Part shown: positions 1-64,000 of the stretch, piece after piece
How positions within the stretch are numbered: the stretch's first letter is position 1
Layout of the letters: each line of letters begins with the position of its first letter
Origin: Branchiostoma floridae
Lineage: Eukaryota; Chordata; Leptocardii; Amphioxiformes; Branchiostomatidae
DNA: 64,000 nt
Direction: 5' to 3'
NCBI RefSeq assembly: GCF_000003815.2
Contig: NC_049979.1
Span: 19,645,654-19,709,653 of the forward strand
The notes under the pieces: model-generated
Told to the model about the DNA's origin: nothing
The model's input: the letters and a program-made list of their open reading frames with translations, nothing else
Database searches by the model: none
Position numbers and translations under genes: made by a program

Positions 1-366
1 TACATATATTATGTCTAATGATATATTTTCATTTTTACTGGCTATCTGAGCAATACATGCTTACGTTCTATCATTCAGTCAACCCTTTAATATAATGTAT
101 TCTACCAGGTCAAAGGTTACAAAAGCGGTGCGGAATTTCGCTCACAATTTTTCAGCTGCGTTTTTTAGTTCCTCAAAATCATTTCCACCATGAACTCCCA
201 TGATATCGGTAAGTACTGTTTTGAAGTTATAACATAAGAGCTTCAGCATCAACCTTATAAGTGTTTGGCAAGGTTGTGTGTGATTCTGAACTGATGATAT
301 GAAGAAATTTGAAGTTCTCTCCCAGAGGCCAGACCATGTGTCCGACAAATAGAATTTCATGTACGC
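1..366. other. No identifiable gene at left edge
   Basis: AT-rich sequence. Open reading frames on the - strand are present but show no family I recognise and no convincing splice sites. The right part approaches copies of the GGCTATTG(A/G)CACAC repeat that bounds the next element. Confidence 0.4.
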
Positions 367-401
367 TGTGGCTATTGACACACTCAGTGTGCCAATAGCC
401 A

Positions 402-1341
402 AACAGGCTATTGACACACCGAGATGCCAGCCAGCCAATCAGAGCTTGTAACATGACTTTCCGACGCAAGTATACAAAAGGAACGGGTTCCGCACTGGTG
501 TTCCAGTGCTAAATCAATGGGTCGAATCGGCCTCAGCACTGGTTTTCCAGTGCTGAAGAAACGTCAGCACTGGTTTTCCATTGCTGAACGGCCTTGTTCG
601 AGTGCTGAAGCTCCCTCAGCACTGGAATTCCAGTGCTGAACCCAATGCGAGCACTGGATTTCCAGTGCTGAACTTCTCTGAGCACTGGTTTTCCAGTGCT
701 GAACTGCCGTCAGCACTCGGGTACCAGTGCTGAACTCGCGGCAGAGGTCATTCAGCACTGGTTACCCAGTGCTGAAACCGCCGTCAGCACTGGAACCGAG
801 TGCTGATATACAAAAGTAACGGGTTCAGCACTGGATTTACCAGTGCTCGGGAACTTTTCAGCACTGGAAGACCAGTGCTGTAAAAACTTCAGCTCTGGGC
901 TTCCAGTGCTGACGTTTATAAAGCACTGGAACGTTCCAGTGCTGAACGTAATATTCGTGTACTAGTAGCATGCGTCCGTACGGCTGTCAGTTATTTCCTT
1001 TAGACTTAGGTATATCTATGCGTGTTATTTAATCTCCAAGCAGATCTTGCGTGGCACTAGCTTTTACTAGCTTTAGACTAGAGTAGACACTTGTGATATT
1101 GTTAATTGTGTATGCAGTTAATGGCACTCAAGTTTCTTTTCTTTTGGTCAATTGATACAAAAATTTTAAATGAACAAATCACATATTCTATACTTGTGGC
1201 AAAGTAGTGTCTTTTTAGTCAGAGGTAGACAACTAACAGTTGGTCTATCTGTGTGGTAAAAAGATCGCTTGTTTTTTTTTTTTTTACAAAGAATAGGTAG
1301 TTACAGGTGGACGACACATTCTGCTGGGTGTGCCAATAGCC
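402..1341. mobile_element. Non-autonomous DNA transposon (MITE-like) with inverted ends
   Basis: The left end reads AGGCTATTGACACACCGAG and the right end, read on the - strand, AGGCTATTGGCACACCCAG, so about 19 bp of near-perfect terminal inverted repeat enclose 940 bp with no transposase. A further small palindrome of the same end sequence sits just outside at 367-399, as if two ends abut or an older copy is nested. I cannot define a clean target-site duplication, so superfamily is not assigned. Confidence 0.55.
485..945. repeat. Array of 13-14 short palindromes (CAGCACTGG-N4-6-CCAGTGCTG)
   Basis: Copies begin near 487, 533, 567, 617, 650, 680, 711, 753, 786, 826, 860, 891 and 920, with a half copy near 598. 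Each is a 9-bp arm, a 4-6-bp loop and the complementary arm, usually followed by AA. Spacers are short and differ in sequence. Mutations are often, but not always, confined to one arm. A longer direct repeat (tacaaaag-aacgggttc) precedes copies at 474 and 814, suggesting duplication of a larger block. The array lies inside the 402-1341 TIR element. Confidence 0.85.
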
Positions 1342-1869
1342 TCGCTCATCATTAATGTATGTTGTGAAACCATCACCACTGTCACTATCATTCTATCTTT
1401 CTGTGTAGACACCAAGTACTAATGTGCTAACACCTCTCTTTGGACAATGATTGTAGCACCGCTCTAGGTGATAAATTTCTAAATTCTGACTCATGCTTAG
1501 AGGTCAGACTGACACAAACAAAAACACTGTTATTCATAATCATACAGTTTACTCTGGCCTGTTACTTTTAGTATAGAATTCCATTGCTTCAAGCAGGTGT
1601 TGGGTGGGACCAAACTGTTGTGTATTCCTTTCAAAATATTTATCCTCCCCAATCTCTGCTTTGAGATAGCATACATGCCCCTCACCTATACATGTTTGAT
1701 GGGAGCGGGGGTATGAGCCTGTGCGCATCAGGTCATCCCTACTATTCTCAATATAAAAGTGTGTTGGATTATTTTCGTACAGGTTTGACATTATGAGACT
1801 GGCTTCCCCGTACACAGAACCAAATGATCACTTCTGACATGATGTTTCCTTTTTATTTTTAACTACCAG

Positions 1870-3362
1870 ACCCAGATGATTATGATTGGCAGCCGCCATC
1901 AGAGGCTGACTTGAAGGTGATCGAGGCACGTCGTGAACGTAACGACCAGATCAGTAAGCGGATGGGAGACTATCTCCTGAAGGGGTGGAAGATGCTGGGT
2001 ACAAACTGTGAGGAGTGTGGGGTGAGTATTCTGATGTCCTAATGCTACATAATGGTTCAATACATCAGGGGATTTTCTCAAGAGGAAATGAAAGGGGGTG
2101 CTGCACACTCATGCTCTAACTACACTACCACCTTACCCAGAGCAGATTCTCTGAAAAGCTAGTAGGTCACATGTGGCCATATGTGTCCTCAATTATGACC
2201 GCTCTTATTGTAAGAAGCCATACAAATTACAATACTGGGGAAGGGGCCAAATTTACACCATCCCCCCACTCCCTTGCACTTCCATACAATTCTTTTTTTA
2301 CAAAAAAAACCTCTAATATACTACCTGGGCATAATGTCAGTGATTAATCAAATTTCTTCCTGAATAGTTGAGTTTTGTTTCATAATTACAATCACAGATA
2401 CCAATGTACATAACTCATCTGTATATTTACCATATCTGTTCCCTGTAGTGTATTCTGCTGAGGGACAAGCAGGGAGCTGACTACTGTGTTGCCTGTAATG
2501 AACTTGAATCTGATCATGACAAGGATAATCCAGGTGAGGAGATAATGGCCTTTGTGCTGTACTGTCTGTGTTTGTTTATTTTTGTAGTCACATAGTCTGT
2601 GCTAGTGTTAAATTGACATTGTATTGGAGTTTAGCTTGTCTTAGACTTATAATTTTGCAATTCTCTGGCATTTTGTCAAGTCTCTTGACTTGACAAATTG
2701 CCAGAGAAAGGCAAAAGGTCATATGCAAATTTTGAGTCTCAAACTAAAATATTCAGATTTCCAAAAACTTTGCCCTGAACCTACAGTATTGAATGTATGT
2801 TATGCATACATTACTTTTCTGGCAATGCCAGCATTTGTAGAGTGGAAAAAAGAGACAAAGGAAAGGGCTTCAGACTTCTCAAGAAGTTTTTATCATGATT
2901 TTAAGCAAACTTCTTGGAATTTTTCTTGATCCAGCGGTGAATGAGGAGGCAGCTAGAGGACTGCATCGAGAGGCCCAGTATGCCACAGCAGCCAAGGACC
3001 TGGCTTCCTCTTCACAAGAACATGTCATCAACCATGTGGCCTCACCGCCAAGAAACGTCACCCAGCAGGAAGATACCGTGCCAAGGAACAGACTCGTTTC
3101 GGCAAATCCAATAGCCGTTGTGTCCAGCGCGCCGCAACAGGTCAGCTCGGCCAGTCAGAGCCATGCATACTCACCGACAGAGGCTGCTGGCGAATGGGGA
3201 GAGCTGACAGAAGTGGCAGGCATGTCGGTAGAGGCCGTTCAGAAGAAACTGTCATGGGCAACTGAAGAGTTAGGAAAGACCTCCTCAATAGAGAATAGCA
3301 TTCAACTCTGCATATTGATAAAGGCTTGTGCAGAAGCATTGATAGCATTGAAAAAGATGTAG
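1870..3362 (+). CDS. ZNRD2: ZNRD2 (SSSCA1/p27 autoantigen) homologue, 5' exon missing
   Basis: Three coding exons join in phase: 1870-2021 (acceptor ctaccag, donor GTGAGT), 2449-2533 (acceptor ctgtag, donor GTGAGG) and 2935-3362 (acceptor gatccag, stop at the end). The product begins PDDYDWQPPSEADLKVIEAR, which aligns with the start of vertebrate ZNRD2. A zinc ribbon follows, with CEEC in the first exon and CVAC in the second, then a low-complexity Ser/Gln linker of about 90 residues. The conserved C-terminal block runs from KKLSWATEELG to CAEALIALKKM. The first listed exon enters with two bases of a codon, so a short upstream exon with the ATG must exist; I could not identify it. Human ZNRD2 is a small autoantigen reported to bind tankyrase 2; its molecular role is poorly defined. 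AATAAA signals follow at 3641 and 3857. Confidence 0.9.
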
Positions 3363-3640
3363 AAAAGATAGGAGCAGTACAGAAGCAGTTATTGTGTAAC
3401 AATACCACCTTGTTGTAGTCTATAAGGCCAGTCAATGTTGATTGTTATCTGACAATGACAATCACTCAATTTCAAACCCTTACTTGTAGTACCATGTTTT
3501 GGTGCTAGGTGGTGCTGCTGCATCACAATGCATGTAAGTGTAATAGTACAACTTGAAGGTGTATGTGTGCTATTCACATTATGTTTTTGTTTACACACCA
3601 CACCTGGACAGTAGAAAGCCTATAAATTGTTCATTACTAG

Positions 3641-3862
3641 AATAAAATATCTCCAGATAGGTTCAGTTATGGTCCTTGTGTTGCATCTTTTAAGTCAATT
3701 AAAGATAAAATTGCAGTGAAAGACCAGCTTACACTCTTGATGCTACCCACAGCTTTAACATTTGCAGTTCAACATCAATGCCTTACCATTCATGCCTTTG
3801 TGTCAAATGTACATTGTATGCTGTGTGCAGTACTGTAGTTTTCCTGGTTGGTCAAAAATAAA
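3641..3862 (+). promoter_or_regulatory. Candidate polyadenylation signals of the ZNRD2 gene
   Basis: AATAAA occurs at 3641-3646 and again at 3857-3862, about 280 and 500 bases after the stop codon. Either could end the transcript. No coding sequence is seen between the stop and these sites. Confidence 0.45.
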
Positions 3863-4844
3863 ATCTCTTTTTTGATATACTTCTTCATTTCATTCTGCCT
3901 GACAGATGGCAAACAAAATTCAAGAGATGCATTCTTACCAGGAGGATACTCTTTCTCGATTTAACCAGTTTTACAACAATCCTAAATTTTCAAGCAATGG
4001 GGTAATCCAGTATGCCTGACACCTATACAGGCTATACGAGGAGCCCGGGAATTGAAGGTATGTTTCCAACAGAGTATATTTTTAAAAAATAGCCTGGACC
4101 CCTAAAACCAGGATTCAGTCAATTTAGCCACCTTTGAACAATTTCATATAAACGTTGTTTTGGATCTCATAACCCAAGTAAGCAGGAAAGCTATAATTAT
4201 ACTTGGAAATATGAAACCTACCATTGACCTATACTGATGTAAGAGCACGTTTCTATGCCACAGAAAGTGGGACAAACAAGCTAGGAATAGCTCAGTGCTA
4301 TGCAAGTGTCTGTGCTCATTACATCTGTATGAAAAGATGCTGCTGTCTGTGGGATTCAGGCAAGCAATATAGAGAAAACATTGGCAGAGTGTCAGGAGAT
4401 ATTCATAGCTTTTTATTTTCAGCTTTGCAAAGCCATCCCAAAACAGCGACTTTGAATTCATGGTTGGAGGCACCATCACATATTCATTGTAGATTTTTTT
4501 ACCGTAGGATTTTTGTGATGACTCGTATGATGACCATCAAAGGCTGCATTTTATTGGACACATACAAAAGGACCCTAATTCGCCATCTTTAATGCACAGT
4601 ACAGAATGTTTGCGGGCCCTTATGTCGTTGTCATTGCTTTTTCTTTCCAGGATTCATGGTGAATCCCCTTGCTGAATTCAGGTTTTAAATACATCAACTA
4701 CTCTCATGTATAGGAGTACCCCCCAATTCATGTATTCAACCTATTAAGCTCTTAAAAATTTATGAAATGTAAAAAATGTGACTAAAAACTTAACTCCCTT
4801 TTACCAGCTTGACCTACATAGAACATGTACCAACATACAGGAAC
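3863..4844. other. Intergenic, nothing recognised
   Basis: Between the convergent 3' ends of the ZNRD2 and FAM89 homologues. The overlapping open frames at about 4144-4592 on both strands have no recognisable motif or splice context and are treated as chance. Confidence 0.4.
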
Positions 4845-6531
4845 TCCAAACATGCTTTAGAAGTGTTTATTCTAAAACAATGTAACGGTACAGAAAGCAC
4901 ATCCAAATAAATAGGAGCCAATAAACATGTCACAGTAAATAAAAAAAAGGTTGCTTGTACTTAACAAGGAAACTGTTGTTCTTTACAATGTGGCCATTTC
5001 TTACATAGACAAAGATGTAACGTTTAATACAATCATGCAGTGATAGCAGGTATATATTTAAAGTATTTATATCTTTACAATACAAGGTTAAGGTTTAATG
5101 CTAAATTGCACCTTTTTGATGATTGTACCCAACTTTACTGCCTAATACCACATGAAACTTTTATACCATCTGCGTTATTAACAAGACATTTTCACATACA
5201 TGTAAAAATGCAGCATTCAGTAAACAAGTGAACAACATACAGCAACATGGACTACAACAATGTCCAAACCTTTTTAAACAAGGTTGCACCAAAAAGCCCT
5301 TTCTAATGCAACTGTACAATCCTAGAGTACTATATATGAGTGTATGGGATAAATAAGTTGCATTTTTTAACCCTTTCGAATTATGGCAGTTTTTGAGCAG
5401 TCAGCCAATTTAACACAGCATTTTGCTATATTTTGACGAGATAACTTCCATACAACAAATACAACAAAAAAGTTGTTATTATATGGCAGTTTGCTCTGGA
5501 TATCAAAGTATTCTCAGAGTTAACATCAAAATAAGATCAGAGGTCTGAATGAAAATTGCTGTCCACTGTTCCCATACTTATGCTACATATGATCCCAACA
5601 GGCTCTGGAACTTACACATGAAAAGTGATTTCATGCATTACATCAATGTTTTGGCATGGACAGAAACACCCATCCTTGGCACCCATCAGTGATCACATTA
5701 TGGCCACTCGGAGGATACAAACTGTGTGGCAACTGTTAGATATGTCGCATCATTTATACCTTACAACCTATCCTCTACCACTACACTGTCTTCAGTATAG
5801 GACCTGATAGAAAAAAGTACAAAATACGCACCATTTTTAGAATATTTCTGCACACAGGCAACAATACATGTACAAAGCACCTAGTACTTGTACACCTGCA
5901 ACATTGTTATTATTCTTGTTAATACAACAGAGTGGTCTGCATGATACAAAATCTATAACATTTATACAAGACTACCAGAAGCCTTTTTCCCATCCTTAAG
6001 CGCCTTTAAAGACCATCAAGGAGGCATAATCTTATCTTAACACAAATCTTAAAATGTTCTGTCTGGAAGACATAGTATATATAGTTGTATTTATAGCAGT
6101 ATGTATAAAAGATGGCAGATAAAAAGATTCTAGCTAACTCTGCAACCTTGTAAATGTTGACAACTACCTTCTACTCATGAGCTCCATCAGGCAACTACAA
6201 TGTACATAACCCTCTACATAAATATGCTTTAAAGCAGATATTTCTATAAAACAGACTTAACATACAATGTACTGGCTTATCATAACAGAACTTTTGATAC
6301 AAATCCTTAACTAGACACACAGTTTAACGCTTGGGGCCTGCCCTGCCCTGGCTTACGAGGGTTTCCAGTTGCAACTGTGCTTCTCCATATTTACAGTCAT
6401 GACCATTAGACAAAATACCGGTACTCTACGTGGAAGACACTGAGATGCGTTCTCTTATTCAACACAGTCACAATCATCTTTTATACATGTCTGGTGCTAG
6501 TAAAGATGAACAAGTATAGCCCAGCTGTCCA
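4845..6531 (-). other. Probable 3' UTR of the FAM89 homologue
   Basis: AT-rich, with no coding frame on the - strand. The complement of AATAAA (tttatt) is at 4866-4871, which would place the cleavage site near 4845. The extent is inferred from that signal only. Confidence 0.35.
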
Positions 6532-9500
6532 CTACACATGATTGGATCCGTTCAACTGGCTGTAGATGTCACTCCATCTGATACCCAGCCCAGGAGAAAC
6601 TACACTTCGCGATGACATAAAGTCTCCCAAGAAATCGTCCTCGTCTTTCATGTCGTTCTTGATGTTGTCCTTGATATGGTCAATGTCCGATTCAAAGACT
6701 TCTGTTTCATCTTCCTCTTCTTCATCTTCGTCATCCTCCTCTCTGCTGTCCTCGTGGATGGTGTGGTCGTACAGTCTTGAGTCCATGCTGAAGGAGCCGC
6801 TCTCCGAGGTGGGTTCTCCGATGGACTGTTTCACCTCCTGGATGCCTTCGTACAGCGACCACAGTTTACACAACAGCGAAACGTCCATCTGTCGCAGGCC
6901 AATCTGCAACGGCAGGAAAAAAAATTTAATTCATGTGAAAATTGTGGGTTTTACAACATTGACACACTAGCTCATGACAAGTAGGGTTTACAATAAGATC
7001 ATTTAACAATTGGTGGTTTAAAGTCTTTGGATACACTGTACTGTATCAACAGTAAAGTAAACAGTGGGAAGGTTAAAACTCCCCTCAGGTCATTCTAAAT
7101 GTTTAACCAACTGCATAATGACAACACAGACTCCCTTTAACACATTTAATCCCGTGTTTGGATAACCAGACTGACCTAGAACCCCTCACTTTTGAATATG
7201 TCATCCTCAAGGGTGAGACCAGATTGACAGAAAGGCTGACAGCACACATGTTGTACTTTTCACTTTTTAACAAGTAGTCCTGGGGGAATAGGAATGTTGA
7301 CAGAGTAAATTGACAACACACACATGCCAAGGACACACTGCAGGGTAATTGATTGCACAGAGCTCCTTGTAGACACTTCTTACAAGGTAAGGTCTCCCAG
7401 ATTAATGGAGGGTCCATGAGATTGAAGAGGTGCTGGGATTGCTTTGACATTGACGGTGGAACTAAAGACAAAACAAACACTGAGATTTACAACTTCTCCA
7501 TGTAAATACCAAGCTCAGCACCCTATACAAGGCAGCGCCCACCACAAACAGTTTAAGGCAGGCATAACATCCTTTGAACAGGTAAAAATAAGACTAAACC
7601 AAAACACAACGACAAAAGCCAACCTGTTTATGGAAGGACATGGTTACTTCTAGTCCACTGCTGCCTTTCAGTAAGGATTTGTAGTAAGAGAAACAAATAA
7701 ACATCCCCCAAGTTGAAGAACCAGTATCTGGTGACCACCTAGCTACACTCGTATATAGTGATGGGGCATTATGGAGGATATCTCCGAAAGTCAAGGATAT
7801 AACAATAAAATACTATAGCATAGAACCCGTAAATTGAAAATGCTGATAGTCACATAGTAGAATGTAGGGCATTTTTTATTTGCTGACAACAAGGAGGTAC
7901 TCCTTGCTGACAAGAAATAGGGATTTCCAATTAAGGCAAATAAACATAACTCTTATCATGTCCCCCTATGGACTTTGCTATCACCACCCTAGAGTGCTAG
8001 CTATAGGTTTTCAAGATGGTGCCAGCTTTCTACATGTAGTAGTCCTGTACTGTGTCAATCAACATTCACTTCATCAGGCTCCAACTTATCTTAGCAAACT
8101 CAAAACAGTCAGAGAAACCTTACAACACAAAGGCTAATTGTCAAAACAGCGATCCTAGGAAAAGTAAAACTACCTGTATGTAAAATAACTTGAGGTTAGA
8201 GATACTCTCACTCAGGCTACCTGTCTGGGTCAACAGTCTGTGTGTGCACAGCGTTAAGAACCTGTGTAAACATTTACTGACTGGCTGGATGAGATTGTAA
8301 GCCTGAAGTAACAATAGTGAGGGAAACCCCTCCCTTCCTCTTCTGGGTGATCTCCCTGATTACTATATACACACCTGTTTTTCTCATCTTACAGGACCAA
8401 CACATATCTCAGGAGGATGATACCTTCCTCTCTGCCCCCCACCCCACCATATACACATCTGCAATTTCTAAATTGGTTTGATGGTAGGGTAGCATTTACA
8501 TGTAGAATAAAAATTGTACAAAGAGTATGTTTATCATTTCTGCAGTTTGATCAAATCCAAAACCTTTCCTATACTAGTAAATAGTTTAATGTAGGTAAAT
8601 CTAGCTGCAGACACACTGGCATATTTTTTAAGACTCAGAACATACATACTGTACACACCTGCAACCTATAACTGTTCTGTCTAATATGGTGTGTGAAACA
8701 AGCTATCCAAGGTCTGGTTTGTAACACAAATAACAAGAAAAAGATATTCCCTCTGGTCACACTTAGTGCTATCACACCATCAACTTGTGTAAAACAAAAG
8801 CTAATGCACTCTCAGTCTCAGCTAGCCCTGTACTGTTGTAATGGGCTTGTGTTATGATTATACCTTATATTATATGCAGTGTGGAAGAAGAAAGGCCATA
8901 CTTATAAACATACTTTTAAACAAACAATGAATGAATTGGCAAAACAAATTGAGACAAACAATTTCCAAAAGCATGCTTCATTTCCGAATGAACCTTGTTT
9001 GATACATGCATGAGAGACATCCACTGTGCAATGCATGTGTCTCAAGAGCGCAAGGTCAAAAACATGTCCATTTGGCCTTGGTTGGAGACGCACCATTTCA
9101 TCTGAAAAGATGTTTAGCTAAGATACCCCCCTCCCCCATATAAACACAGGTGCAGCCCTTTTTTGTCAATGTCAGGGCCAATTCTACCAAAAAACAGCGA
9201 AGTTATCTGGCAATTCAGTCGTTATGGTGAGAAGCAAAAACTCTAGCCTAAATCTGTACCCGCCGCCTCCACCATGGCATAACCTTGTGTTCAGTACAAT
9301 TTACAAAGGAAGGTACTCCAGCACTGCGTGGTAGTCATGGTAGTAAGAAATGTCCATGTCTTAAATCCTAGCTTAAACTTTTAAAGTTTCAGTCAAAGTG
9401 AGAGATTTGGTCAAGCCACCCTGCAACTTTTCATATAAAATGAGTCCCACATCAAAGGGGGGGGCCTGTTGTTTGTCCTCTTTAATACCTTACTCCCTAT

Positions 9501-12500
9501 AAACATGCTTAGATAGTGTATTGTGTGCAATCTGAGTTAAAGCCATTTGCAACATCTTTCCCAACATTATATACATGCATAGGGAATGAATAAAGACTAT
9601 ATTTGTAGATGTTAGCTGATGGTTTTGGAAACGTGCCTGGTAAGTTAGTGTAGCGTCAGTAAAGGCCACCCATTAGTGCCATTCCTTTCCGCCAAGAGTC
9701 GCTCCTCAACATTGCCCACATTCTCTTACACTTTGGTGACATTTGTGACATAGCTGCTAGTTTGTCCAACGGGCATTACGGTGCTAAGATCGACAACCTC
9801 TCAAAGCTATGTCATTTCACAGGTATGTGCTCGGGTAAATAATACACGTCTTCGCAAAAATCCGTGTCATCCGCATGGCTGAAGTCACATCTGCGAGGGG
9901 CACATTTCTTACCCCAGTGCCTGAAACAATCAAAATATTTCAACATACTTAGACATACCGTAATAGCTGGTTCAAGTGCCATTTCCTAATTTTCTTAACA
10001 TAATCAGGAACATTACACCAAATGTCATAAATTAGCTTTGTGTTGCTTCAGTATAATATAATTTTCCATTATCTAATGGTTTCAAAGAATGGAGTATCTT
10101 GAATAACAGTACAAGGCACACTAACTTGACTAAAGGGTAGACAAATTACTCCATACTATCTTGTTGAGTTGTCCCAAGACTAAATGAACATGTATATCAT
10201 GTAGGTCTCTACTTTCTATAATTGTAATTTCTGGGCATATGAAAAGCCTGTTGGTTGGGAGGAGCTATCCACATAAATGTACTCAAACTCATATTTATCC
10301 ATAGCTGCCAATAGTAAAATGGAGTGAGCTATTTTGTATACAGGCCCCGTTCTCCCCAGAATTTTTTAGTATAGTGGAGGGGCTGGCAAAAATAACCCGC
10401 ACCAACGCGCTGCACTTTCATGAAAATGGGTTCATTTTGCAATGACAGAGGGTGTCAAATACTACAAGTATAATATACTGTTGTTATTCATTTGTTGTGA
10501 AGTGGCAAAACTACTATTGTTTTGATCATCGCTCATTCACAAGTTTTTGCAGACAATGCTGACTGGAAAAGTGATGCCACTTGGTACAAAAATCTGTGAA
10601 TTGTCATTAATCTTAGCAAAACTAACAAAGAAAATAGGGAAGAAACACACTAAATTTGAAAAATAGTATAGTGGAGCTGGCTGAGAGTATAGTGGAGGGC
10701 CTCCCTTATTCCACTCTCTGGGGAGAACCCTGGTATACCTACTTCTACCTGTTAGACTAGACATACATTTTGTTTTTGTATTGATGCAATGCATTCAGAC
10801 TGACCCTCCACAAACTGACCTTTTTGCCCCGCATTTTATTTTACAGTGAATGGCCAGGATATTCACCTTTCCTTGGGTTAGCCCTAGGGTCAAAATGTCT
10901 CAACAGATGTCACTGCCCTCTCATCTTGACAAAGGATGAATGACGTCCATGAAAATGTCAGAATTAAATATCTTTGATACAAAAACCTCTCATGGAAAAG
11001 TGGGGAAAGACAGAGAAAAGAAAGGAAAAAACTTTTACAGTCCCTATGGCCAGTATATGGACACTCGGACAAACCTACATGTAATGAACAATTGGCCCAA
11101 AGCCGACAAAAACAGCTGGAAATGCATCTTAGCTGGCCTTTTCCTACTGATAGGCACCTGAATAACTGCAGAACTCTTTGATCTACAGCTTGAAAGTGAT
11201 CTGTAGAAATCAAAAACCACTGCAGACAGCTGCTCAAGCATTCAACAGGGATTAAGACAAAACCTTGGGTCTCTATGTCAACTTCAAATGTAATTTTGTT
11301 CCCTTCACAAAATTCACATGCCAGGAGGTCTTGCCACCTGATTGCCTGTCATTTATTTCTCTTCAAAATAAGAAATGAAAACAATTTTATCATCATCCTG
11401 TGTAGATGGCAGAAAACCCATGCATTATTATATAAAACTAAATATAATTTTGACTTAATTCTTGAATACTGCAATAAAGAAATTGGACAGTGACAAATAT
11501 CCCACATTCAAGATATAAAGATGAAATTATGAATCAATCACCTTTTGTATGAAAATGGTATATGGACATGTTTACTAATTTCTAAATCTGCAACATCAAT
11601 CATAGTGGTAGAATGTAGAGACGGTGACCGCTCTATGTTCCGAAATCTCCATGTTCCGAAATCTCTATGTTCCGAAATCTCTATGTTCCGAAATCTCTAT
11701 ATAAATGGTTCCTGCAGCCTGTGATATATTATATTCCGATATACTACATGTATGCAGGCGGCAGTCGAAGTGAGCGATCGTTGGGGAGGAACAGCCTACA
11801 TGTATCTAACACGGACCTTGGCAGCGTTTCATATTCTTAGATCAAATATCTTTGCCTTTTATTCTCATTTTATACAATTTGGGTGGACGAACTCCAACTC
11901 CATCGTAGTGTCAGACGAATTTTCGTCAAACTTGGGAAGCGCCATTTAGTGACCTGTAATGACCTCGCACCACCTTGATAGCATCGTATCGAAAATTTTT
12001 GACGAAGAATAAAAATATACTCTCATATTCATCAAAAATATATATTGATAACAAGTTACATAAACCAATAAATACATATAATGATGTATGCATACAAAGT
12101 AAACATTATTTTGAAATATACATATGCATACAAAGTAAACATTATTTTGAAATATACCTGCGATTATTCGCATTATACACGAGACCAGATAAATTGCGGT
12201 TAGAAAATTGTGCGTGTTTAGAAATGAAGACAATTTTCCGCTGAAATTTGCGATCGAGTTCAGATTCTGTTTCAGATAAACAGTTCAAAACCTCTCCATT
12301 GGCACAAGAGGGGAGTATTAGAAGAAGGTACATGATAAAACCAGAATTTGAATGTTTTCAGCACGGGGGACCACGCACGTGCACGCGACCGTCGGAATCG
12401 GGTCGGCGTTCAGGAAGGGTATCGGAACCTTAGTTTGTGGGCATGAGCTTAGTACGAGTTACTATAGACTTAAATACCATTCACGTTATATGTACATGAT

Positions 12501-15500
12501 TATATATTTCGGAACATAGAGATTTCGGAACATAGAGATTTCGGAACATAGAGATTTCGGAACATAGAGATTTCGGAACATAGAGATTTCGGAACATAGA
12601 CATGTAACCGTAGAGACAAAGATTTCAAAATGGGGGAGGGGGGCAACCTAGAAGTGTAGGAAGGTCAACTGTGTGGTCTGACTTTTTAACCTCCAATAGG
12701 CCAGGTGTTAGCTTGTACCCAGCTTGATTACTGACAGTACACCGCCTACTCTAATGACAGATTCCTACCATCATAGGTAATGGGGCTGAACTATGGTATT
12801 AAAGGAATCACTTGCTGACCACACCCTATATTGAATGGCAATGCTACCTTTGTCAATGACAACCCTGTATAACTAATATCATAGCATTAAAGCGCGAGTC
12901 ATAATAAAGGAATGTTGTGGTATTGCATTTGTGACATCAGTCTGACTGCACCTGTGTTGGTGTACGTTCTATCATCATACATCCATGCATATCTATCAGG
13001 GCATGATAAGCTTGTCAGATAGCAACAACGAGTACGGTAGAGGCACCCATATGGTAGAATGCCATACATGTATGTGATTATTATCACTTCAACTGGAATA
13101 ACAGGACTTGGAATCCAGCTGTGAAGGCCATTCGATTATGGCTCCCAGTTGTGCAGTACATAAAAAGAGAGATTCTCTGAATTCCTTGCTTGAACTTGAT
13201 CTTTCAGCTACATACTATACAAAAAAACACCTTTTGAGGCTTTTCAAAACCTTCTCATCAATAAATTTGGTATTCCGGTAGACTAAGATAATTATACCAT
13301 ATGTCAATATTTTGCCAAAGTCAATATTTCTCAAAAAGGTTCAGGAATATCAAGAATTTGTTTCCAATACATTGGATGTAATCTTGAGGCTGGATAACAG
13401 AGAGATTTGCATTACCAGAAAGCGATAATATAAACTCAGTAAAGGAAACTAGAAAAGTTAGCACTTTCTCAAATTCTCCAATTAGTATTCAGCAATCTTC
13501 AAACTTTGATAAGTTCAACATGGTCATTTCTGACAGTCATGGCACATCATAGTCCAACTAAGCCCGAAAAATGTCTTCAGAAGCTATCCCCAACTTTACG
13601 TCCCAGTGTTATTGTCAAACATCCAAAACTGAAAGGTGGAGAGGGGACTGGGGCCAACTCTAGTACTTCAGTATGGATGAGAAGGACCAGAGATGTAATC
13701 AATGAAGACTGACAACCCTGCTGAGGGTCAGCTCATGGCAAGCTGTGCACTTAATTGCGTCCCATGTGAGGACTTGGTTGAAAATTGTTTGGACCAGAAG
13801 CTGTCCAGAAACTGCACAGTCTGCATGTATAAATGCATAGCTCTTTTTACAGTTGAAGCTTTGATGCAGTGCAGGCATATCATCTTTCAGTCCCCATTGC
13901 CAACCTGCAACACAAGGCTTTAAATCTCAAAATGAACTACTTTTGACAAGCCTAGGGCACCTAAAAATAAGCATGTCACTGCTGAGTTGTTCCTAAAAAC
14001 AGAGATGAATATGATGACCCAGATATACTTTTTTGTTTGTCTAACATTGTATTTGCGACTGCGCTAGCCAATCTACTTCAACAGAATTTGATAGCACAGA
14101 GGTGCACATAGCAGCAACTCAGTCAACGCAACCTTTTGACCAGACACCAAGGTCATTTCACAGGGAGAGCTAGAGCCTTGGAAAACATGTGACGGGCTTG
14201 TGAGGCCAAGAACACCATCTGAATGCTAAAACCTGAAGCTCAAAGACTCCATTGCATGCTTGACTTGTCTGTGTATTGTGTCTGTAACGTACATTGTATA
14301 TACTGGTGGTGTGAAGCTTAACCATCTGGACCATCTGTTATCAGATCCTAAGTCTGTAGTGCAAAGCTACAAGGTAATAGCAATACTACATATACACATT
14401 GCCCTGGCTTTCAACACCAGGGCTGTTTCATTACACCTCCTGGATTGGTCAGAAAAAAAATGTTCTTTCCTGACCCCACCCTATTCTAACCTAACCCCTT
14501 ACCACTCATCTCAAATGCCAAACACCTTCAACATGTTCAAAATCATTCAACTGCTCTTCACTACCCAGGCTTTCCTTTATCTTATCAATTTTGCTAACAC
14601 CCCTTGGGAATCATAAATGGAACAGCCCTGCAAATACTGGCGAATGAAATTTCCCATTAGAATTCAATTTACAATTCTGATGACACTGCTTCTCTTTTAT
14701 GGACACACTGCAATCAAAGACAACCTGTCTTGTATGTTTGTTTTAGTCTTCATAGGTCCACTGTGTCACATCAATCAAAACACCTGTGTCTTCCTTACAT
14801 CGTAAATTGACAGTGCATAATGAAATATGTGCCATAGAAAATACAGCAAACCACTTTTGCCTTGTATTTACGAGGGGTATCTACCTCGGGGTTGCATCGT
14901 TCCACTCTGGTTAAGTATTGTGTAATGGGCTCTCAGAAGCTGTTAAAACAATAGTCCTCTTCCCAACGGAACATTTCCGGCCATGTGAATTGATTACGGG
15001 TGCATACCCTCTGCTTCAAGCCATCTGGCTGGTAATGGAACAGGTCATTTGCGCCCAGTTTTGTACTTGATGAATGTGGGCATCTGCAGAGTTTACAGTC
15101 AACATGTCAGGTAGATGGACCTTTCATCAAGCCTACAGCTTTCTAATCTTCTTTCTTGTAAATCATTGATATTCATAAATCCACTTGCTGTCAGGACCTC
15201 ATTTATCACGCCTGGTCCATTACTTCAAATTATTACTATGCCATATCCATGGCATGAGCTTAGGGATACAGCTCAAGGATTAACAGACAATGTTCTGTTT
15301 CTCACATGACTCCAAAGACTGAAGTTATTTGCAATTGATTATTTGAACGTCATTCTTCTTCTTGTAAATGTTTTAATAAATTGCTGTCATAATCAAACGA
15401 TACAAATATAGCAACGTTAGAGCCAGCATTCCACAGTGAAGTTCCTGGAAACAGAGATATCTTTCCAAAACAAATTCTACATTTCCTGAAGGACTGAAAT

Positions 15501-18077
15501 CTGCCATGCTCATCTCCTGTCCATCCTGTATTCAAAATCTATAAATTTAACCTTTTATATAACTAACAGTCTAACATTATCGAGTCAGACACCCCTTCCA
15601 AGAGGCTTCTCAAAGTTCTTCAAACGCATTTTGCCCCAAAAAATCAAGTGAAATCAACAAATTGGTATCCCTTTCCCTGATCTCTAACACCCCTCCCAGT
15701 TCAATGGACTATCCCAACCAAGGAGGAAGAGACAGACCCCTCCCAATGGGAGCACACTGCAGTATTTTGTCATCATTTCATGCATACTCGCTGTCTCTAT
15801 GAATTCCCAAACCTCCAATTATATATTCACTTTGAGGCAGCTGATACCCAACAGAAATCCTAACTGTCCATTGTCTATTCCCAGCGTTGTCCATGATGCA
15901 GCCATGCAGAAGAGAAGACACTTTATAATATATATTACTTATTATTATATGTTACTAACATCAACTACTAGATATAGAGTGTTACATGATCCCATGTACC
16001 ACCTGGGTTGTCCCAGACATAAGGACTGGGGTGGTCTATGCCCTCACACTGGCCAGATACCACCTCTTTCCTATCAGATAAGGTTACCTTATGAACCCTC
16101 TGCTGAGTGGCTTATGTCAGACTTTATTAGATAGGACAGCCCTTTTGGGGCATACCCTAAATCCATGGAAAAGATTCAGTTTCCTAATATATACATCTTA
16201 CATTAAGGAAGACAGTGGAATAGCATTTTCCTGTAAATTCTTATTCAATTGCTGGGAAAAGCTGCAAGGCTTTTTTCTTTATTTTAAGCCTGGGTTATTT
16301 GATTATTTTTTAAGTGGGGTATTTCTGGTATTTTTTCCCTCCTGAGTTCTTTTTTCAGCAACATTTAATTTGGGAAATCCTCTGGGTGAATGCAAGAAAT
16401 ACCAGTCCTTAGGCTTTAGGATTGACATCTGAACCTCATTTACCCCTCCTTACATGTTGCAGAACACAGTAACCTCCTTGTGTTGTGGGGAAAAAAAACT
16501 CACAGGAGAGCAAAAAAGGGAACGGCAACATGGGGTTTGATTCCTGTTTATTTGTAGGGGGCGAATGCAATTGACAGGCAAACTATGATGTTTGCTTGCC
16601 ACACACAGTTTCAGCAAATTTCCACGGGAAAGCATATACGGACAAAACGACTAGCACGCACTGATTCCGTTTATAGCACAAACACACACAAGTGCAGCTT
16701 CCAGCAGGCATTGGCAAGAAGGCTTTAGAACTTCCTCTCACAAATCCAACATCCTTCTGTTAATTCCGATTATTCCTCTTCTTGCTACTGTACTGCCCTT
16801 ATAATGAATTGGCCTGATCGCTAGATCAGCAATACTTTGAAACCAGTAGAAAGTAAGAAATCTTAGTTGTACCAAGACATCATTTCTTCCTTGAATAAAC
16901 CACACTGCATTCAAGAAATGCAGCCAAATATATTACGTTCTTGTTCAAGTATTCAACTCTAGTGCTAACCCATTTTTCATGAGGGCATTTCAACAACGAG
17001 CTGTCAAACCAAGAAAGCCACACACTCCTTCAATGTCAGCTGATATCAAAGGCTCTCATTAAAAACCATAACAAGGGAACAGCCAAGGCCCTGCTAAAAC
17101 TGACAGAAGAAAACGTAAGAAGGAGTACAAGCAGAAATTTGAGCTGAGGTCCCAGGGTTGTAGTCAAAGGGTTCCCTGTTTAGAAGGGTCACATGTGTCT
17201 AACCCCTTCAACCACCCACTTTGTCACTAAGGAAATTAGAAGCAACACTACCTTTTATTGACTCTAACATTCAATACAAACTCACTGCTTTCCATTAGCT
17301 TCCATTGAAGCGGAAGTCTTAAAAGGAAAACATGTGTTGTAGAAATAAGTTAAGTATAAACATTTAGAATTACTTGAATAAGTGTCAATATTACTTTTGG
17401 TAAAGTAGACAGGTGGAGCAGAATTCAAAACAGGTGTGTATTACCAGGAAAAACTGTGTATAATCTAATTTTTTAATTGCTATGATACAAATACAATCTA
17501 ATTAGGAGAAAGTTCTTTTGTTGTGTTTTAGAATAATCCAACCCCTAGTTTGTTTCCTTGATTCAATCTCTCCAGGCCTGCACTTTCTGACAAAAACCGA
17601 AATTGCCTCAAGGCGTTTTTAGCTCTTTCGAAGGAAGGCCAAAAGGAAGTATTTCATCAACTGATTTAGATAACATCTGTCAGACTAGGGTTGTAACATT
17701 TCCTCTATGAAAATTCATAAAATCTGAGCATCAAATTTTATTGGTCTTTACAGGAAATTTATTCTTACAGGTGAACTGTTACATCACAAGACAATACTTA
17801 CCATTTCTCTCCTGAGGAGAGCTATAGAAGCCTCTAGTCCCAGCTTGGGCCGTCTCCTGGCCCCGGGGACGGGATGGTCATGTCCGTTGGCGCCGTTGGA
17901 CCCGTTACTGCCGTTGAACAGGGCCATGTGGTGCGTCTGGGACCGGGACAAATCGTCCTGAATCATGGACTGTTTCGTGTACAGTCGCTCTAGGTCTCTC
18001 CACGAGTTCGCCGTGTGGGTGTTCAACAGCCCGCTCAGGCTCTTCGGAAGGTCGGGTAACCCCTGGATGTTCGCCAT
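6532..18077 (-). CDS. FAM89: FAM89 / leucine repeat adaptor protein (LRAP25) homologue
   Basis: Two coding exons: 17802-18077 (donor GTAAGT) and 6532-6903 (acceptor ccgttgcag). They join in phase 0, giving ...ALLRREM|IGLRQMDVSLLCKLW, which spans the family's hallmark core. The N-terminal exon has LPDLPKSLSGLLN and SWRDLERLYTKQS, also diagnostic. The product is about 215 residues, slightly longer than human FAM89A/B (about 185-190). I chose the ATG at 18077: upstream in this frame there is only a GTG (18143) and then a TAG at 18177-18179, with no ATG between. The second exon encodes a long acidic tract (Glu/Asp run near 6706-6750) absent from the vertebrate proteins as I remember them. In mammals, FAM89B is an adaptor linking MRCK to LIMK1 in lamellipodial actin control; transfer of that role is inference. 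The 10.9-kb intron carries transposons. Confidence 0.88.
6904..9811. other. Intronic sequence (FAM89 intron, 3' part)
   Basis: AT-rich non-coding DNA. I see no family-level match, no TIR element and no convincing exon on either strand. Confidence 0.4.
9812..9920 (-). CDS. Orphan terminal-exon candidate inside the FAM89 intron
   Basis: On the - strand a good acceptor (attgtttcag) is followed by an open frame of 35 residues ending in TGA, starting HWGKKCAPRRCDFSH and including DTDFCEDVYYLPEHIP. The composition (four Cys, acidic and aromatic residues) looks protein-like. It needs two bases from an upstream exon (phase 2). FAM89 exon 1 ends in phase 0, and splicing it here would give an immediate stop, so this is not a simple FAM89 alternative ending. 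It could be the last exon of a nested gene, or chance. I do not recognise the family. Confidence 0.25.
10341..10732. mobile_element. hAT-like MITE
   Basis: The right end read on the - strand begins CAGGGTTCTCCCCAGAG and the left end CAGGCCCCGTTCTCCCCAGA, matching hAT-type ends that start CAG. The inner sequence has repeated 'tatagtggag' motifs at both ends. Flanks read ttgtatac (left) and ggtatacc (right), a decayed possible 8-bp target duplication. No transposase is encoded in about 390 bp. Confidence 0.55.
11615..12617. mobile_element. Non-autonomous transposon with inverted 16-bp tandem arrays and 8-bp TSD
   Basis: Direct repeats gtagagac at 11615-11622 and 12610-12617 flank the element as a perfect 8-bp target duplication. 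Ends start GGTGAC (left) and GGTTAC (right, - strand). Just inside the left end are four copies of the 16-mer ctatgttccgaaatct (11633-11700). Just inside the right end are six copies in the opposite orientation (12508-12601). The core has no transposase. The 8-bp TSD points to hAT, P or Merlin-type chemistry. Confidence 0.75.
12618..17801. other. Intronic sequence (FAM89 intron, 5' part)
   Basis: AT-rich, no recognised gene or clear transposon boundary. Open frames here lack splice context and family signatures. Confidence 0.4.
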
Positions 18078-18690
18078 CGAGGGCACTCTGGGTCTCCTCT
18101 GCGCCAGTTTCGCTGGGGAAAGTTTCTCGGTCGCCTCCGTCACACCGTGCCGCCGAGGTAAGAGCAGCTGAACGGTAACCTAAACACGCGACAATCTACC
18201 TGATCACTGCTGGGGCTAAAATCCTCGTCTGTGGTACAAACACGAACTGACCCCAACAATAACAGAGTATAAACCTTGTACAAACTGCTTTTCCACGCTG
18301 ATTTGAAGTCGCGAGACGAAGAAATCGTGCCGGGTTGTCCTGAGAGAGAAGCAGGCAGGAAGAGGTCTGTTCCGTCTGCGGAAGTGGCCGTGTTGGGTCG
18401 CATGTAGCCTTGTCCTGGGCTCGGTGCTTGCTGACTCCGCTAAAAACGGGCGTTCCGGTGAATTCCCAGGCGATGACGCCGTCAGATCGCTTCCGTCACT
18501 TTAGTGAAAACGTGCCGGTCGAAGTGGATGTCGCCTTCGTGACGAATCGCGGTAGAAATTTGTAAATATTTGAGCGTGCGTCCACAACAGTCCGCCCACA
18601 CATCCTCACAGTTACACAGGACCAACCTGGACTGTTCCAAGAAAGAAAAGAAAACTTGGGGGGTGGAAAGGGGCGACCGCATAAGATGTG
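18078..18690 (-). promoter_or_regulatory. Probable 5' UTR/promoter of the FAM89 homologue
   Basis: Directly upstream of the FAM89 ATG the sequence becomes richer in G, C and CpG than the surrounding intron and intergenic DNA. It also has stop codons in frame with the CDS, consistent with leader and promoter. No TATA box was identified; the assignment is by position and composition. Confidence 0.35.
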
Positions 18691-19565
18691 TACTTTAATC
18701 TGAAACAATGAAGAAAACAATAAGACTAAAAAGAGTTATCATACAAATATATAGCAGATAATGAATACAAAATAGTTCTAACAATAGCGAAATATACTGT
18801 AAATAAAGTGTGTCCTAGTGACTGTGACCTAGTGACACCCCTTAATTTTTTTGAAACAGTCCACGGTATCAAATACAAAAACGCACAATGACGTACTGGT
18901 ATGAATATGCAGTACAACCGGTCCAAATATGGGCATGTTTGTTGTGACGTCAGTATAGGCGACGTTTGTCAACAGCATGATAACCATTGTCAAACTCTCG
19001 TGGCAGGAAATACAAACAATTTTGTTGTAAACATCAGCTTTACAATATCTACTGTAACGTTATGCTTTGGCGTTAGTGGCACCGTTTATTTTTCAGCATA
19101 GTAGTCACTTTCAATGCAATTGCTTATTTGTTTTGCTATACTCTGATAAAAGTTAATTAAAACGTGATCTTCACGCCATGTAACGTTTAATAACATTACC
19201 GACTTTCGCAAACTATGTATGTGTCATGAAATTTTAGACCACGAGTTCGACTCTCTACTACTGTTATCAATACTAGATTAAGCTGACTGATGATTCTATC
19301 AGATTTTATGAAACTTCAAAAAAGGGAGAACCGTAACGGTAACAGTTGATAGTGATTGGTCATTCCGTTCTTCAAACATTTTACAAAGATTAGAATTACA
19401 CATGTACTAGAAGAGCACAAATACGACGAAATAGAATATTCCCTGTACCAACAAATTTACATGTATCCTTAAAGCTCACCCCTGGCCCAAACGTGCGTGC
19501 GTGCGTGCGCGCGCGCACTTGTTTGTATGTCTGTGTTTGTGTTTGTGTTTGTGCGTGTGCGTGTG

Positions 19566-19616
<51 letters not shown>

Positions 19617-22600
19617 GTGTGTGTGTCAACGTACAGAATGAAATCAGAGGTCGATGCTGTTGGGTGCACTGGATCAGAGGTTGTCTGCAGAGAGCTTTGA
19701 TCCCGGTAGAGGGGGCTGCTGAAGTGCGGGCTATCGATAGATGGGTCCGGGTTGGTTGCTCGGCGATACTGCTGTTTCACATGAGCCACCTTTTCACAAA
19801 CAGTCTTCGCCGCATTTTCATTTCATCCCTCGATCTTTAGGACGATTCACCTTGTATTTGAGCAATAATGTTATATGCAGAATCGTTCCAAACTAAACCA
19901 CAATGAATTTCAGGATCTGAAAATTTAAGAAATGGCAACCCCACAGTTTCCACAAACAGCGAGCATCGTTTTTCAGCGGAGAGGTAATAACGTTATGTCT
20001 ACATCGGAAAATGCAGATTCTACCGGTCCGCGATGTCTCATACATCATATCCCTCCAGCTTAAATGTTGAAGACAGCCTAAAACGTCCAAGTACTGTACA
20101 TGGCGATACAGTTTTATTTGGCACACAAACAGTCTCAAAGTGTTCTACCGGGCCATGGTTTGTAATGTCTAAGAGAGTGTATCGGTGGGGTTTGCATGTT
20201 GGGTCTTTCGTGTGTACTTTAGTCCATGGTTTTGATCTCTGCCAAACTTTCCCTTTTAAATATTTTTCAACTTAAATATTTGACAAGAAGTGAACTTTAT
20301 TGTGCCACTTTCCCCCGGTTTGGAATATCTTAATGTTGCCATCTTCATTTTCTTAGAAATTCGTCTGTCATGTAAGATGAGGCATGCGTGTCCCTATCTT
20401 TTACTGAAGAACTGATGCATTGATGTATATCATACGCACCTTAAACGTCAATTCTTCACAGCAATCAGTTTTAACTTGGTTAGGTGAAACCTGTTACATG
20501 ATTATGATGACTAGAAGACTAGAAACATCGTCTCAGTAAAGTCCGCTTACTTGAACGAGCATCAGTCAAAGGTCTTCAGGAGGGTGTGTCATACAGATAT
20601 CTACTAAAGCTTTGCGTTGTGGGAAAGATGCCGTTCATACATTGAAAACGGTGAATGGCATTGAAAATGACTTTGACCCCATTGAACAAGAGCATGTTTC
20701 CACCTGCCCTCTACTGGCTTCTTGTTTCCGCCGCTCCCGGTTTCGAAAACGTCATCGTACACGTGACGGCATTGTTTTCAACTTGTGTTGTTTGCACTTC
20801 AACCTTTGTAAGCATTTGAGCAGGTTTCTGCGTCGTTACAGACTGGTATGAGTATGCGAAAGTAGGACTTAAAGTTCATCATTCCTGAAGTGCGCATTTT
20901 TTCGACTGGTACTCTGAGAAGTGAAGTTTCTTCGGAATCGCACCCAGAGTTACAGGCCGCCAGTTGGCTGTTACCTCAATATGGCAATGCCGTGGCGCTT
21001 CCCACCACCTGGCCAACCCGATCGAAACCAGCAGGAAGGTGGGTTCCTCTTCTTCATCTTTCGCCACAGACTACGCGTACATTAAGAACCCGGGAGGAGC
21101 ACATTTGAAAGTTCATCTACGTAGTAATCCCAAATAAGTTTTTAAAAGTTTGGTTATACATGTTGTCAGCCTTAGCTTGCAGTTCATACTACTAGTACTT
21201 CCGGGTCTAGATCTGATCATGTACGTAGTGGTTTTCAAAACGTTAGTACGGGCTCTGAAGATTTTTCAGTATTGGTCGGCAGTAATATTATACAGAGTGT
21301 TGACTATAGCCTTAGTGGTCACTGGCACTACTGTAAAAACAAGAAAACAAGAAGTGTGATACCCTATAAGTCCATTAAATATTTGGGAGTTGTTCTCAAT
21401 TCCTTGTTTTATCTTGTCTCCCTTATTTAGATGTTATGAAAAAGAGGTTGTAACTAGAATAATGTATTTCTATTGCTCTTCAATGAATTTAAAGGCATTT
21501 TGCACCAAAACTATATGTGCTGCATACTAGCTACGATGTACTGAAAGAGTGAGAGAAACGCCAAACAATAACTCCATTTTCATGGCTAAAATGTATGCAA
21601 CACATGGTGTGTTGGGGGTGCGGGGTATATAGATTCAATAGCAATGTCTTCAATTTGATTACCAAACGTAGCGGATAATCATACAACACATGTGAATGTG
21701 AATAAAACTCTACACTACGTGGAGCGTATGGCTACGTTGCTACTTCCGTGACCCCATGGCATGGGGCCTCAAATGTCTGGCAAACAAAAGGTTTACATTT
21801 CACAGAGAAACTGAAGACTGGATAACAACTACCATCGCTTCTGGAACTACGTTACGTTTGTGAACGTTAATGCCATGAACCTTAGCTACTTCTGGCGAAT
21901 CTTGCATTTATGACTTATCGTTATTCCAATACATAACTTCTTCCTACGTGTTCGTCATTAGGTTTGCGGCATATTCGCTTTTACTGACATGCATATTATT
22001 GACATCATGGCTCTTTTGACAATCAATACTAGTATCCGATTTATCGAAGTGCAGATATATCTATAACCACGGGGAACACGTAAACCAAACAACGGCCTTT
22101 GTGATGTTGAATCACATGAGCTGTCAAGGGTGAGCCAGGTCAGCCAGTGGTATATGGCATCATTCAGAAAACAACTAACGTTACAATGTCAACAAAGAGG
22201 GCCGTCAGTGCCAACGGTGCGAGACGGTTACCCGCAAAAATATGCGCCCAAAACACAACAATATGCATTTTGAAATGCAGAATCCTCTCGCACACCCGGC
22301 TAACTTTGATAAAATTGAAAAACTAAATATTCATGGTTTTTCAGCCTTCTCTCCCCAATGTCTGTAACGTTTTTTAAAGATCAGATATAGGAAAACAATC
22401 GATTTCCTCCAAGAAGCGCCATACTGTGGAAGTTCATATGGTGCCTGCTCTACAGGTGTGTCACCTTTGACCTCTCTGTCACAAAGCCTTTCATTCCATG
22501 GCTAAATGGCCCAGTTTCGGTGACGTTGTGCCCCTTTGTTCTTGTTTTGCCGATCAATCCCCACAGGTTTCGTGTTTTGACAGATACATTCATTTCTACC

Positions 22601-22798
22601 TTAATAGGCCTCCCTGATAGTATCGACTTCTGTCAGTTTCTAGGGTTTATCATACAAATAATCCGCATCTACTCCATTAAGCGACCACCGAACTAATTAT
22701 GCAATCCTACACGATATTATTGCAGCGTTTTACATAGACTACATCTATAAGAAACGCACAAGAGAACAGCTTGTGCATCAGTGAGACCGCCAGAGCGA
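18691..22798. other. Intergenic region
   Basis: Nothing recognised apart from the GT microsatellite described separately. Short open frames show no motif. Confidence 0.4.
19492..19627. repeat. (TG)n microsatellite with variant CG and TTTG units
   Basis: Begins with GTGC/GCGC units, passes through GTTTGT units, then a long uninterrupted TG run (about 19567-19627). Apparent ORFs across it encode only Cys-Val, Thr-His or Val-Arg dipeptides and are artefacts. Confidence 0.97.
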
Positions 22799-24453
22799 AA
22801 TAGAGTTAATTCCAGTTGTGGCGGCCATTTTGGATTTCTGGGGTCATCCGGGGTCATGGCACCAGAACGAGACTGCAGTGGGTACCAGCTGGGCATTCTA
22901 CTATATAGGCTGTATTGCAGACATAAGTATGCCATCTTCGGGAGTGCATTTCACCCCTCTAAGGTTAACAACTGCACAATATATGCCTGTTATCTATAGA
23001 AAATATTGTTTTGAACATTTGAACTTGATTTTGGTGATATTTCTTATTAATTTTTCACATTTTTTGACGGGTGACCTGAGAACAATTAATGTCAGTGTTT
23101 ATGTCTTCCATATGCGCTGTGTATCGGTAACTGTGATTAAACCCTACAATAACATGGAAATATCGGACTGACAGACCTTTGGGTAGAAATTTAGAAGCCA
23201 TTTGGCTGCTATTCTGATGATTTCACGATGCCAAGAACCGTTCGGCAAACTACACTCTATGGGAAAATCCTGCGGCTCTCAATGGGGAAGGCGGTGTATG
23301 TACCGGGTGTGCTCCTTTACTTGTTTCCCAATTTATCTGGCAGTGTTTTTATTGTTTTATTTTAGTTTAAACAACATACCCCGTAACAAAAATGCCCACA
23401 TGTTGCATACCATTGTGGGATGAAATGTTTACTGTTGTTTTTGCAATGTTTCAATGCCAAGGTGGAAAAAAAACATGACTTTGATTGTAAGTGCCAGCGA
23501 AGTAGGGATTGTAGCCTGAGTGTCATCCTAGGTAGCTTATTGGGGCTCCCATACTCACCCCTCACAAACCAGAGGGGTGAGTATGAGAGCCTCTGTAACC
23601 AACTAGGATGATACTCAGGCTAGAGTCGACCCTCACATTACTCTAAAAAACGGGCTTCATGCCAGTTTCAGATCAGTGTGGGTGGAAATGTGACAGAGTT
23701 TTCACAGATGCTGCGAAGATCTGTTCATAAAACTACGTATTACTAAGTTCTGTCGCCAATTTACCTCTTCCACTGACGATAAAATTTACGTTTTTCTCCA
23801 CGTTGGCATTGAAAAATCCCTAACAGAAAAAAATCTGCTACATTTCAACCCACAATTTTATGGACCCAACATGTGGACTTTGTTGTGTAGGGTTATGTTG
23901 TTTAAACTAGAATAAAACAATGAAAACATGAATTGGGAAGAAAGTAAAGGAGCACACCCAGCATGACATTCCCATAGAGCGTAGTTTGCAGAATGGATCT
24001 TGGCATCAATAAATCATCAGAACAACTGCCAAATGTCTTCCAAATTTCTACCCGCAAAGTCATCCCCATATTTTGTGTATTTGTAGGGTTTAATCCCAAT
24101 AGTAAACCTACTATATCACAGTTACCAATATAAAGTACTCATGGATGATATAAACACTGACATTAATTGTTCTCAGGTCACCCGTCAAGAAATGTGAAAA
24201 ATTGATAAAAAATATCACCAAAATCAAATTCAAATGTCCAAAACAATATTTTCTATAGATGACAGGCATATATTGTGCAGTTGTTAACCTTAGAGGGGTG
24301 AAATGCACTCCCGAAGATGGCATACTTATGTCTGCAATACAGCCTATATAGTAGAATGCCCAGCTGGTACCCACTGCAGTCTCGTTCTGGTGCCATGACC
24401 CCGGATGACCCCGGAAATCCAAAATGGCCGCCACAACTGGAATTAACTCTATT
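22799..24453. mobile_element. Fold-back transposable element with arms of about 700 bp
   Basis: The left arm (22799 to about 23511) and right arm (about 23755 to 24453) are imperfect inverted copies. They share, among other stretches, AATAGAGTTAATTCCAGTTG at the outer ends and matching text through the full length. Equivalent open frames in the two arms (start AAILDF, 22818 on + and near 24430 on -) arise only because the arms are copies. The loop holds a separate hairpin (23512-23622). No transposase or clear target duplication was seen. Confidence 0.8.
23512..23622. mobile_element. 111-bp hairpin MITE nested in the fold-back element
   Basis: Outer arms TAGCCTGAGTGTCATCCTAG and its near-perfect inverse, plus an inner inverted pair around 'actcacccctc'/'gaggggtgagt', so almost the whole unit self-pairs. 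It sits at the junction of the left arm and the loop of the larger element. Confidence 0.65.
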
Positions 24454-24934
24454 CCCAAATCATCGGCTTTAATTGATATAAAAGTATATAATTCCATTGT
24501 AATTGTATAGTTTCTTTATGCAAGGAAGTTATATAACCTCAAATTAAGCTAGTGTTTAGTATATCTCCGCGACTCAACCTCTGCTTGGAGAATAAACTTG
24601 GTTCAACATGTGTTTCTTGTTCGCATGGAGCCTGCCACCTGGCCTTATCAAACGGGGTCCAGTAGATGTTTTGTCATTTACATTGTTCGCTACCATTCAA
24701 TCAAACCAAAACATTAGCTTATAGCTTTTTAGAGCACTGACATAAATATACCCGACTACTAAAGCTAAGTCTATGTACAAAAAAACGTATAGAGTTGAAG
24801 ACGTTTAGGTACGCATTTGGCATGTTTGGTATGGTCCAATTGTCACCGGCAGAATGCCAAGGCGGGACGGTGCCAAAAAAACAAATTATGTTGCTTCGGA
24901 ATTTATAGCACTCCAATAGCTTCAGTCATTCAAC
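24454..24934 (+). promoter_or_regulatory. Upstream region of the TRANK1-like gene
   Basis: Non-coding 480 bases between the fold-back element and the ATG at 24935. It presumably contains the promoter and 5' UTR. No specific site could be assigned. Confidence 0.3.
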
Positions 24935-27900
24935 ATGGATGACTTCTATACGTCCGAGTGGCCAGATGATTCAGAAATGGATATGTTATCTGGAGATTGG
25001 GAAGAAGTGCCGGACGCCTGGGATTTTGACCAAACGACCGGGATGTCACATGCTACAGCTACTAGTAGGTTTCGGATCGTAGCACGTGTTGTTGCTTTGT
25101 TTACCCAAGGAGCTTTTGGTTTACCGGGTATCTCTATATTTGCAGCAAGTCTGTTTGGTTGTTACAACTTTGCTACATCGCACAGTGTTCTCATTCCCGC
25201 AAATTATGCCTTGAATACGTAAATTGCAAAATCATATTAAGTTCTCGTGAAAGGGTTTGCTGAAAAGGCTGGGCTGTCTCCCAGGCCTGTCTACCTGGCC
25301 TGTCTACCTGGCCTGGCAACGTACAATCACGTCAGGCTACCGAGATCCCCCCATTCATACTCCACAAATAGCTGAGGGCCCCAATGCCCTTTTGCGTAGA
25401 GCGTAATCGGCCGTTTTAATTTTACATAGAGCGTAGACGGATCGCTTAATTCAACGTAGAGCGTAATCGTTGCATTTTGCGTAGAGCGTAATTGGCTCTT
25501 TTAATTCTACGTATAATGCGTTGTAGCTCCCTGGAATTTACCGTAAAACGTAATGGATGAATTGTGCGTATAGCGTAATCAAACCTGCCCTAAGTCCCGT
25601 CAAAATGCAGGAAATTGCGTTTCAGAGGGTGGAGATTTCCAAATTTCCGTGGACCTCCTTTGCGACGCCCTGCACCAACTGCGCTCACGGCGACATGGTG
25701 AAATTATGTTGCGGGCGTCGCCCTCAAAAGCTTAAACTGTATTTTTGATAGAAAGAGTCGTCGATTTAGACATCCAGGTAATAAGATATGCCAAAAACAG
25801 TTATTCCAGCAAAATCATATCCAGTTGCTTAATGGAGTAACTGTTTTTGGCGGCATTAAATATTGCCTAGTCTGCGAGAAAAAGTTGCCCCTCAAATGCA
25901 GGAAATAGCGTTTCATAGGGTCAAGATTTCAAAATTTTCCCGGGGAGCATGCCCCCGGACCCTCCTAGGATTGTCGATGATAAAAATTCGGTCGGCAATT
26001 TGCTGCCGCCGCTTCTTCCACCTTTTAACTCAACTTTTGTCACTTCTATGTATCATAAATACCATCATTGACACAAACGCTCAGTCGCTCGGTGATGAGT
26101 TCTGCATTATAATGTGTGGGGATTGACACAAACGCTCAGTCGCTCGGTGATGAGTTCTGCATAATAATGTGTGGGGAAGCTTTCAAATTTAGCGTAGAGC
26201 GTAGAGAGACTTCCTGAATTTAGCGTAGTACGTAGCCGGCCATCAAAATTTAGCGTAGAGCGTTGTCGGGACCCCCCCATGGGGGCCCTCATAGCTAGCC
26301 TCTCATGTAGCTGCACTCTCTATCGGAATGCAGGAAAATTACAGCCATTATGATGGTTTGCATGTACGGAAACTAGTGGATGCTAGTTGAAACGTCTGAC
26401 CGTTTCCAAAATCATATCAAGTTGCTTTAGCAACTACTCTTTGGCGTGAATTATAACTGTTTCCTTGTAACCTGGGTCAAACTTACATGACTGACAGCAA
26501 GAACATTTTACTTAAACAGACATTTTTTTCTAATACAGTCATCTCTTTCTCTCAGGGTTGAAGTCAGAGGTGGAGAAGATTGGAGCACGTGCAATGTCCC
26601 TGTTTCGGCAAGGAGATTATTTCAGTGCCGCCCATTGGTGGTCAGAGGCACTGCAGTACGCAGAGATACTCGGCAACAGGGAAACAATTGCCCGGCTCCT
26701 CTTGAACCGGTCCACTTGTGCCCAAAATATTGGGCGGGAAGATATGGCTCTGTCTGATGCTGAAGATGCCATCAGTGCTGATCCTACACGGTTAAAGGTA
26801 AAGGTTTATGACAACATGAATGTCTTGCATTAGAAACCCGCTGAGAAAGTGACACAAATGGCATATACCCTTATATCCTGTTTTGCCTGTATGACTACAG
26901 TGTTTTTATTATTCACACTTATCACCCGGTCCGGGACACCTGTATCGAACGTTATTGTGGCTCAGCATTGACATAATATGAATTGACAGGAAATTTCATT
27001 TGATAGTAGGTCACAATATAGAAAGGTTACCATGTTCTCCAACTCAGAGCAATTGATTCTAAAAATTCAGCCGGTATTCACTTGAATTGTGACGCTGGCT
27101 TTATTCACTTGAATTGTGACGCTGGCTTTAAGAATCATATCTGCTCAGTGTCACTGTACTACATGAAACTTGTCTGATGATTTCCAAAATCTATCTATGA
27201 AGTTGATTTAGTGACAGTTATTTTTGCAAACTGCTTTGATCATTTGAACTTATTGCAACCACATTTTGTTTCTCTGTCTCCTTTAGGGGTACCTCAAAGC
27301 TGGTCTGTCTGCTCTCAGGATGCAGCGCTTTGACCAGGCCCTATACCTCTTCCGCAATGGGTTTCTCAAGGCGGCAGAACTTAACAGGCCTTTGCAGAAA
27401 GAACCGCTCGAGTTCCTCATTAACATAGCTGGAGTCATTCATTGTCTTCATGGTACGTTATTGCAGACTGTGCTATGGAAATCATTTGGCCTTGGTGGCT
27501 TTGTGAACCGAACCAATAAGTCTCTGTAATAGTTAGATGTGGTCTTGCCACATATATTGCTGCAATGTTATTACATCAGTAACATTCGCATATCAATGAC
27601 GTCGCATAGGAAGGCTTGTCCCGGACATCCAGAAGTAATGATTCATGTGCTAGTAACAAGTCCAATACATGATTTATAGAAGTAACTTGTTGTTCACTGA
27701 ATTTCAGGATTTCGAGTGGAAGTCTTACTTCAGACCATTCGACCTGCCAAACGCCTCCGTACTATGCTTGTGGAGCAGTTGGTGATGGACAAGAAATGGA
27801 ATCATCTAAGAGCTGTCTTCTTTGGGTAAACAGCGCAGTTATTCAATCTGGTATCCAGCCTTGTTCAGTTTTGGTTGGTTTTCTAACAATCGCTACCTTT

Positions 27901-30900
27901 ATTTAGAGCGACTGTTAGGAAGACAAAGCGAACCAGGATATCTGTTATTGGTAAATCTGGTGCATTCAAAGTAAAAATGATAGTCACGTGTTAAGCTTTT
28001 TTGTGTTATTAGTCTGATAGAAAATGTAGTTTGATCATTGTGAACTCACAGAGGAGGTGCTGGACACCGGCCAAACAGTGGAGGCATTGCAACCGGCTGT
28101 GACACGTCCAAAATCAACCTGTCACCCATCCTTCACTACTACTACACCCAACCACTTCCACAAGTCCGTCACACCATCTGTGCACTTCTCCAGCATGGAT
28201 CTGGATTAGGAGATTTCAGCCTAGAGCCAGGAGACACACCCATTCATGCTCTGCTCAATGTGGAACTGAAGAGCGGTACGGACATACTGTCCTCCCATGT
28301 CAATACATTAAAGATGTGTTTCAATTATGATTTTTTACCTAGTTTACTGCACATTTAGGCTGGTATATAACTTTGGCTGTTATGGTGAGAGATTGCGTTC
28401 ATTTTACAACTGCGGAATGATAATTTTTTTATTCATAGTTTTTTGTATCTGCTAAAATGTTTTGTATGTTTGCAGGTGACAACAGTCTTCAGATAATGAC
28501 GATGGTCTGCGAATCTCTCACATCGCGATTCAGTCACTCACTTAAAGCTACCAACGCAAAAGGCAACACCCTATTACATGTAGTCACCATGGCAGATAGA
28601 GACCACCTGAGCACCAAAAGCTGTGCCTTGCGGGCTTTGACGCTTTTGCTTCAGGCTGGGCTGGACCCTGGCATCACTAATACTGATGGGAAAAAGGCCG
28701 TCCACTACGCTCGGAAAGGATCCGAGCTCTTTTATCTCTTGGAGAATGGATGCGATGAAGGTGCGTAATAGATAAGATTAAATTCTGCTGAGATGTGTTA
28801 TCACAATGATCAATGATGGCTTATCAAGCCACCAAAGTTGAAGAAAATAATGAAAGTAGATATCTGCATTGATAAAGAGGCCCACTAGATTCACCATTGA
28901 ATATTACGCATTTTTTTCCTGCAGCTCGAGGCGCATCAAACAACTTCTCACAGCCGCCACCAACTCAACCACAGCCCAGTCAGCCATCAGTTCCTCCGCA
29001 CACATCAAAAGATAAAGGACAAAAGACTAAAGCACACATGACTCCCATCGAACGGGCCAGGAAGTTCATGCAAGAGGGAAAATCCATGGATGCTCTGAAG
29101 ATCTTTGCACGAACGATCAGTGAAGCAAAGCTAAAAGGCGATGGAGACATGACTGCAGAACATCAACAATGTCTGGAAGGCATAGCTCATGCAATGGAGA
29201 ACATCAAAGGTAAGTACCATTAGTTGTACAATAGTTGTACCAATAGTAGCATATCGGTACAAATAGTAGCATTTTGGTACAAATTTGCCTTTCAAAATTC
29301 TATATGAGTTAGCTATGACTCCATAAGGTTGACTATACGGACATCTTAAGTAACTGGTTTGTTTCCCATTAGATTAGCAAAGATATGCCTCTAACTTTTT
29401 CCTCCTTGAAGTGTACTTGACATCTTTCTCTGGTTACTTCCCATTGCCTTTTGTTAACCTCGAAAAGCAAATGGTTGCAAAGTGTATCCTCAGACTGATG
29501 GATTTACAGTCTCAGAGTGAGTCATGTTATTCTGTCTCAGTTATAATGATGGTTAAAGCTAAATAACTTTTCATATTCCCGAAAATTTGAATTATGCTTT
29601 TCATATTACTTGTTCAGTGGTACCGAGACAAGTTGTCGTTGAGGCACCTCTGTCCGTGTGGCGGGGCACTGTGGTAAAGCTATCATCTCAAAAGAGGTGG
29701 CGCGCCCTTGGGATGCTCCTGACAGGAGGAGGGAACTACTGCAACACCGGTGACGGAGGTCTAGCCACCGGCTGCAACACAACATGCGTTCCCTTGGTGG
29801 AAGTCTTAAAGTTCTTTGAGAGCGAGGAAGGGAAACAGAGTGGTCTGAGGAAGTACAGCGTGATAAAAACACTGTTGAAAGGCGGTACCTCCCCAGACGG
29901 AGACACCAACGACACCCACCCCATCAGCCACTGCCTGGAGAGTGAAGACTTTGCAGCAGTTCAAATGCTTCTTGAACAAGGAGCAAACCTTTCCAAGCTG
30001 ACACTCCGGGAAGGGGATACTCCTTACCATGCAGCGGTCCAGATTGCAAAAGAAGGTGGTCAAAGTCAAAGTCTTTTTATTGCTTAAATTTATCTATCAC
30101 AACGTTAATTATTTTAGTACAATTGCAACTACTGTAGCTTTTGGATGAGAAGATTTCAACAATTTCTGACATTTTTCATGAGTAAGTACAATATGTATCT
30201 ACATATATGGGATGATTGTACTTTTTTTATTCTATCAAAATGTACCACATGGGATTGTGGATTGCTTAGAAGAGATATGTTAGTGTCTTTCACCCCATGA
30301 GATGTTACATATGGCAGGAATTAGTCGACTAAAAATCGTTCCTTCAACTTCCACTCAGGAAAATGTGGAATCCTGAAACTCCTCATCAGCAAAGGAGAGA
30401 TTGACCATAGCATCAGGGACTCAAGTGGAAACACCTTGATGCATGTTGCTGTCAAGGGAAAGTAAGTGATAATCACTATCTTGTAGACTCTGTAATACAA
30501 ATGTAATGATAATCTCTTTGTTGATTAGAATGGGAAGGAAGTGTTTGATTCATTGGTTAGTTTATATGTCAAAGGTTTGGACTGTATGACTGCTTGTTTG
30601 TTTGTTTGGTTGGTTGGTTGGTAGGTTCTTTGATTGGTTGGTTGGTTGGTTGGTTGATTGTCTGCGAGCCCTCCTTACTTGCTTGATCATGTTACTATGG
30701 TTTTACTGATCAAACTTGCCTTACCGCTTCTAAGCTGTGATTTCCCATTCTACAGATATTCAATGGACGGTGCAAAGCTCATAGAAGAACTAGTTCGCAT
30801 GGGTGTTGACCCGTCAGTAAAGAACAATGAAGGCATGACGCCACTCGACTACCTGAAGGAGGGAGATCGCAGAAGACATCTTTTGGAACCACTTATGGAG

Positions 30901-33900
30901 AAACAAAAACAGGTACCAACAAGGAAATCAGACCACAACATCAACAATAATAATTCCAACGAGATGGACAAAGGTATGACAAGTTACCCAGCTGACACAA
31001 CTGCAGATAGCTGGGAGGACGCCGCAGCTACCAGGGAGTCAGGAGACAAGAAAAAGCCTACTCAAGCAAAGAGACAGATATCGTCATCTCAGGCGCAAAA
31101 GAAATCAGTCAAGGAAGATATTAAAAGCCGCATTCTTCATTCCATTGAAACCATTCCGTTGCTGAATAAGGAGGAAACAGAGGAAAGGCTGCTCCGNNNN
31201 NNNNNNNNNNNNNNNNNNNNNNNNNNNNNNNNNNNNNNNNNNNNNNNNNNNNNNNNNNNNNNNNNNNNNNNNNNNNNNNNNNNNNNNNNNNNNNNNAGAG
31301 ATGAAGACTACCAGACACCAGTTACGATGTTTTTGACAAAGGCCTTCCATGGGAAGTGGAGTGTACTGACAAGGTGAAGAAGATTCTGAAGAAGAAGAGT
31401 TTTCCCTATGACATCAAGAAACGCGTGGTAGAGAAGGTAAACCGACTTGCAAAAGGAGAGTGGATCCCTAACTTGACAAAGACAGTTCGTGGTCGGCCCC
31501 AAGAAGAAGGAATGCGGTTGTTTGAAGCAAAAATAGACAAAGCTTCCAGGATCTTGTGGGAGATAGCCATCGCCTTTTCACCACGCTTGAGTGATAAGCC
31601 AATAAAGTGGCTAAAGGGGGCCCAAGAAGCAGAAGAGTCCACCACCTTGACATCTGGGGGTCGAATCTACACTGAGATCATCCGGCTCTGGGACATCGTC
31701 CTTGATCATGACAACCTTGAACGTGCTATTGACCAGGCGGTAACATCATTCGTGCGGGGTAAAGCCAGCATGCCCATGGCAAAGAAGAGTCTCATTGGAA
31801 GTACAAGCCTGCAATTCAAATCAGCTCCAGCCACCACCGATAGGCTTCCAATGTTGTTTACTGAGAAAGAAATCACAAACAGAACCAAAGAGATCCCAGA
31901 GGAACAGCAGTTCTTCCCTGCAGCCAGTTCTAATGAGAACGAGTACAACATTCTCAAGTTCTACTGCTTTTCATCTTCCTTGGTCAACAACATCCTTCGA
32001 GATGACAGCTTACCAGTAGAGTTTCCCTTCAAAGTGACCGACCTGGAACATGCCATTGTCCATCTGAAAGCCCAACCTCCCTCGTCGATCCTACTACTTG
32101 GGCGAAGTGGGACAGGGAAAACAACATGTTGCCTATTCCGGCTTTGGTATGCATATTTGTCTTACTGGACCAAGAGTGCTGCTCATGGTTTTGAACCGTG
32201 GGTTCCAAAAAGCAAGGCATATATTCAACGACGCATCAGAGCAAATAATGAAGATGACAATGAAGAGGAGGAAGAAGAGTCAGAGATCAGTCCAGCTGAA
32301 AACAGTGGCTCAGAAGAGGAGACTTGTACAAAAAACAAAAAGGAAGTGAACAATGTAGACAATGGTCACCAAATCCATCATCCAGAAACCAAAGTAGACC
32401 CCTCCATGCAGAAAATAGATGATGAGGATGAATCACTCCACACAGAGATGACAAAGCGTGACTGGAAGGAGCCAGAACCAAAAGAGAATCTGGATCGTGG
32501 CGAGCAAGAGTTTGAGCACCTTCATCAAATCTTTGTGACGAAGAATGCTGTACTCTGTAGTGAGGTTGGAAAGAACTTTCGTGAGCTTTGTCATGGAACT
32601 GAAGCAGCTCAAAAGTACCTTGAAGCTGACCAAGATGAGAAGATTTCAGTAAGACTTCAAGACGTTGATCCAGCAGGCTTCCCGCTCTTCCTGGACTCCA
32701 GGCAATGGTTGCTTATGTTGGATGCTTCTCTGGAAGAGCCCCACTTCTTTAAGAGAGGTGATGGAGGACATATGACTGAAGAGATACCCGGTTGGATGGA
32801 GAATGATGGTCCAACGACATTCATCCCTACAGATTCTGATCTAGAAGACGACTCTGGTGATGATGATGATGATGACTTCGAAGGTGGACAGGAGCTCGAC
32901 AAGTTGAAAGCAGCAATCGATGCAGCTGAAGATAGCGGTCGACCCCAACATGAACGGCTCACTATGAGACGAGAAGTAACGTATGAAGTGTTCCGCACAG
33001 AGTTGTGGAAACGTGTGAATCGTGGGAGAGTAGAGTTCCATCCTACCCTGGTCTGGATGGAAATCATGTCAATCATCAAAGGTTCGGTTGAAGCTGTTGA
33101 GACAAAGGAAGGGTTCCTCAGCCGTGAAGAGTACCTTGAAATCGGCAAGAAGCGTGCAGAGTTTACTGGTGACCGTGACATGATCTACGACATCTTCCAA
33201 ACCTACCAGCATGAGAAACGACAACGACACATGTTTGACGAAATGGACTTCGTACACAATCTGTACAAGCGACTTGCACAGGCCGAGGATGTAGACTGGT
33301 CCATACATCAGGTGTATGTGGATGAGACGCAGGACTTCACCCAAGCTGAGCTTGCATTGTTGATCCGCTGCTGCTGTGACCCAAACGAAATGTTCTTCAC
33401 CGGAGACACGGCTCAGAGCATCATGAGAGGGGTGTCCTTTCGATTCAAAGACCTCCGCTCGCTGTTCCACAAGGCCAGAGAGTCACTGCAACAGATGGGA
33501 AAGAGGACAGCAGTGCAGGTACCCGACATGTATCATTTGACGCACAACTACCGGTCTCACTGTGGCATCCTCGACCTGGCAGCAGGTGTGATCAAACTAC
33601 TGGAGAGGTTCTTTCCCTACTCATTCGACCATCTACCAAAGGACAGGGGCATCATGGAGGGACCCAGGCCCCTTTTGCTGCAGGGATGCTCACAGAAGGA
33701 CTTAGTCACCCTTCTACAAGGAAACCGTCGAGCGACATCCACTATTGAGTTTGGCGCTCACCAAGTTGTTCTGGTGGCAAACAGTGGGGCAAAGGAGGAC
33801 ATGCCTGATGTGTTCCGTGGATCACTGGTCCTCACCATCTATGAATCGAAGGGACTGGAATTTGATGATGTGTTACTATACAACATCTTTAAGGACTCAC

Positions 33901-36900
33901 AGGTAAGCAATGTATCAAACTGTCTTGTATATATATACATATATGTTTAATGATCTGGACGTTTGCGGTTGGTTGTGATAGTAATCTCACTGACAATCTA
34001 AATACATTATTGAATTGTTGTTTTAATACTTTATTTGCAGGCAAACGAAGAATGGAGGGTTGTGTTGACCCGCATGGAAGAGGATATGGGCAAGGCTTCC
34101 AACACAGAGGCACGAGTAAAATCGGAAGGATTGTTGAAGATTGACGATGACCAGAGCAGTGCTGTGGCACAGGCCAGACCTCTGGAATTCAACCCAGAGA
34201 AGCACAAGGCATGTAACTTGGTCTATTTGTTCACTTTAAAACCCTATATTGAATGCTGAATGAGATGTTTCTGTTTCATCAACTCCCATCCTTTCTCTTT
34301 CTCCCCCGTCTTATGTATGTTTGTCTTTGGTGTTGGTTTAACCAAATAACGCCTACCTCTTTTTATCGGTTAGGTGCTGAACTCTGAGCTCAAGAACTTG
34401 TACACTGCCATCACTCGTGCAAGGGTGAACGTCTGGATTTTCGACGAAGACACAGCTAAGCATGCCCCAATGTTCAAGTATTTCCTTGCACAGCAGTTTG
34501 TCGAAGAGCCACAAAGGGATGAGCAAGGTGAGTACTGTCCTTTTTGACTGTCCATGACAGATCATGGTAACAGTCTTGATCCTGATATGTTTCCTGGGAC
34601 AACACCTTATCTGACTTGTATTTATTTTAGGTCAGCTGTCTTCCAACGTCTTCGTGAAAGAGTCCACACCTGAAGAATGGTGTCAGCGGGGTGAGTACTT
34701 CTACAAGAAGGAGCGATGGGAAATCGCTGCAGACTTCTTCAAGAAAGGAGGAGATCGGAAGAAAGCAAACATGGCCTTGGCACAACATCTCGCTCATCAA
34801 GCCAGCCAGGACGCGACTATCACAAGAGAGAAACACAAGATAAGACAGAGGTTCCTGGAGTCAGCAGACCTCTTTCTGCAAAGCGGAAATCACGTGGACG
34901 ACAGAGACGCCCTGGTCAGAGCAGCCCGGTGCCTCACCAACTCAAGGGACTACCAGCTAGCAGCTCAGCTGTTTGAACGACTTGGGGAGGTATGTTGTAA
35001 CTTTTCACTCCTTCACGATAAGTGCTATATATGTAACTATGGTTTTCATCATTCCCCAGAACAGCCCATGTGGCGTTATAGTAATTAGTTGATAGTGCTC
35101 TGTACACAAATAATTCCATGGCACCATGCTAAAAGGACAGCTTTTTCATGATGTACTAGTAATGCCTTGCCTTATCATGACCACTTATTTATTAGGGATA
35201 ACAGGGCCAAAGAACAGAAAGAAAAACTCTTGTAGATGGTACCCATGCAAATGTATCCTGGGATTTATCATCCTAGTGCTTTGAAAATTGTTTTCCTGTG
35301 CACACAAGTACTAAGTACCACGTATACCAAGTGAGGCCAAACAACATGGAGATGTCAATAATGTGAATGACCACAAGAGGCAGAAGGACAACTACAGTTG
35401 TTTGGCACAAAGTTGGTAAGAGAAGTTCTTAAGCGAGGTATGCATTTCTGTTCCTAGTTTTCAAGCGCTGCCCATCTGTACCAGAGAGAAAACATGAAAG
35501 TGGAGGCCAGTCGCTGCTTCGTGCAGGCCGGAAACTTCAAGAAGGCGGTAAATTTCTTACGAAGTGTCGATGAGTATGAAGCTGCTGCTGATGTGTCCGA
35601 GCAGTATGTCAAGTTGCAAAGCAAGTGCCAGCAGGAGGGGCTGAATCCAACTGTTGTAATGACAGCGCCTATTCACACACCAGATAACCTTCTCCTTGCA
35701 GCCATTGACCACTACCACAGGCATGGCGAAGAAGAAAATATGGTAGCTTGTCTGAACCGACTCCCAGTTGATACCCGTCTGACATTCTTCAAGAAACACG
35801 GCCATGAAAAGGAAGCAGCAGAGCTTCTGAAGAAAGAGGGAAGGGGTCAGGAAGCGGCCGAGCTGCTGAAATCAATAGGAGAGTTTGAAGCTGCCGCCAA
35901 AGCTGCAGACCAAAACCAAAATCCACAGTTTGTAGCCGAGTGTCTACTCATCCAAAGTCGCAAGCAGAGGAAGCATACGACAACTGACATCCAAGGGACC
36001 AAGGACAACCTGATAACTTGTATGTTCCTATACAACAAGTGTGGCAACAATGAAGGCAGGGCTGAAGCTAAGATGATGCTTGGAGACTTGACAGATGATG
36101 ACAGTATGCTAAAAAGTGCTATCAAGCACTTTGGGATCAATATTGCAGGAGCTCTGGAGGCAGCAGCCCTGCTAGTGAAGAGGAAGAAGACCTTGACGTT
36201 CAGTGATATTCACCACATCCTGGCACTCATGGAAGACTTCTTCAGCCTGATAAGAGCTCTCTTGCTCTTCAGGGGACACAGTGTAAAAGAGCAGCAATGG
36301 ATAAAGGCATGTGAGCTATTCTACGGTGTGAAACGCACAGACGTCCGCAGTGCAACATTCTCTTCATCCGAAGAGCCACGTATCTTGGATGCCTTGGACA
36401 GAGACTTTCCTGGGAAAAGCAAGTCTACAGCGAAGATGGACCTCCACACAGCAAGAGCATGCATGGCAGGAGACCTCCTCAGAAACATAGATCAGCTGAA
36501 AGAAAAGTTGACAAAAATGCTACAGTCTATTGCAACAAGAAGCCGAGTATGCCATATGTACACAGCTGGATTGAGCTGTTGGAAAGGGGATGCCTGTGCT
36601 TACCTACACCATGCGTATGACAAGGACACTCTCAATTCGCTTCTGCAAGCAACGGTGCTTCTCATAAAAGTTCAAGGGCTCTTTGACCTTGGATATGAGA
36701 AGATAAAAGACAGCACATGGGAGACGGTACAACAGGCTTTCGCTTCCCACAAAGAATGTGGTGCAGAGAAAGGCAGGCTATGTGATGACCTATACGATAT
36801 CCTCTTCCCAACACACGGCCACCAGAGGCTTCTCACTCAGAGCTTCTTGACAGCTAGAGATGTTTTCCACAAGTTTCAGGGAGATGCAATTGTTTTGTCA

Positions 36901-39159
36901 TGCATTCGCGACTATGCCAGGTCTCTATGGGAATCTGCCAGTCACAGCGAAAAAAGATCAAACACAGACCTCCTGATCAAGATAGCCCACCTGTTTCGAC
37001 TAGCCAAAGACCCACCAGTTAACTTCTCAAGTCTACTTGTGTCTGCCGAGGAAGGGTTCAAGAAGGAGGCTTTGAAAAGACGCCATCCAGAGAAGATACC
37101 ACTTCACATTGGCATGATCTGCTTGAAGGGTGGTACGACCAATCCAGTGTTTGTCAGCGTCATGAGAAGACTTGAGGAATTCATCCAAGACATCTACGTA
37201 AGGGAAAATGTTCTGTCTTCAATGGGCAACATGAGGGCTTTCATGGGTTTGCTGGCTAAGAGGGCTAAGGAGCCACTTATCCCGTCGTTTGCAAACACTT
37301 GCTTCTTCTTGGAACTACTTGTTGTAATCTGCTACTCAATGTATGCCAAGATGAACCAACACATGCTGCTTTGCCTCCCTGCAAGCTACATCTCAATGGT
37401 CCACTTGTTTGATCGCCTGTGGAGCAATGGTAGGACCTCTATCTATTCATCCATCGAAAGGTTGCCTTACAGGAAAGATGAGGTGCTAGAGAAGATTAAT
37501 CAATGCATTTGGTTCATCATAGACATCATCTGCCAAAGTGAAAAGTTCCCTGATTTCAACGTCATTGATGATGCCTTCCGTCCAAACATCCCTGACTATG
37601 CGGAAAGCGGCGAGATGGAACGAGTCTTCATCCTGGCAGCAGTGTTGATTTGTGGTTGTGGTGGGCCTGTGGCAAAGAATGCCGAGATTCCTTTGCGGAG
37701 AGCTCTGTACCAGATTAACATCAAGAAACACTTTCCACAACGACTTGCAGATGCCATCAGAGGAATGAGATCAGCCAAAGGAATACGGGATGTTGTGATC
37801 CTCCTACGAGACTTACTACAGGCCAGGGATCAGGAGTACCTTCGGCACTGCTGTTGGAAATATCCAGGCAAAATGACAAGGGGTACCGGTATCTACAGGG
37901 GACTCAACTTCGAGCAAGTGAAGCCTGATATGTTCATCAGAGGTTTCTGGCGAGAGATGGCAGTAGAGTTCTACTCCCATGATGATGATGTTGTAACGCA
38001 TGCCAATGACAACACTGTCCACTCTCACGCTGATGATGCTGTGAATCATACCGACGACAACCCAGTTAGTGCGCTCTCACAAAACGACATGTGCGAAACG
38101 TCTGGCAATGACGTCCTCAACCCACATGGTAGCGCAAGAACTGTAGAGATACCGGTAGAAGCTTCACAGGCTGACTTGGAAGATGACATGTTTCATGCCC
38201 AAGACGAAGATGATGTCATCATTGAAGATGAATTTGAAGAAGAGGAAGTTGATGATGGTACCCAGACTGCGGATGATCCTACACTTACAGAAGGCCTTGA
38301 AAATATAAATAGAAGGATTTTGGAACAACAAGCTGATATGAAGCGACGACAAAAGGCAGCAAGCACAATTCAACAGTTTTGGCGTGCACTTGGCAGAATT
38401 GGGCCAAAGATTGAGAAAACAGTGTTCGAGTCAGCACACAGGATTACAAACATTGAACGTCAGATGTCAGTGGAGCAAGATGACCTGCGTGAATTCAAAC
38501 TTGACGACACAGGATGCCGCATATGTGGCGTCACTTTTGGGTCTCGTCCACATATCCGTGATGACGCGGAAGAACAGGAGGAAGATCAGGAAAGGGAAAA
38601 CTTCGAGGAAGCCTGGGATGTAGATCCTGATGGGGTCAAACCAGAGGAGGAAGAGCTAGATATCATCACTCGCGAAAAGCATTTGCAGGACCCAATGCAT
38701 TCAAAGAATCTTAGTGAGTTTGCTCAGTTCAAGCAATTCTACACCACAGATGTTGCTAGGGTCCAGAAACGGTTTGACAAGTTCACACTTGAAGCTGATA
38801 ATGACAAGGAGAATGAAGGAGCGGTCATGTTGGAAATCCAAAAGGTAAACACAGCACAGGACTTGCTTCGGAAGTTACTCGAGAAGATCAAAGATGAATG
38901 TTATTGGAACAAGCGACAGGATGCCTATGAAGCACTTCGCAACCTTCAAGAGGCTCTTGTTGCATTTCGGAGAGCAAAGCGTCTCATAGAGAGACAGGCT
39001 GATGAAGAGGGCACATTGGCGGCATTCGCGGATGAAGAAGGCGAAGAGTTCCGCAACCTTGACGAAGATGACTTCATCGCTGTTGGTGTGAAGAAACAGC
39101 GTGCAAAGGGCAAAGGCGGTCGCCAAAGGAAGAAGAGAACTAGAAAGAATCAGAAGTGA
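24935..39159 (+). CDS. TRANK1: TRANK1-like protein: TPR, ankyrin, SF1 helicase, CCCH finger, IQ
   Basis: Phase-consistent coding exons: 24935-25064, 26556-26797, 27287-27452, 27708-27825, 28052-28275, 28476-28760, 28925-29209, 29618-30055, 30359-30461, 30756-31196 (into the gap), about 31305-33902, 34041-34208, 34374-34527, 34631-34989 and 35458-39159. Over 3,100 residues, near human TRANK1 (about 2,900). Order: acidic N-terminus; TPRs (exons 2-3); ankyrin-type repeats (exons 5-10); SF1 helicase with Walker A GRSGTGKTT (32100), DETQD (33321), GDTAQS, NYRS, KGLEFDDV and AITRAR, all intact; alpha-helical TPR/HEAT-like repeats; C-X8-C-X5-C-X3-H finger (36550-36609); IQ motif (38368-38397); basic C-terminus. 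It looks catalytically competent. Cellular role is unknown; nucleic-acid unwinding is inferred from motifs. Exon 1 was chosen for its ATG and a GTAGGT donor whose phase fits exon 2. Confidence 0.92.
25395..26275. repeat. Clustered GCGTAGAGCGTA repeats and duplications in TRANK1-like intron 1
   Basis: Variants of gcgtagagcgta recur about every 35-40 bases at 25395-25580 and again at 26190-26260. Between them, two diverged copies of a 'aaatgcaggaaat(t/a)gcgtttca' block occur (25603 and 25897), the second followed by a GC-rich 'gagcatgcccccgg' stretch. A perfect tandem duplication of about 56 bases (acacaaacgctcagtcgctc...) covers 26067-26177. Probably remnants of one composite transposable element. 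Confidence 0.6.
27075..27128. repeat. Perfect 27-bp tandem duplication in intron 2 of the TRANK1-like gene
   Basis: The unit beginning tattcacttgaattgtgacg occurs at 27075-27101 and 27102-27128 without a mismatch, so the duplication is recent or is an assembly artefact. Confidence 0.85.
30593..30660. repeat. (TTGG)n/(TTTG)n microsatellite
   Basis: Tetranucleotide runs of TTTG followed by TTGG in the intron between coding exons ending 30461 and starting 30756. Confidence 0.9.
31197..31296. other. Assembly gap of exactly 100 N inside the TRANK1-like gene
   Basis: 100 undetermined bases of conventional size, so the true length is unknown. The reading frame entering the gap (from exon 30756) differs from the frame of the large helicase exon after it. 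That frame also has a TGA at 31302, just past the gap. An acceptor-like ctaccag at 31308-31314 suggests the next exon begins about 31315. Confidence 0.95.
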
Positions 39160-40455
39160 AAGCACCAATGGGTAAATAATGAAAAGCAGGTTTCAACGTC
39201 ATCTTGGATTTGGATGTCAAGAAACTTATCTTACCTTACAAGTGAAACAACTTTTTGTCCAAGAGAAGTGTCAGAATAGTTAATCTGGTTTAGTTAGTTC
39301 TTGTACTTACAATTTTCCTATTAATTGTAAAGATGCTATGTTTTGCAGTGAATCTACCAACCATAAAGGTAGTGTTAGACAAGTACATGTATTAGAAGCT
39401 CATAATGCTTACAAGATATCTTTCGTTTAGATTAGCGAGATTAGATTAGAGAATGAGAGTAGAATATATTTTCGATAGATTATGGTCTACAATGGCTGGT
39501 TTGTGTGACAGAAGATTTTGATTGTCTTGTCCCTCTTTTCTGGATCTGCATTGCATTGGATACGAGGGGCGTTCAAGAAGTAATCCACCTGACCCATTTC
39601 CCAAAGGAGGAGATTAATGAAACTTGGTGCAGTTATTAGTCTTTCTCTTCATAGGAATCACCCAGAGTTATGCATTTCTACCATCGTTTGATGCAGCTCT
39701 GTACACCGTTTTTGTAGGACGCCCCAGGTTGGTCCTGCAACAGATGCCTCATCAATGGCAGAAGAGGGACGACCAGGTCTGGGAGCTGTTTCCACAGACT
39801 TCCGGCCATGTTTGAATTCACAATGCCAGCGTTTTACAAGGTCATATGATGGGGCATCATCACCATAAGTTTCTTTTATTTCATCAAAAGTCTCATTTGG
39901 TATGCGTCCTTTCAAATACAAAAACCGGATCACTGCGCGACACTCAACTGGCTCCATTTCACACCTGGTCCATTTCACACCTGACTCAGTTCAAACACCT
40001 TTAAATCAAAAACCAAAATTAGTTCAGAGCTGTTTTTTGCAACATAACCCATAAAGATATGAATCATTACATATGCAAAATTTCATCTAGATCAGACAAC
40101 TGGAAGTGGGTCAGGTGGATTACTTCTTGAACGCCCCTCGTAGTATATATATCCACCCAAAAATTGGCTTAAAAGTCCTTGTAACTCTTCTAATCATGTT
40201 CAACTCAGGCAAACTGGTAAAAATTGTAGTTGTTCCAGACCAAATGATGCTACAGCAACAATTTGCTTTCAAATGGCATTCTATATTAACATCTCACTAA
40301 TCTCATGATCAGGCCTGTTTTCATTTCAATTCATGCCTGGTCTTTAGTGTGCAAGTTTGTGTGTGTGATTACATTTACAACCTAGAAAGCCTAGTAGCAA
40401 ACACTAAGAAATGTTTTGGTCATATTTTGAAATAAAGTTTTTGTTGATTTGTATC
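39160..40455 (+). other. Probable 3' UTR of the TRANK1-like gene
   Basis: Non-coding sequence after the stop codon, with the first good AATAAA at 40431-40436. If this is the signal used, the mariner remnant at 39563-40140 lies within the UTR. Confidence 0.4.
39563..40140 (-). mobile_element. Internally deleted mariner-family transposon
   Basis: Target TA dinucleotides flank both ends (39561-39562, 40141-40142). Inverted ends begin CGAGGGGCGTTCAAGAAGTA and match for about 33 bp. The - strand has the N-terminal transposase region near 39955 (EPVECRAVIRFLYLKGRI, then YDLVKRWHCEFKHGR), the helix-turn-helix DNA-binding part of mariner transposases. The frame then passes into unrelated residues and stops, so the catalytic DDE region is gone. 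At 578 bp it is less than half a full mariner and cannot be autonomous. Confidence 0.92.
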
Positions 40456-40741
40456 TATTGCCTTGTCATTTGTTCAATAAGACGCGGGGAAGCGTCTAAA
40501 AATCCAAATGGTCTTATCACAAAGTTATGCAGTACTGAGAATAGGCAAGTTTAACATCTAACTCTTAATTTATAGGACAGTCAAAAAATCAAATAGGAGC
40601 AACTTATCCCCAAATAGCATTGACTTGTCAGTGGTTCATTATATATTACATCCATGTAATTATACCATCAACAATGTGTATGTATAAAGAAAGACAACTC
40701 TATCATACATACTGAGTTCCTTTGACCGTTGAATAATCGGG
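40456..40741. other. Intergenic, nothing recognised
   Basis: Short AT-rich interval between the TRANK1 3' end and the SINE. Confidence 0.4.
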
Positions 40742-41219
40742 TTATTGTTATTGGGTGGGCCGCCAGGGGCTGAATTGCGAGGAGCTTACAATAGGCGGGG
40801 CTGAATCGCAAGGGTCTGGAGCGAGCTGCCATTCGGCGCCACTCAGGTGACCTCAATACGACTGTCGCAAGTGTCTGGAGCGAGCTGCCATTTGGTGCCA
40901 CTCAGGTGACCTCAATACTACAGTAATTGCCCCAGGTGCGGCCAAGGTACTGTAGGTTTTGAGGCACTCACACCGCACCATCGCACGTGTGGCGGGTTCT
41001 TTAACGTGCCTGGGGTATGGCTCTCCCCAGACACGGGACCTCCATTTAACGTCCTATCCGAGGGACGTCCCTAGCCGAAGCTAGGTACTCATTTTCACCT
41101 GAGTGAGGAAAGTCATGTAAAGTGCCTTTCCCAAGGACACAAGATCGGTAACACGGCAGTCGGATTCGAACCCGCAACCTCTCGGTCACGGGGCGAACAC
41201 TGCGCTACGCGGTCCCACA
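40742..41219 (-). mobile_element. tRNA-derived SINE
   Basis: Read on the - strand the element starts with a tRNA-like head (about 41219-41147). It has an A-box-like tagcgcagtgt and a B-box ggttcgaatcc at tRNA-like spacing. A body containing 'ccttgggaaaggcactttac' follows, a stretch like the central domain of widely distributed metazoan SINEs (possibly MetaSINE; from memory). Near the 3' end about 55 bp is present twice in tandem (40808-40859 and 40866-40918). It ends in an A/T-rich tail (aataacaataaccc). Confidence 0.8.
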
Positions 41220-41778
41220 CATTAAGATGTGGTTTGTGACTGTCAAAAAGGCGAGACAGACTTGCTGTTATCCACTCCCAGGGTGGTATTATGTCAACAG
41301 TCTTATTCACCAAGAGACAAGGAAAACAACCGGCAGACATAAAGCTCATTTCATGTACATTGTATTGAAAATAATCTCTGTAACTTTCGATCTATATTAA
41401 CATGTAACAATCAACTACACAAACAGGAAAATCTACAGTAGCAGCTCTGGGCAAACCTGAAAAACAACATTATGTACATTGCTACATGTATATACATTTA
41501 CATATGTATCAAAATTGGTATGCAAACTCATTCGTACATAAATCAGTCTAAAGATTGGCAGTACTACCATATCTCAACAGACACCTCCTAAATTACTTGC
41601 GACACTGTCGTCTCGAACAATAAGACAGTGTTGATCAAATCATCCTGAGCAGCAATGTAGCCCTGGCAACTATGGCTTCTTAACAATAAATCTCTTCAAT
41701 ATTACCACTGACGAAGTTCGTCAACATGCATGTGTACCAACATGGGAATGAAAAAAAATAGGATTTTGCCGGAGGCAT
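41220..41778 (-). other. Probable 3' UTR of the Roco-CARD gene
   Basis: AT-rich non-coding DNA immediately after the TAG at 41779-41781. No canonical AATAAA was found on the - strand here, so the transcript end is not fixed. Confidence 0.3.
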
Positions 41779-44700
41779 CTAGTGTGACATGTCCATGACA
41801 TCAGCAGAAGTCACTGTCTCCCACGATGAGCTAGTCTTGTCGATAGGGGGCAGTCTTCCCAGGGTGATGCTGCCGCCGCCTCGTCTCTTCCCCAGGTTGG
41901 CCTGGAACGGCATCGCCCTGGCTCCCAAGTTTCCCTTCTTACCTGACAGGGCAAACAAATTGCATGTTGTTAGACAAGATCACGATCAGAAGATGATGAC
42001 CATGATAGAAATTACAGTTGAAGAACATAACCGGAAGGGAATCTGCAAAAGAAGAGAAGGTTCATTGTGATGGGTCAAGTCCACTCTTCAAAGTTCTTGG
42101 GATGACTCCACTATTTTCAGTCCAAAGGTCCAGAGGACAGTTATAGAATTTTCATCTGACAGTGACTTTTTTTAAAGGTATACACATACCTCCAAATTTT
42201 TTATGGCTGTCTGTCCATCTTGTTCATGGAGTGACCTAGTCTCGCGAGCAAGAGACCTAGTCCCCGTGAATAAGATGGACAGATAGCCATCGAAAATTTG
42301 GAGGGACTAATGAATCTCTTCAACAAAGTCTAGAGGAAATGTAAATCATGACAATATTGATCATAATGGTAACTTACGATTGCCCCATGGCGGTAATGTT
42401 CCATAGTGCCTTCCACGTGGAGGCAGTCCTCTCATTGGGCGAGCTCTCACTGCGAAATGAGACGAGACAGGATGAGAATTCCATTGGCATTTTTGGTGAG
42501 AGGTTACATGTAATTGTATCAACAAAAATAACACATTCTCCTCTTGCAAAAAGGTAAAACCTTCTCAATGTAGTTCTTCCGCATGCTGTTTTCTTTCTTG
42601 TATACAATGTTTCTGTAGTTCATTCCTTTTTTCATAGGTGAATTATTCGTAATGTAATACTTTGAATAGTGGAAGATTTTCCTATACATCTATCACTTGT
42701 TTCTTTGCCATTTTCCACATCTTCCTGGGCTAAGGTGGTACAAATATCTAAAACTACGATTACAACAATGGAACATCTCCCGTCTTCGTACTTTTGAAGA
42801 GAGACCTGAGGTAACAGCAGAGTATCTTCCTTACCTGATGGTAGATGGGTTGGTCTTGTCAGCTGTCTCGCTAAAGCCGGGTAGCCGTACTTCTGAAGTG
42901 CCTTGCAGAATATCGGGAAGCCATGTTCAGGCCTGTGGGTAATACAATAAATTTTAGACTCGGCTATAACGCAATAAAGAGATTTCAAAAACATTAAATT
43001 GCTGCCTGAAACTTGGCATACATTAACGTCCTGGTTCAAGCCAGATTCATCATAATATGACAATAATCATTTCAGAGTATTAAAGAATTATCAAATGCCT
43101 TTGAAACCAATGGATTATTCCTGGGTAGACTAACGATGGTGGCATGCTTTTATAGATCTCACAAGAGCATGAGTAAGATGTATAAACAGAGCTTCCCATG
43201 AATAAACAAACAAAAACAAAAGCTAAAACATCTAGTAAAGATCCACACCTTTCGCTCAGGATGTCCACGAGTTTGGCGGCTTCGTCCTGTCTGGTGAGCT
43301 GTGTCAGTATGGCGGCCATGTCTGCCTCCCTGATGGCGTGGTTCTTCAGCATGTAGTCCCGGATGTCGCGCACGTCCAGGTGACGTATGATAGTCAGGCG
43401 GTGACGTTGCAGCGCCAGCTTGTGTTGTGCCTCAATACCTACAAAACAGGTTTAAAGAAACATAAGTAATGTGCCCTGATATTTTCTTATTTTTTGTACC
43501 AATCTATATGAGGAAAACACATGCTAAGTTGAGTATAATTCGTAGTTAGAGGAGATTTGTTTTGAGTCTCCAAACGTTTTTTTTTTTTAATTTACTGTAG
43601 AAGCTTTTTCATCATGAGAAATGCGTACGTAGCATTTAACGTTACTGATGAAATAATCATTAGTTCATTGCAGTCACAAACTAGGTAGCAGACAGTGAGA
43701 TGAAACTTCCCGGGAGTATTTGGCCCCACATTACTTTTTGCTCAGTCTTAACAAAAGTACATGTACATTCGTATTCAATATCGTACACGTGATCCTAATG
43801 ATCTAGACACCGACCTTTGTCGTCGTACGACTTGGCGACGTAGTCGTTGACCATGGGGAGCCGCCCGATGGTGCTTGGGGCGTGCAGGCTGCTGGAGATC
43901 CCCGGGGAAATAGTCGACTCGCCCAGAGACAGGTCCTTAACAGAGCTGGACATGGACGCCAGGGACGACTGTTGGTCCTTCAGACGAACGGATGGCACCT
44001 TCAGCTCTGAAAGTAGAAAAATCCGTGTGCGATGTTAGCTTTTAAATATGTCTGAAATTAAATGACCTTATTCTTGCAGCAGGATCGAAAGTTGTTTCTG
44101 TACTCAGGCACTATATTTGTTGGATAACCTAACCGAGCTAGGAAAATTTAGAAGCTAAAATATTTTTGTCGGCAAAGCATCGTCATGACATTCTCCAAAC
44201 AGAGTTTGGGTCGAGGAGAGGGAGGTAGTGGCTGGGATTTTTACTGCTCCTGAGTGGAGGGAGCGGTAAAAATCCCGTCCATTCCGGACCCCCGGACCCA
44301 ACCTTTGTTTGGAGAATGTCGTCATGTAACCCTAATGATCGCTGCGAATATAATGTGTCCCTGAAGGTCAGACATCGAAGTTAGGGCTGCCCATTGACAA
44401 GCATGTTGAAATACACTGAATGAAGGCTTCAAAAAAGTATTAACCCATAGTTCAATCTTTAAAATTCTTCTCCACCAGAAAGTCACTTGGGTCTAGTTTA
44501 TAAGCATTCAAAGAAAACAGAGGGTTGTTTGGCTCATTCTCGGAGAAAAGCTCGCTCTATGAAAGAAACCTCACCTTTGACCCATTTTCCCTCCTGATAC
44601 AACCAGTAGCACCCTATAACTAAAACCTGTCCTTACACCAGCTGAACTGCTGAACTGAACAAATTTTGACCCAAACAGGAAAGCTTAGACCCTACCTGTC

Positions 44701-47700
44701 TCTTCTAAGTCAAAAAGTCTCCAGATTGGGCAAAAATTTTCAAGGAAAAGAAGGATTTTCAAGGATTTTAAGTCACACCCAAATCGTCTTCCCATTTTTT
44801 GCCCTCTACCGCGCAACGCAACTCTGACGTCAGCCCTGAAGTGCTATGAGCTCTGACACTTAGATGGAAGTGTTTGTCATGTACAGATAGATTAGATATG
44901 ACAGACGATACCTGTCTTGGTGGCGATAGGCCTGAGCAGTTTGGCAGCGAGTCCCGGGTACCCGCACCGCTGCAGGGCGGCACAGAACACGTTGAAGGCC
45001 CGCGGTCCTCGCGCCATGATCATGTGGATGAGCTTGGCAGCCTCGTCCTGATTGGTGAGCTCCGTCAGGATAACCTGGAACTCAGCCGGCTTCAGAACCT
45101 TCCTCTGGACCAGGTAGTCTCGTAGGGGCCGAACGTTTAGTTCCTGTGGGACGACGTCGAGCATATTAGTCTCCGATCCATCGTTTAAGATTGTGTCCGC
45201 TCCAAATATTCAACAAGCTTAATATGGACAGCTTCTATTGGGATATTGGATTGTAGCAGCAGTATAGTACCGTATATACCAGACGTGCACTATAATCCAA
45301 CAATCCAACGCAATTGACGTCAACTTAGTAAACAAATACCTATAAAGAAGCCCACCTGTATGATAGTAGCCCGGTGCTGCATGAGGATCTCCCGGTACCT
45401 GTCCTCACCGACCGCGGCCGTCAGAGGCAGGAGGGACGGTACTGGGTCAGGCTGTATGACCACCTCCACACCACTGCCCAGGTCCAGCTGTGGGATCACT
45501 GCGGAGAGGACGTAGGTAGGTAACGTTATCACTATTCACATGTAGTCGCCACATGCACATTTGAAAGATATGAACGATCCTTCTCTCTTTAGTCTTTGTT
45601 ACGTTAGAAAACTTTAATACTGTACAAACCTTCTGATGCTTCTTGAAACGGACTTAAGTCTAGTTGCTAGATATGCTATGACCCATTGATTCGTGACAAC
45701 ATGCTGCTTCCTGATAATCATTTAGTGACAAAGCTGAGGTGGGCAGAAGCACTAATGAATAATGCATCTCTTGTTGATGTATATATGATGTTGAAATATA
45801 GGGTTTAACGAGTTTCCTCTAAATCATGCTATAGTGTACTAGACTATGTTGTGCACTTTACTACATGTTGTGAAGATAGTGCATCCTCTTGAAAATCATA
45901 TCGGTAAAGATCGTTACACACCTGTAGTCATCTTTGGTTTGATGTCGACTGCAGGAGTCTTTGGCGTGTTGACCACATATCTCCGTAGTCCTCCCGTCTC
46001 TGTCAGAGAGAACAGAAAAGCAAGTTAGCACATCTTAAAATCTCCTGGTTTCTTTAACTAATATAAATGACATAGTACATGTATGGGATTTATAATATAT
46101 TGCAGATAAAATATTAGGTTGGTCCATTGCTGATGCTGAGTGGGAGGAATGATTTACATTTTGAAAAAAAAAAGAAGTACGAGGTAGTGTTTATCTAACC
46201 TTCATCCGGCGGGAACACAAGTTTGGGATCCACGAAGCCCCCGGCGGCCCTGGGACAGATCACACGCCTCTTGCCACGAGGCTGGCGGAGAACCTCCTAG
46301 ATAGAGGAGAAAAGGTATTGGGTGAATGTAGAAACGTTGCGGGTTTGATGAAACACCAAAAGGAAGCTTGTCCTAACAATGTTCACGCAGTGCACAAGTG
46401 TGTGAAATGTCAGGGGCAGTGTTAGGGTTAGCGTAATGAGTTATGCACAACAAGTACATGCAGTTCTATACCCACCTTGTAGAACATGTGTGGCATCTCA
46501 ATGTTGCGCTTGACGCAGTGGGGGCAGACCAGATAGACATCGTGCCTCAGGCCCGGCCAGCTGGTCAGTAGAGCAGCCACTCCCTGGAAAAGTACACAAA
46601 ATTTACTATAACTTATAAGCACAAATTCAAAAGAAGCATTAAACATTATTATTGGCAAAGTAGACAATAATAAAATCATAAATTGCATATGGAGTATAGT
46701 GAAAAATGTTACCCGATAGATTCTGAGGATTTCCGTCCACATGGTGTCTATCTCGAAGCTGTCCCCTCGCATGGCCAGCTCCACCACCGCGGAGCTCTCC
46801 GCTGCCCTACGGCCCAGGTAGACTCTCATCCGGGAGGGTGTCGTCGCCAGGACCCCATCCTTCCAGTCCGCACGGGTAGCCACCGGATCGATGTACTCCT
46901 GCATACGGACACTGGCTGCTTCAAAGAAGCCCGTCGGATACCACTGTCTAAAGCCAAAGATGATGGTGAGTTGTTCGGTGTCCTCCGGTACCCTCGGTGG
47001 CCAGAACAGCTCGTAGTGTGTCGCCTTGGCGTCGTCCGAGAAGTACCACGGGACGTGCATGACTCTGTTGTCGGACCGGCTGGTCGTGACGTACCAAAGG
47101 CCGAGATGCTGCAGGGCGGCGATGACCCCAGACAAGATGTCCCCGTACAGATCGCCGAACTGGCTCCACAGGAAGCGCAGGATCGTCTCGTCGAGGATGC
47201 CGTGTTTGAGGAAATCCGCCTTGCGGTCTTCGAAGTCGTCTTCACTGATGTTCCTGACGCCAGCTGACCGGAAGCGTGGGTGGTTGAAGTCGAAGAGCTT
47301 CTCGATGTCACCTCTGAGCAGGAACAGGAAGATGACCTTGATGACCTTGAAGAACTGTGTAGGGTTGGGGAACAGCAGGTCGCTCAGGAGAGGAGACTCA
47401 ATCTCGGCGCCAAACCAGAAGATGTCCCGTCTGTGGTGAAGGAACCTGATTGCGATTTCCAACTTTGGGCCACTGAGACCTGTCAGCTCTCGGGCGACTT
47501 CTTCTACTTCGTCCCATGTCATGACTTGCCTCCCCTCCCCGTGCCTCTTCAGGACGGTGTACAACTCTCTCCATGACCACGGCACCGGGAAGGCCTCGCT
47601 GTTAGCTGGCTTCTTCTCCTTCATCATGAAGCCGACGATCTCGTTTGCTAAGTCGTCCAGACCAGCTAGCTCCGGTGAGGAGCTGACCGCGAACACTTTG

Positions 47701-50051
47701 CTCGGCAAGCTGCAGCGATTGCGGATGAAATGTTCCAGCTCCTGTCGTCTCTCCAACAGCATCTCCCTGTTCAAGCCGTACAGTTCGTTGGACGGTTCCA
47801 GTCTACTGTGGCTTTTCATAGCGTCGTTGATGTCTTTGGCTTTGGTCTGCAGGTCCGATATGAGGTGCTGCTCTTGTTGCTGGATGCGCGCCATGATTTC
47901 CACGTGCTTGGCGGCGAAGTCTTTGGCTGTGCAGAAGTCGCTGTGAGTGCCGACCAGAAGGACTCGGCACTGCGGCACGCGAGCGTTCAGCAGCTCCAGC
48001 CAGTTCCCGACCGCCTGTCTGTACTTCGAACTGACGTACTCGTGTGCGTTGAACAAGACCAAATACAGGGCGTTCTTAGGAATAACCAGCCGGTCGGTGA
48101 AGTAGTCGAAACCGCTGGTGTCCACCAATTCCACTTCGAACTCGTCAAACGTCCACAGATGACTCTCCGGGACGGTGGGGTTCTCTGGGTAGAACGGTTC
48201 GTCGTCCTCTCCTGTCAGGTGAGACTCACTCTGCAGAAGTGTCCGCACCAAGCTGGACTTCCCTGAGCCGGGTCCTCCCAGCACCACCACCTTGTGATGA
48301 GGCATCTGCGCGATCCCCGTTCTCTTCATCTCCGTCACATACTCGTATATCATGGGCAAACCTTCGTTGCAGACGTCTATGGGAGGCTGGCGGAGGGGGT
48401 TGTCCTTTACCGTGAGCACTGTCAGTCCCGCCATTTCCAAGATGGCGTTCGGCAAGGCTTCAATGTTGTTACCATCCACGAGAAGAACTCTGAGTTTCGA
48501 CAGGAACTTCAAGTCCACGGGCAGCCAATCGATGTCGTTTTCTCCCAGATCAAGTTCCTCAAGCTCATGTAGCAAAGTCAGCTCCTTAGGGAAGGCCTCG
48601 AACTGATTGTTGCGAAGCTGTACCTTCTTCAGACGTTTTCTTCCCTTGATGCCCTTCAGAGTGCTCAAGTTGTTGTTGCTGACATTTAGTTCCTGTAGCT
48701 CGCCCATGTTGGGGAGCAGGTCCGAGATGGAGCTCAGGAAGTTGTTCTGTAGACAGAGGATCTTCAACTTCCCCCACTTTGGTGCCTGGCCGGTAGGAGT
48801 CGTAGTGAACAGCTTATTGTCCGAAATGTCCAGTTCTATCAACTTGCTCCTCTGGAGGAGAAACGCGGGTATGGAGGTCAGACAGTTCCGCTCAACGTTT
48901 ACTTTCTTCAACCTCTTCATGAGGCATTCCTCCTCTGCCACATCTGCTATATGGTTGTTCGACATGTCCAGTTCCTCCAACACGACGAGGCTCAACACAA
49001 CTGCAGGGATTTGCACGAACTTGTTACCGGCCAAGTTGAGTTTCCTGAGACGCTTGGTACACTCCAATTCGTAAGGCATTTCCTTGATCGCATTGTTCGA
49101 CGCGTCTAAGATTTCTAATCTCTCTAGTTTCTCTACAATTTCAGGAAGCGTTTCAAACCTGTTGTCTGACATCTTCAATCTCTTGACGCTAGTGGCACCA
49201 TAGATTTTACCCTCTACGATCCAGTCTGCCATCTGATTGTTCGAAATGTCAATATCTTCCACTCCTTTCAGTAGAGACACGATTTTGGGAACAGACTGGA
49301 ACTCGTTCTGAGAAAGATTGATTCTTCTGAGTTTTGACAGGTGGCAGGGTCCATCCGACACCCTCCGGAGTTTGTTAGCCGAAGCATCCAAGACTTCGAG
49401 ACTCTTAAGGTCAAGTATGAATCGAGGTAGAAAGGGCAGCTCGTTGTGGCTCACGTCCAGTCGTTTGAGGAACCTCATGCGGCACTCCTCGTCGTCAGTC
49501 ATTTCCCTCATAGTGTTGAACGATACGTCAAGTTCAATCAGAGCGCGCATGCCCAGTACGGCCTTCGGGAAGGACACGAACCTGTTCCGAGACAAGTTTA
49601 ACTTGGTGACTCTCTTAAGCCTCGGCTTCTCCGGGAACGTCGTGAGTTGGTTACCGGAAAGATCCAGCTCTTCTAGATTATTCATGCCAAGAAGTACTTC
49701 GGGTACAGCCTTGACTAGACGGTTGTTTGAAAAGTCAGCGCGCCGGAGCTTTACCAGGGAAGCCATCTTTAACGGCAGAGATTTGATGAGATTTTCCTTC
49801 ACCAGTAGAACCTCGAGCGACCTCATGTCCGCTATGTCGGGCGTGATCCGCGCGATCTTGTTGTAACTCAAGTCCAAGGTCACGACGTCCTTGAACTGGT
49901 AGACCTGGAGGGGCACGGTGACCAGGTCACACCGGCACAGGTTCATCTCTCTCTTGCCGCTGTCGTCTGACGACACTCTGGACGCGATGTCTCCCATGGT
50001 CAGGCTCATGGCCGGGGCCACGGGCTGCTGCATCACGTCAAGGGCGGCCAT
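41779..50051 (-). CDS. LRR-ROC-COR-CARD-CARD protein (Roco family, MFHAS1-like)
   Basis: Eleven coding exons with consensus splice sites and matching phases: 46713-50051, 46476-46583, 46200-46296, 45922-45999, 45356-45498, 44912-45143, 43815-44006, 43249-43438, 42835-42932, 42378-42449 and 41779-41942. They total 4,713 nt, 1,570 residues. Residues about 35-575 are roughly 20 leucine-rich repeats. ROC GTPase follows, with P-loop GGPGSGKSS (592-600), DTSG (about 645) and GTHSD (about 699). A COR-type region runs from about 800 to 1110, then a CPHC motif. CARD1 is at about 1238-1330 (core PLRDYLVQRKVLKPAEF, DEAAKLI, FNVFCAALQRCGYPGLA). A Ser-rich linker precedes CARD2 at about 1398-1485 (DIRDYMLKNHAIREADM, DEAAKLVDIL, FPIFCKALQKYGYPALA). 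Predicted cytoplasmic GTP-switched adaptor signalling through CARD-CARD contacts; this role is inferred. ATG at 50051 has a good context (AAAATGGCC). Confidence 0.93.
42189..42304. repeat. Hairpin MITE in the last intron of the Roco-CARD gene
   Basis: Imperfect arms of about 45 bp, starting cctccaaatttt and ending in its inverse aaaatttggagg, with 'tgtccatctt'/'aagatggaca' inside. Confidence 0.6.
44182..44328. repeat. Hairpin MITE in the CARD1-linker intron
   Basis: Arms catgacattctccaaacaga... and its inverse (...tgtttggagaatgtcgtcatg) of about 30 bp, with an inner inverted pair gggatttttactgctcc/gagcggtaaaaatccc. Confidence 0.65.
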
Positions 50052-50082
50052 TTTGAAATGACTACAGTGCCGATTATCTTAC

Positions 50083-50174
50083 CTTAGACTTGACTTCAAA
50101 GTGTTCAGAGGTATACTCCTTTGTTGCTTTGTCTAAAGAAGCCATTTTGCAATCCTCTTCAAATGGCACTTTTC
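50083..50174 (-). other. Candidate 5' exon of the Roco-CARD gene with an upstream ATG
   Basis: On the - strand the acceptor cttcttttcag is followed by 29 bases, an ATG in good context at 50145, 21 open codons (MASLDKATKEYTSEHFEVKSK) and a GTAAGA donor at 50082. If unspliced, the frame stops two codons later, making an upstream ORF ahead of the main ATG. If spliced to an acceptor inside the large exon (for example ATGCAG near 50025), it would give an alternative N-terminus. The next AG is only about 20 bases away, too close for a normal intron. Confidence 0.4.
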
Positions 50175-53100
50175 TGAAAAGAAGAGACGGCAAAGTTAAA
50201 AAGAATATTGTTTAACTTCTCGGTATTGTTTAATATGTTGTCACAGAAATTTCAGAGCTTTTTAGTAAGAAGGAAAGAAATATGGACCGTAAAAAGTGGC
50301 ATATGTATGTACATTATCATGAAATGGTTTTATCTTTACATCCACACGCTCACACATGAGTTAATGAGACATTGCACGTTCAAGGATAAAGGAGACAACA
50401 GTACCCCCCCCCCCCCCCGACACAAACACACACATGTATGCACATATGACAGCGCATTCTCCATATTAACGATGACCGTATTTCTCGGTAACCTATACAG
50501 GATGTTTCTGAAGGAAAGTACACCTATCTTTGAATGATTATGATTACTTGGAGCGCATCACTATGATATGAAAAAAATCCACAACTGAGAAGAGCAAGAC
50601 AAGTATGCTTTCCATTGATGGCATTCCCCCAGTTGTTTATCAAGCAACCAGTAACTATGCCTAAACCTAAACCTAAATCTAATGTATTTTCTAACATCCA
50701 TTTCATTAAACCACTCGCGGCTTATAGCAATACAACGTGAGTCTAACTCAAATTGTCATTTTGGCTAGTACAGTAAAAATGGACATGACAGAAAATAGCA
50801 AACATGCATTGATGAACAGTATCATCGCCAAGCATCACTAGCGCATTACTCAAACATAATGGTCGTAGACTATTCAATGGGAATTAAATGTCTCAGAAAA
50901 AGACGTACGGCTAAGAGGAAATATATACAACCTTATACCCTAACTGATGAAAACGAGTGACAACCGGTGCTACAGAGGTAAGCGCCCTGAAGCCATTATG
51001 TCAATCAAGAAACATCAAGTTACCAACGCGAAGCTACATCACTGATTGTTATAAGGTGTGGAAAAGTTCTGACAAGAAAACAAGAACAATACCCACCACC
51101 ACACCGCTGCTGAAGTTTCCTTAGATTAGTGCTGACCCATAATGTCTATCGCGCCCCCGTCAATTGTGTGTGGTGAAAAGACCGGTTTCATATACACCCG
51201 CACGAGAAAACTCCGGGCGTAGGTTTACCTGTTGCCTAGCGGTAGCTAGTGCCAAACAAGAGATCACTGTACCAACAACACTCATTGAATCAGCGGACTC
51301 ACCCGGGAAATAATTAAACTCTGCTCGAAAACGCCACCACACGCGGACTCATTTCCATTCTTGCTGGCCAAAATTGAGAGATGTGGAAATCTCATAGTAC
51401 GTGGCGTTCGCTGGCAACTTTTTTCCGTTGACGTACACAAAGACACGTCTGTGACAGGTTACCAAACCTCCTGCCAGAAAAAGTAATATCGCGTTACAAT
51501 GGGTGGCATTGAGGTGAACAAAACTTAACCCATGGAATGTGTCAACAAAACCATGACACCCTTACAACCCACGTAAACCTTCAGTTAGGAGTGTAAGAAA
51601 ATCCGCCTTTTTAGCTGAAACCACGACGTTTTTGGTGTCACAAATGTAACATGTATACATAATAATCCTTCGGTTCCCCTCATCACTACGACAAGCATCA
51701 AAACACTAAAATGCCGCCCGGACAAAGGGTTCTGGGTTTAACCATAAACAACGTTTTGCTTATCTCTATACAACCTATCAAAGACCATTAAAACTAACTA
51801 GATCTCCTGACGTACCCCACAAATTAGTGCGCAGTGCGTGTGAATGGTACAGCAGGGTCAAAATGCGCCCTCCCTGTTCACATAGTAACGCTTTCATCGG
51901 TGTAGACCTCGAGTAAATAGTAGACCCTTTGCTACAAAAGGCGCTATGAGCGAACGTGGTTTCTGTATATGATTCTATCACAATTATTCTACCATTAAGA
52001 AAAAAGCGCCTCCGGTTGAAACATAAACACAGCTGTGGAAAGACTTAGTGTCCAAGACTTACGTGGATGTAACGCCAAGTTTGTATATCGCTTATATATT
52101 TTCGTTGCTTCAATTCGAAGGAAAATATACGAGCGTCACCCAAGAACGTTGAGACTAATACATTATGCATACTCGTTGTTCCTGTGAGAGTGTTGATACC
52201 AATTCGCAAGACTTTTACCACCACCTACTTCGAAGGGACCTTGTAAGATTGAAGCAGTAGTTCTGTACCCATATCAAGTGTGACAGGGGAAGCTACCAAC
52301 CATGCTTCTATAAAACGTTCTACCAAGACAACGCATGCACACAAAACTCTAAGTACACAAGTAACCAGCACAGTTTTAAAATGTTACAGATTTCAGATCG
52401 TTTCGTTTCGTATCGACATGTTGTAGCTAGGCTAAAGGGGAAATGAAGGACCAGCTAGTGCACATAGCATATTATAGAAAAGTGAACTGCTATCAATTCG
52501 TAGAATCTTCATAAACATACTACAGAAAAAGATATCAAATGAGAAAAGTCACCAAGTATCAGAACGTCACATATCCCGATGGTTACAGTTGCCATACAAC
52601 TGCAACAGTTAAAAGCACACAGCAACACGGTATGTGACATTACAAGTCGTCGGTCGAGACGGTGGCGTTACGAGTGACCTAAAACTGTTTGTAGATGCAA
52701 GCTAAAGACCAACTTACAGATATTCTGGAAACACGTACGGAGCGAACTGCGTCGTCATATAGACTAAACATGCAAATCTACTAACGTTACTGTTGGAGGT
52801 ACACACCTTCCACGTAGCTTGATCTAATGAGCCACACCAAGCTCCAAGATTTGTGACGACTCAACGCTGGGCTCTGAAACTGGTTGTCAAGCTCACTCCC
52901 TTATTGTAAGGCATGTCATTCACTGGGTACCCAATCTAGTGAAGCAAACACAGAATACATACCTTCCTAATCTCCCTTTCTTGTGTCCATTACGCCTCCA
53001 TAAGAGTTGCTTGCATATCGTAATCCATAAACTCACGAACTTTGAAAAGGGAGACTTGGATTTAGCGGGACAACCGCAGCCCGGGGTCTTCTTCGCCAAG

Positions 53101-54937
53101 GAAACGCGGTGAGTGGCTGGCGGTGTCAGGTGAATGAGGGTCAAGCTGGCGGCTTTGAGTCCGAGTAGTGGCGGGGTGGGATGGACTGATCAGCGGCGAT
53201 TCACGGGCATGGCGTGACGGAGACTGTATACGGGGAACAGTGACTTGAGTACACAGGCTGCCAAAAGTACCTGACAGTCCGTTCTTAAGGGTAGTCACAA
53301 TACCATGAGTAACAATACGTCCTATTTGCTGGTGGTAAATGTTGTCGCCGATTTTCGAACCACTGCGAAGGGCCAAAGACTATAATGAGTTGTAAGACAC
53401 GTTTGTCTGGAGAAAAAAAATCACGTTGTTGATAGGGGGAGGGAAGAGTTCTGTAGGACCCTGGTGGTCTTTTCTTCTGGAGATTGATCGCGTGAAAGGA
53501 CTGAATAGTTTGGGGAAACGCAACGCGCGACGGAGAACAAAGACGTTAAATTTGATACAAACAAATAAACAACGGGACCAGCGAGACAGGTGTGTCCGCT
53601 GTGTATTGTTGAGCTTGGCTAGGCGCCCTCAAACGTACTTTACAAAGGTTTATCAACAACTCCATCATAACCAACAAGGTTTTAGAATGGGACACTACAA
53701 CTTACAGTGAAGTTCTAAGCCAGTTTTACAACCATCAGTATGGAATATGTTTGGAATCAACATTACGTGAGGTGGCAACAAGCATGTACTGTGCAAATAG
53801 AGCGAGCGCGAAATGTGTTGCTGAAATGATTGTAATATTTATCACACCCAACAAGCAGTTTAAATTGGCTATGCTTACAGGGTCATATATCAATGTAAGA
53901 TTTAAAGCACGTATTCCTACTGTGCTAGGAGCTAAATCTATTTAGGGTGACAGCGCCCTGCTGATAATTATATCACAATAATTACATTAAGGAGCTTGAC
54001 TTAATCAAACGTGGATCACCCAGGTGGGAACTCATATATCATGTCTAAACGTGATTTTGTTTGTTGTGTGTTATGTGTGTTAAGTAAAGTATAACGCATT
54101 CCCAAATATGTCAGGTCGCAGTTATAGAACTGAATACAAGCCAGACTGTAGTTTGCAGAGTGCTAGCCTCCTTCCATTGTGACGGGGAGGGCGATTTTTA
54201 ACCGAGATGGTTCTAATACCGGAAAAGAATTTTTGTCGAAAAGGCAAGTAGTCAGGGCAAGAAGGCTAGCCAAGTATACAGAAAAAAAGGGTGAACATTT
54301 TCTGAGATAACCCGCCTTATGTATCTCTAAGTAGGTCATTTTCGATGTAGTAACAATACCCGTGTGAAGTATCCCACGTGTGATATTTTACAATAGTATC
54401 ATGCTAAATCATTCTTACTATGCACTCGACAACCGTTTGCTGCTTGTTACCCCATAATACTTAGAGATATAAGAATTAGTACGTCTGTGATTGCTGTTTA
54501 AATATTCTGTCAATATTTACTCAATGTTAACATGTTTTAAGTTTGGGCCTGTTTGGAAGATATCACTGTTTACTCGCCAATGTCAACATGCATTAGTAAG
54601 ATAGCGACACTCTATATTCCTGAGCAGTGAACATCGTTGTTGACTCTACAAACAACGCACTGATTCAGCAGGTAAAGGACTTGCATCTGTCCTCCTTTAC
54701 TAAGGAAAATAAGCGTTTTCTTTTTGCGCTCAGAAAGCTGTACAAATAAGAGCGCTTGCTTCACCATCCCCGTAATGACACACATCGGCCTTGCACCTGA
54801 CAACAGCGCCACCTACCCTTGCACTACTGAATCCCCTCTTGTAAGTATCGTGGCGTTGCTATAGTAACGAAGTTGTCGGTACTTTCCCTCGGTACTGATT
54901 GAACCAAAGATACGACACAAACGAAATGTTATTATCT
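50175..54937. other. Intergenic region upstream of the Roco-CARD gene
   Basis: Mostly unrecognised. It contains a run of 15 C at 50404-50418 and a small inverted pair at 54162-54271 (gctagcct.. / ..aggctagc). A - strand open frame at 53062-53376 encodes a Ser/Pro/His-rich peptide of about 100 residues with no family I recognise. Leader exons of the Roco-CARD gene may lie here but none can be fixed from sequence. Confidence 0.35.
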
Positions 54938-56415
54938 TCGCCAAGAATGTTATATTTTGGGTAGCGTATGTGGGTTTACTTGTGTGTAGAAAAGCAGCAT
55001 AATACTAATAGTAGAACGCCTGAATGGATTGAATTGATATTTGGTATGTAGACCTGAAAACGATTAGATTTTGGGCTCCCTGGCAGCTTGTTACGTTACT
55101 GCAGCGGAACCTCCGGGTTTAATATTTCTAGTTCTGGGCATGCTGTGGCCATAATTTTTAATTGGTAGATAGCTCTTGGGCTGAGAGTAGATGGTGTTCG
55201 TTTGGAACTGCAGGGGCCGGTTTAGTGTGAGAGTTTGAAAGGAAATAACTCAAGAAGGGGTTGACAGATCGTCGTAATTTTTAGTATGTAGATGAATATA
55301 ACATGACGTTTTAATTTCCGTTTGCACACTCCTTTTTTAACCATACATATGATTAAATGTTCGCTCTGGGCCAAGTATTTTACGAGTTGTGCAAAATATC
55401 CGACCGTATCATCCGACCACACTACAGTGACTACGTTCACCAAATTATGTAAGATGAAGAAAATGAGCTATCTACTGCACTTACAATATAGAAACCGGCC
55501 GGCTATGCATGGCAGCATGTACTCCGTCATAATGTACATGTAACGTTATTTATTTATCAAGCATTACAATCGATAAACACTATGTGATTAAAAACAAACG
55601 TTTCTATTGCACAACGCTTGTTGGCAAAAATTGTCAAGGTAACAGGCAACGATACGGTACCTTGTTTTAAAAAGCTGTAATCTATAGCCCGATATCGATT
55701 ATGAAGCGATACACATCAAAACGTTACACATCGATCAGGTAACTAAACAAGTTGTGAAATAAGACCTGATGATGAATTCAGCACCAAGGACAGGTCGACG
55801 TGTACTCTTTAGAACTGTCCTGAATGACAATATTAGACTGTTAAATGACATACTCCTTTACGTACAATGCAAATCGTCAAGGTAATGGCTTGGATTCTTT
55901 GCTGAACTGATTCATGACTCGTATGACTGCCCACACTAAAAAGAGCCTGAAACATGATGAGTCCTCTACTTTCAGGAATGGACATGCAATGGCGCCACCT
56001 GCCGAGATATATCCAAATTGTCAGTAGCAGCACCTCACGTTTTGGACAATTATAGCAATAGTTCGCCAAGAAGGTTATATTTCGGCAGCCTTTGTATATC
56101 TTTTATTATATGTGTGTGTGGGTGTGTGAGGGGGTTGTAGAGGACGAACATAACACGAGAACGCCTGGATATATCGGTATGTGGGTAGGTCTCTATGAGA
56201 CCTGGAAATAATTAGATTTTAGGTCCCCTAGGGGCTTTTTACGGTACTGTGGTGCAGTTTTCGGGTTTGACATGCTATTACTATAATTATTTGAGTGGTA
56301 GATAGCTCTTGAGGCCGAGAGGAAGTGGTGTGCGTCGCCTAGCGGTTTTTTTTTTGGAACTTCAGGGACTGGTTTAGTAGCAGGGACTGGTTTAGTGTCA
56401 GACTTTGAAAGGGTT
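54938..56415. repeat. Two diverged direct copies of a dispersed repeat
   Basis: A block at about 54938-55250 recurs at about 56058-56415 in the same orientation. Shared landmarks in order: ttcgccaagaa(t/g)gttata, agaacgcctgga/atgga, gattagatttt, ggtagatagctcttg, and ggtttagtgt then ctttgaaagg or gtttgaaagg. No coding capacity or termini were identified. Confidence 0.65.
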
Positions 56416-57429
56416 GAAAAAATTGTCATGATTGCAATGCTTCATAAAGTTAGATCAGTAGTAATTTATGCAAATTGGAATCATATTTGCATAAGCAACG
56501 GGATAAGTTTATAAACCCGTTCTGTTCCATTATAGGACTATTCCAACATGTCACATTTGTAACTGAGAAAGATACGAACATGGCCTGATTTGCATAATAA
56601 TGACAAATGCCAAAATCTCATTGTGGTAAATGACGGGAATTTCTTACTTGGCATTTGGAAGTTATGTACAGGTGAATATCATCGAACATTAAATATACAA
56701 ATGAGGACCTCATTCACATACATTATCAAGAAATGCTGCTATAGCCTTCTTCCTTTAGATAGATTTTCTCCGTCTGTTATTTAGGAGGAGGAGATGAGGG
56801 CCTTATGTGCATACTTAATGACAAACACGCATAATACATCAGTTCTAAAGGTTATGCCATGTTGATTTTATGGATTACGTGGATGACATCCTCCGGATAC
56901 CCAAAAGTGCGAATAAAAAATTGGTTGGCAAAAAAAGATTGCCCTCGGTATGCAATCTAGGTCGTCAGGAAGATTGAACAAATTACTAAACACACTAATT
57001 ACGGCATGCCCAACAATAGATTTGTCATGTTTGTTCTATTCTTTTTCGTGTTTTTTCTTTTTTTTTTGTATATATTTTTTAAATTTTCTTCCGTACGCAC
57101 ATCACACATACAGTAAATCGTACAACTACACAACAGCTTTAAAATAAGTTTCCCGAAACACCCAAGTAAAACAGGTCACGAGGCCACCTATCACCATCTC
57201 GAAATACTTTATTGCATACCTATAACCATTTTCTTGTTATACCAACATATTGTCTTAACTGTACTTTTTTAGTACACAGCATTAGCTCCTGATGCAAATT
57301 GCACCGTCCTACTACATCTTACATGCAGGAGACATTAAACTGACACAGGAAATTAATTATAACAGGAAGGTTAAAGAATTTTCTGTTCTTGGTTTGACCT
57401 ACTGTCATCATTTTTCCTTCCTACAATAA
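56416..57429. other. Intergenic, nothing recognised
   Basis: AT-rich with a T-rich tract near 57045-57075. No supported gene. Confidence 0.4.
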
Positions 57430-57720
57430 TCACACTAGTGACTGCATGCCCCTATTTGTTAAGCTGGCAACTCCGTAGCCTCCATCACCGGCCTTTCTGG
57501 GGGCATTGGCGGAAGATGTTGTGGGGGGAGGGGGGGGGGGGGTAGCTGTAGAAGTCTGTGAGGCATCTTCAATGGTAATGAACTAAATTTTTAGATACTA
57601 ATGATATAATAATCAAACGTGACTACCCCCTTGTGCCTCAGGATCCGGAACACCGGCAGATGCGGAGTCTTGTCCTTCTTTCCAGACCCTCCACTGCCGT
57701 GAAGCTGGCTTCTTCTTCTC
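57430..57720 (-). CDS. Weak candidate: 3' exons of an unknown gene
   Basis: On the - strand a frame ends APRKAGDGGYGVASLTNRG..LV then TGA at 57430, preceded by a Thr/Pro stretch encoded by a poly-G/poly-C run (about 57522-57541). The run makes the frame unreliable. A second protein-like stretch (about 57620-57720, VAEKKKPASRQWRVWKEGQD) lies upstream on the same strand, with a possible GTAGTC donor. Acceptor sites are weak and I recognise no family. It could be a decayed or mispredicted gene. Confidence 0.2.
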
Positions 57721-58506
57721 GGCCACAGATAGATAGATATCTTATATCATAACTTTATCAAAGAACATCACACATGTCTAGAGCTTTCTTCCAAAGATAT
57801 CTATCCACAAATATACATTTTTGAGAATTATTTGGGAATTAGATACGTGCAACTTGCTGCAAGCGCAGCGACTTCCTTTTGTAGCTGCCGACCGAAAACA
57901 ACCGAAATCAGATTCTCCCGTCACAGATGAGATGCAGTCGTCAGGTTCACGTACTGTATTCATGCTATAATAGGTATTTGTTGTAGAAAGGCCACCACAA
58001 AGATAATCAATCATGATGCTAGGTTATCAAATTGACATTTGTTAGAGATTACGTCCGAGTGCGTTTTCACCATACATTTCAGTTTTTCTGATCTTTGGGT
58101 TCTTCTTTGTCATTTATCATGTAAGGTGACCCCAATACGCAATGCCACTCATGGATGCAGTGTCCGATAATCAGGTGAGTTAATACACACTGCTCTTTTC
58201 CACATTATTACATTTCGTCCGTTTCAACGGCGAAGAAAGTTCACAGTGTATAATTTGTACTGACACACCAAACCAACCACTTGTCTTGTCTGTTAACCAA
58301 CCTCGACTGATCCAGTACGCGGCTCTTGATTGGCTAGAGCACGCAAAAAAATGACGTCACTAATCACGCCACACTGAAAGCCGGCCGACGGATAACCCAG
58401 CCCGGTCTTTTGACAAGTCCCAACGTTTAAACTTTAACTCCCCTGTACCGTTACAACCAGTCTTTTTACAGGGCAAGTCTTCGGGCGGGAACACTGAGGG
58501 GAAATC
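57721..58506 (+). promoter_or_regulatory. Upstream region and probable promoter of the DEGS homologue
   Basis: Non-coding. Composition shifts to more GC in the last 200 bases before the ATG at 58507. No specific element assigned. Confidence 0.3.
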
Positions 58507-61500
58507 ATGGGCTCCACGGTTTCTAGAGACGATTTTGAGTGGAGTTACAGCGAGGAACCACACGCCTCTCGCAGGAAGCTCATTCTAGGTCAGTTGACAT
58601 GCATGTGTCGTTTCCGCTTAGCTGTGCATGATTCAGAAGAAAGTACAAACGTATAAACGTTAGTTGACACACTAATGTTAGCACTTCTTTGACTTAACAA
58701 GGAATATTTTGTGGGAATTCAGGGCGTTTTATGGCTTTATAGCAATGCTGTGGTGTTCTGTACATGATAGGAAAATGACCTATATTTTCGTGGAGTAATT
58801 TATGCAGCGGCCATTTTGCGTTCGAAAAAAAAATGTCACGTAACATTTCTCGTCAAGGCTGTCTGGCCTGTTGCGATTAGGCCCACGAGAAGCAAAATAT
58901 TCGTCCGTGAATGATTCCGAGGAAAAATTTTGCAGGGGAATGTCGCTGGACAATACATTTACTCGAAGCCCATAGCTGTCAGTGTATGCAAATTTAAACA
59001 CAGGTCTTGACCAAACGCCCAAAGTAAACGCCTGTCTCGGCTGCAGTCAAAACTCAAGAGGGTTCACTTTTGTGCCAAAGCCCTGCAAACATGGCCTCAC
59101 CAGGGGTCATTTTCAACTGACATGCAACCTTTTTTCACATCTAGAACACCATTTGAAGCCAGTAATTCAACCATGTAGCCAAGGACATTATGTAATGTGT
59201 ATGCTTGTGTAGCGGTGTCTTCAGACATAATAGAATTTACTTACACTGTGCAGGCACCATGATTGGCATGAAGCATGATTTATTTATTTTTTGGCGTACA
59301 AACTTTTTTCCATGACCAGTGAGATATGATTGCTCGCTTCAAGCCAAGGTATTTGCAAGCTTGGACTTATTTCATTCTGCTTCTTCTGCTAAGCTTCTAA
59401 GCATCATGCATGTGTAGGTAACGATGTGTTGTGTACTAGTATTTGAAAGCTGCAGATCTTACTGTACATCTTGAAGTAGCTGTGATGTTAATTTTTATTC
59501 ATGTCTTTCATGGTGACCTCCCAGCACCAATTCATGACACCGCAAATAATACCTCCCAACTCGACATTGATTCCCTGACATTGGTGAAAATGATTCTATA
59601 CCTGGATCTATGTAGTAAATTGTAAGGCGTAGGAAATTTTCACACAAGGATCGTAACCCAGTTCATTCTGATTCCCATGGCAGGAAATACTTGTTTGGAT
59701 TATTTGTGATCTTTGGATTTCCTGTCATTTATCAGAGTATCATCAGAGTGCACCCTCTTTTAATATGCAAAGACTATTATAATCAGAATAATGCAGTAAC
59801 CTCATTTACTGTTGATACCAGTTATGTGGAAGGATTTCTTGTAATTCATTACTACTAGTACTAGACTAGTATATTGTTGTAATGTTGGAGGCACTTCATT
59901 TCAATATTTTAGGGACAACACAACAAATACTCCAGAGATTGACAAACAATTTACTAGTAACTCTTAAACCACGACAGGTGTCCATACCTTTTTGCTCTAT
60001 TCTTACTTCCAGCTTGTTTGTTTGTACATTTGTATATGACAACAGCAAATGTGCAGTGTAGTGGGCCCTGACAGCTGCCATTGACCCATGACATTTGAAG
60101 GTTTTAAGGCTAGTCGAGATCATGAGCATATTTGTAGATTTGTATTTTCTCACTTTGGTATTGAGTATTTTGAGGGGAACGGGTTTTCTGCGCGTGGAGA
60201 ATTTGCGCGTGCGCGTGAAAAATAAAGTTCCTGAAAAATTTGCCGCAAGGAATTCTATGGTAGAAAAATTTGAACCTATGATATAATTCCCCATCTGTTA
60301 CCTGAATTTTTGGTTTGAAAAAACCTTGATTTTTAGATCCCTTGGGAATAGGTTAATTTGCATATTTTGAACATTTCAAAATCACGTAAATTTGGCAGAA
60401 ATGAATTGAAAAATTACTCATATGAGGTTTTATATTGTAAAATGTAACAATTTGAGGCTTTTCTCCATTCTAGAAGCTTCATTTCATCTTTTTTGAAGCA
60501 GATTGTTTCACGCGCAAATTTCAAACTTTTTGCGCGTGAAAAGTTAACATTTAAAAATCACTTGAAAATCACTCAGGTCGAGATTTTGTACTCTAGAATG
60601 CAACAATATGATGATAAATTCCATTTTGTGCCATCTTGTTTGAGCTTTTAAGTGTAAAACTGCAAAAACTTTTTGAATCCCTTTGGAATCAGCTAATTTG
60701 CATATTGTCACACGCAGATTTTTCACGCGCAAGTTTTCACGCGCAAATTCTTCACGCGCACAAAACCCCAACCCATTTTGAGTTTGAAGTTAAAAGATGT
60801 TAATGATCAAACAAATACATTGTTGGTCATATAGAAGTCCCCATTATTCCATGGGTTACCAACAAACTCCAACAAGTCCAAGGGTGGAAGGGACCAATAA
60901 TACCCAGTGCTCCTCAGTCTGTTCGCTAGACAGATCAGGAGTTCAAACATCTCTGACTGACTACAGCACTCAACAGCGAACTCCTGCACCCAATCGCCCT
61001 AGTGTGTGTGCTTATGTAGTGTACCCATGACTACATAACAGTCTGGCTTATAGGACAATAGGCTATTCATTGGTTGTGCACTCTAGTTTCCTCCTTTCTG
61101 TTCTGCAGGCAAAATGAAATCAATGGTCATGACTTCAGTGAACATGGACAGAGAATGGACCGATCCCGATCGAACGTATATCGAACAAATAGAACAAAGT
61201 GGAACCCCGTATTCTATTTCGAACACCTCCGTCAAAATGAACCCCTGGTGTACAGAAATGGCCAAAGAAAAATGCTAATGCTATTCTTTGTTGAAGACTA
61301 CACCCACCTAGTATAGGTATTGTGGGAGGGAGAGCCACTGCATAGCATTACGTTGATTTTGGGCAGGATGCACGTGTATAACGGTATGTATAAGACACGG
61401 GACTCTGCACTGGCAGAGTTTGTAGATGTGTCCCATTAGTTGGCGTGTAGTACAAGCTCCCTCCCCACGAGTGCCTAAGCTGCTTTCTTCTTGATTTCGC

Positions 61501-62378
61501 TTTTATCATGAGCATGAATGCAGTTGTTATGTATGCAACAAACGAAGTAGTAAACCAGTCACAGATAGATGTACCCTGGTTTTCACGTGCATCGACCGTA
61601 TGTCAGAAACCGGGCACTCCGGCCCACCAACAAGGTATTGATATGCGGTGCTTCCCGCTTCCGCTTTGACTGAAATTATAACGTCCTTACCACAACTATA
61701 TCCGCCCCCTCCTCAGATGACTGTACCCAGTGGATGAAGCCTTCAACAAAAAAGTCAGCGCATTTTTTTTCGGCCCGGTCTGAGAGGTTTTCAGCGTCAA
61801 AAAAGCTAAACAAAGTCAGTCGTTATTATCAACTAAATAGCGGCGGCGGCCAGTTCTGTCCGACAAACGCTGTTTTTGGCGGAGGTGTTCGAAATAGAAC
61901 ATGATCGAACAGGGGGCGGGGCTCCGGGATCGGTCCATACAGATAAGGATACTAGTTTGTGTGACACAAACCCTGCTGACCAGGGCTGTAACTGGCCCCT
62001 CCCTGCAGGTCGGTGGATGTTGGGTGGGCTGCTATAAGCGAGATTTAATCAGGCTATAAGTATAGTATACTATATTCTCGATGGCTTATATTGGCCAGTG
62101 AGGTCACTTTCAACATGTTCCGTCATCTTAGCTTGAATAACCAAGCTGAACAAACCATCCCAGACTGTAGCTGCAGCAGAAATGAACAGACATGCCACAG
62201 GTGGCATGAAAATTTGATCATCTTACTTTACGATATTAAGGTTGGTAATTTGTTGTACTGTTTGTCTGTTACAGCAAAGTACCCGCAGATGAAACAACTT
62301 TTTGGGCATGACTCCAACATGGTGTACAAGGTGGGCTTCATGCTGACACTACAGCTGATAGCCTGTTACTTTGTACAG
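58507..62378 (+). CDS. DEGS1: Sphingolipid delta-4 desaturase (DEGS) homologue, 3' end beyond window
   Basis: Exon 1 at 58507-58588 encodes [18 protein letters not shown] followed by HASRRKLIL and ends in phase 1 with donor GTCAGT. Exon 2 at 62275-62378 (acceptor tctgttacag, donor GTGAGT) encodes [20 protein letters not shown] and a hydrophobic helix ending CYFVQ. The joined sequence aligns with the N-terminus of DEGS1/DEGS2, which starts MGSRVSREDF in human. Gly2 with Ser6 keeps the N-myristoylation signal known for DEGS1. The enzyme introduces the 4,5-trans double bond of dihydroceramide in the ER membrane. The histidine-box catalytic exons lie to the right of the window. DEGS1 and DEGS2 cannot be told apart from this fragment. 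Confidence 0.9.
60170..60781. mobile_element. MITE with GCGCGTG-rich inverted ends in DEGS intron 1
   Basis: The left end gggttttctgcgcgtggaga continues ...atttgcgcgtg. The right end on the - strand is ggggttttgtgcgcgtgaag continuing ...atttgcgcgtg. Several TTTCACGCGCAA units lie inside both ends. About 600 bp, without transposase. An internal block (cccttgggaatagg-ttaatttgcatatt / ccctttggaatcagctaatttgcatatt) is repeated at 60340 and 60680. Confidence 0.7.
61155..61938. mobile_element. TIR element in DEGS intron 1
   Basis: The left end ATGGACCGATCCCG and, some 60 bases in, ttctatttcgaacacctccg are mirrored at the right end (cggaggtgttcgaaatagaa ... cgggatcggtccat). The arms are about 80 bp with an indel between. 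No transposase frame in the roughly 620-bp core. Confidence 0.7.
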
Positions 62379-63711
62379 GTGAGTTTGTCAGTCTCTTTAG
62401 AAACCTAGCAACAGAGTCAACAACAATGATCATGGGTCAGAGTAGATACATGTACTAGTACGCATATGCACAAAAATATTCAGTCGTGTAAATAATTTTC
62501 AAGTGTATTGCTAAGTTTATGTATTGACTATTAGTTTGTGATGAGTCAGTGTTTCTTTTCAACCAAGGTTGTATAAAGTTTCATTCCTTATGTTGATTCC
62601 ATTTTCAAAGCACACTGATGAATTCTGAAATGAAACTATGTATGCAAAGTACATACTGAAAGCACAAACTTGTAGGTTTGTAGAGATGTATTTAATACAA
62701 TATGATTGCATAAACAAGATTGCATAATTTAGACTAGAAAGGCCGGTATTTGCTTAGGAGCAAATTCAGCTATTTTCACTCCGCTCTCCCTCTTTATGCA
62801 AACATGGACTCTTCCAAAATTGAATTTGAAAAAAATGAATAACATGAGAGAATGACCCGGAACTACGATGCTACTATACTATTAGTACGTAGTACTGTAT
62901 GGTAATCAAACTTTTATTTCGTGAACACAACACGCACACAACATGCTAGTGTTTCACACATTAATAAAGAAGGCACCGTGTTACTTCAAGAAAAAAAGTT
63001 TTTATTTCACAAACGGAAATTGTGTTGTATTTTTTTCTACAGATGCAACACGTTATGCGACCCTAAACGTTGGTATTACGTATCCACAGCAGACAATAGC
63101 GTGGCTTACCTGCTTATTTACACAAGGCAAGGGCAGCTTAGTTACTGCACTTATTCAAGGTTGTCACAAGCATAACTAATCTTCATACAAGCAGACCTCT
63201 CCAAACAAACTGTACTACACTTTTAACTCTTTATCAAGATATGCTTATTAGCCGTTTTTAGCGAAGCGCATTAAAACAAAATCCAATTGGATATGATGCA
63301 ATATGGCAGCCCTGCAATGACATTATCAGTACAAATACATATAAAGTTAATGCACATTGTATTTAGACAAAAGGATCACATTCTATCTTTATACTTAGAG
63401 GTAATCAGCTAATACATAATATTGATGAACAAAGCTAATTAGCCACTGTATGTTTGCACGACGTCTGTTTTATATATCTCAATGTTTTGTATGCTTTTTG
63501 TCTAAAAAAGGATGCAGCAATTGCAGTAATTATACGTCTGTTACAACCTTAAAGTCCCATTTATTTTCCACATAAACTAATCAGTTTATGACTATTTAAT
63601 TGTTCTGATAAACTGTTTTTAGTACAGTACAGTACATTATTAAATTACACAGCATATACCATGGTGCGGTGTCTCAAATAACCTAATCATACATCAAGCT
63701 GGTAGATATAT
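62379..63711. other. Intron of the DEGS homologue, nothing recognised
   Basis: AT-rich sequence after coding exon 2. No further DEGS exon was found before the window end; the next expected exon with a histidine box is absent. Confidence 0.4.
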
Positions 63712-63890
63712 GTGGAGAAGGAGACCTCAGCCAACCGTTCACACTTACGCCACATCTTCAGAAAAGACGCTGGAGCCGCATGTTCCCCGTTTAGGAACTT
63801 TATTCGAACCGACACACAACAGACATGTTTCGCCGTGTGGCTTCCTCAGTGTTATGGGCTCATACATCAAGCTGGTGTTTCTGTCACAGT
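63712..63890 (-). mobile_element. Retroelement fragment, possibly Penelope-like
   Basis: The - strand text ...CTGAGGAAGCCACACGGCGAAAC followed by GTTCGAATAAAGTTCC resembles the terminal repeats of metazoan Penelope-like elements that carry hammerhead ribozymes. No reverse transcriptase or GIY-YIG domain is present in the window, so this would be an isolated end. Confidence 0.4.
63815..63856 (-). ncRNA. Hammerhead ribozyme-like motif (type I)
   Basis: On the - strand: stem I strand CATAACA, core CTGAGGA (fits CUGANGA), stem II GCC-acac-GGC with one extra A, then GAAA, a self-complementary ACATGT forming stem III, the GTC cleavage triplet, and TGTTGTG, which pairs with CATAACA over 7 positions including one G-U. 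The very short stem III is typical of retroelement hammerheads thought to act as dimers. Predicted cleavage is just 3' of the C at 63822. Confidence 0.6.
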
Positions 63891-64000
63891 TTCATTATGT
63901 ATGTGGGACACTTCTTGCACTTTGCTATCCTCTCCTTTGTGTCTGTTGGTGCCACCTTTGTAGCCAGTTGACTATTGTGTTCTCTGACATTTCCTTTGTG

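Follow-up and report, generated by a model that had tools for sequence, protein, structure and literature searches.

A candidate amphioxus Roco gene with tandem C-terminal CARDs, and a Roco family with apparently interchangeable C-terminal modules

In a 64,000-nucleotide stretch of Branchiostoma floridae DNA (the window), LRRs, a ROC GTPase domain and a COR region lie ahead of two CARDs, which raises the question of whether these parts form one gene and what kind of protein such a gene would encode. An earlier note had joined them into eleven exons and one phase-consistent frame of 1,570 residues, and its coordinates, exon count and length proved right: joining the exons on the minus strand from 50051 to 41779 gave a single 1,570-aa frame with GT-AG borders at all ten introns and a sole, terminal stop codon (Table 1). 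Codon-use scoring, for which exon 1 was part of the training set, revealed that all 11 exons were coding in the modelled frame and that all 10 introns were negative in all three frames; the modelled frame was the best of three in 10 of the 11 exons, with exon 10 as the miss. This codon use over all exons supports the view that the LRRs, ROC, COR and tandem CARDs are one coding unit, as observed earlier, the unity being judged from splice sites, phase and codon use in the genomic sequence. CARD1 and CARD2 each became whole only after the in-frame joining of two exons. Because phase-consistent splice pairs were easily found by search (up to 38), only the agreement of phase counts here, and homology gives no backing to exons 4, 7, 10 and 11, of which exon 10 also misses the frame test. 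A short exon-like stretch at 50173-50083 was rejected as the true first coding exon, since it runs into a stop in frame and looks like a 23-aa uORF. ARAGORN made no call for a suspected tRNA-derived element near 41.2 kb.

Table 1. Coordinates of the modelled gene and its features, in window positions.
Feature	Position	Strand	Basis
Whole gene, 11 exons, 1,570 aa, LRR-ROC-COR-CARD-CARD	41779..50051	-	exon joins, Pfam, codon use
Exon 1: LRRs, ROC, COR-A region, most of COR-B (aa 1-1113)	46713..50051	-	joins, Pfam, homology
22 LRR core motifs at regular spacing (aa 56-553)	48393..49886	-	pattern count; Pfam LRR_4/LRR_8
ROC GTPase domain (aa 587-705)	47937..48293	-	Pfam Roc 22.0 bits (below cut-off of 27) and homology
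G1/P-loop GGPGSGKS (aa 592-599), intact	48255..48278	-	alignment, pattern
Switch II DTSGF (aa 644-648)	48108..48122	-	alignment; relatives D-x-(G/A)-G-(H/Q/N)
Exon 2: end of COR-B with CxHC motif (YLVCPHCVKRN)	46476..46583	-	joins, alignment
Exon 3: COR tail with LVFPP; modules are proposed to attach at its donor (phase 1, +7 nt from LVFPP)	46200..46296	-	joins, donor scoring
Exon 4: 26-aa linker, phase 1-1; skipping retains frame	45922..45999	-	joins
Exon 5: first part of CARD1	45356..45498	-	joins, Pfam
Exon 6: remainder of CARD1 (CARD1 = aa 1244-1324); exons 5-6 form a phase 1-1 unit	44912..45143	-	joins, Pfam
Exon 7: Ser-rich linker, phase 1-1	43815..44006	-	joins
Exon 8: first part of CARD2	43249..43438	-	joins, Pfam
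Exon 9: remainder of CARD2; exons 8-9 form a phase 1-1 unit	42835..42932	-	joins, Pfam
Exon 10: basic tail, phase 1-1; weakest exon (codon use prefers another frame)	42378..42449	-	joins, codon use
Exon 11: tail and stop codon	41779..41942	-	joins, codon use

The domains at both ends of the joined protein were recognized at high scores. LRR_4 and LRR_8 reached 147.5 and 141 bits, and the previous count of about 20 LRRs was fair, since 22 of 23 pattern matches were regularly spaced at 22-25 residues; the remaining one (aa 116) was out of register. The two CARDs withstood the Pfam check, with 105.1 bits over two stretches and 63.5 and 56.5 bits for CARD1 and CARD2 alone against a cut-off of 23.9. 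An origin of the pair by exact exon duplication was rejected, as the two CARDs are interrupted by introns at different places and in different phases. Roc (22.0 bits) and COR-B (20.1 bits) both fell below their Pfam cut-offs of 27, and COR-A was absent among the best 25 of the 27 families listed. The identity of the ROC-COR region therefore rests on homology, through which that part of the earlier domain assignment stands. A 547-aa ROC-COR query gave 58 other matches in the genome at 22-38% identity (best E 2e-47, at 29%), and all nine paralogue frames scanned passed the Roc cut-off. Additionally, a profile of 16 aligned sequences matched the solved Rocos 4wnr and 3dpu, CtRoco included, as well as LRRK2 and LRRK1, and the ROC of the window by itself matched that of LRRK2 at E 0.0018. 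The order that defines a Roco protein, ROC followed by COR, was thus found through homology over 547 aa to Rocos above the cut-off.

The window gene had been presented as a single odd gene; the search of the genome (513 Mb, 431 contigs) revealed instead that it is a member of a larger Roco family whose C-terminal modules differ. A further domain above its Pfam cut-off was present in 17 of 23 paralogue 3' stretches (16 without FN3), namely Death in seven, caspase in four, OTU with GT4 in two, and GT4, SAM, a trypsin-like domain and FN3 in one each. Five of the other six were blank, and the sixth held a RHIM match at the end of paralogue L010, which was rejected as established at 12 bits against a cut-off of 20. 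The Death domain of L041 lay in two halves, each just under the cut-off, and passes only if these are joined. Caspase matches occurred in five survey frames of one scan, the fifth of which was left uncounted; also uncounted were matches to DDE_Tnp_4, HTH_Tnp_4, THAP, DDE_Tnp_1, RVT_1, Exo_endo_phos, Gal-3-0_sulfotr, ALKBH8_N, Ribosomal_L18A and DUF2922.

No CARD was found in the 23 stretches with Pfam and a local CARD profile. The Pfam survey covered all three sense frames of L039-L057, where an exon-split CARD could escape detection, and chosen ORFs only of L060-L063; the profile, built from CARD1 and CARD2, covered L039-L049 and L060-L063, not L050-L057, and reported none (best E 0.29). An antisense control that took in 21 frames from seven of the 23 stretches showed none of the module domains, and a thioredoxin/GST-type gene and a TCR domain turned up; unrelated genes thus occur within such stretches, and nearness alone is no proof of fusion. 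Paralogue L028 has a single open frame (L052:3620-4303) that runs through its COR tail and a Death domain, so that a module in the same transcript as the Roco body can be read outright here; for the other paralogues a shared transcript is likely. In a tree without vertebrate sequences, where L058 has residues in 29% of the columns and two of the rows sit on long branches, the window ROC-COR grouped with one Death and one trypsin paralogue (97/96). The paralogues are not independent of one another. Since several sister genes bear a different cell-death or enzyme domain at that position, the family resembles a collection of immune alarm proteins whose outputs can be exchanged.

Intron phase suggested where such exchange might take place. 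Every boundary after exons 3, 4, 6, 7, 9 and 10 is in phase 1, whereas the domain-internal introns have phases 0, 0, 0 and 2, and skipping exon 4 leaves exons 3 and 5 in matching phase. Of the 18 COR tails located in paralogues, 15 were followed by a best-scoring donor in phase 1, a count for which the tail motif was defined after the tails were seen, the donor weights were assumed and, in L040, a phase-0 donor scored nearly equal (2.5 vs 2.6). We propose that the modules are joined on at a conserved phase-1 intron which follows COR and which the paralogues have in common; in the sister genes, the other modules lie downstream of that point. In particular, in one tandem array, DNA identity of about 94% ended at the post-COR intron, where a caspase gave way to GT4: L045 (GT4) and L057 (caspase) matched at 71, 71, 72 and 68 of 75 nt across the four windows leading to the intron and at 22-34 positions per window beyond it. 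This swap signature was sharp for L045 only; L062 (OTU-GT4) was already at 54/75 in the last window before the intron, and L049, also a caspase carrier, was at 40/75 there and low most of the way.

Taking these features together, we consider it reasonably probable that the window gene encodes a cytosolic, GTP-gated, LRR-sensing receptor that nucleates CARD assemblies and probably recruits CARD caspases; it would correspond, in an animal, to the LRR-ROC-COR conflict proteins of bacteria. The LRRs would maintain an inactive state and recognise a microbial or danger signal, copies of the protein would be gathered as ROC is loaded with nucleotide and COR dimerises, and from the paired CARDs a CARD filament would grow and draw in CARD-bearing caspases, with cell death or inflammatory signalling as the outcome. 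For the family as a whole, we lean slightly toward a combinatorial set of GTP-switched immune receptors, in which one LRR-ROC-COR body would have repeatedly received new modules (CARDs, Death, SAM, caspase, a trypsin-like protease, OTU or GT4) at one and the same phase-1 intron. Working beside the NLRs, such a set would be a branch, within animals, of the LRR-ROC-COR conflict systems of bacteria, with the window gene as its inflammasome-like CARD-CARD member.

Among the alternatives, the one that survives best, though still unlikely, is that the gene regulates apoptosis or tissue homeostasis, as a platform of the Apaf-1 or PIDD type that responds to internal damage, and is not a pathogen sensor. 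The CARDs point that way, as their best natural PDB matches, ranking behind designed CARDs, were APAF1 for CARD1 (1.4e-6) and caspase-9 and APAF1 for CARD2 (0.005-0.009), and the only near-identical match of the window ROC-COR in the genome was itself; however, its sisters are arrayed in tandem and carry GT4-conflict and caspase modules, which is the pattern of conflict genes.

Similarly unlikely is a single gene with a dead or locked ROC, acting as a constitutive or LRR-gated CARD scaffold in which nucleotide has no regulatory part. The ROC had been called intact, and this held for G1, G4 and G5 and failed for switch II, where the GG(H/Q) signature is lost: its final residue is F, as opposed to H, Q or N in all 15 aligned relatives. 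The alignment also revealed a six-residue insert in switch I. Judged by these two changes, normal GTP hydrolysis by this ROC is doubtful; the altered switch II could mean that the switch is dead, with which the Roc score below the Pfam cut-off would agree. Set against this, the P-loop GGPGSGKS, DxxG, GTHSD (G4) and SSS (G5) were kept despite only 23-30% identity with relatives. In the GTP-gated reading that we prefer, the altered switch II would make for slow hydrolysis, so that the switch would act mainly by binding and dimerising and stay on for long.

It is quite improbable that the locus holds two genes, a Roco ending near exons 3-4 and a separate tandem-CARD gene downstream. An ATTAAA at 45618 lies inside intron 4 (423 nt), and the frame of exon 4, if continued into that intron, ends at a stop two codons further on (...MTTGV), so that a short CARD-less isoform is possible. 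Nevertheless, exon 5 lacks an in-frame ATG before CARD1 (ORF 45320-45535), phase and codon use run on without a break, and the phase-1 attachment point is common with paralogues, one of which has tail and Death in a single frame. A decaying or mis-assembled locus is very improbable, for nothing but the divergent switch II speaks for it, against 1,570 codons without an inner stop, a full set of splice sites and a coding signature across the exons.

The NACHT switch of NLRs is driven by ATP, and the function of Roco proteins is poorly understood for MFHAS1 and debated for LRRK2. If our reading is true, a GTP-driven set parallel to the NLRs, with like inputs and outputs, would add to the ways in which animals build cell-death platforms, and Roco function would become testable in a setting whose output, CARD or caspase, is easy to read. 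How such receptors change their output could then be approached directly through the swap point.

CARD-bearing Rocos have been described before. ROCO proteins that carry CARD or death domains are reported for Trichoplax adhaerens (Civiero et al. 2014, PMC4104024), so that the earlier statement that no tandem-CARD Roco was known is not supported in that wording; no tandem case was found in the text, figures apart, of the literature searched. Trichoplax likewise has ROC-COR fused to CARD and many ROCO genes with varied partners, whereas the accessible text, compared by description only, names neither tandem C-terminal CARDs nor a swap point (PMC4104024). As many as forty Roco domain combinations are given for animals (PMC11378527), and the Aplysia Roco-TIR and Roco-MyD88-like proteins also join ROC-COR to an immune adaptor domain, TIR in place of CARD (PMC9334734).

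Vertebrate MFHAS1 shares the LRR-ROC-COR body with no domain ahead of the LRRs; the two CARDs set the window gene apart from an MFHAS1 orthologue, for which the text consulted describes no further domain (PMC6337361). MFHAS1 binds GTP, shows very little GTPase activity and forms oligomers in a nucleotide-dependent manner (PMC6337361), and influences TLR2/NF-kB signalling (PMC4658032). DAPK1 similarly places a death-fold domain after ROC-COR, but is described with a kinase before ROC, no LRR and a Death domain (PMC6337361), where the window gene has LRRs and CARDs; no kinase domain, as in LRRK or DAPK, was among the best 25 of the 27 Pfam families listed. The likeness to NOD2 and other NLRs lies in outline, that is, LRR sensor, NTP switch and CARD output (PMC2575513). 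The NLR-like layout proposed earlier was borne out: ROC-COR takes the place of NACHT, the order is reversed with LRR first and CARD last, and neither NACHT nor NB-ARC was among the best 25 of the 27 families listed (E<=1).

A closely similar architecture is that of the bacterial proteins with N-terminal LRRs, an AP-GTPase, COR and one of at least 24 different C-terminal effectors or adaptors, including GT4, caspase and trypsin (PMC8195603). These three modules are common to the bacterial systems and the paralogues described here, and bacterial genomes likewise hold several paralogues, each with another effector (PMC8195603). The same sequence of LRR, AP-GTPase, COR and variable module was found in the window gene and 17 of the 23 stretches, with the linkage outright in one paralogue. 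In contrast to the bacterial systems, the output here is metazoan CARD or Death and the modules would be spliced on at a phase-1 intron, and the likeness is one of architecture.

As the earlier note had proposed, the 11 exons of the window gene joined into one frame of 1,570 residues; its only stop is terminal, and all joins between the exons were GT-AG. The LRR-ROC-COR-CARD-CARD layout was only partly recovered by Pfam: LRR_4 (147.5 bits) and the two CARDs (105.1 bits jointly, 63.5 and 56.5 bits singly; cut-off of 23.9) scored above the cut-off, whereas Roc at aa 587-705 (22.0 bits) and COR-B at aa 1028-1159 (20.1 bits) fell under their cut-off of 27. A simple LRR pattern gave 23 matches, 22 of them regular at 22-25 residue intervals, in agreement with the roughly 20 repeats claimed. 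Although sub-threshold by profile, the ROC and COR assignments can be regarded as secure through homology, because the 547-aa ROC-COR region had 58 further matches in its own genome (identity of 22-38%; top match with E 2e-47 and 29% identity) and all nine scanned paralogue frames exceeded the Roc cut-off. In the PDB, a 16-sequence ROC-COR profile matched CtRoco, LRRK2 and LRRK1.

Codon use, the joining of the CARD exons, a missing ATG and a shared donor phase are all signs of one gene. With a codon-use model trained on exon 1 and the paralogue exons, the modelled frame was positive in 11/11 exons and ranked top in all except exon 10, while introns were negative in all frames. CARD1 and CARD2 are each interrupted by an intron and are complete only when the exon pair is joined in the modelled frame. 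CARD1 has no in-frame ATG ahead of it within its own exon; were the CARDs a gene of their own, its first exon would have to lie elsewhere, undetected, for example in the 423-nt intron 4. The exon 3 donor is in phase 1, 7 nt past LVFPP, and both offset and phase were the same in the paralogues L040, L042, L050 and L051. Phase 1 was the best donor in 15 of the 18 located paralogue tails; the exceptions were L049 and L052 (phase 0) and L044 (no donor). The tail motif failed to find L056, for which a separate splice-pair scan gave a phase-1 pair.

Retention of intron 4, which contains an ATTAAA, would introduce a stop two codons beyond exon 4, and a short CARD-less isoform is possible. A 23-codon upstream ORF, preceded by an acceptor-like sequence, closes just ahead of the main ATG and might act as a translational brake. 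We take the tail-to-tail neighbour to be TRANK1-like.

Coordinates of the window, its features and the paralogue features discussed
Feature	Position	Strand	Description
Window in own genome	G000:C1:19645654-19709653		genome of 513 Mb, 431 contigs
Window Roco gene	50051-41779	-	
Intron 4	45499-45921	-	
ATTAAA in intron 4	45618	-	
Upstream ORF	50074-50145	-	
Acceptor-like sequence	end at 50174	-	TTCTTTTCAG
Tail-to-tail neighbour gene	28044-39156	+	large exons; UvrD-helicase, 34.0 bits; ankyrin below cut-off
Mos1-type transposase HTH fragment	39661-39990	-	HTH_48, 34.9 bits
Trypsin_2	L048:3688-4698	-	52.2 bits
Frame with RHIM-like end	L010:1141-3891	-	finishes ...YINITGSSNVQVGTGNEIRVSETC
Possible ZU5/UPA-type 3' region	L061:992-1962 (C14:2.000 Mb)		no Pfam match at E<=0.01
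Tandem Roco array	G000:C14:1.94-2.02 Mb		L045, L057, L060, L062
Array of shorter ROC-COR frames	G000:C3:31.9-33.3 Mb and C191		large array; frames of about 611 aa

The claim of an intact ROC stood in part. Upon alignment with 15 relatives, we found the P-loop GGPGSGKS, GTHSD and the SSS motif to be kept, but switch II was aberrant (DTSGFDYF, compared with D-x-(G/A)-G followed by H in 11, Q in three and N in one of the relatives), and switch I carried a six-residue insert at a site that reads RT in 14 relatives and QT in one. GTP hydrolysis by this ROC is thus predicted to be slow, which resembles MFHAS1; according to PMC6337361, MFHAS1 binds GTP, its GTPase activity is very low and it has a nucleotide-dependent oligomeric state.

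To survey C-terminal modules in part of the Roco family, we drew on the 59 own-genome matches, which include the window gene and several split genes, and covered the DNA behind 19 paralogous Roco exons (L039-L057; 5-8 kb on the 3' side) and behind four others (L060-L063; 2.5 kb). An extra domain was present in 17/23 stretches, or in 16/23 with FN3 excluded from the output modules. Above the Pfam cut-off on the sense strand were Death (L040, L041, L046, L047, L052, L056 and L063; assembled from two exons each in L040 and L041), caspase (L049, L053, L057 and L060), OTU with GT4 (L054 and L062), GT4-conflict (L045), SAM (L043) and FN3 (L051); Trypsin_2 was found in L048, whose Roco groups with the window gene. 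The one RHIM-like end, recorded for the L039 stretch and for the L010 frame of the best-scoring paralogue, resembles a RHIM core but was sub-threshold (Pfam RHIM, 12 bits; cut-off of 20). L042, L044, L050 (36% N), L055 and L061 had no such domain above the Pfam cut-off; L061 has a ZU5/UPA-type look by eye. CARD was found in 0/23 stretches, with all sense frames of L039-L057, where an exon-split CARD could escape, and chosen ORFs of L060-L063 covered. Death lies downstream in both sampled members (L056 and L063) of the array of shorter frames.

None of the module domains appeared at E<=0.01 in the antisense frames of L043-L049. These frames did contain a thioredoxin/GST-type gene and a TCR domain, which indicates that unrelated genes occur near Roco exons. 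Module-to-Roco linkage is shown outright for L052 only, whose COR tail and Death domain are read in a single open frame; in the other paralogues, the signs of a putative linkage are proximity, strand, splice sites that agree in phase, and recurrence.

A 20-row ROC-COR tree placed the window gene with L011 (Death) and L034 (trypsin-like; support of 97/96), L012 (Death) with L058 (OTU-GT4 gene, 29% of columns filled; 98/96), and L017 (GT4) among caspase carriers (100/100). Its eleven module states required eleven changes, with a theoretical minimum of ten. In the tandem C14 array, near-identical COR exons were followed by caspase, GT4 or OTU-GT4. The DNA of L045 (GT4) and L057 (caspase) matched at 71, 71, 72 and 68 per 75 nt as far as the phase-1 donor (nt 304) and at 22-34 per 75-nt window past it, whereas similarity resumed beyond the donor in the caspase carriers L053 and L060. 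The comparisons with L062 and L049 were less clean: L062 (OTU-GT4) fell to 54/75 already in the last window ahead of the donor, and L049 (caspase, 16 Mb away) fell to 40/75 there and was alike again only in the final window (53/75). The L045 pattern is that which a module swap at the phase-1 intron would leave. In the window gene, all module boundaries (after exons 3, 4, 6, 7, 9 and 10) are in phase 1, and the intra-domain introns are in phases 0, 0, 0 and 2. Each CARD is a phase 1-1 unit (CARD1 in exons 5-6, CARD2 in exons 8-9), a structure classically associated with exon shuffling.

Past the domain layout, we infer every step of the mechanism. Sensing by the LRRs would lead to ROC-COR nucleotide loading and dimerisation, which would expose the two CARDs; these might then form a CARD filament and recruit a caspase. 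Among natural PDB chains, CARD1 was closest to the APAF1 CARD (1.4e-6) and CARD2 to caspase-9 and APAF1 (0.005-0.009), with designed CARDs ranking first in either case. The prodomain of an amphioxus caspase may be a DD, a DED or a CARD (PMC2575513), and CARD on RIP kinases was found in vertebrates only (PMC9573974); for an amphioxus protein, this would favour a caspase over a RIPK2-like kinase as partner.

The earlier note knew of no described Roco with tandem CARDs. In the open PMC papers searched, we found none that describes such a protein, or an animal Roco family whose modules are exchanged at a single intron. A CARD Roco is already in print for Trichoplax (PMC4104024, repeated in PMC11378527). 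Forty domain combinations are stated for animal Rocos (PMC11378527), and bacterial LRR-AP-GTPase-COR proteins, of which one genome can have several, are described with a C-terminal repertoire of at least 24 domains (PMC8195603).
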